Of a DNA stretch of 64,000 nucleotides, positions 1 through 64,000 are shown piece by piece; the first letter of the stretch is position 1, and each line of letters begins with the position of its first letter. Below the pieces are notes generated by a model. That model was not told where the DNA came from. It ran no database searches and was given only the letters and a program-made list of their open reading frames with translations. The translations under genes and the position numbers were made by a program. Origin of the DNA: Aminobacter niigataensis (GTDB taxonomy: Bacteria; Pseudomonadota; Alphaproteobacteria; Rhizobiales; Rhizobiaceae); contig NZ_JACHOT010000004.1 in assembly GCF_014200015.1 (NCBI RefSeq), positions 310,001-374,000 on the forward strand, in the 5' to 3' direction.

Positions 1-345
1 GTCGAGCAAAAGTCCCGCGGCCTTGCGCGGCTCGCGGCCGATGAACATGTTCTGCGCCGCGGTCAGATGCGGCATCAGGTTGAGTTCCTGATGGATGATG
101 CCGATGCCGAGGTCCTGGGCCTGGCGCGGCGAGTTGACCTCGACCGGCTTGCCGTCGAGCAGGATTTCCCCGCCGTCGCGGCGGTAGATGCCGGCGAGGA
201 TCTTCATCATCGTCGACTTGCCGGCGCCGTTCTCGCCCATCAGGGCGTGGACCTCGCCTGCGCGCAGGTCGAGTTGGGCATTGTGCAGCGCGCGCACGCC
301 GGGGAAGGATTTCTCGATGTCCTTCATCGAGACGAGGGCGTTCAT
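1..345 (-). CDS. Sugar ABC transporter ATP-binding protein (partial, N-terminal 115 residues)
   Basis: This is the N-terminal part of an ABC ATPase of the ribose/xylose/fructose importer type (RbsA/XylG-like). It runs off the left edge of the window, so the protein is incomplete. A Walker A motif, GENGAGKST, lies at residues 37-45 and a Q-loop glutamine lies in [10 protein letters not shown] near residue 86. The family normally has about 500 residues with two ATPase domains; only the first half-domain is visible. The start codon overlaps the stop of the upstream hydrolase gene by four bases (ATGA), which indicates one translationally coupled operon. The neighbouring fuconolactonase-like and SDR genes suggest import of L-fucose or a related deoxy sugar. 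That substrate is inferred from context only. Confidence 0.9.
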
Positions 346-1226
346 GCGCGTCCTCCTTCGATACCGTAGAAGCGTGCTGCGGTGCCGCCGAGGATCGCTG
401 CGCGTTGCGACTGGCCGAGGCTCTGGAGCAGGCGTTCGGTTACCTCGTCCCAGAAGGGGAAGGACGCTGCCAGGGTCAGCACCGGCCAATCCGAGCCCCA
501 GATCAGGCGATCCGGCCCGAACCAGGTGAGCAGGCTGTCGACGGTGGGGCGGAGGGCTTCGGCGGCAGCCTTCGGCGTCGTCCTCAACTCCGCCGGCAGT
601 TCGGTCAGCAGGCCGGACAGCTTGCAGCACAGATGCGGGTGGCCCGACAGTTCGGCCATGCCGAACTTCCACATGGCATGGCGCGGGTCGTCGGTCGGTG
701 CGGCGAAGGCGGGTTTCGCGGCGTGGTCGATGACGACAGGCAGGTCGGGATGCGTCTCGACGAAATGCCTGAGCGACTGCAGGTGCTGCGGCAGGACCAG
801 CGCGTCGAAACGCAGGCCGAGGCGCTTCAGCGCGGCGACGGCTTTTCCGCTGGGACGGGTGGCGATCCAGTCGATGTCCTCCAGGTCCTGCAGCATCGGC
901 CGCACGCCCTTGAACAAAGGATTTTTTGCGAAGTTTTCCAGGGAAGCGACGCTTTCGGCTGACGACAGGTCGACCCAGCCGACGATTCCGGCGACGGCCT
1001 TGTCGTTGCGGCCCTGGTCGAGCAGGAACAACGTTTCAGCTTCGGTGGGGGCTGCCTGGACGAGGATGCGCCTGGCGATTCCGGCCGCCTCGGCCAGCGG
1101 GCGCATCTCGGCCGGACCGAAGTCGCGGTAGATCGGGGCGAGGTGGGCGGCGCCAGGCGTCAGCCAGCCGTAATCGCCGCGCTGGAGCGTCCAGTAGTGG
1201 CAGTGGCCGTCGATCCTTTCGATCAT
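342..1226 (-). CDS. Amidohydrolase family protein, probable L-fuconolactonase
   Basis: This 294-residue metal-dependent hydrolase belongs to the COG3618 group (L-fucono-1,5-lactonase, 2-pyrone-4,6-dicarboxylate lactonase). The metal-binding HxH is seen as H8-C-H10 in the first strand, followed by VVIDHAAKP around H168 and GSDWP with the acid D246. In the L-fucose pathway this enzyme opens L-fuconolactone to L-fuconate in the cytoplasm. The gene lies 14 bases after an SDR dehydrogenase and overlaps the following sugar ABC ATPase gene by four bases. Length and motif order fit the family. The exact lactone cannot be read from sequence; fuconolactone is the best guess because of the nearby FucU-type gene. 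Confidence 0.85.
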
Positions 1227-1240
1227 GGCCGCCGCTCCGC

Positions 1241-1990
1241 CTAGATGGTGACGCCGCCGTCGACCAGGACGGCCTGGCCGGTGACGAAGCGGGATTCGTC
1301 GGACAATAGGTAGACGACCAGCGGCGCGATGTCGTCGACGGTGGCGAGCCGGCCGATGGGCTGGCGGGCGATGAAATCCTTCTCGGCCTGCACGGGATCG
1401 GCGGCGGCAGCGATGCGGCCGCGCAGCGAGGGCGTGTCGACGGTTCCGGGGCAGAGCGCGTTGCAGCGGACGCCGCGGCGGACATAGTCGGCGGCCATGC
1501 CTTTGGTGAAGCCGATCACCGCCGCCTTGGTGGCGCCGTAGAGCAGCCGGTTGGGGAAGCCTTTGATCGACGAGGCCATGGAGGCCATGTTGAGGATCGA
1601 CACGGCGCCGGTCTTTTCCGCCTGCTCCAGCATGCCGGGCAGGAAGGCGCGGGTCGTGCGGTACATGCTCTTGACGTTGAGGTCGAAGCTGAAATCCCAG
1701 TCCTCGTCGCTGCAGTCCATGATCGTGCCGTTGTGGACGAAGCCGGCGCAGTTGAAGAGGCCGTCGAGTGCTGGCTGCTGCCTGGCAAAGGCGGCGACTG
1801 CCGCGCCGTCGCGCACGTCGAGACGATGGGTCTCGATGCCCGTGCTCTCGGCCGACAGGGCTTTCAGGGCATCGTCATTGATGTCGGTGGCGACGACGTG
1901 GGCGCCCTCTTTGGCGCAGGCCAGCGCGCTGGCGCGGCCGATGCCCTGGGCAGCGGCGGAAATGAAAATGCGTTTCCGGCTTAGTCGCAT
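1241..1990 (-). CDS. SDR-family dehydrogenase, probable 2-keto-3-deoxy-L-fuconate dehydrogenase
   Basis: This 249-residue classical short-chain dehydrogenase has the NAD-binding glycine motif SAAAQGIG (residues 11-18), NCAG at 80-83, catalytic S137 and YGATK with Y151 and K155. D36 at the end of the second strand favours NAD over NADP. The overall sequence resembles the DHRS6/2-keto-3-deoxy-L-fuconate dehydrogenase branch. I placed the start at the ATG at 1990, which has GGAGGA upstream, rather than at the in-frame codon 21 bases earlier. It is the first gene of the minus-strand operon and is divergent from an IclR-type regulator. The sugar-acid substrate is inferred from the fuconolactonase-like neighbour. 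Confidence 0.85.
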   Translation of the reverse strand: MRLSRKRIFISAAAQGIGRASALACAKEGAHVVATDINDDALKALSAESTGIETHRLDVRDGAAVAAFARQQPALDGLFNCAGFVHNGTIMDCSDEDWDFSFDLNVKSMYRTTRAFLPGMLEQAEKTGAVSILNMASMASSIKGFPNRLLYGATKAAVIGFTKGMAADYVRRGVRCNALCPGTVDTPSLRGRIAAAADPVQAEKDFIARQPIGRLATVDDIAPLVVYLLSDESRFVTGQAVLVDGGVTI

Positions 1991-2047
1991 AACCGTCGCT
2001 CCTCCCAGCAAACTGCTTGCGCTTCTGTCTATATACGAACATACTAT

Positions 2048-2059
2048 TCATAAATGAAC
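2048..2059. promoter_or_regulatory. Candidate operator between SDR operon and IclR regulator
   Basis: The 119-base divergent intergenic region holds an AT-rich block with a short inverted repeat, TTCAT-AA-ATGAA, plus a related GAACAT (about 2039-2044) and ATGAAC (2055-2060) pair around it. IclR-family regulators usually control the divergent operon from such sites. The repeat is visible; its role as operator is inference. Confidence 0.35.
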
Positions 2060-2109
2060 CGACCTTGCAATGGGAAATGTGAGGCGGTGGCGAGGGAGGA
2101 ATTCGCGCA

Positions 2110-2892
2110 ATGCCAAAAAGGCCGATCAACGCCGCGAACGACCAGGACAAGGACGAGCGCTACCGGGCGCCGGCGCTCGACAAGGGGCTCGACATATTGG
2201 AGCTCCTGTCAGAGCAGCCGGGCGGCTTGACCCGTGCCGAGATCGTCAAGGCGATGGGGCGGGGGCCGAGCGAGGTCTACCGCATGCTCGAACGGCTGGT
2301 GGCGCGCGACTATGTCAGCCGCTCACCCGAGGGCGACCGCTATGCGCTGACGATGAAGCTGTTCATCCTCGCCCATCGCCATCCGCCGGTGCGCCGCCTG
2401 GTGGCGCGCGCCTTGCCGCTGATGGACGCCTTCGCCAGCGAGGCCGGGCAGTCCTGCCACCTCGTCGTTCCCGAAGGCGGCGCGGCACTCGTTGTCGCGC
2501 ATGCCAGCTGTCCCGGCAACTGGGAGTTCGGCATCCGCATCGGCGCCCATATCGAGCTCTTGACCACCAGTTCCGGCCATATCCTGCTCGCCTTCCTCGA
2601 CGAGCAGGCGCAGTCGGAGCTGGCGATGCGTTGGGAAGGCACGAAGCAGGCCGAGGCGCGGGACAGGCTGGAGCCGGTGCTGAAGGCCTATCGCGAGGCA
2701 GGGCACCGCGTCGGGCCGAGCCAGCAAATGCGCGCCATCGAGGATATCTCGGTGCCGATCCTGTCGCCCGACGGCTACGCGATCGCCGTGCTGACCTGCC
2801 CCTACATCCAAAGGCTCGACGACAAGCAGGCCGACATCGACCAGACGCTGTTGTTGCTCAAGGATGTCGCGGCGAAGCTGTCGCTGTCGTAG
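2110..2892 (+). CDS. IclR-family transcriptional regulator
   Basis: This 260-residue protein has a winged helix-turn-helix domain in the first third (about residues 18-75, containing LDKGLDILELLSE and the recognition helix region GPSEVYRMLERLV) and an IclR effector-binding domain after it, with the typical SSGHILLAFL segment near residue 157 and a closing VLTCPYI region. IclR proteins bind small metabolites and repress or activate adjacent catabolic operons. The gene is divergent from the SDR-hydrolase-ABC operon, so it most likely regulates sugar catabolism there. The ATG at 2110 gives the usual length for this family; a longer open frame across the same DNA is an out-of-frame shadow. Confidence 0.93.
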   Translation: MPKRPINAANDQDKDERYRAPALDKGLDILELLSEQPGGLTRAEIVKAMGRGPSEVYRMLERLVARDYVSRSPEGDRYALTMKLFILAHRHPPVRRLVARALPLMDAFASEAGQSCHLVVPEGGAALVVAHASCPGNWEFGIRIGAHIELLTTSSGHILLAFLDEQAQSELAMRWEGTKQAEARDRLEPVLKAYREAGHRVGPSQQMRAIEDISVPILSPDGYAIAVLTCPYIQRLDDKQADIDQTLLLLKDVAAKLSLS

Positions 2893-2944
2893 GCGGGCTG
2901 AATACTCTTTGCTCTAACTCTTTCTATTGGGCAGCTCAGCGCTG

Positions 2945-3093
2945 CCCCTCACCCTTGCCCTCTCCCCGCAAGCGGGGAGAGGGGGCGTCGACGTTTCCGC
3001 TGACCTCTTCTGTGTTGTGGAAGTGGGCGTAGTCGTCGCAGCCGGCTTCCTTCGCCCCGTTCACGGGGAGAAGGTCCGGTAGGGGATGAGGGG
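2945..3093. repeat. GC-rich palindromic mosaic repeat (intergenic)
   Basis: The interval after the IclR gene contains two stem-loops: CCCTCTCCCCGC-AA-GCGGGGAGAGGG at 2958-2983, and a second hairpin built on CTTC.CCCCGT/ACGGGG.GAAG around 3051-3074. The outer ends CCCCTCA (2945) and TGAGGGG (about 3087-3093) are themselves inverted. This is the pattern of a dispersed REP/RIME-like element of rhizobia. Related elements appear in this window inside ftsY (42937-43093) and between ccmB and ccmA (47790-47945). It could act as a terminator or mRNA stabiliser between the converging genes. Confidence 0.75.
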
Positions 3094-3170
3094 CGGCTGT
3101 TCCCTTTCAGGAGAGGTGCCGACCCTTCGACAAACTCGCAGTTGGATGAGGGCAGGTTGGTCGGAGCGCC

Positions 3171-3611
3171 TCACGCCTCCGGCGGCACCACGCCCTTGCG
3201 CACGGCGAAGTCGGCGTAGAAGCGGCGTTCCTGGGTCTGGATGACGGCATAGGCCTTCCTGGCACGCTCGTAGAAGGCGAAGCGCTCGATGCCGACCATC
3301 TTCGTGCCGGTGCCCTCGATCAGCTTGCCGACCTCACGCTGGACGTCCGGGATCTCGTCCGGCTTGCCGACGACCTCCATGCGGCCGAAGGCATCGTCGA
3401 CGAAGGTGTCGACGGGCATCACCGACAGCACCGCCTTCATCACGCTGACGATGTCGCCATCGATGCGCAGCGGCCGGCCGAACACCGTCTGCCTCGCCAT
3501 CGCATCGGCCGGGAAGTTGGCGTCGGCGATGATCAGGTCGTCGCCATGGCCCATGGCACGGAGCACGTAGAGCACGTCGGGGCCGAGCAGCGGGTCGATG
3601 CCAAGGAGCAT
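3171..3611 (-). CDS. fucU: RbsD/FucU-family sugar mutarotase, probable L-fucose mutarotase
   Basis: This 146-residue protein matches the FucU branch of the RbsD/FucU family, which interconverts the alpha and beta anomers of free sugars in the cytoplasm. Visible family features are the opening LLGIDPLLGPDVLYVL, the AMGHGDDL segment with H22 and D24, and the C-terminal FYERARKAYAVIQT stretch. I chose the ATG at 3611, which has AGGTGA upstream on the minus strand; an upstream extension of 18 codons looks unlike the family. It lies 105 bases after the last gene of a peptide ABC operon, in the same direction. Functionally it fits the fucose-type genes at 1-2.9 kb better, so it may be co-opted at the end of the peptide operon or have its own promoter. 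Confidence 0.88.
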   Translation of the reverse strand: MLLGIDPLLGPDVLYVLRAMGHGDDLIIADANFPADAMARQTVFGRPLRIDGDIVSVMKAVLSVMPVDTFVDDAFGRMEVVGKPDEIPDVQREVGKLIEGTGTKMVGIERFAFYERARKAYAVIQTQERRFYADFAVRKGVVPPEA

Positions 3612-3716
3612 TTTTGTCACCTGAGATGCGGGTTGCGGATTGGCTGTATCCAGAATTGCAGGCAAGTGCTTCGGCGTGCAAGCCGCCAGGGCATTTTCGC
3701 GTTTGCCGAATTTGCC

Positions 3717-4475
3717 CTAGCCGCCGCGCACGAATCCTTCCGACGCTACCAGAAGGTTGCGCGTGTAGTCCTGGGCCACGTTACGCGTGGCGAGGTCGCC
3801 GGCCTGCAGCCGCTCGACCTCCTCGCCGCTCTGCATCACCATCAGCCGCTCGCACATATGGGTGATGACGCCGAGGTCGTGGCTGACCATGACGAAGGTC
3901 AGCTTGCGGTCGCGGCGCACCTGTTCGAGCAGGTTGAGCACCTCGGCCTGGACCGAGGCGTCGAGCGCCGAGGTCGGCTCGTCGAGCAGCAGGATCGATG
4001 GCTCGAGGATCAGTGCCCGGGCAATCGCCACGCGCTGGCGCTGGCCGCCAGACAGCTGGTGCGAATAACGGAAGCGGAAGCCGGAACCGAGGCCGACCTC
4101 GTCGAGCGCGCGCTGGATGCGTTTTTCGGTGTCGGCGAAGCCGTGGATGTCGAGCGGTTCGAGCAGCAGCCGGTCGACGGTCTGGCGCGGATGCAGCGAA
4201 CCGTAAGGGTCCTGGAACACCATCTGGACCTGGCGGTAGAACGCCTTGTCGCGGGTCTTGCCGAGGCGCTGGCCGGAAACGTCGATGGTGCCGGAGGTCA
4301 CGGGCGCCAGACCGGCGACCGCGCGCAGCAGCGTCGACTTGCCGGAACCGGATTCGCCAACGAGGCCGAAGGATTCGCCCTGCGCAACGGTCAGGCTGAC
4401 ATCCTTCAATGCGATGAAGTCGTCATAGACGACGCGCAGTTTGTCGATCGCAAGCGCAGGGGTCACAGCAGCCAC
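3717..4475 (-). CDS. Peptide ABC transporter ATP-binding protein (DppF/OppF type)
   Basis: This 252-residue ATPase subunit belongs to a peptide/nickel-type importer. Walker A is GESGSGKST (residues 40-48), the signature is [10 protein letters not shown] (141-150), Walker B is ILLLDEP (161-167), and an SHDLG switch follows. It overlaps the preceding DppD-like gene by 13 bases. With its partner ATPase, two permeases and a binding protein it completes a full importer at the inner membrane. It is slightly shorter than canonical DppF (about 330 residues) and lacks most of the C-terminal oligopeptide-transporter extension, which is common in the smaller rhizobial versions. Substrate is inferred as di- or oligopeptides because a dipeptidase leads the operon. 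Confidence 0.9.
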
Positions 4476-5296
4476 TCCGGCTGGCGGTCGAGCACGGGCA
4501 GCGGGTGCCGGCTCTCGCCGATCTTGGGCATGCAGTTGAGCAGGCCCTGGGTGTAGGGGTGCTTGGCCTGCGACAGTTCTGAAGCCTTCAACTCCTCGAC
4601 GATCTTGCCGGCATACATGACGATGACCCGGTCGCAGAAGGTCGAGACCAGGCGCAAATCGTGGGAGATGAAGACCAGCCCCATGCCACGGTCGATCACC
4701 AGCCGGTCCAGGATGCGCAAGATGTCGAGCTGGACGGTGACGTCGAGCGCCGAGGTCGGCTCGTCGGCGATCAAGAGTTCGGGGCCGGCGATCAGCATCA
4801 TCGCGATCATGGCGCGCTGGCCCATGCCGCCCGAGACCTCGTGCGGGTAAAGGTCGTAGACGCGCTTGGGGTCGCGGATCTGAACGGCAGCAAGCATGTC
4901 GAGCGCGCGCTGGCGCGCCTCCGACTTGCCGACCTTCTCATGCGTGCGCAGCGTCTCGACGATCTGGCGGCCGATGGTCATGACCGGATCGAGCGAATAT
5001 TTGGGATCCTGCAGGATCATGGCGATGCGGCTGCCGCGCAAGGCCCGCCGTTCGGCCTGCGACGCCTTCAAAAGGTCGATGCCGCTGAATTCGAGCCGCT
5101 TGGCCTTGATCTCGGCCTGCTGCGGCGTCAGCCCCATGATGGCGCGTCCGGTCTGCGACTTGCCCGAACCAGACTCGCCGACGATGCCGAGCCGCTCTTG
5201 GCCGAGCGCGAAGGAGACGCCGCGCACCGCCTCGACCACGCCGGTGCGGGTGGGGAAGGAGACGCGCAGGTCTTCGACATGCAGCAGCGTGCTCAT
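4463..5296 (-). CDS. Peptide ABC transporter ATP-binding protein (DppD/OppD type)
   Basis: This 277-residue ATPase subunit has Walker A GESGSGKS (residues 40-47), a signature VSGGMGQRAMIA from residue 154 (a variant of LSGGQ typical of the DppD side) and Walker B LLIADEP (174-180). The ATG at 5296 overlaps the permease stop by four bases, so the genes are translationally coupled. The same frame stays open far upstream of this start, but that part is only a shadow of the permease gene. It is expected to pair with the DppF-like subunit as a heterodimer that powers peptide uptake. Confidence 0.9.
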   Translation of the reverse strand: MSTLLHVEDLRVSFPTRTGVVEAVRGVSFALGQERLGIVGESGSGKSQTGRAIMGLTPQQAEIKAKRLEFSGIDLLKASQAERRALRGSRIAMILQDPKYSLDPVMTIGRQIVETLRTHEKVGKSEARQRALDMLAAVQIRDPKRVYDLYPHEVSGGMGQRAMIAMMLIAGPELLIADEPTSALDVTVQLDILRILDRLVIDRGMGLVFISHDLRLVSTFCDRVIVMYAGKIVEELKASELSQAKHPYTQGLLNCMPKIGESRHPLPVLDRQPEWLL

Positions 5297-6210
5297 TGGC
5301 CACCGCTGCGGGTATCGAGCGCGTCGCGCAGGCCGTCGCCGAGCAGGTTGAAGCCGAGGCTGACGATGAGGATCGCTGCACCGGGTGCTGCGGCCACCCA
5401 CCACTGGTCGAGGATGAAGCGGCGGCCGGAGGCGATCATGGCACCCCATTCGGGCAGCGGCGGCTGGGCGCCGAGGCCGAGGAAGCCGAGGCCGGCGGCG
5501 GTGAGGATGATGCCGGCCATGTCGAGCGTCACGCGCACGATCAGCGAGGAGATGCACAGCGGCATGATGTGGCGCAGCACGATTCGCATCGGCGAGGCGC
5601 CCATCAGCTTGACCGCTGAGATGTAGTCGGAGTTGCGCACCGTCAGCGTTTCGGCGCGGGCGATGCGGGCATAGGGCGGCCAGGAGGTCAGGGCGATGGC
5701 GATGATGGCGTTTTCGATGCCGGGCCCGAGGGCGGCGACGAAGGCCAGTGCCAGCACCAGCTTGGGGAAGGCGAGGAAGATGTCGGTGATGCGCATCAGC
5801 ACCGCATCGATCCAGCCGCCGGCATAGCCTGCGGCGGTGCCGACCAGCAGGCCGATGGGGGCGGCGATGATCGCCACCAGCACGATGACCTGCAAGGTCA
5901 GGCGCGAGCCGTAGATCAGGCGTGAGAGGATGTCGCGGCCCTGATCGTCGGTGCCGAGCCAATAGGTGGAGCTGGGCGGCAGCAGGCGGGCGTTCCTGAG
6001 GTCGCCGATATAGGGCGAATGGGGCGCGAGCAGGGGTGCTGTGGCGGCGACGAACAGCAGCAGCAGGATGATGCCGAGGCCGATGACGGCGAGCTTGTTG
6101 GCGGTGAAGCGGCGCCAGGTCAGGTAGGTGCGGCCGAGCCGCGCCTGCATGCGTGATTGCGGCCGGTCGGTTAGCAGCCATTCGCGGCGGGTCATTGCTG
6201 TGTCGCTCAT
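5293..6210 (-). CDS. Peptide ABC transporter permease (DppC type)
   Basis: This 305-residue inner-membrane permease has the N-terminal OppC-type segment, about six predicted membrane spans and the EAA-like cytoplasmic loop region AVKLMGASPMRIVLRHIMP, which contacts the ATPases. The segment LGTDDQGRDILSRLIYGSR near residue 90 is diagnostic of DppC/OppC proteins. It starts in a four-base overlap with the upstream DppB-like gene and ends in a four-base overlap with the ATPase gene. It forms the translocation channel together with the DppB-like subunit. Confidence 0.92.
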   Translation of the reverse strand: MSDTAMTRREWLLTDRPQSRMQARLGRTYLTWRRFTANKLAVIGLGIILLLLFVAATAPLLAPHSPYIGDLRNARLLPPSSTYWLGTDDQGRDILSRLIYGSRLTLQVIVLVAIIAAPIGLLVGTAAGYAGGWIDAVLMRITDIFLAFPKLVLALAFVAALGPGIENAIIAIALTSWPPYARIARAETLTVRNSDYISAVKLMGASPMRIVLRHIMPLCISSLIVRVTLDMAGIILTAAGLGFLGLGAQPPLPEWGAMIASGRRFILDQWWVAAAPGAAILIVSLGFNLLGDGLRDALDTRSGGQ

Positions 6211-7265
6211 CTGATCCGCGTCCTTGGGTCGAGCAGGCGATAGAGCAGGTCGGAGAACAGGTTGAGTGCGATGAACACCGACCCGATGATGATCGTGCCG
6301 CCCAGCACCGCGTTCATGTCGGCGTTCTGCAGCGAGTTGGTGATGTAGAGGCCGAGCCCTGGCCAGGCAAAGACCGTCTCGGTCAGCACCGAGCCTTCAA
6401 GCAGGCCGGCATAGGATAGTGCGATCACGGTCACCAGCGGCACGGCGGCGTTGCGCAGCGCATGGCCCCAGATGATGCGGGTTTCCGACAGGCCCTTGGC
6501 GCGCGCGGCGACGATGTATTCCTGGCTGAGCTCGTTGAGCATGAAGGAACGCGTCATCCGGCTGATGTAGGCGAGCGAGAAATAACCGAGCAGCGAGGCC
6601 GGCAGGATGATGTGGGCGAAGATGTCCTTGAAGGCAGCCCAGTCGCGGTTGAGCACCGCGTCGAGCAGGTAGAAGCCGGTGATCGGGGTGAAGGTGTATT
6701 CGAACACCACGTCGATGCGGCCGGGACCGGCGGTCCAGCCGAGGCGGGCATAGAACACCAGCAGCGCCAGCAGCCCGAGCCAGAAGATCGGTACCGAATA
6801 GCCGATCAGGCCGATGATGCGCACGATCTGGTCGGCGAGGCTGCCGCGCTTGACGGCGGCAAGCACGCCAAGCGGGATGCCGAAGGCCGCCCCGATGATG
6901 GTGCCGACGGTGGCGAGTTCCATCGTCGCCGGGAAGACGCGGCGGATGTCGGCCATGACAGGGTTGGTGGTCAGCACCGAGGTGCCGAAGTCGCCCTGAA
7001 GGACGCCTTTCACGTAGAGATAGAACTGCTGGTAGTAGGGCAGGTTGAAGCCCATCTCGATGCGCGTGCGCTCGACGACATGGGCCGGCGCGCGGTCGCC
7101 GACGATGGCCAGCACCGGGTCGATCGGCACGACGCGGCCGATGAAGAAGGTGACGGCCAGCAGGCCGAGATAGGTGGTGGCCACGATCACCACGAAACTG
7201 GCGACCGCCTTGAGAATGGCGGAGGCGCGCCGGTTGGCGCGCCTCGCTTGCGTCTGGTTTTCCAT
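6207..7265 (-). CDS. Peptide ABC transporter permease (DppB type)
   Basis: This permease of about 352 residues has a first membrane span at roughly residues 18-45, a long periplasmic segment, and further spans carrying the conserved VLTTNPVMADIRRVFPAT and ARAKGLSETRIIWGHALRNA segments, the latter being the ATPase-coupling loop. The C-terminal GLGLYITNSLQNADMN region is typical of DppB. I prefer the ATG at 7265; a TTG three codons earlier is possible. It lies 28 bases downstream of the binding-protein gene. With the DppC-like protein it forms the heterodimeric channel. Confidence 0.9.
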   Translation of the reverse strand: MENQTQARRANRRASAILKAVASFVVIVATTYLGLLAVTFFIGRVVPIDPVLAIVGDRAPAHVVERTRIEMGFNLPYYQQFYLYVKGVLQGDFGTSVLTTNPVMADIRRVFPATMELATVGTIIGAAFGIPLGVLAAVKRGSLADQIVRIIGLIGYSVPIFWLGLLALLVFYARLGWTAGPGRIDVVFEYTFTPITGFYLLDAVLNRDWAAFKDIFAHIILPASLLGYFSLAYISRMTRSFMLNELSQEYIVAARAKGLSETRIIWGHALRNAAVPLVTVIALSYAGLLEGSVLTETVFAWPGLGLYITNSLQNADMNAVLGGTIIIGSVFIALNLFSDLLYRLLDPRTRIR

Positions 7266-7293
7266 GCTGCTCAAAGGTCTGATCCTATTGGGA

Positions 7294-8934
7294 TCATTCC
7301 TTGGTCACGGGAGCGACGAAGTTCGAATCGAAGTTCGGCCCGAGCTTGTAGTTCTTGACGTTGCCGCGCAGGCCGGCAACCTCGGTCTGCTGGAAGATCA
7401 GCACGAACGGGCTGGTGTCGAGCGCCGCCTGCTGCAGTTCCTTGTACATGGCGGCGCGCTTGTCGTTGTCGCGCTCCAGAAGGGCTGCCTTGGTCTTCTC
7501 GGTCAGCTCCGGCACGTCCCAGGCGTTGCGCCAGGCCAGCGTCTTCACGGTGCCGTCGTCGGCGTTGTTCGGGTTGGAGGTGAAGGTCTCGGCGTTGGAG
7601 TTCGGATCCCAGTAGTCCATGCCCCACTGGCCGATATACATGTCGTGGTTGCGGGCGCGGTACTTGGTCAGCGTCTGCTTGCCGTCGCCGGGGATGATCT
7701 CAACCTTGACGCCGGCCTGGCCGACGGTCTGCTGGAACGATTCGGCGATGCCGGTGACAGGCTGGGTGTTGCGCACATCCATGGTGACCGAGAAGCCGTC
7801 CTTCAGGCCTGCCTTCTCCAGCAGTTCCTTGGCCTTGGCGGGGTCGAAGGTGAACGGGTTCGAGTCGAGCGCGCCGAGCACGCCCTTGGCCTGGTAGGTC
7901 TGGCGGATTTCGCCGATGCCCTTGATCAGCGTGGCGCCGATGGCGTCGTAGTCGACCAGGTACTTGAGCGCCTGGCGCACTTCCGGCTTGGCCAGGTTCT
8001 CGTTCTTCTGGTTGAGGCTGATGTAATAGACCGTGCCCTTGGGCGCGCTGGTGGTGGTCAGCTCGGCGTTCTTCGAAACCGCTTCGAGGTCGCCCGGCTC
8101 AAGGTTGCGGGCGACATCGATGTCGCCGGCTTCGAGCATCAGGCGCTGGGTGGCGCTTTCCTTGACGTGGCGATAGATGACGCGGGCCAGTGCCGGCTTG
8201 TCGCCATAGTAGTTGTCGTTGCGCTCGAGCACGAGGATCTCGTTGGCACGCCAGTCGCGGATCTTGAACGGTCCCGAGCCGGCATAGCCGGTCTTGAGCC
8301 AGCCATTGCCGAAGTCGTTGTCGAACTTGTAGTCGTCGGTCGGCGTGACCGGGGCGACATGCTCGAGCACCAGCTTGCTGTCCATCACCGCGCCGACGGT
8401 GGCGGTGAGGCAGTTGAGCACGAAGGACGGCGCATAGGACTTGTCGACGGTGAAGACGAAGGTGCTGTCGTCGGCGGCCTTGGCCTTCTCGGCGACGTTG
8501 TCCTTAGTCAGGCCGAACTGGGTGAGGATGAATGCCGGGCTCTTGTCGAGCTTGACGACGCGCTCGAACGACCAGGCGACGTCGGCGGCGGTGATCGGGT
8601 TGCCGGAGGCGAACTTCAGGCCGGGCTTGAGCTTGAAGGTATAGGTCAGGCCGTCGTCGGAAACGGTCCAGCTTTCGGCGACGCCGGGGCGCACCTTGGT
8701 GGTGTCGTTGATGTCGAGGCGCACCAGCATGTCATAGGCGTTGCCGAGGAATTCGGCCGGGCTGAGCTCGAAGGATTCGGCCGGGTCGAGCGTGATGGTG
8801 TCGTCGATGGCCCAGGCCTGGACCAGCGTGTCGGCCGGCGTCACCGCAAGCGCGGGTGCCGCAAAGACCATCGCCGAAAGGGCTGCGCCTGCAAGCAGCA
8901 GACGGAATTGTCCGTTCATTTTACCAAGCATCAT
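7294..8934 (-). CDS. Periplasmic peptide-binding protein (SBP family 5)
   Basis: This 546-residue protein is the substrate-binding component of the importer. A Sec signal peptide is evident in the first 30 residues (positively charged start, LLLAGAALSAMVFA, cleavage near APALA). The mature part shows family 5 hallmarks such as DTITLDPAESFELSPAEFLG and the central GSGPFKIRDWRANEILVLERN segment. Family 5 proteins capture di- and oligopeptides, or sometimes nickel, opines or glycosides. The paired ATG codons at 8934 have GGGGAA upstream. Peptide specificity is inferred from the preceding dipeptidase gene, 34 bases away. Confidence 0.92.
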   Translation of the reverse strand: MMLGKMNGQFRLLLAGAALSAMVFAAPALAVTPADTLVQAWAIDDTITLDPAESFELSPAEFLGNAYDMLVRLDINDTTKVRPGVAESWTVSDDGLTYTFKLKPGLKFASGNPITAADVAWSFERVVKLDKSPAFILTQFGLTKDNVAEKAKAADDSTFVFTVDKSYAPSFVLNCLTATVGAVMDSKLVLEHVAPVTPTDDYKFDNDFGNGWLKTGYAGSGPFKIRDWRANEILVLERNDNYYGDKPALARVIYRHVKESATQRLMLEAGDIDVARNLEPGDLEAVSKNAELTTTSAPKGTVYYISLNQKNENLAKPEVRQALKYLVDYDAIGATLIKGIGEIRQTYQAKGVLGALDSNPFTFDPAKAKELLEKAGLKDGFSVTMDVRNTQPVTGIAESFQQTVGQAGVKVEIIPGDGKQTLTKYRARNHDMYIGQWGMDYWDPNSNAETFTSNPNNADDGTVKTLAWRNAWDVPELTEKTKAALLERDNDKRAAMYKELQQAALDTSPFVLIFQQTEVAGLRGNVKNYKLGPNFDSNFVAPVTKE

Positions 8935-8968
8935 TTTTCAGTTCCCCAAGTTGACGAATTATTTGTTG

Positions 8969-10030
8969 TTAGGCTGCCGCTTCGTGCCAGGCCGAGCGCA
9001 AGACCCTCAGCCAGTTGTCGCGGCAGATTTTCGCCAGATCGGCGTCACCATATCCAGCGTTCCGGAGGGCCGCAACGAGCTTCTGAAGCCCGGCGGCGTC
9101 GCCGATCTCGGCCGGGATCGTGGCGCCGTCGAAGTCGGATCCCAGCGCCACGCCGTCGATGCCGACATGCTCGACCATGTAGTCGATGTGCCGGACCATG
9201 TCCGACAGCGGGGTGTCGGCGCTCTTGGCGCCGTCCTCGCGCAGCATGGTGACGGCGAAGTTGAGCCCGACGAGGCCGTTGCTTTCCCTGACGGCGGCAA
9301 GCTGCTTGTCGGTCAGGTTGCGGCTGATCGGCGTGAGGGAGTGGGCGTTGGAATGGCTGACGATCAGCGGCTTGTCGCTGAGCTTCGCCACATCCCAGAA
9401 GCCCTTTTCGGTGATGTGGGCGAGATCGATGGCGATGCCGATGCGGTTGCACTCGCGGACCAGTCTTTTGCCGGCTTCAGTCAGGCCGGGGCCGGTGTCG
9501 GGGCTCGACGGGAAGGCGAAGGGCACGCCGTGGCCGAAGATGGTGTTGCGGCTCCATACCGGGCCGAGCGAACGCAGGCCGGCGGCGTAGAAGACCTCGA
9601 GCGCGCGGAGATCGGCGTCGATCGGCTCGCAGCCTTCCATGTGCAGCACGGCGGCAAACTTGCCTTCGGCCTCGGCGGCATCGATGTCGGCGCCGTTGCG
9701 GCAGATCTTCCAGCCGCCGGCACGCTCGATCCGGAAGGCGATCGACGCCATGTCGAGGGCGATGTCGAGCGACGGTGCGCGTTCAAGCGGGGCCGAGAGC
9801 GGAATGGCGTAGTGGCCGTTGCCGTCGCGGGCGTCGTCGCCAATGTCGCCGGAGGTGATGTAGATGGCGCAGAGGCCGCCGGCGAGGCCACCTTTCCTGG
9901 CGCGCGGCATGTCGATATGGCCCTGCCTGGTGCCTTCGATGAATTCGGCCACCGGGTCAGCACCCTTGGCGGCGTTGGTCCACAACCGGAACAGCACATC
10001 GTTGTGACCGTCGAAAACTGCCTGCATCAT
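8969..10030 (-). CDS. Membrane dipeptidase, peptidase family M19
   Basis: This 353-residue zinc dipeptidase is related to renal dipeptidase. The binuclear zinc ligands are recognisable: H9 and D11 in FDGHND, E132 in HMEGCEP, H205 in DLAHITEKG and H226 in SHSNAH, with GSDFDG later in the barrel. It would hydrolyse dipeptides (some members act on D-residues at P1') after import. There is no signal peptide, so a cytoplasmic site is likely. It is the first gene of the peptide-import operon, and AGGAG precedes the tandem ATG codons (10030 and 10027). Its leading position gives the best clue to transporter specificity. Confidence 0.93.
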   Translation of the reverse strand: MMQAVFDGHNDVLFRLWTNAAKGADPVAEFIEGTRQGHIDMPRARKGGLAGGLCAIYITSGDIGDDARDGNGHYAIPLSAPLERAPSLDIALDMASIAFRIERAGGWKICRNGADIDAAEAEGKFAAVLHMEGCEPIDADLRALEVFYAAGLRSLGPVWSRNTIFGHGVPFAFPSSPDTGPGLTEAGKRLVRECNRIGIAIDLAHITEKGFWDVAKLSDKPLIVSHSNAHSLTPISRNLTDKQLAAVRESNGLVGLNFAVTMLREDGAKSADTPLSDMVRHIDYMVEHVGIDGVALGSDFDGATIPAEIGDAAGLQKLVAALRNAGYGDADLAKICRDNWLRVLRSAWHEAAA

Positions 10031-10373
10031 GCACTCCTGTCAGGGAGGCAGTTGAAGGACGCACGGCAGGCCGAGTCAATCTGCCGACGGCATGCGCTTT
10101 TGCGCCCATCCCGCAGTTCCGCTTCGTAAGGTGCCGCCAGGACCAAAAGGAAGTTCGCGCTGGACCATTCGTCGCAGGCTTATGTGTTTCGGCGCTAAAA
10201 CGAGGCAATTTGCCGCCATTGCAGGCACAGACGAAGTTCAGGCCTGACCTTGCGGCAGGTCTGCGACCTTGTTCGGCATTGAAATCTGGCAAAAATTTGG
10301 GCAGTCGGGCTGCCAGCGGCTATCCGCCGCTCTCCGAACTGCAAATCCGTTTATCACGACAGGAAATTTACAT
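10031..10373. other. Divergent intergenic region without a recognisable gene
   Basis: These 343 bases separate the minus-strand dipeptidase operon from the plus-strand glutamate dehydrogenase. Promoters for both must lie here. I see no convincing coding sequence, tRNA or terminator. A ribosome binding site AGGA lies just before the dehydrogenase ATG. Confidence 0.6.
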
Positions 10374-11639
10374 ATGTCAGAAGGCAGTCTTCTCGATCAT
10401 GCTCTCGTGCGCCTCGACGAGGCGGCAAAACACCTGACCGTCGACGCCGATGTGATCGAGAAACTGAAATTTGCCCGCGAGACCACCAAAGCCCGCCTGA
10501 TGATCCGCATGGACGACGGCTCGCGCAAATCCTTCCTGGCATGGCGCTGCCGCTACGACGACACGCGCGGCCCGACCAAGGGCGGCATCCGTTTCCATCC
10601 TGAATCGACGGCCGACGAAGTCGAGATGCTGGCCTTCTGGATGACGTTCAAATGCGCCGTGATGAACCTGCCCTATGGCGGCGGCAAGGGTGCCGTGCAG
10701 GTCGACCCGCGCAAGCTTTCCAAGGCGGAACTGGAGCGCCTCTCTCGCGCCTACATCCAGGCCTTCGCCAGCATCATCGGGCCGGATCGCGACATTCCCG
10801 CGCCCGACGTCTACACCAACTCGATGATCATGGGCTGGATGGCCGATGAGTATTCGCAGATCGTCGGCCAGGCGTCGCCCGCCGTCATCACCGGCAAGCC
10901 GCTGGCGCTGGGCGGTTCGCTCGGCCGCGGCGACGCCACCGCGCGTGGCGGCTACTATCTGGTCCGCCATCTCGCAGACGAACTCGGTCTGAAGGGCAAC
11001 CTGCGCATCGCCGTCCAGGGTTTCGGCAACGCCGGCCAGCACATTGCGCGCCTGCTTGCCGCTGATGGCCACACGATCGTTGCCGTTTCCGACTCGGAAG
11101 GCGCCGTCCAGGCCGCCAACGGGCTCGACCTCGGCCGCCTGCTGGCCGCCAAGGACAATGGCCGTTCGGTCACCTCGACGGCCGGAGAGGGCGGGCACGA
11201 GCTGCTCGACGGCAATGCGCTGGTCGGTGTCGATTGCGATATCCTGGTGCCGTCGGCGCTGGAGAACATGATCCGCATCGACAACGCAGACATCGTCAAG
11301 GCCCGCATCGTGCTCGAACTCGCCAACGGCCCGGTCACGTCGGAAGCCGACGAGGTGCTGGAGAAGAAGGGCATCGTCGTGCTGCCCGACATCCTGGCCA
11401 ATGCCGGCGGCGTCACCGTCTCCTACTTCGAGTGGGTGCAGAACCGGCAGGGCTACTATTGGCCGATCGAGGAGATCCACGACCGCCTGCGCATCATCAT
11501 GGAGCGCGAGGGCCGCGCCATTTGGGATGTCGCCAAGGCCAAGGATGTCTCGGTGCGCACCGCGGCCTATGTCCATGCGCTCGCACGCCTCGCCGAGGCG
11601 ATCGAAGCGCACGGCACGCAGAACTACTTCGCAAGCTGA
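10374..11639 (+). CDS. gdhA: Glu/Leu/Phe/Val dehydrogenase, probable glutamate dehydrogenase
   Basis: This 421-residue enzyme interconverts glutamate and 2-oxoglutarate plus ammonia with NAD(P). The substrate-binding segment GPTKGGIRFHP is at residues 67-77, the catalytic lysine K105 lies in PYGGGKGAVQVDP, and the catalytic aspartate D145 lies in DIPAPDVYTNS. The Rossmann motif VQGFGNAGQH follows in the second half. Length and motifs match the hexameric catabolic-type GDH class. The ATG at 10374 is preferred over an upstream in-frame ATG because AGGA is correctly spaced and the extra 35 residues are unlike the family. It stands alone and is followed by a strong hairpin. Leucine dehydrogenase is less likely given the length. 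Confidence 0.9.
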   Translation: MSEGSLLDHALVRLDEAAKHLTVDADVIEKLKFARETTKARLMIRMDDGSRKSFLAWRCRYDDTRGPTKGGIRFHPESTADEVEMLAFWMTFKCAVMNLPYGGGKGAVQVDPRKLSKAELERLSRAYIQAFASIIGPDRDIPAPDVYTNSMIMGWMADEYSQIVGQASPAVITGKPLALGGSLGRGDATARGGYYLVRHLADELGLKGNLRIAVQGFGNAGQHIARLLAADGHTIVAVSDSEGAVQAANGLDLGRLLAAKDNGRSVTSTAGEGGHELLDGNALVGVDCDILVPSALENMIRIDNADIVKARIVLELANGPVTSEADEVLEKKGIVVLPDILANAGGVTVSYFEWVQNRQGYYWPIEEIHDRLRIIMEREGRAIWDVAKAKDVSVRTAAYVHALARLAEAIEAHGTQNYFAS

Positions 11640-11645
11640 GCCAAA

Positions 11646-11686
11646 CTGCTGCGCCGCCGGATCGAAACGATCCGGCGGCGCAGCAG
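11646..11686 (+). terminator. Strong hairpin after glutamate dehydrogenase
   Basis: A perfect 19-base-pair inverted repeat (11646-11664 and 11668-11686) with an AAA loop starts six bases after the stop codon. No T-run follows, so it may act as a terminator with factor help or as a 3' stabilising structure. Confidence 0.75.
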
Positions 11687-11845
11687 TGACTTGGGGCGCG
11701 CCTTTCCTGCGTCCATTGGGGCGCCCGGCGCTCTGGCCTGCCATTTTCCTGTTGAAGCGCTAGGTTGGCGGGCGTAGGTCTGTGGGTGAAATCCCGACTG
11801 ACCCCCCTTCATCACGCCTCAAAGGCAAAACCCGGCAGCGCGACC

Positions 11846-12487
11846 ATGTCCTTCATTCCCGATTGGGCGACCATCATCCAGTTTGCGATCGCCACCTTCA
11901 TCATCGCGATCACGCCCGGCCCCGACATGACGCTGTTCGTCGGTCGGGCGCTGTCCGAGGGCCGCAAGGCGGGTTTTGCCTGCATGGCCGGGGCGATGAC
12001 CGGCATCGTCATCCACACCACGCTGGTGGCGCTCGGGCTGTCGGCGCTGATCGTCGCCTCGCCGCAGGCCTTCATGGTACTCAAGATCGTCGGCGCCGGC
12101 TACCTGGTCTGGCTCGCCTTCCAGGCGGTGACCAAGGGCTCGGCGTTTTCGCCCGACACCGCCAAGCGCGAACCGCGCTCGGTGTTCCAGAACTGGGCGA
12201 CGGGCCTCGGCATCAACCTGCTCAACCCGAAGATCATCCTGTTCTTCATGACCTTCCTGCCGCAGTTCGTGTCGGCCCACGACACCAATGCGCCGGGCAA
12301 GCTGTTCTTCCTGGGCGCGATGTTCATCGTGCTGTCGCTGCCGGTGACGGCGCCGATGGTGATCGCCGCCGACAAGTTCGCCGGCCTGCTCAAGAAGAGC
12401 CCGCGCGTCACCCGCATCGTCGATTATCTGTTTGCTGGCGTGTTCTCGGCCTTCGCGCTGAAGATTCTTACGGCGCAGGCGAAGTAG
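11846..12487 (+). CDS. LysE/RhtB-family amino-acid exporter
   Basis: This 213-residue inner-membrane protein has about six predicted spans and the LysE-family opening IAITPGPDMTLFVGRALSEG (residues 20-39), followed by GAGYLVWLAFQAV and NLLNPKIILFFMTFLPQF. Such proteins export amino acids or homoserine lactones. I chose the ATG at 11846 because it puts the family N-terminus first; the frame is open for 27 codons upstream. It is separated from gdhA by a strong hairpin, so it is likely a separate unit. The substrate cannot be told from sequence. Confidence 0.88.
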   Translation: MSFIPDWATIIQFAIATFIIAITPGPDMTLFVGRALSEGRKAGFACMAGAMTGIVIHTTLVALGLSALIVASPQAFMVLKIVGAGYLVWLAFQAVTKGSAFSPDTAKREPRSVFQNWATGLGINLLNPKIILFFMTFLPQFVSAHDTNAPGKLFFLGAMFIVLSLPVTAPMVIAADKFAGLLKKSPRVTRIVDYLFAGVFSAFALKILTAQAK

Positions 12488-12497
12488 GCAGAATGCC

Positions 12498-13145
12498 TCA
12501 TGGAACGGGAGGGTCGTATTCTTGAGGTCGCCGAGCGACGACGATGCCAGTGTCGGGGTCAGTTACTGTCGCGGGGAGTAGGGACCGTTCCAGATGGATT
12601 GTCTTTACGGAGGCAAGTTTCTTGTTGCCGACCAAGTTTGCCATTTCTTTGCTGTGCCCGGCATTTGGAGGGGATATCACCTTGATCGCCTTGCTAGGAA
12701 ATTCAGCAAGAAGCATCTTGATGGCGGGAGTTAGATCGCTGTCACGGCTGAGTACGAAGGCCTCGTCGAAATTGTCTTTGTACGCTTCATTCACGAGCCA
12801 AAGAGCGATGTTAACGTCCGTTTCCTTTTCCTCGTGAGATATCCAGACGGCGCCGCAAGATTTGCACTTGCGATTTTTCGCCTTGAAGTGCCCCATGATC
12901 GGAGTGACGCCCGTTGCCTTAAGAGCTTCGACATATTGTTGATGCCGGGAATACGGCCCAGGCAGCCATGTCGCGAAAGCAGAGAAATAGAAAACTGATC
13001 TCAATTCATGCTTTGCGGGATCCAAAAAAGTTTCGACTAACTTTCTCAGGTCAAACCATTTGAGATGCGATTGCCCCAATTCGGCAACAGCATGATAGAG
13101 GTTGAAGCCGTCAACAAAACACGCAACCCGAGTTCGTTCCCCCAT
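12498..13145 (-). CDS. NYN-domain (PIN-like) protein with a CxxC pair
   Basis: This 215-residue protein belongs to the NYN/LabA-like (DUF88) PIN-fold nucleases. The acidic site is visible as D12 in CFVDGFNLYH, D110 in KETDVNIAL and D135/D137 in LSRDSDL. A CKSC pair (C94, C97) lies in an inserted loop after HFKAKNRK; half of a zinc site is likely. NYN proteins are usually Mg-dependent RNases or regulators. Base composition is clearly AT-richer than both neighbours and codon use is more relaxed, which suggests horizontal acquisition. ATG at 13145 is preferred over GTG at 13151. It is followed, convergently, by LysE. Its cellular role cannot be assigned. Confidence 0.82.
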   Translation of the reverse strand: MGERTRVACFVDGFNLYHAVAELGQSHLKWFDLRKLVETFLDPAKHELRSVFYFSAFATWLPGPYSRHQQYVEALKATGVTPIMGHFKAKNRKCKSCGAVWISHEEKETDVNIALWLVNEAYKDNFDEAFVLSRDSDLTPAIKMLLAEFPSKAIKVISPPNAGHSKEMANLVGNKKLASVKTIHLERSLLPATVTDPDTGIVVARRPQEYDPPVP

Positions 13146-13165
13146 TCGCACCCCAGAAATGCAAA

Positions 13166-13271
13166 CCCCCGAGCCGTGGCCCGGGGGAGGCGCTTAAGCC
13201 GTAGCCTAAGCGGGTTTACTGTAAACGTTATATGTGATTTGCCCTCGAAATGTAAAGGACGAATCGTCCTT
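13166..13271. other. Cluster of inverted repeats upstream of the NYN gene
   Basis: Four hairpin-forming repeats stand in a row: CCCCCGAGCC/GGCCCGGGGG (13166-13187, one mismatch), CGCTTA/TAAGCG (13191-13212), GTTTAC/GTAAAC with one base between (13214-13226), and AAGGACGA/TCGTCCTT with one base between (13255-13271). They lie in the 5' region of the NYN gene on the minus strand. They could be operators or a structured mRNA leader. The repeats are seen directly; function is unknown. Confidence 0.5.
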
Positions 13272-13374
13272 GACAGACTCTTTCCTAGCGCAGAGTCAAG
13301 GGCTTTCTACATATGGCGCCCAGTTGCGCGAGCCGAACTACTTCTAGGCAATGCGACTAAGCTTCCAGCATTGT

Positions 13375-13830
13375 TTAGCGAGCAAATTGGCGCAATGTCC
13401 CGGCAAAACGGCCGGTGACGAACCAGTAGGCGATGCCGCCGATCAGGCCGCTGCCGACGATCGAAACCGGTAGCAGGGGATCGCGATAGGCGAAGCCCTG
13501 GTCACCGCCCTGGTAGGCAAAGCCGAGGAAGACCAGCGCGACGAAGCCGCCCGACAGCGCGTAGAACAGCCAGTCGCGCTTGCCGAGCAGTTCGGCGAGC
13601 AGCATGACGACAAGCGCCGGCACGAAGGCGAAGTAAGCGACGAACAGTGCCGTGAAGGGGATGGTGAAGACCATCGACCCGGTCGCGACCTCAGGCGGGA
13701 TGTCTGATGCCATGAGGCCGGCAGCACCAAGGAAGACCACGTTCAGGAAAGCGCTGGCGGCAAGCGAGGCCGCGAGATAGCCCAGCACCATGTGGGCGAA
13801 CTTGCCGAGATAGAGCAGGAAGCGGCTCAC
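13375..13830 (-). CDS. Hypothetical four-span membrane protein downstream of rlmN
   Basis: This 151-residue protein has about four hydrophobic segments ([23 protein letters not shown]; the [20 protein letters not shown] region; [33 protein letters not shown]) and ends [13 protein letters not shown] do not recognise a named family. A GTG at 13830 overlaps the rlmN stop in the GTGA arrangement, which supports translational coupling; an ATG at 13791 is an alternative that would shorten it by 13 residues. It is likely in one transcript with rlmN, but no functional link is evident. Confidence 0.7.
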
Positions 13831-15062
13831 GCCTCGCCGTGTCCCGCAATCATCATCGCCTCGAGCGCCAGGCGCTCGCTCTTCTTCATGCGCTCGGATT
13901 CTGACTTGAGCTGGCCGCAGGCGGCGAGGATGTCGCGACCGCGCGGGGTGCGGATCGGCGAGGCGTAGCCGGCATTGTTGATGTAGTCGGCGAACTTCTC
14001 GATCGTCTCCCAGTCCGAGCACTGGTAGTTGGTGCCGGGCCAGGGGTTGAACGGGATCAAATTGATCTTGGCCGGCACGCCGCGCAGCAGCTTGACCAGT
14101 GCCTTGGCGTCCTCGAGGCTGTCGTTGACGTCCTTGAGCATCACATATTCGAAGGTGATGCGGCGGGCGTTCGACAGGCCGGGATAGGAGCGGCAGGCCT
14201 CGATCAGGTCCTTGAGCGGGTACTTCTTGTTGATCGGCACGAGCAGGTCGCGCAGATCGTCGTTGGTGGCATGCAGCGAGATCGCCAGCATGACGCCGAT
14301 CTCCTCGCCGGTGCGGAAGATTTCCGGCACGACACCCGAGGTCGACAGCGTGATGCGGCGCTTGGATAGTGCCAGGCCGTCGCCGTCGGAGGCGATCAGC
14401 AACGCCTTCTTCACCGCCTCGAAATTGTAGAGCGGCTCGCCCATGCCCATCATCACGATGTTGGAGATTTTCCGCCCCTCGGCCGGCACGATGGCTCCAG
14501 CGGGCGTGTTGCGGTCGGGGAAGTCGCCCAGCCGGTCGCGCGCCGTCATCAGCTGCGTCAGGATCTCTTCCGCTGTCAGGTTGCGCACCAGCTTCTGCGT
14601 GCCGGTGTGGCAGAACGAGCAGGTCAGCGTGCAGCCGACCTGGCTGGAGATGCACAGCGTGCCGCGGCCTTCCTCGGGAATGTAGACGGTTTCGATCTCG
14701 ACCGGGCGGCCCGCGCCGCGCGGCGGGAAACGGAACAGCCACTTGCGCGTGCCGTCGGAGGATATCTGTTCCTCGACGATCTCGGGGCGCGCAATGGTGA
14801 AGTGCTTGGCGAGTTCGGCGCGCAGGTCCTTGGAGATGTTGAACATGTCGGCGAAGTCGGAGACGCCGCGGACATAGAGCCAGTGCCAGAGCTGCTGGAC
14901 GCGCATCTTGGCCTGGCGCTCGGGAACGATGCCCGAGGTTACAAGCGCGTCGGCGAGCTCTTCGCGGGTGAGGCCGATCAGCTCGCCCTTGACGGGCGCA
15001 GCCGCACGGGCGCGCAACGCATCGCGGGTAGCATCGGAGGTTAGGTCGAGCGAAAGGGTCAT
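13827..15062 (-). CDS. rlmN: 23S rRNA (adenine2503-C2)/tRNA methyltransferase RlmN
   Basis: This 411-residue radical-SAM enzyme methylates C2 of A2503 in 23S rRNA and A37 in some tRNAs. The iron-sulfur ligands form CX3CX2C at C144, C148 and C151 in [12 protein letters not shown]. The family segments [10 protein letters not shown] and [10 protein letters not shown] follow, and the C-terminal AACGQL segment holds the likely methyl-carrying cysteine. The N-terminal accessory domain ([13 protein letters not shown]) is also typical. Length matches the family. It is coupled by a four-base overlap to a small membrane protein gene downstream. Confidence 0.97.
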
Positions 15063-15206
15063 TCGGGCTCAGCTAGGTTGATATAGCGGCAAATGTAGGA
15101 TTTTGGCGCGACATATCACAGGTCTGTCTCTGCGTCACGTTTTGGCGGCCATGCATTTGTGCCGCAGCTTTGCAGTCTGTTAGGCAATGGCTGGGATGCT
15201 GGCGCG

Positions 15207-15539
15207 ATGAGCAACATCCTACACATCGTCCTGGTGGTGCTCGCCGTCAACTTTGCGGCGTTCGCTGCCTTCTGGCGCGACAAGCGCCTGGCCCGGTCCG
15301 GAGCGCGTCGTATCCCTGAGAAAACCCTGCTCTGGCTTGCTTTCGCCGGCGGCAGCCTTGGTGCGCTGTCGGCCCAGCACCTGTTCCGGCACAAGACGCG
15401 CAAGGAGCCGTTCCGCAGCAGGCTTTATGCGATCGTGGCGCTTCATGCGGTCGCCGTCGCCGTGCTGGCGCTCTGGCTGATCGCGCCGCAATGGGCATCC
15501 GGCCTGTTCAATGCGCTGAAAGGTCCCGCGGTTTCGTGA
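15207..15539 (+). CDS. DUF1294 family small membrane protein
   Basis: This 110-residue protein has a membrane span at the N-terminus, the DUF1294 hallmark DKRLARSGARRIPEKTLLWL with GGSLGALSAQHLFRHKTRK, and a C-terminal span. DUF1294 proteins are small membrane proteins of unknown role, sometimes fused to cold-shock domains. The ATG at 15207 places the first span immediately after the start. It converges on an acetyltransferase gene ten bases away. Confidence 0.85.
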   Translation: MSNILHIVLVVLAVNFAAFAAFWRDKRLARSGARRIPEKTLLWLAFAGGSLGALSAQHLFRHKTRKEPFRSRLYAIVALHAVAVAVLALWLIAPQWASGLFNALKGPAVS

Positions 15540-15549
15540 ACCGTCGGCC

Positions 15550-16047
15550 TCAGCTTCCGGCGGCTGGATGGAGCGCCAGCTGGTAGCGTTGTTCCGGCCG
15601 CCCGCTGTGCGCATGCGGCACCGGGTCGCCCTGCCTGCGCCAGCCAAGGCGCTCGTAAAGCCTGACGGCGCGATCATTGTCGGCATAGACCGCGAGCTCG
15701 GCCGTATCGAAGCCGCGTTCGCGAAGCATTGCCGCAATGCGGGTCAACAGCTCGCCTGCCGCGCCCCGGCCCCAACGGTCGGGATCGACGCCGAAATAAT
15801 GCAGCTCGGCGGTCGCGTTTGCACCCGGAACGGGTGCAATGGCGCCAAAGGCGACGGCAGTGCCGTCTTCGTTCACGGCGATCGCCAGCAGGGCATGCGG
15901 CGAGCTTTCGAGCACCCTCGAGATGACCGGCCGGGCTTCGGCGAGCGAGGCGACATCGTCGTCGCCGTCGCGCGCAGCGGTGGCCCGCGCCCAGATGGCC
16001 GCAGCTTCATCGATATGCGTTGAAGTTCCGTCGACGATGCTGAACAT
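15550..16047 (-). CDS. GNAT-family N-acetyltransferase
   Basis: This 165-residue protein has the GNAT fold. The acetyl-CoA-binding motif A is the segment DPDRWGRGAAGELLTRIAAM, preceded by a strand ELHYFGV and followed by the NDRAVRLYERLGW segment of motif B. The substrate is unknown. It lies downstream of the IalB-like gene in the same direction but is separated by a good intrinsic terminator, so it probably has its own promoter. Confidence 0.88.
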   Translation of the reverse strand: MFSIVDGTSTHIDEAAAIWARATAARDGDDDVASLAEARPVISRVLESSPHALLAIAVNEDGTAVAFGAIAPVPGANATAELHYFGVDPDRWGRGAAGELLTRIAAMLRERGFDTAELAVYADNDRAVRLYERLGWRRQGDPVPHAHSGRPEQRYQLALHPAAGS

Positions 16048-16063
16048 GGCTGGGCCTCAAACA

Positions 16064-16094
16064 AAAGACCGGGCGATCGGATCGCCCGGTCTTT
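16064..16094 (-). terminator. Intrinsic terminator after the IalB-like gene
   Basis: A perfect 15-base-pair inverted repeat (16064-16078 and 16080-16094) begins 20 bases past the stop of the minus-strand IalB-like gene. On the minus strand it ends in TCTTTTGTTTG, giving a U-rich tail. The A-rich other side would also allow some function on the plus strand. Confidence 0.85.
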
Positions 16095-16113
16095 GTAGCT
16101 GCACCCGAAGAGC

Positions 16114-16617
16114 TTATTTGCAGGTGGCGATAGAGCTCAGCGCTGCCGAAATGCCCTTGAGCGAGAAGACGTAGTTGGTCGGGTTGCCGCGGCCGGACTT
16201 GGCCGTGACCTTCATGTCCGAGCCGCCGCGCATGGCGGCGATCAGTGCCGGTTCCTCGGCCGCATTCTCGACCCAGGCCGACTTGCCCTTGGTGAACATC
16301 GAGAACGACTTGTCGCCGATGGTGACCGCGACCTTGGAGTTTTCCTGGAAATTGTAGCCGGCAATGAACTGCGGCTCGAAGGAAACCTTCTGGCCCGGGC
16401 GCTGGCTGACGAAGAAGAACATGTCGCCGTGATCGAGCGTCGGCGGCTGCTTGTCGGTCGGCACCGTCAGCACGTAGCAGACCTTGCCGTTCTGCGCCTG
16501 GTAACTGTAGGTGCCCCAGGCATTGTGCTGGCCGATCTTGGTCGCCGACTGGGCGAGCGCCGGCATTGCCGACGCTGCAAGCACCAGACCCGAAATTATA
16601 GCTATCAAACCGCGCAT
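16114..16617 (-). CDS. Invasion-associated locus B (IalB)-family secreted protein
   Basis: This 167-residue protein has a clear Sec signal peptide (RGLIAIISGLVLAASAMPALA, cleavage near residue 22). The mature part resembles the IalB-related periplasmic proteins common in Rhizobiales, with AWGTYSYQAQNGKVCYVLTVP and a later MFTKGKSAWVENAAEEPALI segment. Such proteins share an all-beta fold; only Bartonella IalB is linked to cell invasion, so no virulence role is implied. It has a good terminator of its own. Confidence 0.8.
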   Translation of the reverse strand: MRGLIAIISGLVLAASAMPALAQSATKIGQHNAWGTYSYQAQNGKVCYVLTVPTDKQPPTLDHGDMFFFVSQRPGQKVSFEPQFIAGYNFQENSKVAVTIGDKSFSMFTKGKSAWVENAAEEPALIAAMRGGSDMKVTAKSGRGNPTNYVFSLKGISAALSSIATCK

Positions 16618-16856
16618 CGTTTTTCCTGTAGTTCAAATGGAGCGGGGCAGGCCGACTGCGCGCCCGCCCGTTGGCTTCATTTTGATTTAATCTGGGTTAC
16701 CAAAGGGTGAATGGCCTTGCAGAAAGGACATTTGCCGCCTGGAACCCCGCCGTTCGGCCTGTCATGCACAGGCATCGTGTCCCTGTCGCGGTTGAACCCC
16801 GAGAAAACGGCAAGAGTTTGACTTTTGATGTCAGGCTGAAACAAGGCCGCCGCGCG

Positions 16857-17219
16857 TCAGGGCTCGCGCGACAGGCTTTCCTTGGCGGCAAGCCGGTGGG
16901 CCGGCGTCATGTGCGCGCGCACGGCGGTGATGGCCGCCGTCAGCACGGCGATGTCGTCGGTGAAGCCGAGGCCGAGGATGACGTCGGGAATGGTGTCCAC
17001 CGGCAGGATGAAATAGCCCAGGGCGGCGAGAAGTATGCCCTTGGCCCGCAGCGGCGTGTCCTTGTCCATGGCGCAATAATAGGCCGCGACCACTTCCTCC
17101 ATGAAGGGGACGTGGCGGGCGGCGCCTTTGGCCTTGCGCCAGAACTTTTCACGCACTTCGCTCTCGCTCGCCGGCGCATCGTCGCCGCGGAAGCCGTCAA
17201 AGCCGGGGATTTTCACCAT
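16857..17219 (-). CDS. YkvA/DUF1232 family membrane protein
   Basis: This 120-residue protein contains the DUF1232 core AALGYFILPVDTIPDVILGL with the conserved P-D-x-I-P-D motif and the following GFTDDIAVL. DUF1232 proteins have one or two membrane segments and an unknown role. The N-terminal 35 residues are charged and probably cytoplasmic. It lies 75 bases after phhB in the same direction. No functional partner is evident. Confidence 0.88.
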   Translation of the reverse strand: MVKIPGFDGFRGDDAPASESEVREKFWRKAKGAARHVPFMEEVVAAYYCAMDKDTPLRAKGILLAALGYFILPVDTIPDVILGLGFTDDIAVLTAAITAVRAHMTPAHRLAAKESLSREP

Positions 17220-17294
17220 CCAGACAGTCTCCTTTGCCCGAATTCCTTTGCCGGAAATGTGGGAAGGAGCGCGCCTCGCTGCAAGATGTGGCCC

Positions 17295-17591
17295 TCAAGA
17301 ACCGAAATAGGCGTTCATGCGCTTGGCCAGCTTGACGTCGAGTTCGGTCAGCCCGCCGGCGTCATGCGTGTTCAGCTTGACGTCGACGGTCTTGTAGACG
17401 TTCGACCAGTCGGGATGGTGGTCCAGCTTCTCAGCCGCCAGGGCAACACGGGTCATGAAGGCGAAGGCCTCGCTAAAATTCCTGAACACGAAGCTGCGCG
17501 ACATCGACAGCCCGTCGGCGGCTAGCGTCCAGCCGTCGAGCTCGGCAAGGGCCTGCGTCACTGCGGCAGGTTCAAGTTTCTCTCTGGCCAT
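17295..17591 (-). CDS. phhB: Pterin-4-alpha-carbinolamine dehydratase
   Basis: This 98-residue enzyme dehydrates 4a-hydroxytetrahydropterin, recycling the cofactor of phenylalanine hydroxylase and similar enzymes. The active-site histidines are in [14 protein letters not shown], followed by [17 protein letters not shown]. Length and motifs match bacterial PhhB/DCoH. No phenylalanine hydroxylase gene is in the window, so it may serve pterin recycling generally. The adjacent phosphatase gene is divergent. Confidence 0.95.
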
Positions 17592-17643
17592 TTCATGCTC
17601 CCGTGCTATCGAGTTCTTTCCTCACCAGCATAGCGCGGGATCG

Positions 17644-18162
17644 ATGGTCGAAAAGCAGGTAAAATCCATTCTCTTCGTCTGTCTCGGCAATATCTGCCGT
17701 TCGCCGCTGGCCGAAGGCGTGTTTCGCGCCGTGCTTGCCGAACGCGGACTGGACGGCGAATTCACCATCGACTCCGCCGGCACCGGCGGCTGGCATGCCG
17801 GCTCGGCGCCCGACCCGCGGTCGATCGCGGTGGCGGCGCAACACGGCATCGACATCGCCGCCCAGCAGGCGCGCAAGGTCGTGCCGGCCGATTTCGAGCG
17901 CTTCGACCTGATCCTCGCCATGGATCGCTCCAACGCCGACGACCTCAGGGCGCTTGCACCGCAGCAGGCCCAGGACCGCGTCGAGCTTTTCCTCGGCCAT
18001 GTCACCGATCGGCCACAGGACGTGCCCGATCCCTATTATGGCGGGGAAGACGGGTTCCTGGTTGTCTACCGCATGATCCGCGAGGCTTCGGAAGCGCTTG
18101 CCGACCGGATCAGCGAACCGGCGTCCGAGCCATTGAGCGGCCACGCTTCCTCGACGATGTAG
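17644..18162 (+). CDS. Low-molecular-weight protein tyrosine phosphatase
   Basis: This 172-residue phosphatase has the CX5R active-site loop CLGNICRS with C13 and R19, and the general-acid DPYYGG segment near residue 127. LMW phosphatases act on tyrosine-phosphorylated proteins, or on arginine phosphate in some bacteria. The ATG at 17644 directly precedes the P-loop, and the open frame further upstream is antisense to phhB. Its 3' end overlaps the 3' end of the convergent ThpR gene by 97 bases, an unusually long antisense overlap. Confidence 0.93.
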   Translation: MVEKQVKSILFVCLGNICRSPLAEGVFRAVLAERGLDGEFTIDSAGTGGWHAGSAPDPRSIAVAAQHGIDIAAQQARKVVPADFERFDLILAMDRSNADDLRALAPQQAQDRVELFLGHVTDRPQDVPDPYYGGEDGFLVVYRMIREASEALADRISEPASEPLSGHASSTM

Positions 18163-18662
18163 GGGCCGCCGCCGACCGAGTCGCGCGACGACATCAGCAC
18201 GAAGCGGCCGACGCGGAAGGGCACAGTGGCGAAGTTGCCGCGTGCCGAAAGATAGTGCGCGACGTCGAGCGGGCTGGTGTTGCGGAGCCGTGCCAGCGTC
18301 ACATGCGGGGTGAATTTGCGCGGGTCGGACGGGACGCCGAGGCGCTTGCAGATGCGTTCGATCTCAGCTTGCAGTGCGTTGAGTTCCGGCGAGGGCGTGA
18401 CGCCGGCCCAGACCGCATGCGGCTTCTTCTGCCCGAAGGCGCCGACACCTGAAAGCGTCAGCGGAAAGCCTGGCCGGTCGACACGGTCGATGGCCTCGAC
18501 GATCTCGTCGGCAACATGGCCTTCGACATCGCCGATGAAGCGCAAGGTGAGGTGGTAGTTTTCGACGTCGATCCAGCGGGCGCCCGACAGGCCGCCCCTG
18601 AGCAGGGAGAGCGACAACGCGGCATCACGCGGAATTTCGAGGGCGGTGAAAAGTCGCGGCAT
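18066..18662 (-). CDS. thpR: RNA 2',3'-cyclic phosphodiesterase (2'-5' RNA ligase family)
   Basis: This 198-residue protein has the paired HxTx motifs of the 2H phosphoesterase superfamily: HLTL at residues 37-40 and HVTL at 120-123. ThpR-type enzymes open 2',3'-cyclic phosphates on RNA and can ligate 2'-5' half-tRNAs in vitro. I chose the ATG at 18662, which gives the usual MPRLFTALEIP opening. The last 32 codons overlap the convergent phosphatase gene. Confidence 0.92.
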   Translation of the reverse strand: MPRLFTALEIPRDAALSLSLLRGGLSGARWIDVENYHLTLRFIGDVEGHVADEIVEAIDRVDRPGFPLTLSGVGAFGQKKPHAVWAGVTPSPELNALQAEIERICKRLGVPSDPRKFTPHVTLARLRNTSPLDVAHYLSARGNFATVPFRVGRFVLMSSRDSVGGGPYIVEEAWPLNGSDAGSLIRSASASEASRIMR

Positions 18663-18801
18663 GGCCAGGCTCCCTTCCTCGAATCGCAATCCGTAACCTC
18701 AGCGAATCATCGATCGCAGCGCCGGGCAAGAGGTTTGTTTGCACGTTGCTGTTTAGGCAACGCTGCCGCCGGCGATGTGTTGCAACGTTGCATGACGAGG
18801 T

Positions 18802-19422
18802 TCATTTGCCGGCAATGGCCTTTTCCACCGTTGGCAGGGCGTTCTCGACCATACGGTCGATGCCCAGGGCATTCGGGTGCATGCCGTCCTCCAGCAACAG
18901 CTTGGCATCGCCGGCGACGCCATCGAGGAAGAACGGATAGAGCGTGGCGTCGTATTTTTCCGCCAGTTTCGGATAGATCGTCCCGAACTGTTCGCCGTAG
19001 GCGTGGCCGAGATTGGGCGCGGCGACCATGCCTGCCAGAAGCACCTCGATTTTGCGTTCCTTGAGCCGGGCAAGCATCTTGTCGAGGTTCTGCTCGACAA
19101 GCGCGGGGTCGATGCCGCGCAGCATGTCGTTGGCACCGAGCTCGAGGATCACCAGTTGCGTGCCGTCCGGTATCGACCAGTCGAGCCGCGACAGGCCGCC
19201 GCTGGTCGTATCGCCCGACACGCCTGCATTGGCGATCACCACATCGTGACCGCGGGCGCGTAGCGCGGCCTCGAGTTTTTCTGGAAAACCCTCGCCAGGG
19301 CCAAGGCCGTAGCCGGCCATCAGGCTGTCGCCGAAGCCGACGATGCGGAAAGGCTCAGCCCAGGAGGAGGCTGCGGCCGCAAGCATCAGAAGGGCCGCGG
19401 CAACTAGTTGTTTGAAAGCCAT
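18802..19422 (-). CDS. tesA: Secreted GDSL arylesterase/lysophospholipase (TesA-like)
   Basis: This 206-residue SGNH hydrolase has a signal peptide (AAALLMLAAAASSWA, cleavage near residue 22), the nucleophile in GFGDSL (S33), the G and N blocks (AGVSGDTTSGGL, LELGANDML) and a catalytic DGMHPN near the end. TesA-type enzymes hydrolyse acyl thioesters and lysophospholipids in the periplasm. The gene is divergent from a YbbA/YbbP-type transporter, the same arrangement as tesA-ybbA-ybbP in Escherichia coli, which suggests a conserved functional link. Confidence 0.92.
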   Translation of the reverse strand: MAFKQLVAAALLMLAAAASSWAEPFRIVGFGDSLMAGYGLGPGEGFPEKLEAALRARGHDVVIANAGVSGDTTSGGLSRLDWSIPDGTQLVILELGANDMLRGIDPALVEQNLDKMLARLKERKIEVLLAGMVAAPNLGHAYGEQFGTIYPKLAEKYDATLYPFFLDGVAGDAKLLLEDGMHPNALGIDRMVENALPTVEKAIAGK

Positions 19423-19487
19423 AAAGTCAGACCCGATATGACGAAGACGATCCCCGCCCTTCAATTTCCATATAGGACGAATTTGCC

Positions 19488-20195
19488 GTGACAGAAGCCG
19501 TCATCGAACTGAGGGATGTATCGCTGACGCTGGGCCAGGGGGCTTCCTCGGTACATGTGCTGAAGGGCGTGAGCCTCGATGTCGCTGCGGGCGAAGCAAC
19601 AGGCATCGTCGGCCCCTCGGGTTCCGGCAAGTCGACGCTGCTGATGGTCCTGGCAGGATTGGAACGGGTCGACGGCGGCACGGTGACGATTGCCGGCGAG
19701 CTGCTCAATGGCCGCAGCGAAGACCAGATCGCGGCTTTCCGCGGCCGCAATATCGGCATCGTGTTCCAGTCGTTCCACCTGATCCCCAATATGACGGCGC
19801 TGGAAAACGTCGCCGTACCGCTGGAGCTGGCCGGCAAGCGCGATGCCTTTGCCATCGCCGCGCGCGAACTGGCGGCTGTCGGCCTTGCCGATCGCGTCAC
19901 GCATTATCCGGGTGAGCTTTCGGGCGGCGAGCAGCAGCGCGTGGCGATCGCGCGTGCGCTGGCGCCGGAACCGCGCATCCTCATCGCCGACGAGCCGACC
20001 GGCAATCTCGATCAGGCGACCGGCCGCCAGATCGCCGACCTGCTGTTTGCCAAGGCTGCCGAACGGGCGATGACTTTGGTGCTCGTCACGCACGACCCGG
20101 CACTTGCCGCGCGCTGCGACCGGCAGGTGGCGATGCGCTCGGGGCGGATCGAGACCGCGACGATCGCGCCGGTTGCCGAGAAGGTGCGGGCATGA
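19488..20195 (+). CDS. ABC transporter ATP-binding protein (YbbA/LolD type)
   Basis: This 235-residue ATPase has Walker [10 protein letters not shown] (residues 42-50), signature [15 protein letters not shown] and Walker [17 protein letters not shown]. The ADEPTGNLD form is typical of the LolD/MacB/YbbA group, which works with FtsX-fold permeases in mechanotransmission or lipoprotein and lipid release rather than classical import. The permease gene follows after ten bases. The divergent tesA-like gene makes YbbA the best match. Confidence 0.93.
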
Positions 20196-20205
20196 GGGTG
20201 CCCCT

Positions 20206-22749
20206 ATGCTGAAGGACCTGCCTCTCGCCTTCCGCTTCGCATCGCGCGAGATGCGCGGCGGCCTGCGCGGCTTCCTGATCTTCCTGACCTGCATCGCACT
20301 TGGCGTGGCTGCCATCGGCGGGGTCAATTCGGTGGCCCGCGCCATCACCGCAGGCGTTGCCAGTGAAGGCCAGGCGCTGCTTGGCGGCGACATCCGCTTC
20401 CAGCTGATCCAGCGCGAGGCGACGGACAAGGAAAAGACCTTCCTCGAAGGGCTCGGCACGGTCTCGCACAATGCCGGCATGCGCTCGATGGCGCGGCTGG
20501 AGGACGGCTCCGACCAGTCACTGGTCGAGGCCAAGGCGGTCGATGCCGCCTACCCGCTCTATGGGACGCTGGTCACCGAACCGGCGCTGCCGCGCGACGA
20601 ACTCTTTGCCGAAAAGTCGGGCGCTTATGGTGCTGCCGCGCCGGACCTGTTGTTCGAAAGGCTCGACCTCAAGCTCGGCGACAGGATCAGGCTCGGCGGC
20701 ACGACCTTCGAACTGAGGGCCAAGCTGGTCAATGAACCCGACGCGGTTTCCGACGGTTTCGGTTTCGCCCCGCGCCTGCTGGTGTCGATGGAGGGCCTGA
20801 GCGCTTCCGGGCTGATCCAGCCGGGCAGCCTGGTCGAACACGCCTACAAGATCCGCATGCCGGTCGGCACCAGCGAGGCCGAGGTCACGGCTGTGCGCGA
20901 GCGGGCGAACGCGGAACTGCCCGAAGCCGGCTGGAGCATCCGCACCCGCAGCAATGCGGCGCCGGCGCTCTCGGCCAATATCGAGCGTTTCACGCAGTTC
21001 CTGACCCTGGTTGGGCTGACCTCGCTGGTGGTCGGCGGCGTTGGCGTGGCCAATGCCGTGCGCGCCTATCTCGACGGCAAGCGCGGCGTCATCGCCACCT
21101 TCAAGAGCCTCGGCGCCTCCGGCGGCTTCGTGCTGTCGGTTTATCTTATCCAGATACTGCTGATCGCCGGCTTCGGCATCGCCGTCGGCCTGGTGTTCGG
21201 CGCGCTGATGCCGTTTGCGGCAAGCGCGGCGCTCCAGTCTGTGATTCCGGTCCCGGCCGAGGCGGGCGTCTATCCTGCAGCACTTGGCATGGCCGCACTG
21301 TTCGGCGTGCTGGTGACGCTTGCCTTTGCCATCCTGCCGCTGGGCCGCGCCCGCGACGTGCCGGCGACCGCGCTGTTCCGCGAGATGGGTTTCGAGGGGC
21401 GCGGCTTGCCGCGACTGGTCTACATCGCGACAGCCGTAGCCATCGCGGCGGCGCTGGCATTGCTTGCGATATGGTTCGCCGGCGACCGGCGCATCGCCAC
21501 CATCTTCGTCGGCGCGACGGTGTTTTCGTTCCTGGTGCTGCGCGTGGTGGCTGTCGCCGTGCAGTGGCTGGCGCGCAAGAGCCCGCGCGTGCGTTCGACC
21601 GCCCTTCGCCTTGCCATCGGCAATATCCACCGGCCCGGCGCGCTGACGCCGTCGGTGGTGCTGTCGCTCGGACTGGGGCTGACGCTGCTGGTGACGCTGG
21701 CGCTGATCGACGGCAATCTGCGCCGCCAGATCGCCGGCAGCCTGCCGGAGCGGGCGCCGAACTTCTTCTTCGTCGACATCCAACCCGGCGAGGTCGACGA
21801 TTTCGCCAAACTGGTGCAGGCCGAAGCGCCCGGTGGCAAGCTGGTGCGCGTGCCGATGCTGCGGGGCCGGGTCATGGCGCTAAACGGCACCGACGTGCAG
21901 AAGCTCAACGTGCCGCCCGAGGGCGCCTGGGTGCTGCGCGGCGACCGCGGCCTGACCTATGCCAAGAACATCCCGGAAAACTCGACGCTGTCGCAAGGCA
22001 CGTGGTGGCCGGCGGACTATGCGGGCGAGCCGCTGGTATCGTTTTCGGCGCAAGAGGCCGGCGAACTCGGCCTCAAGCTCGGCGACATGGTGACGGTCAA
22101 CGTGCTGGGCCGCAACGTGACGGCGAAGATCGCCAATTTCCGCGAAGTGCAGTGGGAATCGATGGGCATCAACTTCGTCATGGTATTTTCGCCCAACACA
22201 TTCGCCGGCGCACCGCACAGCTGGCTTGCCACGCTGACCGAAGACAAGGCGTCGCCGATCCAGGAATCGCGCATCCTCAATTCGGTGACGCGCAGCTATC
22301 CGGCCATCACCACGGTTCGCGTCAAGGACGCGCTCGACGTCGTCAACCGGCTCGTCGCCCAGCTTGGCACCGCGATCCGCGCGGCTGCCGGCGTGGCGCT
22401 GATCGCTTCGGTGCTGGTGCTGGCAGGGGCGCTCGCAGCGGGCAATCGCGCCCGGGTCCACGATGCGGTGATCCTGAAGACGCTGGGTGCCACCCGGCGG
22501 ACGCTGATCTCGGCCTTTTCGCTCGAATACATGCTGATCGGCCTGGCCACGGCGGTGTTCGCGCTCGCTGCCGGCGGCGTCGCGGCCTGGTTCGTCGTTG
22601 CCCGAATCATGACGTTGCCGTCGTCCTTCCTGCCCGAGGTCGCGGTCGCGACGATCGTCTTCGCCCTGGTGCTGACGGTCGGCTTCGGCCTCATCGGCAC
22701 ATGGCGCGTGCTTGGCCACAAGGCAGCACCGGTGTTGCGCAGCGAGTAG
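20206..22749 (+). CDS. FtsX-family ABC permease (YbbP type)
   Basis: This 847-residue permease has an N-terminal span, a large periplasmic MacB-like domain (about residues 45-255), three spans followed by a central group of spans, a second periplasmic domain and three C-terminal spans, i.e. the duplicated FtsX layout of YbbP. The FtsX repeats are visible as VGGVGVANAVRAYLDGKRGV with IATFKSLGASGGF, and as GALAAGNRARVHDAVILKTLGATRRTL. The ATG at 20206 overlaps nothing and follows the ATPase by ten bases. Physiological substrate is unknown. Confidence 0.92.
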   Translation: MLKDLPLAFRFASREMRGGLRGFLIFLTCIALGVAAIGGVNSVARAITAGVASEGQALLGGDIRFQLIQREATDKEKTFLEGLGTVSHNAGMRSMARLEDGSDQSLVEAKAVDAAYPLYGTLVTEPALPRDELFAEKSGAYGAAAPDLLFERLDLKLGDRIRLGGTTFELRAKLVNEPDAVSDGFGFAPRLLVSMEGLSASGLIQPGSLVEHAYKIRMPVGTSEAEVTAVRERANAELPEAGWSIRTRSNAAPALSANIERFTQFLTLVGLTSLVVGGVGVANAVRAYLDGKRGVIATFKSLGASGGFVLSVYLIQILLIAGFGIAVGLVFGALMPFAASAALQSVIPVPAEAGVYPAALGMAALFGVLVTLAFAILPLGRARDVPATALFREMGFEGRGLPRLVYIATAVAIAAALALLAIWFAGDRRIATIFVGATVFSFLVLRVVAVAVQWLARKSPRVRSTALRLAIGNIHRPGALTPSVVLSLGLGLTLLVTLALIDGNLRRQIAGSLPERAPNFFFVDIQPGEVDDFAKLVQAEAPGGKLVRVPMLRGRVMALNGTDVQKLNVPPEGAWVLRGDRGLTYAKNIPENSTLSQGTWWPADYAGEPLVSFSAQEAGELGLKLGDMVTVNVLGRNVTAKIANFREVQWESMGINFVMVFSPNTFAGAPHSWLATLTEDKASPIQESRILNSVTRSYPAITTVRVKDALDVVNRLVAQLGTAIRAAAGVALIASVLVLAGALAAGNRARVHDAVILKTLGATRRTLISAFSLEYMLIGLATAVFALAAGGVAAWFVVARIMTLPSSFLPEVAVATIVFALVLTVGFGLIGTWRVLGHKAAPVLRSE

Positions 22750-22811
22750 CGAAATGCCGTTGAGGGCTGGACTTCAACGACATTTGTATGAGAAATGGCC
22801 CTCACAGCGGG

Positions 22812-22846
22812 TTTCAGGCCGTAACGGGCCTTGTTCTGGCCTGAAA
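22812..22846. other. Stem-loop between permease and BAX-inhibitor gene
   Basis: A nine-base-pair perfect inverted repeat, TTTCAGGCC and GGCCTGAAA, encloses a 17-base loop. No T-run follows on either strand. It could be a factor-assisted terminator for the permease operon or part of the leader of the next gene. Confidence 0.45.
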
Positions 22847-22942
22847 GAATCATCATATTTCGGCGGAGGCATGCTGGAGCCCCGCCAGCGGCGCCTGGGT
22901 TTCGGCCTGACACCCGACGGGGCAGAAGCAACAGAGGAAACC

Positions 22943-23722
22943 ATGTCCGACTTCAGAAATTACCAGACGCGTACGGCGACGGCGGGCAGCCGCGTCGACG
23001 CGTCGATCGACGAGGGCCTGCGCGCCTACATGCTGAAGGTTTACAACCTGATGGCGCTTGGCCTCGCAATCACCGGCCTGGCCGCGTTCGGCACGATGAT
23101 GCTGGCGACCACCAACGATCCGGCGACTGCCGTCGCCACGATGGGCAACGGCAAGATGCTGACCAGCCTCGGCGTCGCGCTCTATGGTTCGCCGCTGAAG
23201 TGGGTCGTCATGCTGGCTCCGCTCGGCATGGTGTTCTTCCTGAGCGCCCGCATCCAGTCGATGAGCACCTCGGGCGCGCAGACCGCGTTCTGGGTCTTCG
23301 CCGGCCTGATGGGCCTGTCGCTGTCGTCGATCTTCCTGGTCTACACCAGCGCCAGCATCGTGCAGACCTTCTTCGTGACCGCTGCCGCCTTCGGCGCGCT
23401 GTCGCTGTTCGGCTACACGACCAAGCGTGACCTGACGGCCATGGGCTCGTTCCTGATCATGGGCGTGTTCGGCATCCTGATCGCGATGGTGGTCAACATC
23501 TTCCTGCAGTCGTCGGCCCTGCAGTTCGCCATCTCGGCGATCGGCGTGCTGGTGTTCTCGGGCCTGACCGCCTACGACACGCAGAAGATCAAGGAGATGT
23601 ATTTCGACGGCGACGACGCACTCGTCTCCGGCCGCAAGGCGATCATGGGCGCGCTCACGCTCTATCTCGACTTCATCAACCTGTTCTCGTTCCTGCTGTC
23701 GTTCCTGGGCAACCGCGAATAA
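22943..23722 (+). CDS. BAX inhibitor-1/YccA family membrane protein
   Basis: This 259-residue protein has about seven predicted membrane spans and the BI-1 signature in its last third (ALTLYLDFINLFSFLLSFLG, with TAYDTQKIKEMYFDGDD before it). Members act as pH-sensitive calcium leak channels or as modulators of FtsH. The ATG at 22943 is preceded by GAGGAAACC. It stands alone between a stem-loop and a good intrinsic terminator. Confidence 0.93.
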   Translation: MSDFRNYQTRTATAGSRVDASIDEGLRAYMLKVYNLMALGLAITGLAAFGTMMLATTNDPATAVATMGNGKMLTSLGVALYGSPLKWVVMLAPLGMVFFLSARIQSMSTSGAQTAFWVFAGLMGLSLSSIFLVYTSASIVQTFFVTAAAFGALSLFGYTTKRDLTAMGSFLIMGVFGILIAMVVNIFLQSSALQFAISAIGVLVFSGLTAYDTQKIKEMYFDGDDALVSGRKAIMGALTLYLDFINLFSFLLSFLGNRE

Positions 23723-23751
23723 CGCATCGAGACTGGACCATCAGACTTTCG

Positions 23752-23777
23752 AAGGGCGGCCCAACGGCCGCCCTTTT
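23752..23777 (+). terminator. Intrinsic terminator after the BAX-inhibitor gene
   Basis: A ten-base-pair perfect stem, AAGGGCGGCC and GGCCGCCCTT with a CAAC loop, runs into TTTTC. It lies 30 bases after the stop codon. Confidence 0.9.
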
Positions 23778-23830
23778 CATTTGTGCCGAGCTTTGCTCTA
23801 ATGGAGGCAACAATCTGGATTGCCTAAAAA

Positions 23831-24406
23831 ATGAGCATGACTATACGGCACGCGCTGCCTGACGACCTCGACCGGATTACCGAGATCTATACCGACGCCG
23901 TGCTCAACGGCACGGCCAGCTACGAGCTCGAACCGCCGACGCGTGCCGAAATGGGCGCGCGCTACGAGGCGCTGATGGAGGGCGGTTATCCCTATCTCGT
24001 CGCTGAACGGGACGGCATCATCCTGGGCTACGCCTATGCCGGTCCATTCCGGGCGCGCCCGGCCTATCGTTTCATCGTCGAGGATTCGATCTATATCGCG
24101 CCCGAGGCCAAGGGCACGGGCATCGGCAAGGCATTGATGCAGGCGCTGATCGACGAGGCAACCATCCTCGGCTTTCGCCAGATCATTGCGGTGATCGGCG
24201 ACGGCCATGCCGATAGCGCGTCGGTTCGGCTGCATGAAAGGCTCGGCTTCCACCATACCGGACGGATGGAAGGCTCTGGCTACAAGCATGGCCGCTGGCT
24301 CGACACCGTGTTCATGCAGCTGGCGATGAATGGCGGCGCCACGCTTCCGCCCGACGCCAATTCGATGCCCGAGCGCCGCTTCGTGGCCAAGGGCGGCAAG
24401 GGCTAA
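23831..24406 (+). CDS. GNAT acetyltransferase of the phosphinothricin/methionine-sulfone type
   Basis: This 191-residue acetyltransferase resembles phosphinothricin N-acetyltransferase and the related MddA proteins. The TASYELEPPTRAEM segment near the N-terminus, the motif A segment APEAKGTGIGKALMQALIDEA and the C-terminal HERLGFHHTGRMEGSGYKHG are characteristic. In non-producers such enzymes probably detoxify methionine sulfone or sulfoximine. It lies after an intrinsic terminator and converges on the pcm gene with a one-base gap. Confidence 0.88.
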   Translation: MSMTIRHALPDDLDRITEIYTDAVLNGTASYELEPPTRAEMGARYEALMEGGYPYLVAERDGIILGYAYAGPFRARPAYRFIVEDSIYIAPEAKGTGIGKALMQALIDEATILGFRQIIAVIGDGHADSASVRLHERLGFHHTGRMEGSGYKHGRWLDTVFMQLAMNGGATLPPDANSMPERRFVAKGGKG

Positions 24407-24407
24407 G

Positions 24408-25046
24408 TCAGCCCGGACCTTCGATCAGCGGCACGAAACGCACGTCGACCAACGGCCGCTGGCTGTAGTCCTTGTCGCCGGTCCGCACGATCTTCATCAG
24501 TTTCTGGTCGCCGAGCGGCCCGAGCGGCAAGACGAGCCGGCCACCGATGGCCAGCTGTTCCTTCCAGGCCGTCGGCACCTTGCGGGTTCCCGCCGCTGAA
24601 AGAATGGCATCGAACGGTGCCTGGCCGGCGTACCCCGCCGTGCCGTCGCCCGATATGACTTCCACATTCGCATAGCCGAGCCGCTGCAGCCGGCTTGTCG
24701 CCAGCTCCGCCAGTGCCGCCACGCGCTCGATGGTGACGACGTGCCCGGCGATTTCAGCCATCACCGCCGCTGCGTAGCCCGAGCCGGCGCCGATCTCCAG
24801 CGCCTTGCCTGCTCCCGTCAGCTCGGCCGCCTGGGCCATCAACGCGACGATGTAGGGCTGGGAGATGGTCTGGCCGTGGGCGATCGGCAGTGCCGTATCC
24901 TCATAGGCGTAGTCGCGCAGCGCATCGGTGACGAACTCTTCGCGCGGCACCGCGGACAGCGCCTCGAGTACCGCCAGGTCGCGTATGCCGCGCCGGGCGA
25001 TCTGGTATTCGACCATTCTGAGGCGCGCTGCCCTGTAGTCGATCAT
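24408..25046 (-). CDS. pcm: Protein-L-isoaspartate O-methyltransferase
   Basis: This 212-residue SAM-dependent enzyme methylates isoaspartyl residues in damaged proteins so that they can revert to aspartate. The PCMT motifs are present: ALPIAHGQTISQPYIVALM, the SAM-binding [20 protein letters not shown] and the post-motif VLPLGPLGDQKLM. The ATG at 25046 is preferred; the frame extends to a TTG at 25067. In rhizobia this gene often neighbours tolC-type genes, which are not present here. Confidence 0.92.
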   Translation of the reverse strand: MIDYRAARLRMVEYQIARRGIRDLAVLEALSAVPREEFVTDALRDYAYEDTALPIAHGQTISQPYIVALMAQAAELTGAGKALEIGAGSGYAAAVMAEIAGHVVTIERVAALAELATSRLQRLGYANVEVISGDGTAGYAGQAPFDAILSAAGTRKVPTAWKEQLAIGGRLVLPLGPLGDQKLMKIVRTGDKDYSQRPLVDVRFVPLIEGPG

Positions 25047-25190
25047 GGCCTTGCCTGCCGTTGCCAATTAACCGGCATGCGGGCACGAAGTTCCCCGCGT
25101 GCCGGACTTGCCGCAACGTCCGCCTGATGTTGCAGCGCGACGATCATGTTGCATTGCACAAAACGCAAAGCTCCTATGCAATATCAACAC

Positions 25191-25218
25191 TTTAAAACCC
25201 GACCCGGCGGAGCTAGAT
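25191..25218 (+). promoter_or_regulatory. Candidate sigma-70 promoter of the anti-SD sRNA
   Basis: A -35-like TTTAAA (25191-25196) and a -10-like CTAGAT (25213-25218) are separated by 16 bases. They would start a transcript near 25225, just before the first sRNA hairpin. The fit to consensus is moderate; the position is the main support. Confidence 0.5.
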
Positions 25219-25224
25219 ATGGGT

Positions 25225-25350
25225 CATCGAATTTGTCGGGCCTACCTCCTCCCAGGTTTCCGACGAATAGGTCAGCGCCTACCTCCTCCCAGACGCTGGC
25301 CACCAATACGACACCCGCCGGACCTCCTCCCCCGGCGGGTGTTGTTTTTT
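25225..25350 (+). ncRNA. Alpha-r14-type trans-acting sRNA with three CCUCCUCCC loops
   Basis: Three consecutive stem-loops each expose CCTCCTCCC, the anti-Shine-Dalgarno motif. Hairpin 1 pairs TTTGTCGG (25232-25239) with CCGACGAA (25260-25267), motif at 25245-25253. Hairpin 2 pairs GGTCAGCG (25270-25277) with CGCTGGCC (25294-25301), motif at 25282-25290. Hairpin 3 is the terminator, ACACCCGCCGG (25311-25321) with CCGGCGGGTGT (25332-25342), motif at 25323-25331, followed by TTGTTTTTT. This matches the alpha-r14 family of rhizobial sRNAs and, in principle, the cuckoo RNAs of Rhodobacter, which are thought to sequester ribosome binding sites or proteins. Size is about 125 nt. The exact 5' end and family membership are inferred. 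The 278 bases downstream, before the aldehyde dehydrogenase gene, show no gene. Confidence 0.85.
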
Positions 25351-25628
25351 CAGCCTCCCCCACATCGATAACTTCTGTGCCCCGCCAATCGGGTTGCAAG
25401 CTGTGCTTTCCGCCGGGTTTTGTGGACCACGTCAGGCCAATTCGCCGGCCAGAGGCCCTGGCTCAGCGACTGGTGTGGCGTTTCGGTGCCCGATCAGGCT
25501 ATAGGCAATGCAAAGCGTCTCCCGGCAAGGCCCGCGGAGATACCAAACGATGAAGCCCCGGCCGGCGACAAGCAAAAACAGACACGCAGATGGCCGCGGG
25601 TGGTGAGGAACGAGGAAAGGTAATCAGC

Positions 25629-27143
25629 ATGAACGTGACCAGCGAAACCGCTGCCCTTCTCGAACGGCTGGGCGTTGCCAAGGCCGATTTCAGCGGTGGC
25701 GACCTGATCGTGCGCAGCCCGGTGACCGGCGAGCAGATCGGCGCGCTGACGTCGATCTCGCCTGCCGAGGCGGGCAAGGCCATCGAACGTGCCGACAAGG
25801 CCTTCAAGGCCTGGCGCAACGTGCCGGCGCCGAAGCGCGGCGAGCTCGTCCGCCTGCTCGGCGAGGAACTGCGCGCCGCCAAGACCGACCTCGGCCGGCT
25901 GGTGTCGATCGAGGTGGGAAAAATCCCGTCGGAAGGTTTGGGCGAAGTCCAGGAGATGATCGACATCTGCGATTTCGCCGTCGGCCTGTCGCGCCAGCTC
26001 TACGGCCTGACAATTGCCACCGAGCGCCCCGGCCACCGCATGATGGAGACGTGGCACCCGCTCGGCGTGGTCGGCGTCATCTCCGCCTTCAATTTCCCCG
26101 TTGCGGTGTGGTCGTGGAATGCCGCACTCGCCTTCGTCTGCGGCAACGCGGTGGTGTGGAAGCCGTCGGAAAAGACGCCGCTGACCGCCCTTGCCTGCGA
26201 CGCGATCTTCAAGCGCGCCGCGGCCCGTTTCGGTGCCGATGCGCCCGAAAACCTGTCGCAGGTGCTGATCGGCGACCGCGCCGTCGGCGAGGTGCTTGTC
26301 GACCACCCCAAGGTGCCGCTGGTGTCGGCCACCGGCTCGACCCGCATGGGCCGCGACGTCGGCCCGCGCCTTGCCAAGCGTTTTGCCCGCGCCATCCTCG
26401 AGCTCGGCGGCAACAATGCCGGCATCGTCTGCCCGACCGCCAATCTCGACATGGCACTGCGCGCCATCGCCTTCGGCGCCATGGGCACCGCCGGCCAGCG
26501 CTGCACCACCATGCGCCGCCTGTTCGTGCATGACAGCGTCTACGACGCGCTCGTGCCGCGCCTGAAGAAGGCCTATGAGAGCGTTTCGGTCGGCAGCCCG
26601 CTGGAGACCTCGGCGCTGGTCGGCCCGCTGATCGACAAGGCCGCCTTCGACGGCATGCAGAAGGCGCTGAAGGAAGCAGCCGGACATGGCGGCAAGGTCA
26701 CCGGCGGCACCCGTGTCGACAACGGCCATGACGGCGCCTTCTACGTCAAGCCGGCGCTGGTGGAGATGCCGGGCCAGGTCGGCCCGGTGCTGGAAGAGAC
26801 CTTCGCACCGATCCTCTATGTGATGAAGTATTCCGACTTCGACGCCGTGCTCGACGCGCACAACGCGGTCGGCGCCGGCCTGTCGTCATCGATCTTCACG
26901 CTCGACCTGCAGGAGGCCGAGCGCTTCCTGTCGGTCGAGGGTTCGGACTGCGGCATCGCCAACGTCAATATCGGCACTTCGGGCGCCGAGATCGGCGGCG
27001 CGTTCGGCGGCGAAAAGGAGACCGGCGGCGGTCGTGAGAGCGGTTCGGACGCCTGGCGCGCCTACATGCGCCGCGCCACCAACACCGTGAACTATTCCAA
27101 GGCGCTGCCGCTGGCGCAGGGCGTGTCGTTCGACATCGAATAA
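25629..27143 (+). CDS. Aldehyde dehydrogenase, ALDH7-type (probable alpha-aminoadipate-semialdehyde dehydrogenase)
   Basis: This 504-residue NAD-dependent enzyme has catalytic C292 in GTAGQRCTT, general base E258 in LELGGNN and the oxyanion N155 in SAFNFPVAVW. The N-terminal and active-site sequence are those of the ALDH7/antiquitin group (AmaB/pcd in Pseudomonas), which oxidise alpha-aminoadipate semialdehyde in L-lysine catabolism. The ATG at 25629 has GAGGAAAGG upstream. Other lysine-degradation genes are not in the window, so the pathway is inferred. An intrinsic terminator follows. Confidence 0.88.
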   Translation: MNVTSETAALLERLGVAKADFSGGDLIVRSPVTGEQIGALTSISPAEAGKAIERADKAFKAWRNVPAPKRGELVRLLGEELRAAKTDLGRLVSIEVGKIPSEGLGEVQEMIDICDFAVGLSRQLYGLTIATERPGHRMMETWHPLGVVGVISAFNFPVAVWSWNAALAFVCGNAVVWKPSEKTPLTALACDAIFKRAAARFGADAPENLSQVLIGDRAVGEVLVDHPKVPLVSATGSTRMGRDVGPRLAKRFARAILELGGNNAGIVCPTANLDMALRAIAFGAMGTAGQRCTTMRRLFVHDSVYDALVPRLKKAYESVSVGSPLETSALVGPLIDKAAFDGMQKALKEAAGHGGKVTGGTRVDNGHDGAFYVKPALVEMPGQVGPVLEETFAPILYVMKYSDFDAVLDAHNAVGAGLSSSIFTLDLQEAERFLSVEGSDCGIANVNIGTSGAEIGGAFGGEKETGGGRESGSDAWRAYMRRATNTVNYSKALPLAQGVSFDIE

Positions 27144-27177
27144 GTTATCGGGTGAGCCAACAGGCCTGACCGAAACC

Positions 27178-27213
27178 AAAGCGTCGCCCGCGAAAGCAGG
27201 CGGCGCTTTTTGT
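27178..27213 (+). terminator. Intrinsic terminator after the aldehyde dehydrogenase
   Basis: AAAGCGTCGCC (27178-27188) pairs with GGCGGCGCTTT (27199-27209), with one G-U pair, and runs into TTTTTG. It lies 35 bases after the stop codon. Confidence 0.88.
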
Positions 27214-27287
27214 TTGCTTCGACTACGAAGCTTGACGGCGCGGCGGCGAAGCGGCTCAGATCGCGGCGGAAGCAGAACGGGGTGGAC

Positions 27288-28334
27288 ATGGTCGAACTCA
27301 GCATCAGCGGCGATGGCCGCTTCGACGGCACCGTCGAGACGGTCGAGATGCACACGGGCGGCGAACCGGTGCGCATCGTCACCTCGGGCTATCCGCCGAT
27401 CCCCGGCGCGACGATCCTGGACAAGCGCCGGCACGCCCGTGAAAACCTCGACCACCTGCGCAAGCTGATCATGTTCGAGCCGCGCGGCCATTACGACATG
27501 TACGGCGTGATCCCGGTGGAGCCCGACCTGCCCGGCGCTGACATGGCGGTGCTGTTCATCCACAATGAGGGTTACTCGACGATGTGCGGCCACGCCACCA
27601 TCGCGCTCGGACGCTATGCGGTGGATCACGGCATCGTCGCGCCCCAGGTGCCGGTGACCGAGGTCAGGCTGCAGTGCCCATGCGGGCTGGTCAACGTCAG
27701 GGTCGAGGTCGAAAGGACGGCGGATGGCTTCGCCACAGGTGCTGCGTCCTTCGAGAGCGTGGCGTCCTTCGCCTTTGCGCTCGACCAGAAGATCGACGTG
27801 CCGGGGCTGGGCGGCGTGACGTTCGATGTCGGTTATGGCGGCGCCTTCTACGCGCTGGTCGAGGCCGCCTCGATCGGGCTCGATCTCAAGGCAACGCCGC
27901 TCGACAGGCTGGTCGATGCGGCCGACCGCATCACCAAGGCGGTGGCGAAAAGCCTGCCTCTCGAACATCCCGACGATCCCGATCTCGCCTTTCTCTACGG
28001 CACCATCCTGACCGACGGCGGCGAGGGGGCGCTGGATCCGACGCGCAATCTCTGCGTCTTTGCCGAGCGCGAGGTCGACCGCAGCCCGACAGGTTCCGGG
28101 GTGTCCGCGCGGATCGCGGTTGCCGTTGCCCGGGGAACACTTGGGTGGGGCGAACAGCGCCGCTTCGAGAGCGTCACCGGTGCGGTGTTTTCCGGCAAGG
28201 CGGTGCGCGCCGACAAGGTCGGGCGGTTCGATGCCGTTCGCGTCGAGGTCGGCGGGCGGGCGTTCTATTCGGGGCGTTCGAGCTTCTCGATCGAGGCGGG
28301 GGACGAACTTGGCCGCGGCTTCCTGCTGCGATAG
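27288..28334 (+). CDS. Proline racemase-family protein, probable trans-3-hydroxy-L-proline dehydratase
   Basis: This 348-residue protein belongs to the proline racemase fold. The first catalytic residue is C100 in STMCGHATIALG. The second catalytic position, normally cysteine in proline and 4-hydroxyproline epimerases (DRSPCG), is threonine here: T268 in DRSPTGSG. The Cys/Thr pair is the signature of trans-3-hydroxy-L-proline dehydratase, which forms pyrroline-2-carboxylate. The ATG at 27288 gives the usual start MVELSISG region just before the first strand. No pyrroline-2-carboxylate reductase is adjacent, so the rest of the pathway would be elsewhere. Confidence 0.87.
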   Translation: MVELSISGDGRFDGTVETVEMHTGGEPVRIVTSGYPPIPGATILDKRRHARENLDHLRKLIMFEPRGHYDMYGVIPVEPDLPGADMAVLFIHNEGYSTMCGHATIALGRYAVDHGIVAPQVPVTEVRLQCPCGLVNVRVEVERTADGFATGAASFESVASFAFALDQKIDVPGLGGVTFDVGYGGAFYALVEAASIGLDLKATPLDRLVDAADRITKAVAKSLPLEHPDDPDLAFLYGTILTDGGEGALDPTRNLCVFAEREVDRSPTGSGVSARIAVAVARGTLGWGEQRRFESVTGAVFSGKAVRADKVGRFDAVRVEVGGRAFYSGRSSFSIEAGDELGRGFLLR

Positions 28335-28429
28335 TGCGACAGATCAAAGAATATGTCGCAGTTTCCGGTAATTCTCCGGACCTGTCGATGATGCTATCAA
28401 TTCGGCATCGAAGCTGAGGATCGGGCCGC

Positions 28430-28810
28430 TTGGTCGTGTTTCGCCGCCAGGGATGGGGATTTGGGGTCGCGTTTGCCGCGGCGCTGATGCTCGTCCTGCA
28501 GACGGCGGCCGCAGCGCTGGCGATCGGGCAGGGCACGCCGCCGCTCGACATCTTCGGCAACCCGCTCTGCATTACATCAGCCACTGACCACACAGCGCCT
28601 GCCAAGAGCGATCATCCGAGCCTGCCGGAATGCTGCACGCTCGGCTGCAACATGTTCTCCACTGCCATGGCCATGCCGCCCGACGGCGTGGCATTGCCGG
28701 TCACGCTGCAGTTTCCAATGGCAGCCGCGTTCGTTCACGTGCGGCGCGATCCGCCTACGGCTGCGAAGCACGATCCGGGCAGTCCGCGCGCGCCGCCACC
28801 GGCCGCCTGA
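28430..28810 (+). CDS. DUF2946-like protein at the head of a copper module
   Basis: This 126-residue protein has one N-terminal membrane or signal segment (FGVAFAAALMLVLQTAAAALA) and a Cys/His-rich region, FGNPLCIT then an ECCTLGCNMF segment, followed by a proline-rich tail. This is the layout of DUF2946 proteins, which often sit with copper genes. The best start is TTG at 28430, with AGGA nine bases upstream; GTG at 28436 is an alternative. It is followed at 102 bases by a PCu(A)C chaperone and a CopC-CopD fusion, so a role in periplasmic copper handling is likely but unproven. Confidence 0.75.
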   Translation: MVVFRRQGWGFGVAFAAALMLVLQTAAAALAIGQGTPPLDIFGNPLCITSATDHTAPAKSDHPSLPECCTLGCNMFSTAMAMPPDGVALPVTLQFPMAAAFVHVRRDPPTAAKHDPGSPRAPPPAA

Positions 28811-28912
28811 GATCACTGTCGCGCGCAAACGCCCGCGGCGTAGTGAAATTTCGCCTGAAAACGAACCTCGCGCCACGATGGCTGGCGCTTCCATTCCATA
28901 TCGGAGTTCCCC

Positions 28913-29443
28913 ATGACCAATTCCGCTCGCGCCTTTGCGCGCCCGCTCTTCCGCAGCTTCGAAGAACGTCTCGGCATCATCGTCTTTGCGGCGATGCTGC
29001 TGTTTGCCTCGACGCATGCTTTACTCGCCCACGGCTTCAAGGTCGGCGATCTCGAGATCGGCCACCCGTGGTCGCGCGCCACGCCAGCCGGGGCCAAGGT
29101 TGCCGCCGGCTATCTCACCGTCAAGAACACCGGCGCGGAAGCCGACCGGCTGGTTTCGATCCAGTCGGATGTCTCCGAAAAGGCCGAGATCCACGAGATG
29201 GCCGTCGACGCCAAGGGCGTGATGACCATGCGCCAGGTGGCCGAGGGCGTCGAAATCCCGGCCGGTGGCGAAGTCGCGCTCAAGCCGGGCGCCTATCACA
29301 TCATGTTTATGGGCCTGAAGGCGCCGGTGAAGGAAGGCGAGAAGTTCTCCGGCACGCTGACCTTCGAAAAGGCAGGCACGGTGACGGTCGAGTTCCAGGC
29401 CGACAAGATGGGCGGCCAGAGCCAAGACCATTCCGGTCACTGA
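28913..29443 (+). CDS. Periplasmic copper chaperone PCu(A)C
   Basis: This 176-residue protein has a membrane or signal segment at about residues 20-38 and a beta-sandwich domain of the PCu(A)C family. The Cu(I) ligands are recognisable as H94 and M96 in EIHEMAV, M104/M106 in GVMTM, and H129 with M131 in YHIMFM. PCu(A)C delivers copper to the CuA or CuB site of cytochrome oxidase. The gene ends three bases before a CopC-CopD fusion gene, so they are probably one operon. A short His-containing tail (DHSGH) may add copper affinity. Confidence 0.92.
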   Translation: MTNSARAFARPLFRSFEERLGIIVFAAMLLFASTHALLAHGFKVGDLEIGHPWSRATPAGAKVAAGYLTVKNTGAEADRLVSIQSDVSEKAEIHEMAVDAKGVMTMRQVAEGVEIPAGGEVALKPGAYHIMFMGLKAPVKEGEKFSGTLTFEKAGTVTVEFQADKMGGQSQDHSGH

Positions 29444-29445
29444 GC

Positions 29446-31089
29446 ATGGGCGCGCGCCATCTGCTCCGCACCAAGGGCGGCCTGCCGCCTGAAGGCGCGC
29501 GCCTCGCAGCCTTGCTCGCCCGGTTCCTGCTGGCCGCTGCGATCCTCGTCGGCGGTACTGCCATGGCCGCAGCCCATGCCTCGCTGCTGCGGGCGACGCC
29601 GGCCGAAGGTACGGTGGTCCAGACGTTGCCGCCGCAAGCGACGCTGACCTTCAGCGAGCCGGTGACACCTCTGGTCATCGAACTTCTGCGGCCGGACGGG
29701 GGGTCTGTCCGGCTCATCGGCGATGTCTCGGACGACGGCCTGAGCATCGCCTTGCCGGCAAATGATGCCGCCAGCGGCACTTACCTGCTGTCATGGCGCG
29801 TGGTTTCGACCGACGGCCATCCGGTCGCAGGCTATTCAACCTTTTCCGTCGGTAGCCCCAGCGCCACGCCGCCGGTGACGCCCGAGTTGAACGACCCGAC
29901 ATTGCGGGCCGCTCTGTGGGCGGCAAAGCTCGCGCTTTATCTCGGTGTGTTTTTCGGCGCCGGTGGCGCGTTTGCACTGGCCTGGCTTGCACCCAAGAGC
30001 CGCCACGGCATGGCGACCGTCACCGCCTTCACCGCTCTCGGCCTGGTCGCAGCACCTGTCTCGTTCGGCCTGCAGGGGCTCGATGCGCTCGGCGCGCCGC
30101 TCGGGCTGCTTGGCCAGCCGGTCACCTGGCAGGCGGCGGCTGCGACCAGCTACGGTTTCACCGCGGCGATCGCCTTCATGGCGCTGGCGCTGGCGCTTCT
30201 GGCGCTGGCGAGCGAGGGCGCGCTGGCGCGTGGGCTGGCGCTGGCGGCACTCGTCGGCACAGGTGCTGCGCTCGCGGCAAGCGGGCACGCCAGCGCGGCC
30301 GCCCCGCAATGGCTGACGCGGCCGATGGTCTTCGTCCACGGCGCGGGCATCGCCTTCTGGGCCGGCGCGCTCGTGCCGCTCGGCCTGGCCTGCCGCCACC
30401 GTGCGCCCGATGCCGGCGAGGCGTTGCGCCGTTTCTCGACCGCGATCCCCTATGTGGTCGCAGCCCTGATTGCTGCCGGCGTGGTGCTGGCCGTCATCCA
30501 GGTGGAGAAGGTCCAAGCCCTATGGCAGACGGCCTATGGCCGGCTCCTGCTGATCAAGCTGGCGCTCGTCGTGCCGCTGCTGCTGCTTGCCGCCGTCAAC
30601 CGATGGAAGCTGACCAAACCGTCACTGGTCGCGCAGCCGGATGCGCAGCGACGGCTTGCGCGCAATATCGTCCTCGAGACGCTGGTCATGGTGGCGATCC
30701 TTGCGGCCGTCGCCGGCTTCCGCTTCACGCCGCCGCCGCGCGTGCTGGCGATCGAGGCAGCCGAACCGGCGACATTCCATGTTCATACGCCGGAGGCGAT
30801 GGCCGACGTCAGTCTCACGCCCGGACGCGCCGGCGCCGTAAGCGCCTCGATCGTGATCATGTCGGGCGATTTCGGCCCGCTCGACGCGCGCAGCGTGACG
30901 CTGCGAATGAACCATGCGGAAGCCAAGGTGGCGCCGATCAGCGTCAGCGCGCACAAGCCCGGCGACGGCACCTGGCGTATCGACGGCATGGAACTGCCTG
31001 TGCCGGGAACATGGACGGCGGCGATCGACGTCGAGATCTCTGCGACCGAACGCGTGACACTGACCAGCGAGATCACCATCCGCCCATAG
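29446..31089 (+). CDS. CopC-CopD fusion copper resistance/uptake protein
   Basis: This 547-residue protein joins a CopC domain to a CopD membrane domain (YcnJ-like). A signal segment near residues 20-45 precedes the mature CopC start AHASLLRATPAEG, with the N-terminal histidine expected to bind Cu(II). CopC ends around STDGHPVAGYSTFSVG, whose histidine is a second ligand. The rest has about eight membrane spans with conserved LVHGAGIAFWAG-type segments (FVHGAGIAFWAGALVPLG). Such fusions import copper to the cytoplasm. The ATG at 29446 lies three bases after the PCu(A)C stop. A large shadow frame covers the region upstream. Confidence 0.9.
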   Translation: MGARHLLRTKGGLPPEGARLAALLARFLLAAAILVGGTAMAAAHASLLRATPAEGTVVQTLPPQATLTFSEPVTPLVIELLRPDGGSVRLIGDVSDDGLSIALPANDAASGTYLLSWRVVSTDGHPVAGYSTFSVGSPSATPPVTPELNDPTLRAALWAAKLALYLGVFFGAGGAFALAWLAPKSRHGMATVTAFTALGLVAAPVSFGLQGLDALGAPLGLLGQPVTWQAAAATSYGFTAAIAFMALALALLALASEGALARGLALAALVGTGAALAASGHASAAAPQWLTRPMVFVHGAGIAFWAGALVPLGLACRHRAPDAGEALRRFSTAIPYVVAALIAAGVVLAVIQVEKVQALWQTAYGRLLLIKLALVVPLLLLAAVNRWKLTKPSLVAQPDAQRRLARNIVLETLVMVAILAAVAGFRFTPPPRVLAIEAAEPATFHVHTPEAMADVSLTPGRAGAVSASIVIMSGDFGPLDARSVTLRMNHAEAKVAPISVSAHKPGDGTWRIDGMELPVPGTWTAAIDVEISATERVTLTSEITIRP

Positions 31090-31125
31090 AGTTGAGCGGA
31101 CGGAGCCTAGCTGGCGGCACCTCCG

Positions 31126-33237
31126 TCAGGCGACGCCCGACTGGCGGCTGAGCGCCAGGCCCGAGGCCTCGATGCGGCGCACGCCCGAGGTCGACGCTTT
31201 CGGCGTCTCGGCCGGGCGGGTTTCGCGGCCGACGAGGCTTGCGATCTCCGATAGCGGCTGGGGCCGGCCAAACAGGAAGCCCTGCATTTCGGAGCAGCCC
31301 TCGGCGCGCAGGAACTCGAAGTTCTCCTGCTTTTCGACACCCTCGGCGAGCACCGGGATGCGGAGGTCGTTGGCCAGCAGGATGGTCGCCCGGACGATCG
31401 CAGCTGACGCGCTGTCATTGGCCACGTCCTCGACGAAGGAACGGTCGATCTTGACCCTGTCGAAGGGGAAGATCTGCAGCGTCGACAGCGACGAATAGCC
31501 GATGCCGTAGTCGTCCATGGCGATGGTGACGCCCAGCGCCTTGAGCTGGCGCACCACATGCAAGGCGCGCTCGCGGTCCTCGATGATGCTGGCCTCGGTG
31601 ATCTCGAGCTCCAGCCGCGAGGCGGCGAGGCCGGTCGCCAGCAGCGTCTCGTGGACGACCCTAGGCAGGTCGGCCTGGGTGAGCTGGGCGGCGGCGATGT
31701 TGACGGCGATCTTGTAGGGCTTGCGCCACGTCGCCACTTCGGCGCAGGCGGTTCGCAGCACCCACTCGCCGATCGGGATGATCAGCCCGTTCTCCTCGGC
31801 GATCGGGATGAATTCTTCGGGGGCGACGAGACCGCGTTCGCGGTGATGCCAGCGCAGCAGCGCCTCAAAAGCGGTCACTTCGCCGCTCTTCATGTCGTGC
31901 TGCGGCTGGTAATAGAGCTCGAACTCGTCGCGATCCAGCGCATGGCGAAGCTCGATGGCGAGCGCACTGCGCTCGCGCCGGCCCTCGTCCATCGACCGGT
32001 CATAGTAGCAGATCTTGTCGGTCAGGGCGCGCTTGGCGCGATACATGGCAAGGTCGGCGGCGCCGATCAGGTCGTCGGCGTCGCCGGCATGGTCGGGATA
32101 GAGACTGACGCCGACGCTGGCGCCGACCGACAGTGTCTTGGCCTTGTTGTGGATGGGATCGAGGACGCTGTCGACGAGGCGGCGGACAAAGCTGTCGACC
32201 TCTTGCCTGGAGCCGATGTCCTGCTTGACGGCGACGAACTCGTCGCCGCCGACGCGCGCGACCAGTTCGCCCGGACCGGTCAGTGCCTTCAGCCTGTTGG
32301 CAAGGGTCTGCAGCAGCAGGTCGCCCGCATTGTGGCCGTGGACGTCGTTGATTTCCTTGAAGCGGTCGAGGTCGACGACGATGACCGCTGCTTCCTTGCC
32401 GGCGGCGGCGCTGCGCTCGAGCATTGCGGGCAGGTTGTCGGAAAGGAATGCGCGGTTGGGCAGGCCGGTCAGCGGGTCATGCTGCGCGGCATGGCGGAAG
32501 CTGTCGACCAGTTCGCGCTGCGACTTGGCATCCATTGCATAAAGCGTCAGGCCGGCGATGATCGCCATGGTGGCCAGCACCAGGACGGCTAGGAATTCGC
32601 TCGAAAATACCTTTGTCGGCACCGGCACCGAGGGATCGGGCACCAATGTTGCCGCGCCCATGCCGGTGAAATGCATGGCGCAAATGGCAAGCACGAGTGC
32701 AACGACCGACAGCGGCTTGGCGAAGCGGATGCGCTGGCGGGCGGCCAGGTGCATCGCCAGCGCACCGAAGGCCACGGCAAACAGGATCGAGGCCTCGACC
32801 AGCCTGGCGTCCCATTCGATCCGGCCGGCGAACTCGTAGCCGCTCATGCCGGTGTAGTGCATGGCGACGATGCCGATACCGATCACCGCACCCCCGGTTT
32901 CAACCGGCATGCCGTTGGGCGGCGTTGCCGAGAGATGCAGTCCGGCAGCGGTGAAGGCGATGGCGATGAGCAGCGAGGCAATCGTCAAAAGAGGATTGAA
33001 CGCGGCGTCGAAGGGCAGCTGGAAGCCAAGCATGGCGACGAAATGGGTGGTCCAGATGGCCGAGCCGCAGGCGACGCCCGAGAGCATGATCCATGCGAAC
33101 CGCGCTTCGGGGGAGAGGCGCGCGGCGCGGTCGAAAAGCCGCATCGTCATGGCCGCACCGGCGACGCAGACGATCGCCGCAATGACCACGAATGAATAGT
33201 CATGCTCGTAAGCAAGACAGGAAATGACCTTGAACAT
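31126..33237 (-). CDS. MHYT-GGDEF-EAL protein (c-di-GMP turnover)
   Basis: This 703-residue inner-membrane protein has an N-terminal MHYT sensor of about seven spans (IWTTHFVAM, VAMHYTGM and CAMHFTGM carry the repeated His/Met motifs), a GGDEF domain with an intact GGDEF (residues about 330-334) and an EAL domain with FEALLRW (about 457-463) and MDDYGIGYSSL. MHYT domains are thought to bind copper or sense O2, CO or NO. The I-site that would sit before GGDEF is degenerate. The phosphodiesterase residues look complete. It lies tail to tail with the copper module, 36 bases apart. ATG at 33237 has GAGG at the right spacing. Confidence 0.93.
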   Translation of the reverse strand: MFKVISCLAYEHDYSFVVIAAIVCVAGAAMTMRLFDRAARLSPEARFAWIMLSGVACGSAIWTTHFVAMLGFQLPFDAAFNPLLTIASLLIAIAFTAAGLHLSATPPNGMPVETGGAVIGIGIVAMHYTGMSGYEFAGRIEWDARLVEASILFAVAFGALAMHLAARQRIRFAKPLSVVALVLAICAMHFTGMGAATLVPDPSVPVPTKVFSSEFLAVLVLATMAIIAGLTLYAMDAKSQRELVDSFRHAAQHDPLTGLPNRAFLSDNLPAMLERSAAAGKEAAVIVVDLDRFKEINDVHGHNAGDLLLQTLANRLKALTGPGELVARVGGDEFVAVKQDIGSRQEVDSFVRRLVDSVLDPIHNKAKTLSVGASVGVSLYPDHAGDADDLIGAADLAMYRAKRALTDKICYYDRSMDEGRRERSALAIELRHALDRDEFELYYQPQHDMKSGEVTAFEALLRWHHRERGLVAPEEFIPIAEENGLIIPIGEWVLRTACAEVATWRKPYKIAVNIAAAQLTQADLPRVVHETLLATGLAASRLELEITEASIIEDRERALHVVRQLKALGVTIAMDDYGIGYSSLSTLQIFPFDRVKIDRSFVEDVANDSASAAIVRATILLANDLRIPVLAEGVEKQENFEFLRAEGCSEMQGFLFGRPQPLSEIASLVGRETRPAETPKASTSGVRRIEASGLALSRQSGVA

Positions 33238-33494
33238 CGCCACGCCTCAATTCCAGCCAGGACTTCCTGGCAGACCCCGGAACGAGTGTTCACAGCAAAG
33301 ATGAAAGAATTTCCTAATGTAACAATGGTTTCGCTCGGGCTAGACGACTTCGGTGGCGATGAATCGCCTGTGCCAGGTCTCGCCGGTGAGATATCCGGAG
33401 GGAGCGGCTACTGGTCAGCCGCGAACAATCGCCCTGGTTGCGAATCCGGAGCTTATCTCGCACAAATGGACGTCTTAGTTCAAAGGAGCAAGAC

Positions 33495-34046
33495 ATGGCC
33501 GAGACGAAGACCAAACGCTTCGAGGCAACACTGACGGCGCTGCGGGGCATCCTGATCGTTGCTGCGGCTCTGGTCGGGTTGTTCTATCCGGTGCAGGCGG
33601 TGAAGCTGCTGGTCATGGTCGGCGGCGGCCTGCTGCTTGTCGATGGCGTGCTCGGGCTGGCGACGATCGATCATGCGGCGCCGCGTACGACCGGCCACTG
33701 GCTGGCATTGGCGCGCAACGTCCTGTCGATCGCCGCCGGCGTGATCGTGCTGGCCAGCGGCATCCTGGCCAATGTCTTCACCCTGTCCTTCATGGCCGGG
33801 CTGGTGGGCGCTCTTGCCCTGGTCGTCGGCCTGATCGAGATGGTGTCGAGCTTCATCGACAACGAGCGCCAGACGCGGCTTTGGCCGACGCTGGTAGGTG
33901 GCGCGGTCTATGCCGCCTTCGGCCTGGCGCTGATGTTCGTGCCGCTGACCAGTGCGGCGACGCTGATGCGAATCGCCACGATCCTGATGCTGCTCTATGC
34001 CTTGCTTCTGTTCTATCGCGCCTGGCGCATCCGCGCTGGGGCCTGA
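33495..34046 (+). CDS. HdeD-like (DUF308) membrane protein
   Basis: This 183-residue protein has about six short membrane spans in three pairs, with the HdeD-type AALVGLFYPVQAVKLLVMVG and ASGILANVFTLSFMAGLVGA segments. HdeD is linked to acid resistance in Escherichia coli, but DUF308 proteins are widespread and poorly known. The ATG at 33495 is preceded by AAAGGAGCAAG. Its 3' end is close to, and in the frameshifted reading would overlap, the antisense amidohydrolase gene. Confidence 0.85.
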   Translation: MAETKTKRFEATLTALRGILIVAAALVGLFYPVQAVKLLVMVGGGLLLVDGVLGLATIDHAAPRTTGHWLALARNVLSIAAGVIVLASGILANVFTLSFMAGLVGALALVVGLIEMVSSFIDNERQTRLWPTLVGGAVYAAFGLALMFVPLTSAATLMRIATILMLLYALLLFYRAWRIRAGA

Positions 34047-34051
34047 TTCGG

Positions 34052-35076
34052 TCAGCGCGCGCCGGAGAAACCGGTGAGGAGGCAGTCAGGTTGTCGCCGA
34101 GCGCATCGCAGAGATAGCCGCCTTCCTGGACCATGACAGTGGGCAGGCCGAGGCGAGCGATCGCTTCGGCGATGCGCGAAAAGCCCGGCGTGGTGACCGA
34201 CAGGCCGCCGAACGGGTCGCCCTCGAAGGCGTCGAGCCCGAGCGCGACGACGAGTGCATCGGGCGCGAAAGCCTGGATGCGGCGGCTGGCGCGGTCCAGC
34301 GCGGCGAGAAACTCGGCGTCGCCCGATTTGCGTGGCAAAGGCAGGTTGAGATTGTAGCCGAGGCCGCCCGCTTCGCCGCGTTCGTCGGCATGGCCCCAGA
34401 AGAAAGGGTAGAAGCGGCTCGGATCGGCATGCAGCGAAACCGTCAGTACATCGGGCCTTGCGTAGAAGATGCCTTGGGTGCCGTTGCCGTGATGCAGGTC
34501 GACGTCGAGGATGGCGACGCGTGCCCCCGTGCCGCGTAGCCGCTGCGCGGCGATGGCCGAATTGTTGAAGAAGCAGAAGCCGCCGGCGACGTCGGCGAAG
34601 GCATGGTGGCCCGGCGGCCGGCACAGCGCATAGGCGGCCGGCTCGCCGGACAGCACGGCGTCAGCGGCGGCCACCGCGCTCCAGGCGCTCCAGTAGGCAC
34701 TGTCGAAAGTTTCGGCCGATATCGGGCAGGCGGTGTCGGCCATGTGATAGCCGGCCTGGCCGGCAGCGCCTGCCGGATAGCTGCCGTTGCGGGCGAAGGG
34801 GTGGATGTTGGGGATCACCTCGGCCGACGCGCCTTCCATGCGTTGCCAGCGCTCAAAGATGTGGGCCAGGAACTCGATATATTCGGGCGTGTGGATGGCG
34901 GCGATGGGTCCAAGTCCGAAACTGGGCGGGCGGTGGATCGTCGAGCCTGCGGCGCGGGCGCCCGAAAGCAGGCGCTCGACGCGCTCGGGCTGCTCCGGAT
35001 TGGGCTTTTGCATCCCCATCGACAGGAAAGCCTTGGGGGCGTGGCGCTTCTGCTCGTCGGCGTAGAAGGTCTTCAT
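34052..35076 (-). CDS. Histone deacetylase/acetylpolyamine amidohydrolase family protein, 3' frameshift
   Basis: This zinc amidohydrolase has H157 and H158 in RPPGHHA, metal ligands D193 and H195 in LDVDLHHGNG and D282 in GLDAFEGDP, and the transition-state tyrosine Y321 in EGGYLCDALG. All catalytic residues are intact. After DNLTA (residue 332) the frame shifts: one base appears to be missing near 34079-34082. If restored, the protein ends FLTGFSGAR at 34052 (341 residues); as written, the frame continues to 33853 and would add about 66 arginine-rich residues antisense to the HdeD-like gene. The start overlaps the upstream acetyltransferase gene by four bases. The likely substrate is an acetylated polyamine. 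The shift may be real or a sequencing error. Confidence 0.85.
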
Positions 35077-35591
35077 GTCTGCTCCCCGATGGCTCCGCTC
35101 AGACCGGCAAAAGCGTCGCCGCTGGCAATGTAGGATCGCTGATCGCTCGTCCAAGCAAAACCGAGCCTGACATAGAAGGGGTGCGCCCGCGCGTTGTCGT
35201 CGTCGACCGCCAGGCGCATGTAGACGCCGCCTCTGCCGCGGCAAAGCCCGGCGACATGGCGCAAGAGCCGCTCGCCGATGCCGAGACTGCGGAAATGCTT
35301 GTCGACATAAAGGTCCTGGACGAACACGCCGGGGCGGCCGTACCAGCTCGAGAAAATCGGGAAGAACAGGCACATGCCGGCAAACGCGCCATCCACTTTC
35401 GCGATGACAGCCTCGAAGGCCGGGTTTTCGCCGAAACCGAAACGCCGCAGGTCCGCTTCGGTGCAAGCTACGCCGTCGGCCTCGCCGACATGCTCGGCCA
35501 GGCCGGTGATGGCCTGCATCAGCAGCGCCGCATCGTCCGATGTCGCCGGGCGAATGGTGACGGCGATTGGCCGCTTGGCTGTGATGCTCAT
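35073..35591 (-). CDS. SSAT-like GNAT acetyltransferase
   Basis: This 172-residue acetyltransferase resembles spermidine/spermine N1-acetyltransferases: the CTEADLRRFGFGENPAFEAV segment and FVQDLYVDKHFRSLGIGERL (acetyl-CoA motif A) follow the SSAT layout, as does the closing FYVRLGF. It is coupled by a four-base overlap to a gene for an acetylpolyamine amidohydrolase-type deacetylase. The pair could set the acetylation state of a polyamine or related amine. The substrate is inference from family resemblance and context. Confidence 0.87.
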   Translation of the reverse strand: MSITAKRPIAVTIRPATSDDAALLMQAITGLAEHVGEADGVACTEADLRRFGFGENPAFEAVIAKVDGAFAGMCLFFPIFSSWYGRPGVFVQDLYVDKHFRSLGIGERLLRHVAGLCRGRGGVYMRLAVDDDNARAHPFYVRLGFAWTSDQRSYIASGDAFAGLSGAIGEQT

Positions 35592-35698
35592 TCGGTCGAA
35601 CTCCCGCGCGGATGCGATCTTGATAGCATCCGGCGGAACCGTGGCGAGCAGGATTCAGTCGCTGGCTGCAAGGATCCGGCCGCCATGTCCCGATGCGC

Positions 35699-36082
35699 TC
35701 AGGCCTCGACGACCTTAAGCCGTTTGTCGAACACGCCGAGCACGCGAGCCAGTTCGTGGCCGCGCTTGAGGATCAGGCCGCCGGCGGCGATCACCGAGAA
35801 GGCACCTTGTTTGCGGGCGAGCCGGGGGTCCTTGACGATCTGGAACAGCGGGGTTTCGCTGGTGCGGCGGAAAACCGAGAAGACCGCGCGGTCGCTAAGA
35901 TGGTCGATGGCGTAGTCGCGCCATTCATTGGCGGCAACCATGCGTCCGTAGAGCCTGAGGATCTGGTCGAGCTCCCGCCTCTCGAACGCGACCGGGAGGT
36001 CCGGGCGCTCCCGCCGGGCCTCATGAAGCGGGATCACTGTGGATGTCTCGCCATCCTCCGCTCCAGCACCGCGATCCGTCAT
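35699..36082 (-). CDS. DUF2794 family protein
   Basis: This 127-residue protein matches DUF2794, a family confined mostly to alphaproteobacteria. The core is FERRELDQILRLYGRMVAAN, EWRDYAIDHLSDRAVFSVFR and the later KQGAFSVIAAGGLILKRGHE. No function is known. I chose the ATG at 36082, with AAGGGAAC upstream; a TTG one codon earlier is possible. The upstream region has a GTTACCG-CAA-CGGTAAC inverted repeat. Confidence 0.88.
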   Translation of the reverse strand: MTDRGAGAEDGETSTVIPLHEARRERPDLPVAFERRELDQILRLYGRMVAANEWRDYAIDHLSDRAVFSVFRRTSETPLFQIVKDPRLARKQGAFSVIAAGGLILKRGHELARVLGVFDKRLKVVEA

Positions 36083-36188
36083 CAATCGTTCCCTTGCAGA
36101 ATACGACTACGGCTAAGAATCGCCCATTCGCGCCGGAATTGCAACCCGCGGCGGCGAATCAAACCATGCGGCGAACGATGCACATGGG

Positions 36189-36205
36189 GTTACCGCAACG
36201 GTAAC
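36189..36205. promoter_or_regulatory. Inverted repeat upstream of DUF2794 gene
   Basis: GTTACCG-CAA-CGGTAAC is a perfect seven-base inverted repeat with a three-base spacer, about 107 bases before the DUF2794 start and in a locally AT-richer stretch. It looks like an operator for a dimeric repressor; no regulator can be named. Confidence 0.4.
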
Positions 36206-36284
36206 GTTTACAAGACAGGCTGTTGGAATTGGTGATGACTCGCCACATTCCTGCCGTTTATTATCCGCGCTGACGCCCCAATGT

Positions 36285-36462
36285 CCGACGAATTTAGCCC
36301 CGTTGCCTGAGACGGTTCGGTCCGGCACTGGCTCGTAAACCCCAAGCCCCCCGCCCACGGGCCCGAGTCGGATCGAACCAACCTCGGTTCTTACTGGAAC
36401 CAGGTGCGACGATCCCAAAATCTGAAGCCGACGTCAGGCAGCAAGCTGGCGTCGGCTTTTTT
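36285..36462 (+). ncRNA. Candidate structured plus-strand RNA, family unknown
   Basis: The roughly 400-base gap between DUF2794 and DUF1223 genes has no coding sequence but folds strongly on the plus strand. GGTTCGGTCCG (36314-36324) pairs fully with CGGATCGAACC (36369-36379, one G-U); inside it, GGCTCG pairs with CGAGTC; outside it, CTGAG faces CTCGG. The region ends with an intrinsic terminator that has a T-run only on the plus strand, although no plus-strand gene lies upstream for more than 2 kb. That suggests a non-coding transcript of about 150-180 nt. I could not match it to tRNA, tmRNA, SRP or 6S RNA. Both ends are estimates. Confidence 0.4.
36425..36462 (+). terminator. Intrinsic terminator (plus strand, possibly bidirectional)
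   Basis: AAGCCGACG (36425-36433) pairs with CGTCGGCTT (36450-36458), with an inner CAGC/GCTG stem, and runs into TTTTTT. On the minus strand it lies about 30 bases after the DUF1223 stop and could terminate that gene less efficiently. Confidence 0.85.
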
Positions 36463-36493
36463 GCATGCCGGTTCGGGTTCGTCCGGGACGCGT

Positions 36494-37249
36494 CTAGTTG
36501 ACCGGCCTGCGCACCACCGCCGCGCCGAGGATCGGGCCGGGCAGGCCATCCTTGCCGACCGCCTGCAGCAGGACGGCGCAGCCGCCCTTCTTTTCCACTT
36601 CGCTCCTGGGCAGTTCGTAGCGCTGTGGCTTGCCGTGCCACATGCCAGCGGTATGCAGGTCGGTGACGGCATTCCAGTAGGTGACCTTGCGGCCCTTGTT
36701 CTCGCCCTTCTGGAGATCGACCTCCTGTGGCGCTTGGTAGTGGACGACCACCACATGGGCTGCACTGCTCGGCCCCTCGGCGGCTCCGACATCGATGGTG
36801 AAGGTGTCGGGGTTTTCCGTGATCTTGATGTCGATGTTCATCGCCTGGCCGGTCTTGGCGAGGTTGTCGAGCGCGCCGGTCACGTCTTCGCGCTTGGCAC
36901 CGCTGACATGGGTGCGGCCATTGATGACGGCCTGGGGCGTGTAGACGGAGCGCGAGCCGAAGGCGCGCATGTAGGCATACTGGCGCTCGGTGTTGTCGTT
37001 GCTCGCCAGCTTGTCCTGCCAGCCGAGATAATCCCAATAGGTGACGTGGTAGGCAAGCGCCACCATGTCATCTTGGGCAGCGAACTCGGCGAACAGTTCG
37101 TCGGCGGGAGGACAGGAGTTGCAGCCTTGGCTGGTGAAAAGCTCGATCACGCCGAGCGGACGATCCTTCACCTGGGAATTGGCTGAACCGGCAAATCCGG
37201 TAAAGGCCAGCGCCACGGCTGCCAGCCGAAAATATCTTCGAAACTCCAT
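36494..37249 (-). CDS. DUF1223 secreted thioredoxin-like protein
   Basis: This 251-residue protein has an N-terminal signal peptide (RLAAVALAFTGFAGSANS) and the DUF1223 core IELFTSQGCNSCPPADEL, a thioredoxin-like fold with a CNSC active-site pair. The later VTYWDYLGWQDKL and VYTPQAVINGR segments are also typical. Function is unknown; a periplasmic redox role is plausible. In many Rhizobiales this gene lies near acnA and ccm genes; here they are about 10 kb apart. ATG at 37249 is preferred over a TTG two codons upstream. Confidence 0.9.
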   Translation of the reverse strand: MEFRRYFRLAAVALAFTGFAGSANSQVKDRPLGVIELFTSQGCNSCPPADELFAEFAAQDDMVALAYHVTYWDYLGWQDKLASNDNTERQYAYMRAFGSRSVYTPQAVINGRTHVSGAKREDVTGALDNLAKTGQAMNIDIKITENPDTFTIDVGAAEGPSSAAHVVVVHYQAPQEVDLQKGENKGRKVTYWNAVTDLHTAGMWHGKPQRYELPRSEVEKKGGCAVLLQAVGKDGLPGPILGAAVVRRPVN

Positions 37250-37453
37250 GACCAATCCGGATCCTCAGCCGACGTCACCGGCTTTTCTTGTCGTTGGCGA
37301 AATATGTGGCAGATGCGCCATTCAACGGGAAGTCACGTTGCGGTGAAATTTTGGCAGCTATGCATTTCCGCTGCGTCACCTTCGGCGTGCGGAATTTCTT
37401 ATCGAAAAATGCCCCTAGATGGGTAGGATCGGGTACCGGCGGGGGAAGCATCG

Positions 37454-38158
37454 ATGCTGGAACAGCTAAGCCAACATGTCGATCTTTACTGCGAGCGGCT
37501 GGGCCCCGGCCTGTGGGCCGAACCGCTCAATGCGGTCAGCAACCTTGCCTTCTTCGCCGCCGGTTTCTGGGGCGTCTACGAGGCGCGGAGGCTGAAGGCG
37601 GGCGTCTTCGCAGAGGTGCTGGGCTGGTGGGTGGTGGCAATCGGGATCGGCTCGACGCTGTTCCATACCTTCGCCACCGAAGCCACCAAATGGGCCGACA
37701 TCCTGCCCATTGCCGGCTTCACGCTTGCCTATACGCTGTTCAACCTCAGGCGTTTCGCCGGCATGGCCTGGCCGAGGGCGCTGGCCATCTTCCTTGGTTT
37801 CTACATCGCGGTCGGCCTGTTGACCTACATGGTGCCCGACTGGCTGCGCGCGGCCTCGAACGGCACTACCGGCTACCTGCCGCCGTTCCTGGCACTGATC
37901 TTCTTCGGCTGCGTGGTCATCGCCAAGGGCAGTGCAGCCGGCTGGTACAATCTCGCTGCTGCTGCGATCTTTCTCGGCTCCGTCACTTGCCGGGTCCTCG
38001 ATCCGATGGTCTGCGATGCCATGCCGATCGGCACGCATTTCATGTGGCATGTGCTCAACGGGCTGATGCTCGGCGTGCTGATGGCCGCAACGACGCGCTA
38101 CGCAAAGCCCCGGACGGAGCCTCAGTCGATGTCGGGAGCCGTCGGCGCATGGCAGTGA
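37454..38158 (+). CDS. Ceramidase-like (CREST superfamily) membrane hydrolase
   Basis: This 234-residue protein has about seven predicted spans and matches bacterial members of the alkaline ceramidase family. Conserved polar residues expected to bind zinc or act in catalysis are seen in YCERL, EPLNAVSNLAFF, GIGSTLFHTFAT and HFMWHVLNG. Eukaryotic relatives hydrolyse ceramide; the bacterial substrate is unknown. It converges with zapE, 43 bases apart. Confidence 0.85.
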   Translation: MLEQLSQHVDLYCERLGPGLWAEPLNAVSNLAFFAAGFWGVYEARRLKAGVFAEVLGWWVVAIGIGSTLFHTFATEATKWADILPIAGFTLAYTLFNLRRFAGMAWPRALAIFLGFYIAVGLLTYMVPDWLRAASNGTTGYLPPFLALIFFGCVVIAKGSAAGWYNLAAAAIFLGSVTCRVLDPMVCDAMPIGTHFMWHVLNGLMLGVLMAATTRYAKPRTEPQSMSGAVGAWQ

Positions 38159-38201
38159 ACAGGCGCGGGCATGGCCGCGCGCCATCGACAAGCCCGGTCG
38201 G

Positions 38202-39383
38202 TCAGGCAGAGACTGCCGGCTGAGCGTGCCGTTCGGCCCAGCGGTCGAGCCAATCGGCGCCCTGCATCTCGATGAGGCGTGACGACGTACGGTCGAACTC
38301 GAAGGCCTCATGGCCGCGCTTGCCGGCATAAAGTTTGTCGGGCGAGGCGGCGGCGCTGAGCACCAGCCGCACATTCTGGTCGTAGAGCGTGTCGATCAGC
38401 AGGATGAAACGCTTGGCTTCGTTGCGGTTGGCTTCGGCCATGACCGGCACGTGGTCGACGAAGATCGTCTGATAGTGCGCCGCAATGGCAAGATAGTCGC
38501 GTGCCGCAAGCGGCTTGTCGCAGAGATCGGCGAAGCCGAAGCGCGCGCACCCGTCGACCGCTGCCGGTACATGCACCTTGCGGCCCTTGACGGCGACGGT
38601 CGCCGGCTGGGCCGCGGCGCCATGGGTCACCGCCGCCCAGGCCTTGTCCATCGCCTGGTCGGCCGCTTCGCCGAGCGGGCTGAGATAGACCGGGACACGG
38701 TCGAGCTTCTCCAGCCGGTAATCGGTGTCGGCATCGAGGTTGAGCACCGCGGCGTTCTGTTCGAGCATGGCGATGAAGGGCAAGAACAGCTGGCGGTTCA
38801 GTCCGTCGCGGTAAAGGTCCTTCGGCGCCACGTTGGAGGTGGCGACGAGCACCACGCCAAGCCCGAACAGCGCCGAAAACAGCCGCGACAGGATCATCGC
38901 ATCGGCGATGTCGGTGACCGAGAACTCGTCGAAGCACAGCACCCAAGCCTCTTCGGCAAGGGCTGCGGCAACCGGCGGGATCGGATCGTCGTCGCGCGAG
39001 GTGCCGTTTTTGCGCGCCGCCCGCTGCTTCTGGATACGGTCGTGAACGTCGGCCATGAAGTCGTTGAAATGGACGCGGCGCTTGTGCTTGACCGGCACGA
39101 GCTCATAGAACATGTCCATCAGCATGGTCTTGCCGCGGCCGACGCCGCCATAGACATAGAGCCCCTTCACAGGCTCGCGCTGGGGCTTGCGCTTGGCGAA
39201 CAGCCAGCCAAGCGCACTCGATTTGCGCGCCAGGCGCTTGTCGGAAATCTCGTCGATCAGCCTGTCGAGGGCGGCGATGATGGCTAGCTGCGCCGGATCG
39301 CGCCGAACGTTGCCGAGCTCGACCAGATGGTCATAGCGCTGCCTGACGGTCACATGGGTCTGTAGGCCGTCACGCAGGTGCAT
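38202..39383 (-). CDS. zapE: Cell division AAA ATPase ZapE/AFG1
   Basis: This 393-residue P-loop ATPase has Walker A GGVGRGKT (residues 79-86), Walker B VLCFDEF and the conserved HFNDFM segment between them. ZapE is recruited to the Z-ring late in division; AFG1 relatives act in membrane protein quality control. In many alphaproteobacteria the gene sits next to mdh, but here mdh is about 13 kb away. It starts 32 bases after the omp19 stop... on the opposite side the omp19 gene lies downstream of its promoter region and is encoded on the same strand upstream of it. Confidence 0.92.
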   Translation of the reverse strand: MHLRDGLQTHVTVRQRYDHLVELGNVRRDPAQLAIIAALDRLIDEISDKRLARKSSALGWLFAKRKPQREPVKGLYVYGGVGRGKTMLMDMFYELVPVKHKRRVHFNDFMADVHDRIQKQRAARKNGTSRDDDPIPPVAAALAEEAWVLCFDEFSVTDIADAMILSRLFSALFGLGVVLVATSNVAPKDLYRDGLNRQLFLPFIAMLEQNAAVLNLDADTDYRLEKLDRVPVYLSPLGEAADQAMDKAWAAVTHGAAAQPATVAVKGRKVHVPAAVDGCARFGFADLCDKPLAARDYLAIAAHYQTIFVDHVPVMAEANRNEAKRFILLIDTLYDQNVRLVLSAAASPDKLYAGKRGHEAFEFDRTSSRLIEMQGADWLDRWAERHAQPAVSA

Positions 39384-39415
39384 GGTTCACTCTGGCACGA
39401 ATTCGAAATTTGCTC

Positions 39416-39961
39416 TTAGCGGTTGAGCGAGATCGGCAGGCCGTTCGAGGTCTGGCCGTCGAAGCGGCCTGCGCCCGACGAATAGAGCCTGGCCAGCGGC
39501 GAGCCGCCTTCATCATAGAGCGTCAGTTGCTTGCCGGCGACGTTCCACGACTTGACGCCGTCGACCGGTGCCGGGCAGCGCAGCGGGCCGGCGCGGAAGC
39601 CCTGGCCGAACTTGGTCTGCGGCGTCGCCACCTTGCAGCTCTGGCCAGAAACCGAAGCACTCCACACACCAGCCACGCTTGCCGCGGTGAGGTCGGGCGC
39701 ATTGGCGGCAGCGGCGCCACCGTCGGCGGGCAAAGCCGCGACCTGGGTCTGCTGCTGGGGTGCTGCAGGGAACTGCGAGGCGCTGGCTGCGCCGGGTGCT
39801 GCTGGCGGCGGCAGCTGGCCGCTGGTCACCGTGCCTGCAGGTGCCGCGGGCAGCGGCGCGGGCTGTGTATCCATCGAGGAAAGGCGCGAACTGGTGCAGC
39901 CGGCGGCCGTCATCAGCGCTACCAGCGATGCGGCCAGTAGGCCGGTTTTCGAAAAAGCCAT
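39416..39961 (-). CDS. omp19: Omp19-like outer-membrane lipoprotein (protease-inhibitor family)
   Basis: This 181-residue lipoprotein has a lipobox ending in C22 (LMTAAGC), a long Ala/Pro/Gln-rich linker (about residues 30-95) and a C-terminal AprI/Inh-type beta-barrel domain. The segment KVATPQTKFGQGFRAGPLRC and the close SSGAGRFDGQTSNG match Brucella Omp19, an inhibitor of proteases and outer-membrane lipoprotein. The ATG at 39961 is at the start of the signal peptide; the frame is open upstream without family similarity. zapE lies 32 bases downstream in the same direction. Confidence 0.92.
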   Translation of the reverse strand: MAFSKTGLLAASLVALMTAAGCTSSRLSSMDTQPAPLPAAPAGTVTSGQLPPPAAPGAASASQFPAAPQQQTQVAALPADGGAAAANAPDLTAASVAGVWSASVSGQSCKVATPQTKFGQGFRAGPLRCPAPVDGVKSWNVAGKQLTLYDEGGSPLARLYSSGAGRFDGQTSNGLPISLNR

Positions 39962-40173
39962 TGCAGTCCCTCCGTCGGGGCAGTTCTGGGGGCGCCCCCG
40001 CGCGATCGATAGCTCGCCTCTAAAGCGGCGAAGTTGGCAGAATTTCAACCCGATATGGTTAAAATAGGGTTTGCATATGAAATTGTTGCAAAATTGCCTC
40101 AATAGGCTGGCGCGCCGCGAGACTGGTAATTCGACGATGTTTCCGCCATATAGGCGCCGAACAGCCACGAGAA

Positions 40174-41067
40174 ATGTCCGCCATGGCCAGTGAGGCCCCA
40201 TTCGCCAAGATGAACGGGCTCGGCAACGAGATCATCGTCGCCGACATGCGCGGTCGCACGGACCGCGTTGCGCCTGCCGCGGCGATTGCGCTCGCCGCCG
40301 ATCCGGCGACGAAGTTCGACCAGATCATGGCGATCCACGACCCGCGCACGCCGGGCACCGTCAACTATATCGAGATCATCAACGCCGACGGCAGCCATGC
40401 CCAGGCCTGCGGCAACGGCACGCGCTGCGTCGTCCAGGCGCTGGCCGCCGAAACCGGGCAGAAGGTCTTCACCTTCGAGACCGTCGCCGGCATCCTTAAT
40501 GCCGAAGAGCACGCGGACGGCTCCATCTCCGTCGACATGGGCGCCCCGCGCTTCGGCTGGCAGGACATTCCGCTGGCGGAAGAGTTCCGCGACACCCGCG
40601 CCATCGAGCTTCAGATCGGCCCGATCGACGCGCCGGTGCTGCACTCGCCGTCGGTCGCCTCTATGGGCAATCCGCACGCCATCTTCTGGGTCGACAACGA
40701 CGTTTGGTCCTATGACCTCGACCGTTTCGGCCCGCTGCTGGAAAACCATCCGATCTTCCCCGAGCGCGCCAACATCTCGATCGCGCAGGTGACGTCGCGC
40801 GAAACGCTGAACCTGCGCACCTGGGAGCGCGGCGCCGGCTTGACGTTGGCCTGCGGCTCGGCAACTTGTGCCGCTGCCGTCTCCGCCGCACGCACCGGCC
40901 GCACCGGCCGCACCGTCACGGTCACCGTGCCGAGCGGCGGCACTCTCCAGATCGACTGGCGCGACGACGACCACGTGGTGATGACCGGTCCGGCCGAGTG
41001 GGAATTCTCCGGCAGCTTCGATCCGGCCACCGGCGGCTGGAGCCGCGACCGGCAGGACGTCGCCTGA
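40174..41067 (+). CDS. dapF: Diaminopimelate epimerase
   Basis: This 297-residue enzyme converts LL- to meso-diaminopimelate for lysine and peptidoglycan synthesis. Both catalytic cysteines are present: C79 in ACGNGTRC and C227 in [10 protein letters not shown], with the opening [11 protein letters not shown]. The ATG at 40174 is taken; an ATG at 40183 is also possible. The stop overlaps the next gene's start (TGATG), so dapF, mtaB, ftsY and ispZ very likely form one operon, a common order in Rhizobiales. Confidence 0.95.
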
Positions 41068-42350
41068 TGGCGGTGGATGTCGTCACCTTCGGCTGCCGCC
41101 TCAACACCTACGAATCCGAGGTGATGAAGCGCGAGGCCAAGGCCGCCGGGCTCGACGAGCTCAAGGGCGGCGCCGTCATCTTCAACACCTGCGCGGTCAC
41201 CAGCGAAGCCGTGCGCCAGGCCAAGCAGTCGATCCGCAAGGCGCGGCGCGAGAACCCCGACGCGCGCATCATCGTCACCGGCTGCGCGGCGCAGACCGAT
41301 CCGGCCGCCTTTGCCGACATGACCGAGGTCGACCTCGTGCTCGGCAACGAAGAAAAGCTCAAGGCGCATAATTACCGCGCGCTGCCCGATTTCGGCGTCA
41401 ACGATTTCGAGAAGGCCCGGGTCAACGACATCTTTTCCGTGCGCGAGACCGCCGGTCACATGGTCGACGCCATCGAGGGCAGGGCGCGTGCGTTCGTGCA
41501 GGTGCAGAACGGCTGCGACCATCGCTGCACCTTCTGCATCATCCCCTACGGCCGCGGCAATTCGCGTTCGGTACCGATGGGGGCTGTGGTCGAGCAGATC
41601 AAGCGTCTCGCCGGCAACGGCTATGCCGAGGTGGTGCTGTCGGGCGTCGACATGACGAGCTACGGCGCCGACCTGCCGGGCGCGCCGCGCCTCGGCAAGC
41701 TGGTCAAGACCATCCTGCGCCAGGTACCGGATGTGCGTCGCCTGCGCCTGTCCTCCATCGATTCGATCGAGGCCGACGACGACCTGCTCGAGGCGGTCGC
41801 CACCGAGAAGCGTCTGATGCCGCATCTGCATTTGTCGCTGCAGTCCGGCGACGACATGATCCTGAAGCGCATGAAGCGCCGCCACCTGCGCGACCAGTCG
41901 ATCCAGTTCTGCGCTGATGTGCGCAAGCTGCGCCCCGACATCGTCTTCGGTGCCGACATCATTGCCGGCTTCCCGACCGAGACCGACGAGATGTTCGAGA
42001 ACTCGATCCGTATCGTCGAGGAGTGCGGGCTGACCCATCTCCACGTCTTTCCGTTCAGCCCGCGCGAAGGCACGCCCGCCGCGCGCATGCCGCAGGTCAG
42101 ACGCGAGATCGTCAAGCAGCGTGCCGCGCGCCTGCGCGCCGCCGGCGAGGGGGCCTACCAGAGCCATCTCGCAAGCCTCGCGGGCACGCGCCAACAGGTG
42201 CTGGTCGAGCGCGAAGGCCTCGGCAGGACTGAAGGTTTCACGCTCGTCGCGCTCGATCGCGGAGAACCGGGCGAAATCGTCGAGGTCGACATCGCCGGGC
42301 ATGACGGCGAGCGGCTGACAGCGGCACCGGCCGCCGCACGTGCGGCCTGA
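41067..42350 (+). CDS. mtaB: tRNA threonylcarbamoyladenosine methylthiotransferase MtaB
   Basis: This 427-residue radical-SAM enzyme converts t6A37 to ms2t6A37 in ANN-decoding tRNAs. The N-terminal cluster ligands are C10 (FGCRLN), C42 (NTCAVT) and C73 (TGCAAQ), and the SAM cluster is C150, C154, C157 in NGCDHRCTFC. A short C-terminal TRAM-like region follows. The start codon overlaps the dapF stop. The CRLN motif and the missing longer C-terminal insert separate it from MiaB and RimO. Confidence 0.94.
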   Translation: MAVDVVTFGCRLNTYESEVMKREAKAAGLDELKGGAVIFNTCAVTSEAVRQAKQSIRKARRENPDARIIVTGCAAQTDPAAFADMTEVDLVLGNEEKLKAHNYRALPDFGVNDFEKARVNDIFSVRETAGHMVDAIEGRARAFVQVQNGCDHRCTFCIIPYGRGNSRSVPMGAVVEQIKRLAGNGYAEVVLSGVDMTSYGADLPGAPRLGKLVKTILRQVPDVRRLRLSSIDSIEADDDLLEAVATEKRLMPHLHLSLQSGDDMILKRMKRRHLRDQSIQFCADVRKLRPDIVFGADIIAGFPTETDEMFENSIRIVEECGLTHLHVFPFSPREGTPAARMPQVRREIVKQRAARLRAAGEGAYQSHLASLAGTRQQVLVEREGLGRTEGFTLVALDRGEPGEIVEVDIAGHDGERLTAAPAAARAA

Positions 42351-42363
42351 CGAAAGCAACCGC

Positions 42364-44118
42364 ATGGCATTCGGGTTCATCAAGAAAGTCTTTTCCTTCG
42401 GCAAGAAGGAAGCCGTCGAGCAGCCGGCCGAGGACGAGGTCCTGCCGCCGCTGAATTTCGACGCGCTGGAGGCGCTGAAGCCGACGGAAGAGACTCCGGT
42501 CGCTCTGGAAACGCCCGTTGCAGTGGAGACGCCGGCAGTCCCGGTCGAGGAGCCGAAGCCGGAACCTGCTCCTGAAAGGCCGTCGGCGCCGCCAGTTGTG
42601 CCCGAACCGAAGCCTGCCGAGCAGCCTGTACCGGTCGAGCCCGCGCCGCAGCCTGCCCCCGAGGAGGAGCCCAAGCCCGAACCCGCGCCGGAAGTTCCTG
42701 TTGTCGAGCCGGAAAAGCCCGCCGAGCAGCCTGCGCCTGCGCCGAGCCCGGTCGAACCCGCGCCTGCGCCGGCAGAAGTTCCGCTGCCGCCGGCGGAGCC
42801 GTCCACGCCCGAGCTGCCCGAGGAAGTCCCTGTCCAGCCCGCGCCTGTGCCAGCCGAACCGCCGCTCGAAGTGCCTGTTCGCGATGAGGTTGCGCCGCAG
42901 CCCGAAGTGGCCGCCGAAGCCGAGCCTGCGCCTGCGATTCCCCTCCCCCTCGAGGGGAGGGTGGCCGCGCAGCGGCCGGGAGGGGTCGCCGAATCGTCGG
43001 ACGCGACACAATTCGAAGCTACGCAGGCGCCGAGCACTGCCGAGACAACCCCCTCTGGTCCTTCGGACCATCTCCCCCCCGAGGGGGGAGAGGACGCCCA
43101 GCCATCGCCTGTTGCCCAGAAACCCGCGGCCGGCAAGGTCACGGTCCAGAAGAAGGTCGAGCAGAAGGCTGAAATCGTCGAAGCTGCCGCGCCAGCGCCG
43201 CGGCAAAGCTGGTTCCAGCGCCTGCGCCAGGGCCTGTCGCGCTCGTCGAAGGAGCTGTCGGGCAACATCGCCGGCATCTTCACCAAGCGAAAGCTCGACG
43301 AAGACACGCTGCAGGACCTCGAGGACGTGCTGATCCGTGCCGACCTCGGCGTCGAAACCGCGCTGCGCGTCACCGATGCGCTGGCCGCCAGCCGCTACGG
43401 CAAGGACGTCTCCGACCATGAGGTCCGCTCGATCATGGCGGTCGAGGTCGAAAAGGTGCTGAAGCCGGTGGCGCTGCCGCTCGAGCTCGACCTGTCGCAC
43501 AAGCCGCATGTCATTCTTGTCGTCGGCGTCAACGGCACCGGCAAGACCACGACCATCGGCAAGCTCGCGGCCAAGCTCACAGAGGGCGGCCTGTCGGTCA
43601 TGCTCGCCGCCGGCGACACCTTCCGCGCCGCAGCCATCGAGCAGCTGAAGATCTGGGGCGAGCGGACCAAGTCGCCGGTCATCGCCAGCAAGCTGGGCGC
43701 CGATGCTGCCGGCCTCGCATATGACGCTTTCGAGAAGGCCAAGGAAGCCGGCTCGGACGTGCTGATCATCGACACCGCCGGACGCCTGCAGAACAAGGCC
43801 GAGCTGATGGCCGAGCTGGAAAAGATCGTGCGCGTGCTCGGCAAGCTCGATCCCGAAGCGCCGCACACGGTGCTGCAGACGGTCGACGCCACCACCGGCC
43901 AGAACGCACTCAACCAGGTTGAGATATTCCGCAATATCGCAGGTGTGAATGGCCTGGTGATGACAAAGCTCGACGGCACGGCGCGCGGCGGTATTTTGGT
44001 CGCAATCGCCGCCAAACATAAGCTGCCGGTCTATTTCATCGGTGTCGGCGAACAGGTCGACGATCTCGAACCCTTTTCGGCAAGCGATTTCGCCAAGGCG
44101 ATCGCAGGAGTCGCCTGA
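42364..44118 (+). CDS. ftsY: Signal recognition particle receptor FtsY
   Basis: This 584-residue SRP receptor docks ribosome-nascent chain complexes at the inner membrane. A long Pro/Glu/Ala-rich acidic A domain covers about residues 20-275. The NG domain follows, with G1 GVNGTGKTT (388-396), [20 protein letters not shown] and [10 protein letters not shown]. The A domain contains an in-frame copy of a palindromic repeat (about residues 192-243), which changes its composition abruptly. ATG at 42364 gives the family opening [14 protein letters not shown]. Bacterial FtsY proteins vary greatly in A-domain length, so the insertion is probably tolerated. Confidence 0.96.
42937..43093. repeat. Palindromic mosaic repeat inserted in frame within ftsY
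   Basis: About 157 bases consist of two hairpin modules. The left has CCCCTCCCCCTCGAGGGGAG and GGCCGC/GCGGCC with GGGAGGGG. The right has GGTCC-TTC-GGACC followed by CTCCCCCCCGAGGGGGGAG. They resemble the repeats at 2945-3093 and 47790-47945. The reading frame passes through without a stop and translates to a Gly/Pro/Ser/Thr-rich stretch (for example [17 protein letters not shown]) unlike the Pro-Glu-Ala repeats around it. Confidence 0.8.
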
Positions 44119-44121
44119 CCC

Positions 44122-44775
44122 ATGAACGCACCGATCCTCGAACGCGACCCTTCGGATCCGACGACCAAGAAGGAAGAGGTCAGCCCGCTGCTCAAGCTGG
44201 TGCTGGAACTTGGGCCGCTGGTCGTGTTCTTCTTCGCCAATGCGCGCGGCGAATGGCTGGCGTCGCAGTTTCCGACGCTGGCCGAGCTCGGCGGACCGAT
44301 CTTCATCGCCACAGGCCTGTTCATGGCGGCCACGGCGGTGGCGCTGATCGCATCGTGGCTTCTGACCCGTTCGCTGCCAATCATGCCGCTGGTGTCGGGC
44401 GTCGTCGTCTTCGTCTTCGGGGCGCTGACGCTCTATCTGCAGGACGACGTCTTCATCAAGATGAAGCCGACCATCGTCAATACGCTGTTCGGGGCGATCC
44501 TGCTTGGCGGCCTGATGTTCGGAAAGTCGCTGCTCGGCTACGTCTTTGCCTCCGCTTTCCGGCTCGACGCCGAAGGCTGGCGCAAGCTGACTTTTCGCTG
44601 GGGGCTGTTCTTCCTGTTTTTGGCCGTGGTCAACGAAGTGGTCTGGCGCTCGTTCTCGACCGACACCTGGGTGGCCTTCAAGGTGTGGGGCATCATGCCG
44701 ATCACGCTTCTGTTCACCTTCAGCCAGATGCCGCTGATCATGCGCCATTCGCTGGAAGAGCACGCCGGCAAGTAG
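44122..44775 (+). CDS. ispZ: Inner membrane-spanning protein YciB/intracellular septation protein A
   Basis: This 217-residue protein has about five to six spans and the IspZ/YciB core: [53 protein letters not shown] and a final [12 protein letters not shown]. Loss of the Shigella homologue affects septation; it interacts with envelope synthesis proteins. It starts three bases after ftsY and closes the dapF-mtaB-ftsY-ispZ unit. Confidence 0.94.
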
Positions 44776-44939
44776 GCCGAACCACACCAACTCTGACGCA
44801 TCGTCGGGTCGCCATGCGCGTCGCGCATTGCTGCATTGCAGCATCTTATTTTGCGGCGCGGCAGTTCCTATGTCATCGTCGGATTGATCAGGGAGGTCAA
44901 ATCGCGCCGCCACCAGCGGCATGATGAAAGGAACGCACC

Positions 44940-45107
44940 ATGTTTTTCGACAGCCTTCTGAGCCGTGCCCGTGAAAGCGCCTCCAAGCGCAAGCAGTACA
45001 AGCGCCTCGTCGCCGAAATCGACGGCTTCTCCGGCCGCGACCTGGCCGACATGCGCGCCGACCGCAGCGAAATGCTGTACCAGGCCTTCAAGCAGGTCTA
45101 CGGCTAA
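44940..45107 (+). CDS. DUF1127-like small protein (55 residues)
   Basis: This small gene encodes a 55-residue basic, helical protein with RESASKRKQYKRLVAEIDGF and a C-terminal RDLADMRADRSEMLYQAF segment. The pattern F-x-x-R-D-L-x-D-M/I-x-x-x-R-S-E resembles DUF1127. Small DUF1127 proteins in alphaproteobacteria bind RNA and affect phosphate and carbon metabolism and sRNA maturation. ATG at 44940 follows GAAAGGA. Upstream lies a GCTGCA-T-TGCAGC inverted repeat (about 44828-44840). Its last four bases overlap the end of the convergent DUF2332 gene. Confidence 0.85.
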   Translation: MFFDSLLSRARESASKRKQYKRLVAEIDGFSGRDLADMRADRSEMLYQAFKQVYG

Positions 45108-46171
45108 GCTTCGGCTTGCCCCAGCCATTCGATCCAGCGGCCGTGATAGTCGCAGCGGGCGAGCGCCCTGGTGCTCCCGCCCGGCCATGATGTCAGGCTG
45201 AGCGTTGCAAACGGGTCGCCCGCCACAAGCGGCTCCATCCTGAGCCAGTAGAGCGGCGACTGCCTTGTCGCTGCCGCGCCTGCCACCTGAAGCAGCTGCA
45301 AGATTTCCGCCCGCGTCGTCTCCGGCATGTACTGCCACATGATCGAGTGGAACAGCACGAAGGCTGCATCCGGCTTTCGTCCGGCAAGGCAGTCTTCCAC
45401 GAATTCCTCGGCACCTTGCCTGACCAGCATTGGCAGTGCCTGCTCGGCGAGGCCGATCGCGGCGTCGAGCCGCTCGAGCCGAAGCGCCTGGTCGGCCCAG
45501 ACATAAGAACGCAATCTCAGCCTTTGCGCCTGGTCGGAGATCCGGATCGGCGCGATATCGCAGCCTGCCCGTGCGGCGACCTGCAGGTAGCCCGACAGCG
45601 GCGGTGCCTGGCCCCTGATGTCGGGCGCGAGCTGGACGGGCGATACCGTGCTGCCCCAGCCATTTTCCCCGTAGCGATAGCCGAAACTGTCGAACAAGAG
45701 GTTCAGCCCGGCGCTGGCGCCGATCTCGGCCAGCTCTAATGGCAGGCCGCTGTCCCTTGATATGGCCAAAAACCCCGGCAGCAGCATGGCGGAGCGGGCG
45801 ATCTCGTTGGTTTGCGGCGCGCTTTCGAGCATGGCCAGTAGGTGAGCTTCGTTGCGTATCAGCGCGTCGGGAACAGCCGATGCGATAGCCTGGTCGTCGG
45901 CTGTCTCGGGCGGATAGATTTTTGCCAGTCCCGCGTCGGTATCGGACAGCACCAGCGCATGCAGTCCGCCGCATAGTCTCAGCGCCAGCGCGTCGGCGCG
46001 CGCATCGCCGGGCCAGCCCAGTAGCTTTCGCCCGACCGCCGTTCGGCCGTCGAGCACCGAAGCCAGCGCCCGGCACAGCCGTGCGGTGAAAGGCGAGCCG
46101 AGTTGGTCGCAGGCATCGGCCTGATTGTGGAAATGGGCGCGGATTCGAGAGGAAGGGTCGCCATCGTACAT
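45104..46171 (-). CDS. DUF2332 family protein
   Basis: This 355-residue protein matches DUF2332, widespread in alphaproteobacteria and actinobacteria and of unknown function. Typical segments are the N-terminal HFHNQADACDQLGSPFTARL, ELAEIGASAGLNLLFDSFGY, and near the end HSIMWQYMPE. The ASAGLNL segment suggests a Rossmann-like methyltransferase fold. ATG at 46171 is preferred over a codon at 46192. It lies 28 bases upstream of the ccmG stop side, on the same strand as the ccm genes and at their downstream end. Confidence 0.87.
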   Translation of the reverse strand: MYDGDPSSRIRAHFHNQADACDQLGSPFTARLCRALASVLDGRTAVGRKLLGWPGDARADALALRLCGGLHALVLSDTDAGLAKIYPPETADDQAIASAVPDALIRNEAHLLAMLESAPQTNEIARSAMLLPGFLAISRDSGLPLELAEIGASAGLNLLFDSFGYRYGENGWGSTVSPVQLAPDIRGQAPPLSGYLQVAARAGCDIAPIRISDQAQRLRLRSYVWADQALRLERLDAAIGLAEQALPMLVRQGAEEFVEDCLAGRKPDAAFVLFHSIMWQYMPETTRAEILQLLQVAGAAATRQSPLYWLRMEPLVAGDPFATLSLTSWPGGSTRALARCDYHGRWIEWLGQAEA

Positions 46172-46198
46172 GGCGGAGACCCTAACCCGCACAGCTGC

Positions 46199-46777
46199 TT
46201 ATTGGGAAGCGGCGGCAGCCTTTTCGATCTCGGGCATCAGTGTGGTTGCTACCGTCTCAGGCGACATCGGGCCGACATGCTTGAACGCGATCTTGCCATC
46301 CTTGCCGACGAGGAAGGTCTCCGGAATCCCGTAGACGCCCCAGTCGATCGCCGCGCGGCCGTTAGGGTCGACGCCAACCGCGTCGTAGGGATTGCCAAGA
46401 TCGCCGAGGAACCGGCGCGCGTTTTCCGCCTTGTCCTTGTAGTTCAGCCCCACGATGGTCAGGCGCTCGTCCTTGGACAGGCTGACGATCACCGGGTGCT
46501 CGTCACGGCACGGCCCGCACCACGATGCCCAGACATTGACCAGCGTCACCTTGCCGATGAATTCAGCCGAGTTGAGACCGGGAAGCGAAATCCCTTCGAG
46601 CGGCGGCAATACGGTCTTGGGCGCGGCCTGGCCGATCAGCGCCGAGGGCACGACCGACAGATCGCGGCCGGACAAAAGCTGCATCAGGAAAACCGCTGCC
46701 AGTGCAAGAAACACCAGCAACGGCAGCAGCACGAACAGCTTGCGCGGGCGTGCCGGCTTTTCGGTTTCGATGGTCAT
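46199..46777 (-). CDS. ccmG: Thiol:disulfide interchange protein CcmG/DsbE
   Basis: This 192-residue membrane-anchored thioredoxin keeps apocytochrome c heme-binding cysteines reduced. One span at about residues 13-34 precedes a periplasmic thioredoxin domain with WASWCGPC (C87, C90) and the cis-proline region GIPETFLV. The ATG at 46777 overlaps the ccmD stop by four bases. It belongs to the ccmA-ccmB-ccmD-ccmG run on the minus strand. Confidence 0.94.
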   Translation of the reverse strand: MTIETEKPARPRKLFVLLPLLVFLALAAVFLMQLLSGRDLSVVPSALIGQAAPKTVLPPLEGISLPGLNSAEFIGKVTLVNVWASWCGPCRDEHPVIVSLSKDERLTIVGLNYKDKAENARRFLGDLGNPYDAVGVDPNGRAAIDWGVYGIPETFLVGKDGKIAFKHVGPMSPETVATTLMPEIEKAAAASQ

Positions 46778-46944
46778 GACGCGGTTCCACTGCGGTCGGA
46801 GCGGCGGCGATGGCCGGCTGCCTCGAGTTCGGCCATTTCGCGCTTGCGGGCGCGCTGGTCGGCGAGGATCCAGATGATCAGCCCGGCGATCGCCAGCGCC
46901 GAGACGCCGTAGGCTGCGGCGACATAGAGGGCGTGCGCGCTCAT
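46774..46944 (-). CDS. ccmD: Heme exporter protein CcmD
   Basis: This 56-residue single-span protein has the CcmD layout: AHALYVAAAYGVSALAIAGL as the span, then a basic cytoplasmic tail DQRARKREMAELE. CcmD helps release holo-CcmE from the CcmABC complex. The ATG at 46944 (MSAHALYV) is the usual start. It is immediately followed by ccmG. The gene that should precede it, ccmC, is not here. Confidence 0.9.
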   Translation of the reverse strand: MSAHALYVAAAYGVSALAIAGLIIWILADQRARKREMAELEAAGHRRRSDRSGTAS

Positions 46945-47070
46945 CGGGCACCCGTGCGCTGGCAAAAATCGATCATGTCGCTGTTTCCGGCCATGTCCTT
47001 CACTTAGCCGCGGGTGTGCCGCCGCGCAATCGGACGCCGCGCCGCACCGTGTGTCTTGAAGCGATCGTGA
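46945..47070 (-). other. Short gap where ccmC is expected; possible ccmC 3' remnant
   Basis: Only 126 bases separate ccmB from ccmD. CcmC, about 250 residues, normally lies here in Rhizobiales. One reading frame from the ccmB end runs HTVRRGVRLRGGTPAAK and then stops at about 47003, which resembles the basic C-terminal tail of a CcmC protein. This suggests that ccmC was deleted except for its 3' tail. The absence is seen; the remnant is an inference. Confidence 0.5.
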
Positions 47071-47736
47071 TCAGTCGGTGCCCGAGCGCAGGGCGACCGC
47101 CGCCGCCAGCGGCCCGATCACGGCCAGGAACATGCTCAGCGCGCACAAGATCATGAAGGGTGGGGTGAACGGGTCTGGATCGTTGACCGCACCGTAGCTC
47201 GCGGTGACGCCGAAGATCAGCACCGGGATGACCAGTGGCAGCACCAGAACCGAGATCAGCAGTCCGCCACGCTGCAGGGCGACTGTCACCGCTGCGCCGG
47301 CGGCACCGATGAAGACGATGGCCGGGGTGCCGACGAGCAGCGTCAGCGCCGCAGCGCCAATACCTAGCAGCGACATGTTCATCAACAACCCGAGCAGCGG
47401 GGCGGCGATGACCAGCGGCAACACGCTCGCCGTCCAGTGCGCCAGGCATTTTACGAACACTGTCAACGCCAGCATGTGCCGGTCGGAATTCAGCACCAGG
47501 AGGTCGAGCGAACCGTCCTCGCGGTCGGCCTGGAACAGGCGGTCGAGGCCAAGCAGGCTGGCGAGCAGCGCGCCGATCCAGAGAATCGCCGGGCCGATGC
47601 GGGCGAGCAAATTGAGGTCGGGGCCGACGCCGAATGGGATGGTGACGATGACGGCCAAAAAGAACAGCACGCCCGTCAGCGCCCCGCCGCCGGCGCGGAT
47701 GCCCATGCGCACGTCACGGAGATAGAGGGCTAGCAT
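47071..47736 (-). CDS. ccmB: Heme exporter permease CcmB
   Basis: This 221-residue inner-membrane protein has about six spans and CcmB features: LGLDRLFQADREDGSLDLLV near residue 68, then LAHWTASVLPLVIAAPLLGL and LVLPLVIPVLIFGV. CcmB pairs with the CcmA ATPase in System I cytochrome c maturation. It is separated from ccmA by a 243-base gap holding a palindromic repeat, longer than the usual tight spacing. Confidence 0.94.
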   Translation of the reverse strand: MLALYLRDVRMGIRAGGGALTGVLFFLAVIVTIPFGVGPDLNLLARIGPAILWIGALLASLLGLDRLFQADREDGSLDLLVLNSDRHMLALTVFVKCLAHWTASVLPLVIAAPLLGLLMNMSLLGIGAAALTLLVGTPAIVFIGAAGAAVTVALQRGGLLISVLVLPLVIPVLIFGVTASYGAVNDPDPFTPPFMILCALSMFLAVIGPLAAAVALRSGTD

Positions 47737-47789
47737 GAGGGCTGCCTTTTCGTTCGCGCGCGGGCATTGAAAAGTTGGCGCTTCTTCCC

Positions 47790-47945
47790 ACCCCCCTCTG
47801 TCCTGCTGGACATCTCCCCCACGAGGGGGGAGATCACGCCGTCATCGCTGCCCGCGCCAATCTCCGGCGCCGCAGGACGGGCGAAGCGGGTCGAGCTGCC
47901 AATCTTCCCCCTTGTGGGGGAGATGTCCGGCAGGACAGAGGGGGG
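47790..47945. repeat. Palindromic mosaic repeat between ccmA and ccmB
   Basis: The ends form a long inverted repeat, CCCCCCTCTGTCCTGC at 47791-47806 and GCAGGACAGAGGGGGG at 47930-47945, extended inward by GGACATCTCCCCC and GGGGGAGATGTCC. Each end also carries its own small hairpin (CTCCCCCACGAGGGGGGAG; CCCCCTTGTGGGGG). The unit is about 155 bases, a size and design shared with the ftsY and 3 kb elements. Confidence 0.85.
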
Positions 47946-47979
47946 CAACGTAGGGCGCTGATGCGGGCCGGATACGGCG

Positions 47980-48591
47980 CTAAACATGTACTCGCCCCAT
48001 CTCCAGGGTCTTCACCCCCACCAGCCCAAGCGGCAGATGTGTCGCGGCGACGATGATGCCGCCGGCGGAGCAATGCGCCTTCATCAAGTCCGCGAAGCGC
48101 ACATCGGACGCCTTGTCGAGGCCCGATGTAGGCTCGTCGAGCAGCCAGACCGGGCGGTGGCTGATGAGCAGTTTGGCGATGGCGGCGCGGCGTTTCTGGC
48201 CGGTGGAGAGGTAGCCGAAGGGCAGGTGGCCGAGGCCGCCGAGGCCTACCTCTTCGAGCGCATCTGCGATGCCGAGCTTTCCGTCGCCTGAGAAGTCACG
48301 CCAGAAGGCGAGGTTCTCGTTGACGGTGAGGGCTGCCTTCATCGCGTTCTGGTGGCCGAGATAGTGGCAGGCGGCGGCGACGGTCGAAAACTCCTCGCCC
48401 CCGCCCTCGACCATGATTCGTCCTGATGCATGCGGCAAAAGCCCGGCGATGACGCGCAAAAGCGTCGACTTGCCCGAGCCGTTGGGGCCGGTGACGACAA
48501 GGCTCTGGCCGTCCTCGAGCGCAAAGCCGATGCCGGTGAAGACAGCCTCGCCGCCGCGCTCTCCGCTGAGATTTTCGGCGATCAGCCGCAT
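47980..48591 (-). CDS. ccmA: Heme exporter ATP-binding protein CcmA
   Basis: This 203-residue ATPase has Walker A GPNGSGKST (residues 35-43), the CcmA-type signature LSTGQKRRAAIAKLL and Walker B VWLLDEPTSGLD. CcmA energises release of heme-loaded CcmE. It leads the ccm run and is divergent from acnA; a putative Irr box lies 66 bases before its start. Confidence 0.94.
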   Translation of the reverse strand: MRLIAENLSGERGGEAVFTGIGFALEDGQSLVVTGPNGSGKSTLLRVIAGLLPHASGRIMVEGGGEEFSTVAAACHYLGHQNAMKAALTVNENLAFWRDFSGDGKLGIADALEEVGLGGLGHLPFGYLSTGQKRRAAIAKLLISHRPVWLLDEPTSGLDKASDVRFADLMKAHCSAGGIIVAATHLPLGLVGVKTLEMGRVHV

Positions 48592-48656
48592 CCGTCCCCC
48601 ATCGCCGAAGTCTTGTCGCCGCTGCCTTGCGTCACAGCAAAATAGGCGAATCTCCG

Positions 48657-48673
48657 TCTAGAACTATTCCAAT
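48657..48673. promoter_or_regulatory. Putative Irr-binding iron control element (ICE)
   Basis: TCTAGAACTATTCCAAT agrees at 15 of 17 positions with the recalled Irr motif TTTRGAAYNRTTCYAAA. It lies between divergent ccmA and acnA, 66 bases from ccmA and 203 bases from acnA, both iron or heme-linked genes and plausible Irr targets. The match is seen; regulation is inferred. Confidence 0.5.
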
Positions 48674-48875
48674 TAATTCTCTATATGCCAGTTCGACCAT
48701 GCCAGCGGTCGGCATGGAAAGCGAATATGCGCCGAACCAGCGCACGCGCCGCCTTGAACGGCTCGGGTTGCTTGGGGCCGGACAGCGGAAATGGCCGTAC
48801 CCGCACCTTTGCGCGTGATTGCATGCCATCGGAGTCCGTTCCCGTGTAGGCTGAACAGACAAGGATGGATCGCAC

Positions 48876-51566
<2,691 letters not shown>

Positions 51567-51591
51567 GTTCGACTGGCGATTCATGTGAAAC

Positions 51592-51623
51592 AACCGCCGG
51601 GGCGCAAGCTCCGGCGGTTTTTT
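51592..51623 (+). terminator. Intrinsic terminator after acnA
   Basis: AACCGCCGG (51592-51600) pairs with CCGGCGGTT (51611-51619) and runs into TTTTTTG, 26 bases after the stop codon. Confidence 0.92.
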
Positions 51624-52160
51624 GTTTTGGGATCGCTACCGTCTCGCTCTACGTTGCCCCCTTCTGGCCGACACACTTATCCACCGCCACGCTCGCTTTC
51701 GCGCCTGGCCATTGTCAAAGAGCGCTCCCGTTGCCGGGAGGTAGTTCGGGAAGCGGGGCGCGAGGCCGTGCCTTCCGATAATTAGTATGTGGCGCGACGT
51801 TCGCGCCCCGCCCGGTGTTCTTGCCCCGCTCAGTCGCCTCGGCTTTCACCGCCAGCCGCCGCAAGGCCCGGACTTGGGGGCTCATCACCCAGCAAGAGAT
51901 CCGACCTCCTGCCAGCCCGGCACCGGCGCTTCCCCCCGCTGCCCGGTGCGCACCGGGGTCCCGTGGAAGATCGCGAGGATGAGGATACGGGAGGCTTGGG
52001 AGGGTGTGGAGAAACGGGGGCGGCTATCCACGCGGGCTGCTGACAGATGGTGACAGGCTGCATCGATATGTTTGGGTGCTATTGAACCGTAACGGCGGTT
52101 GCCATGCCGTGAGGCTGAGGGCCGATGCTAGCGGTGTAGAAGAACGATTTGCCGAAGCGT
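51624..52160. other. Gene-free part of the acnA-mdh interval
   Basis: I see no gene in these 540 bases. Small open frames are present but have no recognisable family or ribosome binding site. A perfect 16-base palindrome, CCCGGTGCGCACCGGG, lies at 51942-51957. Three DnaA-box-like words occur (TTATCCACC near 51677, a CTATCCACG near 52022, and TTATCCATG near 52167), too few and scattered to call an origin. Confidence 0.55.
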
Positions 52161-52167
52161 GGAGAAG

Positions 52168-52409
52168 TTATCCATGCCATTGCCCCGGCCGAGCCTGAGT
52201 TGGGTCCGGCCCTTGCCACGATGCGCGACCGCCGGCTGCCTGCGCCACAACCCGGCCATCATCGCGGGCGACGAAGAGCATGTGGCCCTGCGAGGCGAGG
52301 CAGGCCTTCAGGCGGAGCGGGTGAAGGGCTTCGTAGAAGACCTCAGGGCAACATTGTCGAGCAGCGCCTCGACGCTGGGCTGGAGCCTGCGGATTTCGAT
52401 GGGAGGCAT
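52168..52409 (-). pseudogene. Decayed GNAT acetyltransferase fragment (AAC(3)-I-like)
   Basis: A start at 52409, with AAGAGGA upstream, opens MPPIEIRRLQPSVEALLDNV. The frame then breaks in a short G/C run near 52346-52348; shifting by one base continues as PEVFYEALHPLRLKACLASQ and GHMLFVARDDGRVVAQAAGG before similarity fades. Joined, these pieces look like the N-terminal half of an AAC(3)-I-type GNAT acetyltransferase, LLDNVAPEVF being a common family phrase. The acetyl-CoA-binding half is missing. It is a frameshifted and truncated relic. Confidence 0.65.
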
Positions 52410-52449
52410 CGTCCTCTTCACCTTTTCTTCGTAAAGTCGTCACAAAACT

Positions 52450-52465
52450 TTGACGTTTACGTAAA
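52450..52465. promoter_or_regulatory. Palindromic site in the mdh leader
   Basis: TTGACGT-TT-ACGTAAA is a 16-base imperfect palindrome (one arm mismatch) that contains the perfect ten-base TTTACGTAAA. It lies in an AT-rich stretch about 173 bases before mdh. It resembles sites bound by MerR-family LiuR-type regulators as I recall them. Control of the mdh-suc operon by such a factor is inference. Confidence 0.4.
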
Positions 52466-52508
52466 TCCCGTTGTTTCTAACCGATTGAAAAAGTTGAGGT
52501 CAAAATAA

Positions 52509-53606
<1,098 letters not shown>

Positions 53607-53617
53607 GGATCACGCGC

Positions 53618-54814
<1,197 letters not shown>

Positions 54815-54818
54815 GCCA

Positions 54819-55715
54819 ATGTCCATTCTCATCGACAAGAACACCAAGATCCTGGTGCAGGGCCTGACCGGCAACACCGGTTCGTTCCACACCGAGCAGG
54901 CACTGGCCTATCACGGCACCAAGATGGTCGGCGGCATCCACCCCAAGAAGGGCGGCGAGAAGTGGGACGGCTCGGTGCCGCTGCCGATCTTCTCGACGGT
55001 TGCCGAAGGCAAGGAAAAGACCGGCGCCAACGCGTCGGTGGTCTACGTGCCGCCGGCAGGAGCGGCTGCTGCGATCATCGAGGCGATCGACGCCGAGATT
55101 CCGCTGATCGTGTGCATCACCGAAGGCATCCCGGTGATGGACATGATCAAGGTCAAGGCGCGGCTCGACCGCTCGGCCTCGCGCCTGATCGGCCCGAACT
55201 GCCCGGGCATCGTCACGCCCGACCAGTGCAAGATCGGCATCATGCCGGGCAACATCTTCCGCAAGGGTTCGGTCGGCGTTGTGTCGCGCTCGGGAACGCT
55301 TACCTATGAGGCGGTGTTCCAGACCACCAATGCCGGTCTCGGCCAGTCGACGGCTGTCGGCATCGGCGGCGATCCGGTCAAGGGCACGGAATTCATCGAC
55401 ATGCTCGAGATGTTCCTGGCCGACGAAGAGACCAAGTCGATCATCATGATCGGCGAAATCGGCGGCTCGGCCGAAGAGGACGCAGCGCAGTTCCTCATCG
55501 ACGAGGCCAAGCGCGGCCGCAGCAAGCCGATGGCCGGCTTCATCGCCGGACGCACCGCACCTGAAGGCCGGACAATGGGCCATGCCGGTGCTGTGATTTC
55601 CGGCGGCAAGGGCGGCGCGGAAGACAAGATCGCGGCGATGGAGGCAGCGGGCATCCGCGTGTCGCCGTCGCCGGCACGTCTCGGCACGACGCTGGTCGAG
55701 GCGATCAAGGGCTAA
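54819..55715 (+). CDS. sucD: Succinyl-CoA synthetase alpha subunit
   Basis: This 298-residue subunit binds CoA through [14 protein letters not shown] (residues 12-25) and carries the phosphorylated histidine H255 in [13 protein letters not shown]. The IGPNCPGI and [12 protein letters not shown] segments are typical. It is followed by a 139-base spacer with a low-complexity inverted repeat before sucA. Confidence 0.97.
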
Positions 55716-55716
55716 G

Positions 55717-55818
55717 TCAATAGCCAATAGAAAGTAGCGAATAGAGAGTAGAGAAGAGCGATGAGCGACCAAGCAAAAGCAAAGTCCTACTCGCTACTCG
55801 CTACTCACTACTCGCGCT
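55717..55818. repeat. TACTCGC-type inverted/tandem repeat between sucD and sucA
   Basis: AGTAGCGAATAGAGAGTAG (55733-55751) is inverted, with three mismatches, as CTACTCGCTACTCGCTACT (55787-55805); the right arm is itself a tandem CTACTCG repeat. The element separates sucD and sucA. A tiny reading frame of 19 codons (55761-55820) crosses it but has no family support. Confidence 0.7.
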
Positions 55819-55854
55819 GAAACAGGAGAGGAGCCAGAGGCTCCGAGCGATAAG

Positions 55855-58842
55855 ATGGCACGATCCGATCAGGCCAACGACCAATTTTCCCTCACTTCGT
55901 TCCTCTATGGCGGCAACGCCGACTACATCGAGGCCTTGCACGCCGCCTTCCTTGACGATCCGGAGGCGGTCGATCCCGAGTGGCGCGACTTCTTCTCGGC
56001 GCTGAAGGACGACGCCGGCGACATCCGCAAGAATGCCAAGGGCGCTTCGTGGTCGACGCCGAGCTGGCCGCTGCAGGCCAATGGCGAACTGGTGTCGGCA
56101 CTCGACGGCAATTGGGGCCTGGTCGAAAAGCATCTGGAAAAGAAGGTCAAGGACAAGGCCGCTGCTGTCGGTGTCGTGCCGTCCAAGGCCGATGTGCTGC
56201 AGGCGACGCGCGATTCCGTGCGCGCCATCATGATGATCCGCGCCTATCGCATGCGCGGCCATCTGCACGCCAATCTCGACCCGCTCGGCATCGCCAAGCC
56301 GCTGGAAGACTATAACGAGCTGTCGCCCGAGGCTTATGGCTTTACCGAGGCCGACTACGACCGGCCGATCTTCATCGACCACGTGCTCGGGCTCGAATAC
56401 GCGACCATCCGCGACATGCTCGAAATCCTCAAGCGCACCTATTGCTCGACGCTCGGCGTCGAGTTCATGCATATCTCCGATCCCGAGGAGAAGGCGTGGA
56501 TCCAGGCCCGCATCGAGGGGCCGGACAAGGCGATCGCCTTCACCGCCGAGGGCAAGAAGGCGATCCTGCAGAAGCTGATCGAGGCCGAGGGCTTCGAGCA
56601 GTTCATCGACGTCAAGTACAAGGGCACCAAGCGTTTCGGACTCGACGGCGGCGAATCGCTGATCCCGGCACTCGAGCAGATCCTGAAGCGCGGTGGCGCG
56701 CTCGGCCTGAAGGAGGTCGTGTTCGGCATGGCCCACCGTGGCCGCCTCAACGTCTTGACCAATGTGATGGCCAAGCCGCACCGCGCCGTGTTCCACGAGT
56801 TCAAGGGCGGCTCCTACGCGCCCGACGACGTCGAAGGCTCGGGCGACGTGAAGTACCATCTTGGCGCTTCGTCGGACCGCGAGTTCGACGGCAACAAGGT
56901 CCACCTGTCCTTGACCGCCAACCCCTCGCACCTCGAGATCGTCGATCCGGTCGTGATGGGCAAGGCGCGCGCCAAGCAGGACCAGCTGTTTGGCCGTGCG
57001 CGCGGCGAGATCGTGCCGCAGGAAGAGCGCGCCAAGGTGATGCCGCTTCTGCTGCACGGCGATGCGGCATTTGCCGGCCAGGGCGTGATCGCGGAAATCC
57101 TCGGCCTGTCGGGCCTGCGCGGCCATCGCGTCGCCGGCACGCTGCACTTCATCATCAACAACCAGATCGGCTTCACGACGAACCCGCGCTTCTCGCGCTC
57201 GTCGCCCTATCCGTCCGATGTGGCCAAGATGATCGAGGCGCCGATCTTCCACGTCAACGGCGACGATCCGGAAGCGGTGGTGTTCGCGGCCAAGGTGGCG
57301 ACCGAATTCCGCATGAAGTTCCACAAGCCGGTGGTCGTGGACATGTTCTGCTACCGTCGCTTCGGTCACAACGAAGGCGACGAGCCTGCGTTCACGCAGC
57401 CGATCATGTATCGCAACATCCGCACCCATAAGACGACGGTGCAGACCTATGCCGACAAGCTGATCGGCGAGGGACTGATGAACCAGTCCGAGGTCGACAA
57501 GATGCGTGCCGACTGGCGCGGCCATCTCGAAGCCGAGTTCGAAGCCGGACAGGCCTACAAGCCGAACAAGGCCGACTGGCTGGATGGCGCGTGGACGGGC
57601 CTGCGCACGGCCGACAACCAGGACGAACAGCGCCGCGGCAAGACCGCGGTGCCGGTCAAGACGCTGAAGGAAATCGGCAAGAAGCTGACCGAGGTGCCGA
57701 AGGACTTCGAAGTCCACCGCACCATCGGCCGCTTCCTCGAAAACCGCCGCCAGGCGATCGAATCGGGTGAAGGCATCGACTGGGCAACGGCTGAATCGCT
57801 GGCGTTTGGCTCGATCCTGCTCGACGGCAATCCGGTCCGCCTGTCGGGCCAGGATTCCGAGCGTGGCACGTTCTCGCAGCGCCACACCGTGCTTTACGAC
57901 CAGCGCGACGAAAACCGCTACATCCCGCTCAACAACCTGTCGGCAGCACAGGCCGGTTACGAGGTCATCAACTCGATGCTCTCGGAAGAGGCCGTGCTCG
58001 GCTTCGAATACGGCTACTCGCTGGCCGAGCCCAAGGCGCTTACGCTTTGGGAAGCGCAGTTCGGCGACTTCGCCAACGGCGCGCAGGTGGTGTTCGACCA
58101 GTTCATCTCCAGTGGCGAACGCAAGTGGCTGCGCATGTCGGGCCTCGTGTGCCTTCTGCCGCATGGCTATGAAGGCCAGGGTCCGGAGCATTCGTCGGCG
58201 CGCCTCGAACGCTTCCTGCAGCTCTGCGCAGAAGACAACATGCAGGTGGCGAACGTCACGACGCCGGCTAACTACTTCCATATCCTGCGCCGGCAGCTGA
58301 AGCGCGACTTCCGCAAGCCGCTGATCCTGATGACGCCGAAGTCGCTGCTGCGCCACAAGCGGGCGGTGTCTTCGCTGTCGGAAATCTCGGGCGAAAGCTC
58401 GTTCCACCGCCTGCTGTGGGACGACGCCCAGTATCTCGGCAACGAGCCGATCAAGCTGGTCAAGGATTCGAAGATCCGCCGCGTCGTGCTGTGCACCGGC
58501 AAGGTCTATTACGACCTCTACGAGGAGCGCGAGAAGCGCGGCATCGACGACATCTATCTCCTGCGCGTCGAGCAGCTCTATCCGTTCCCGGCCAAGGCGC
58601 TGATCACCGAGCTCAGCCGTTTCCGCAACGCGGAGATGGTGTGGTGCCAGGAAGAGCCCAAGAACATGGGTGCGTGGTCGTTCATCGATCCGTACCTGGA
58701 ATGGGTGCTCGCCCATATCGACGCCAAGCACCAGCGCGTGCGCTACACCGGCCGTCCGGCCGCCGCCTCTCCGGCGACGGGCCTGATGTCCAAGCACCTG
58801 GCGCAGCTCCAGGCATTCCTCGACGACGCCCTCGGCGAATAA
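55855..58842 (+). CDS. sucA: 2-oxoglutarate dehydrogenase E1 component
   Basis: This 995-residue thiamine-diphosphate enzyme decarboxylates 2-oxoglutarate. The N-terminal segment [18 protein letters not shown] is the E2-binding arm. The TPP motif runs from [14 protein letters not shown] to NNQIGFTT. The active-site loop phrase [10 protein letters not shown] and the C-terminal [19 protein letters not shown] are diagnostic of SucA. With sucB and lpd, all three components of the complex are in the window. The start follows a GGAGAGGAG region. Confidence 0.97.
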
Positions 58843-58864
58843 CCAAAGAACGGACAGGCAAAAA

Positions 58865-60130
<1,266 letters not shown>

Positions 60131-60143
60131 GGTCGAGGCGTGT

Positions 60144-60169
60144 AGAGCGGGTTTCACAAAACCCGCTCT
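60144..60169 (+). terminator. Hairpin after sucB
   Basis: AGAGCGGGTTT pairs perfectly with AAACCCGCTCT around a CACA loop, 13 bases after the stop. No T-run follows. It may attenuate rather than fully end transcription towards the genes before lpd. Confidence 0.65.
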
Positions 60170-60196
60170 GGTTGCGCAGCCGAAAGGAACCGGATC

Positions 60197-60655
60197 ATGG
60201 CCTTCGAACCGGAAATTCCCCCGATCCAGGTGCATCTGTGCGTGAAGGGCGGCAAGGAAGCGATTGCCTTCTATGAAAAGGCGTTCGACGCGGTCGAGAC
60301 CTTCGAGCAGATGGCCGATGACGGGGTTCGCGTGCTGCATGCGAACCTCGCCATGTTCGGCAGCGAAGTGATGCTGCACGACGAATTCCCCGAGTTTGGC
60401 GCCGATGTGCTGTCGCCGCTGTCGCGGGGCGGCGCCGGCATGACCGTCAACATCAACCTGAAATTGCCGGGCGAAGTAGACCAGGCCATCGAGCGCGCGG
60501 TCGCCGCCGGAGCCGAGATCACCATGGAACCGGACGACGTGTTCTGGGGCGCCCGCTACGGCCGCATCCGCGATCCGTTCGGCCATGTCTGGGCGTTCAA
60601 CGCGCCTTTGGGCAACGCGGCGCTGGGCGCGCAAGCCGGGAGCGGCAACGCATGA
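60197..60655 (+). CDS. VOC/PhnB-like glyoxalase-fold protein
   Basis: This 152-residue protein has the vicinal-oxygen-chelate fold of the PhnB-like group: VHLCVKGGKEAIAFYEKAF at the start, SEVMLHDEFPEF in the middle and ARYGRIRDPFGHVWAFN at the end. Such proteins bind small molecules or metals; the role is unknown. It starts after the sucB hairpin and overlaps the next gene by four bases. Confidence 0.87.
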   Translation: MAFEPEIPPIQVHLCVKGGKEAIAFYEKAFDAVETFEQMADDGVRVLHANLAMFGSEVMLHDEFPEFGADVLSPLSRGGAGMTVNINLKLPGEVDQAIERAVAAGAEITMEPDDVFWGARYGRIRDPFGHVWAFNAPLGNAALGAQAGSGNA

Positions 60656-61296
60656 TGCAATATGCGTTCGAATTTGCCGGCCTGCTGGCGGTGTTTTCGG
60701 TGCTGATGGTGGTGCCAGGCGCCGATTTCGTCATGGTCGTGCGCCAGAGCGTGGTGCATGGCCGCCGTGCCGCAATCATCACCAGTTTCGGCATCGGCAC
60801 GTCGCTGCTGTTCCACGTCAGCTACACCATCCTGGGCATCGGGCTGATCGTGTCGAAGTCGCTGTTGCTGTTTTCGATGCTGAAATGGGCCGGTGCGGCC
60901 TATCTCGTCTATCTCGGCATCAGGGCACTGCGCGCCGACCCGATGGAACTGACTTCAGTAGATGCGCAGGAGGCAGCCGACCAGACCAAGGAAGTTACAG
61001 CGACACGCTGCTTTCTGATGGGGTTCGTCACCAACGCGCTGAACCCGAAGGCGGTCCTGCTTTTCGTGCCGCTGTTCACGGCGATGGTCAGCCATGAGAC
61101 GCCGGCTGCGGTGAAGGGCGTCTATGGGCTGCTGATGGCAGTCGTGCTGATCGCGTGGTTCGTCGGCGTGTCGATGTTCTTCACCATGGCCTCGGTGCGC
61201 GCGCGCTTCGTTGCCTGGGGCCGCTGGTTCAATAAGGCGACCGGCATGATCTTCATCGGGCTTGGCGTGAAGCTGGCCACGCAGCAGGCAAGCTGA
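60652..61296 (+). CDS. LysE/RhtB-family exporter
   Basis: This 214-residue membrane protein has about six spans and the LysE hallmark VVPGADFVMVVRQSVVHGRR, with GAAYLVYLGIRAL and NALNPKAVLLFVPLF later. It overlaps its neighbours at both ends (four bases with the VOC gene, one base with the next gene), so it is translationally coupled. The substrate is unknown. Confidence 0.88.
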   Translation: MMQYAFEFAGLLAVFSVLMVVPGADFVMVVRQSVVHGRRAAIITSFGIGTSLLFHVSYTILGIGLIVSKSLLLFSMLKWAGAAYLVYLGIRALRADPMELTSVDAQEAADQTKEVTATRCFLMGFVTNALNPKAVLLFVPLFTAMVSHETPAAVKGVYGLLMAVVLIAWFVGVSMFFTMASVRARFVAWGRWFNKATGMIFIGLGVKLATQQAS

Positions 61297-61790
61297 TGCG
61301 GCTCCAGGCGCTCATCTCGGCTGTGGCGATGCTGTCGGCGACGACGGCCAATGCTGCATGCCCGATCGAGCTCGCCGTCTATGGCGACCGCGACAAGGCG
61401 GCCGAGATCGACTTCCGGCCGACGCTGGAGTCGGCCACCGTCACCAACAGCTTCAAGATGGTGATGGACAATTCCGTCGTGCTCGACGGCGTGGTGATGT
61501 GGTCGGACGAGGTGGGGCGGCCGAACGGCATGCTGATGCACCAGTGCCCGGAAGGCGACGTGACCGGCGAGGAGCTGGATGCCTGCACGGTGTGGCAAGG
61601 CGTGATCTACAGCGTCGACGAACAGGGCAATGTCGGGCTTCTGCCACGCGAACGCATTGGGGCCGCAGCGCCGAAGAAGCTGATCTTCGCCGACCTCGGC
61701 CATTCGCTGCGCATGTCGGCGGCCTATGGTCCGGACGGCTTTTCCAAAGTGCCGTGGGACGTCTTCGAGATACAGGGGTGCCAGGAATGA
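61296..61790 (+). CDS. Hypothetical secreted protein
   Basis: This 164-residue protein has a signal peptide (LQALISAVAMLSATTANA, cleavage before AACPIE) and four cysteines that could form two disulfides (CPIEL, HQCPEG, DACTVW and the terminal GCQE). I do not recognise a family. It shares overlapping junctions with the exporter gene upstream and the SDR gene downstream (ATGA), so it is part of the same transcript. A periplasmic location is likely. Confidence 0.75.
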   Translation: MRLQALISAVAMLSATTANAACPIELAVYGDRDKAAEIDFRPTLESATVTNSFKMVMDNSVVLDGVVMWSDEVGRPNGMLMHQCPEGDVTGEELDACTVWQGVIYSVDEQGNVGLLPRERIGAAAPKKLIFADLGHSLRMSAAYGPDGFSKVPWDVFEIQGCQE

Positions 61791-62542
61791 GCGCTCAAGG
61801 GAAAGTCCTGCTGGTGACCGGCGGCAGCCGCGGCATCGGTGCCGCCATCTGCCGGCTCGCCGCCAAGGCCGGTTATGTCGTGGCGATCAACTATGCGTCG
61901 AACGAAGCCGCCGCCAACGCGCTGGTGGCCGAGATCAAGGCCGGCGGCGGCGAGGCCATCGCCATCAAGGGTGACGTCGGCAACGAAGCCGACGTGCTTG
62001 GCATGTTTGCTGCCGTCGATGCCGCCTTTGGCCGGCTCGACGCCTTCGTCAACAATGCCGGCGTCGTCGACATCAAGGCGCGCGTCGACCAGATGGATGC
62101 GGCCCGCCTCGAGCGCATGATGCGCATCAACGTCATCGGCTCGATCCTGTGCGCCGGCGAGGCGGTCAAGCGCATGTCGAGCCTGCATGGCGGCGCAGGC
62201 GGGGCGATCGTCAACATCTCGTCGGCGGCCGCCACGCTGGGTTCGCCCGGCGAATATGTCGACTATGCCGCCGCCAAGGGTGCCATCGACACCTTCACCA
62301 TCGGACTTGCCAAGGAAGTGGCGACCGAAGGCGTCCGGGTCAACGCCGTACGCCCCGGCATCATCGACACCGAAATCCACGCGTCGGGCGGACAACCCGA
62401 CCGGATCGCCGCCATTCGCGGGATGGTGCCGATGAAGCGCGAAGGCCAGGCAGAAGAAGTCGCCCATGCCGTCATCTGGCTTTTGTCGGATGAGGCATCA
62501 TATACGACGGGCTCAATTTTGAACGTGAGTGGCGGCCGCTGA
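61787..62542 (+). CDS. SDR-family oxidoreductase
   Basis: This 251-residue classical short-chain dehydrogenase has TGGSRGIG (residues 11-18), NNAG at 89-92, S145 and the catalytic Y160 and K164 in [10 protein letters not shown]. The basic residues near the glycine motif suggest NADPH. The substrate is unknown. It begins inside the previous gene's stop region and lies 29 bases before lpd. Confidence 0.9.
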
Positions 62543-62571
62543 GCGCGCGCGCCCAGGAGAAGGACAGGACC

Positions 62572-63978
62572 ATGGCATATGACGTCGTCGTTATCGGATC
62601 GGGCCCAGGCGGCTATGTGTGCGCCATCAAGGCAGCACAGCTCGGATTGAAGGTCGCCGTGGTCGAGAAGAACGCGACCTTCGGCGGCACCTGCCTGAAC
62701 ATCGGCTGCATCCCTTCCAAGGCAATTCTGCATGCCTCGGAAATGCTGGCCGAGGCGCAGCATTCGTTCGATGCGCTCGGCGTCGAGGTCGGCACGCCGA
62801 AGATGAACCTGAAGAAGATGATGGCGCACAAGGATGCGACGGTTGCGGCCAACGTGACCGGCGTGTCGTTCCTGTTCAAGAAAAACAAGATCGACAGCTT
62901 CCAGGGCACCGGCAAGGTGCTTGGCGCCGGCAAGGTCGGCGTGACCGGTTCTGACGGCAAGAGCCAGGAGATCGAGACCAAGAACATCGTCATCGCCACC
63001 GGCTCCGACGTCGCCGGTATTCCCGGCGTCGACGTCGCCTTCGACGAGAAGGTGATCGTGTCGTCGACCGGCGCGCTGTCGCTGGAGAAGGTGCCGGGTC
63101 ATCTGGTAGTCGTTGGTGGCGGCGTCATCGGCCTCGAGCTCGGCTCAGTCTGGGCGCGCCTCGGCGCCAAGGTGACCGTGGTCGAATATCTCGACACCAT
63201 CCTGGGCGGCATGGACGGCGACGTTGCCAAGCAGTTCCAGCGCATGCTGGCCAAGCAGGGCTTCGAGTTCAAGCTCGGCTCCAAGGTGACCGGTGCCGCC
63301 AAGGCCAAGAAGGGTGCGACCGTGACTTTCGAGCCGGTCAAGGGCGGCGCTGCCGAGACCATCGAGGCCGACGTGGTGCTGGTCGCCACCGGCCGCAAGC
63401 CCTACACCGATGGCCTCGGCCTCAAGGAAGCCGGCGTCGAGATGGACGAGCGCGGCCGGGTCAAGACCGACGGCCATCTGCGCACCAACGTGGCCGGCAT
63501 CTATGCCATCGGCGACGTGGTTGCCGGTCCGATGCTGGCGCACAAGGCCGAGGACGAGGGCGTGGCGGTGGCCGAGATCATCGCCGGCCAGGCCGGCCAC
63601 GTGAACTACGACGTGATCCCCGGCGTGGTCTACACCAGCCCCGAGGTTGCTTCGGTAGGCAAGACCGAGGAAGAGCTCAAGAAGGCCGGCATCGCCTACA
63701 AGGCCGGCAAGTTCCCGTTCACGGCAAACGGCCGGGCGCGCGCCATGCTGCACACTGACGGCTTCGTCAAGGTGCTGGCCGACAAGGACAGCGACAAGGT
63801 GCTGGGCGTGCACATCGTCGGCTTCGGTGCCGGCGAGATGATCCACGAGGCGGCGGTGCTGATGGAGTTCGGTGGTTCGTCGGAAGATCTCGGCCGTACC
63901 TGCCACGCGCATCCGACGATGTCGGAAGCGGTGAAGGAGGCAGCGCTCGCCACGTTCTTCAAGCCAATCCACATGTAA
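62572..63978 (+). CDS. lpd: Dihydrolipoyl dehydrogenase (E3)
   Basis: This 468-residue flavoenzyme reoxidises dihydrolipoyl groups of E2. The FAD motif GSGPGG is at residues 9-14, the redox disulfide is C41 and C46 in [13 protein letters not shown], and the acid-base pair is H447 and E452 in [10 protein letters not shown]. It completes the 2-oxoglutarate dehydrogenase set after sucA and sucB, although four unrelated genes lie between. AGGAGAAGGA precedes the ATG. Confidence 0.97.
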
Positions 63979-64000
63979 GATCGGCGATTACGCCTGAAAC

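Follow-up and report, generated by a model that had tools for sequence, protein, structure and literature searches.

Short palindromic elements that lie in frame within protein-coding genes are best described in Rickettsia (the RPEs) and Wolbachia, where, in the available portions of two reports (PMC10969869, PMC2229807), they measure about 100-150 bp and occur either between genes or in frame in unrelated conserved genes. Other families share single traits with them: the GTAG/CGTC REPs are short palindromic dimers that sometimes lie in frame in genes, and the GTAG repeats go with RAYT genes (excerpts of PMC3733652); the enterobacterial RU elements are small and mobile, with frames that stay open where they lie inside genes (excerpts of PMC2759123); and the CIR repeats of Caulobacter and Brucella, also in Alphaproteobacteria, have two arms and a linker and are reported, in the excerpted text of PMC2229807, as not intragenic. 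A further group, the triplex-forming repeats known from E. coli and from over 260 genomes (Holder et al. 2015, PMC4666352, in part), combines a pyrimidine-purine hairpin with a following G-rich strand, sometimes in inverted pairs (TM_ECO and PIT); the portion of that paper at hand describes those of K-12 as invariably intergenic and saw no connection with mobile elements. Among nucleases, Vsr-like enzymes and EDxHD homing endonucleases possess a domain related to DUF559 (PMC3943268, in part), and Caulobacter VsrA, a DUF559 protein, has been proposed as a mismatch-repair nuclease in the available part of PMC12907096, where no word starting with "palindrom" occurs.

The window analysed here is a stretch of 64,000 nucleotides from the 5.28-Mb genome of Aminobacter niigataensis (G000; the other Aminobacter genomes are G001-G009), whose FtsY resembles named Aminobacter records most closely. 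The window contains the following features:

42364 to 44118, plus strand: ftsY coding sequence, 584 amino acids, with the SRP54_N and SRP54 GTPase domains on its C-terminal side (Pfam, 599-aa stop-to-stop frame).
42937 to 43093, plus strand: in-frame palindromic element of ftsY, read as about 52 residues in the A domain.
42940 to 42987, plus strand: left arm of the element, forward; hairpin 1, hairpin 2 and G-run (59.5 bits, arm covariance model).
42988 to 43044, plus strand: core between the arms, 57 nt, of varying length among species.
43045 to 43092, minus strand: right arm of the element, reverse, hairpin 1 outermost (45.9 bits, arm covariance model).
47787 to 47949, no strand assigned: second window element, B-type, arms oppositely oriented with G-runs outermost; not classed as in frame.

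The FtsY frame, which opens at a conserved start (42364) and closes with the stop codon (44116-44118), runs uninterrupted across the whole palindromic element, as a sequence-only reading of this DNA had claimed, and the host region is, as it also held, the Pro/Glu/Ala-rich A domain. That reading described two hairpins; a palindromic element does occupy the place, but it is built of four, arranged as two inverted arms that each comprise a pyrimidine/purine hairpin on the outside, a second hairpin and then a G-run. The fold of 42931-43099 was better than that of nearly all dinucleotide shuffles, both as DNA (z -2.7, with 2 of 200 shuffles as good) and as RNA (z -3.1, 1 of 200). AlphaFold2 predicted a nearly structureless A domain, with a pLDDT of 28-33 for the insert-bearing blocks, in a model based on an alignment of 20 sequences whose overall mean pLDDT was just 51. 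The reading had also named two intergenic repeats of the same style in the window: one was recovered, at 47787-47949; the inverted repeat at 11645-11687 (perfect over 20 bp, 3-nt loop), which may or may not be the second one intended, is of another kind, outside the ftsY-arm family. The sole Rfam match in the whole window at gathering thresholds is the alphaproteobacterial sRNA ar14 (25228-25347, plus strand, 90 bits).

We searched the ten genus genomes for FtsY at E<=1e-60, and nine of them yielded one, G007 (81% complete) giving none. The element occupies the same site in five of the nine (G000, G001, G003, G008 and G009), about half of it is kept as a relic in G006, and the proteins of G002, G004 and G005 have no element there, which bears out the proposal that about 52 residues had been added to the A domain; G001, G003 and G009 carry an additional element closer to the N-terminus. 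Of 80 named FtsY loci found, 75 had a protein of at least 450 aa, and 20 of these 75 contain at least one arm in the A domain (nhmmer score of at least 15), the arm density being higher in A domains (36 in 93,414 bp) than elsewhere in the loci (25 in 480,307 bp). The FtsY of Mesorhizobium sp. L-8-3 (L050, 2185-4251) holds five ftsY-type arms within its A domain. The segment had been expected to be specific when set against orthologues, and this stood for most non-Aminobacter proteins, a search with the right-arm peptide finding no segment near GKVTV at the other named loci; it did not stand for Pseudaminobacter salicylatoxidans (L062) and Mesorhizobium sp. L-8-3, in which a right-arm-like segment lies 11 residues before GKVTV, near the place it takes in Aminobacter (21 to 29 residues before GKVTV in the three named loci that matched). 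Its occurrence in two other genera counts against a simple recent insertion, and may reflect either an old insertion that was then lost or repeated insertion at a favoured place. Judged from its sequence, the segment in ftsY is a real, translated and mobile-looking palindromic element in an essential gene.

The arms of this element are dispersed, paired and inverted in the genome, in agreement with the earlier description of a dispersed repeat. No second full-length copy of the 157-bp element is among the 50 BLAST matches listed at E<=10, for which 40 candidates out of 56 were scored; the match at ftsY is the only one of them to span it. A covariance model built from 23 arms gave 134 matches in G000 at E<=1, including 90 with E<0.01 and 117 of at least 36 nt; these figures come from the best 150 of 4658 first-look candidates, a census that may have missed some arms and whose weakest members may be chance. 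The 134 matches form 77 clusters: 26 B-type pairs (G-runs outside), 23 A-type pairs (hairpins outside), 24 single arms and 4 mixed clusters, simple inverted pairs therefore accounting for 49 of the 77. When all 77 were inspected, 45 stop-free frame rows were obtained, spread over 32 clusters.

A Pfam scan of 20 ORFs, which account for 22 of these 45 rows, brought the number of in-frame paired elements to nine in eight genes, named here from their Pfam families: ftsY, cobN (two), hyuA, hyuB, lhr, xdhC, an ATP-grasp CoA ligase and probably cobG. As hyuA and hyuB share one long frame (L221), the nine insertions lie in seven frames. Thirteen of the 20 scanned frames were left uncounted (12 without a family, and L237 matched on one side only), and further in-frame copies are possible in the 23 rows outside the scan. 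The count of coding copies and frames proposed at the outset thus gave eight further copies in seven genes other than ftsY. Family matches flank the insert on both sides in cobN (both copies), hyuA, hyuB, lhr, xdhC and the CoA ligase; cobG has a firm NIR_SIR_ferr match before its insert and a match below cut-off after it, and in ftsY a conserved N-terminus precedes the insert and Pfam matches follow it. Codon-usage calling flagged six of the nine in-frame clusters, missing ftsY, one cobN copy and hyuA. In lhr and xdhC the insert separates domains, and in cobG the two half matches; it comes right before the ATP-grasp domain in the CoA ligase, before SRP54_N in ftsY and at the edge of Hydantoinase_A in hyuA. 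In cobN and hyuB it falls inside a single Pfam family, whose match is split into three stretches in cobN and resumes at profile position 110 in hyuB. A domain border is therefore common but not required.

Two of these proteins show different inserts at one site in sister species. Between the two domains of XdhC, a first insert is present in G000, G001 and G003, a second in G007 and G008 and a third in G009, and the plain linker without insert is found in G002, G004, G005 and G006. RNA folds of this site in eight of the ten genomes reached -91 to -119 kcal/mol with an insert (174-186 nt) and -47 kcal/mol without one (123 and 129 nt). In CobN, the B-type element occupies site 1 in G000; G001, G003, G007 and G008 hold a second insert at that site and G009 a third, G002 and G005 have part of a B-type arm, and in G004 and G006 there is a short linker. 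At site 2, G000, G003, G006 and G007 have the B-type and G001, G008 and G009 another insert; G002 and G005 show a stub, and G004 has nothing. This other insert partly resembles the B-type, and replacement and divergence of the B-type cannot be told apart. The CobN of G006 has a TGA in one matched stretch, upstream of the compared site and not within it. No target-site duplication or exact junction could be established at the compared sites, where local deletion or change blurs the junctions. Further in-frame insert kinds were noted in the cobN (L316-L325) and xdhC (L328-L338) genes of congeners, with peptides such as SPFTGRRSRQGDEGQ and PSPRNDGEK...PLSPSLRGEGKGEG, and the in-frame total is therefore probably above the count from the arm model.

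Set beside the known systems, the Aminobacter repeat resembles the RPEs and the Wolbachia palindromes in lying in frame in genes and also outside them, and resembles coding palindromes in being missing from some orthologues, as in FtsY, CobN and XdhC. It differs from the RPE in taxon, in arm design and in having a candidate partner gene, a comparison made by description only. Because in-frame palindromes were already known from Rickettsia and others, the Aminobacter arms are a new family of a known kind; the notion of a rhizobial protein-coding palindromic element in an essential gene, comparable with those of Rickettsia and Wolbachia, holds in this form. Among the matches listed from the open-licence PMC literature, none reported in-frame palindromic elements in Rhizobiales. 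RU elements, as characterised in the excerpts of PMC2759123, differ from the arms in sequence and hosts. Unlike TM_ECO and PIT, ftsY-type arms have a second hairpin ahead of the G-strand; the ftsY arms miss the strict TM_ECO/PIT consensus, which was found neither in the window nor in 69 stretches of the same genome. The CIRs share the two-arm plan, and the intragenic ftsY element is unlike them; membership was considered and rejected, as GANTC showed no enrichment, being present in 2 of 22 and in 3 of 25 cores, with 3 sites in each set where 1.1 and 2.0 were expected; the ftsY core contains one GANTC. What is new here is the candidate partner, a gene for a DUF559 nuclease, which the sequence-only reading had not noticed.

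DUF559 (PF04480) has 30 matches across all ten Aminobacter genomes; two of the matches are halves of a single gene, and flank homology groups the loci into about nine places. An arm match at E<=1 is present in the 3-kb stretch of 28 of the 30 loci, L160 and L163 having none in theirs; L157 and some other loci have an arm on one side only, and 18 of 29 passed a stricter motif test. Seven orthologous loci have a B-type pair immediately upstream of the gene; at other places arms flank it on each side with their hairpins at the outer ends, the layout of the ftsY element with the gene replacing the core. In the unit of L174 and L177, one arm is identical to that of the hyuB insert (48/48) and matches the ftsY left arm at 45 of 48 positions, so that short inserts and a longer gene-carrying unit have ends in common, a MITE-like trait; the gene looks broken in L174 and is open in L177. 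Alignment of one DUF559 place in eight species showed the full unit in three, a solo arm in four and nothing in one (G008 matching in part and G007 not at all). Of the three DUF559 genes in G000 itself, L160 lacks an arm match, and the arms of the other two are nearest to other arms of the same genome, not to the ftsY arm, which means that the best-matching unit occurs only in congeners and counts against DUF559 as the mover. In L158, L260, L272, L340 and L378, DUF559 falls in very long frames (about 600-1000 aa), perhaps GC-rich read-through. Plasmid carriage was also considered and rejected, proteins like the L177 DUF559 occurring in just 45 of 72,556 plasmid records, every one below 60% identity.

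Against solved nucleases, the DUF559 profile matched 3hrl (E 5e-37), PvuRts1I (1e-4) and the mobile-intron protein 3r3p (0.008), which we take to be the EDxHD enzyme I-Bth0305I. Among 13 members, the NCBIfam DUF559 model matched all 13 (the member shown being below cut-off) and vsr matched 2, and weak matches to anti-phage proteins were obtained with PADLOC (DpdF 10, ProA 5, Hhe 4) and NCBIfam (Hhe 2); these would also be consistent with DUF559 serving in defence. In an alignment of DUF559 proteins, residues D51, E62 and D64 are invariant. DUF559 genes, which may spread by a kind of homing, adjoin palindromic arms, unlike the intron- or intein-linked EDxHD homing endonucleases (PMC3943268, in part).

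The tight association of DUF559 genes with palindromic arms is well supported beyond the genus. We sampled DUF559 loci from the order, the class and the phylum, with cold-shock genes as controls (29 of 30 loci usable). In 300-bp flanks, the inverted-repeat score exceeded the control maximum of 23 at 49 of 81 DUF559 loci (Fisher p 7e-10): 14 of 28 in the first sample, from the order, and, in the class and phylum samples, 22 of 30 in the same class, 7 of 11 in another class of the phylum and 4 of 5 in the same order; the same family gave just 2 of 7, which counts against the proposed role of DUF559. To be set against these figures, cross-locus flank scores were also raised (mean 16.9, 95th percentile 28 and highest 87 over 738 pairs) because the arms are alike, and 14 of 28 own-flank pairs lay above 28. 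Direct-repeat scores between DUF559 flanks reached 72, and L366 and L373, among the highest inverted repeats, are of a different sequence type. A motif test for an 8-bp pyrimidine/purine hairpin plus G-rich strand, after 8 of the 81 loci with short flanks were dropped, was positive within 300 bp at 53 of 73 foreign DUF559 loci, on both sides at 24, and at none of the 29 controls (p 1e-12), both p-values being rough since kinship among loci is uncorrected; the test failed at 20 of the 73. In the next 300-bp bins the motif occurred at 2, 1, 1 and 0 of the 73 loci, and relatedness does not explain this steep fall with distance at the same loci. The strict TM_ECO consensus lies beside 18 of the 73 foreign DUF559 loci and beside none of the 29 controls. 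Among the matches listed from the open-licence PMC literature, none linked DUF559 genes to palindromic repeats.

In E. coli K-12, ycjD is a DUF559 gene (L392, 5408-5761), and triplex motif 9 (L392, 5203-5240) lies 167 bp away, between fabI and ycjD, which has an arm on one side only. Matches to ycjD are found in 3365 of 5426 E. coli genomes. A clean empty site was sought and rejected: two strains lacking ycjD carry efflux genes there, and no simple insertion is seen.

From the arm architecture and dispersal, the presence and absence of inserts between species, the association with DUF559 genes and the shared ends, it is in our judgement probable that the ftsY insert belongs, as a short non-autonomous form, to a palindrome-ended mobile class whose long form carries the DUF559 nuclease gene between its arms or next to them. 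We infer that DUF559 moves the arms. The nuclease would recognise the arm as a hairpin, triplex or cruciform and nick the arm or the target, and repair would then copy the arm unit into a new place, akin to the spread of homing endonucleases; short copies without the gene would use the enzyme in trans. Copies inside genes would survive where a stop-free arm frame meets a flexible protein stretch that tolerates about 36-72 extra residues, such as the FtsY A domain, and the insert peptide would need no function.

The explanation that competes best, though we regard it as unlikely, is that slippage during replication, template switching or hairpin recombination spread the arms, and that DUF559 proteins are passengers, or defence or repair enzymes kept near hairpins. 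The deletions and solo arms at the compared sites fit such events, as do the weak anti-phage matches, the ties of triplex repeats to local instability in E. coli reported in the available portion of PMC4666352, and the mismatch-repair role proposed for Caulobacter VsrA in that of PMC12907096. Against it, inverted arms stand beside DUF559 in many genera and drop away at once with distance, and slippage alone does not place a gene between two arms.

That the translated segment is under selection for a peptide function in FtsY is, to our mind, quite improbable. Five species keep the element in frame, and a similar segment lies near the same FtsY place in two other genera. Three congeners, however, have no element, and the variability of the element by codon position is 10, 12 and 17 over 46 codons, vs 11, 6 and 136 in the GTPase part (297 codons); the A domain before the element gave 36, 39 and 96 (139 codons). 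The nine insertions read different frames, the forward arm being in phase 0 six times, in phase 2 three times and never in phase 1, which, as read from the sequence, is because the TTGA loop gives a stop in that phase. The use of at least two frames speaks against one selected peptide, and selection on the insert peptide was rejected as unsupported by either measure.

Movement by a RAYT-type (Y1/HUH) transposase, as proposed for REPs, has a general likeness of the elements to paired REPs in its favour. We give it very little credence, since PF01797 was found at E<=0.001 in none of the ten Aminobacter genomes and the same search was positive in 5 of 14 control genomes, although a distant or lost enzyme is possible; in this lack of RAYT the genus differs from carriers of the GTAG repeats (PMC3733652, in part). 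Removal of the segment from RNA or protein in the manner of an intron or intein, so that it is never in FtsY, recalls the distant relationship of DUF559 to a mobile-intron nuclease but is very improbable, as nine copies are stop-free in the frame of the gene, which splicing would not require, and no Rfam intron is present in the window at gathering thresholds.

A wider proposal extends the reading of the ftsY insert as a derivative of a DUF559-carrying class: DUF559 Vsr-like nucleases would be the mobility enzymes of palindrome- or triplex-ended elements in Alphaproteobacteria and beyond, with short derivatives that include the intrastrand-triplex repeats as well as those elements of Aminobacter and Mesorhizobium which enter the same protein sites in frame again and again. 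We consider the case for it and the case against it evenly balanced.

With these elements, the gain of protein segments from selfish palindromes extends to free-living soil bacteria, and the occurrence of different inserts at the same protein site in sister species offers a natural series for the study of segment acquisition. Should DUF559 prove to be the mover, a functionally uncharacterised domain and a set of repeats without a known source, the triplex motifs of more than 260 genomes as presented in the available part of PMC4666352, would explain each other.
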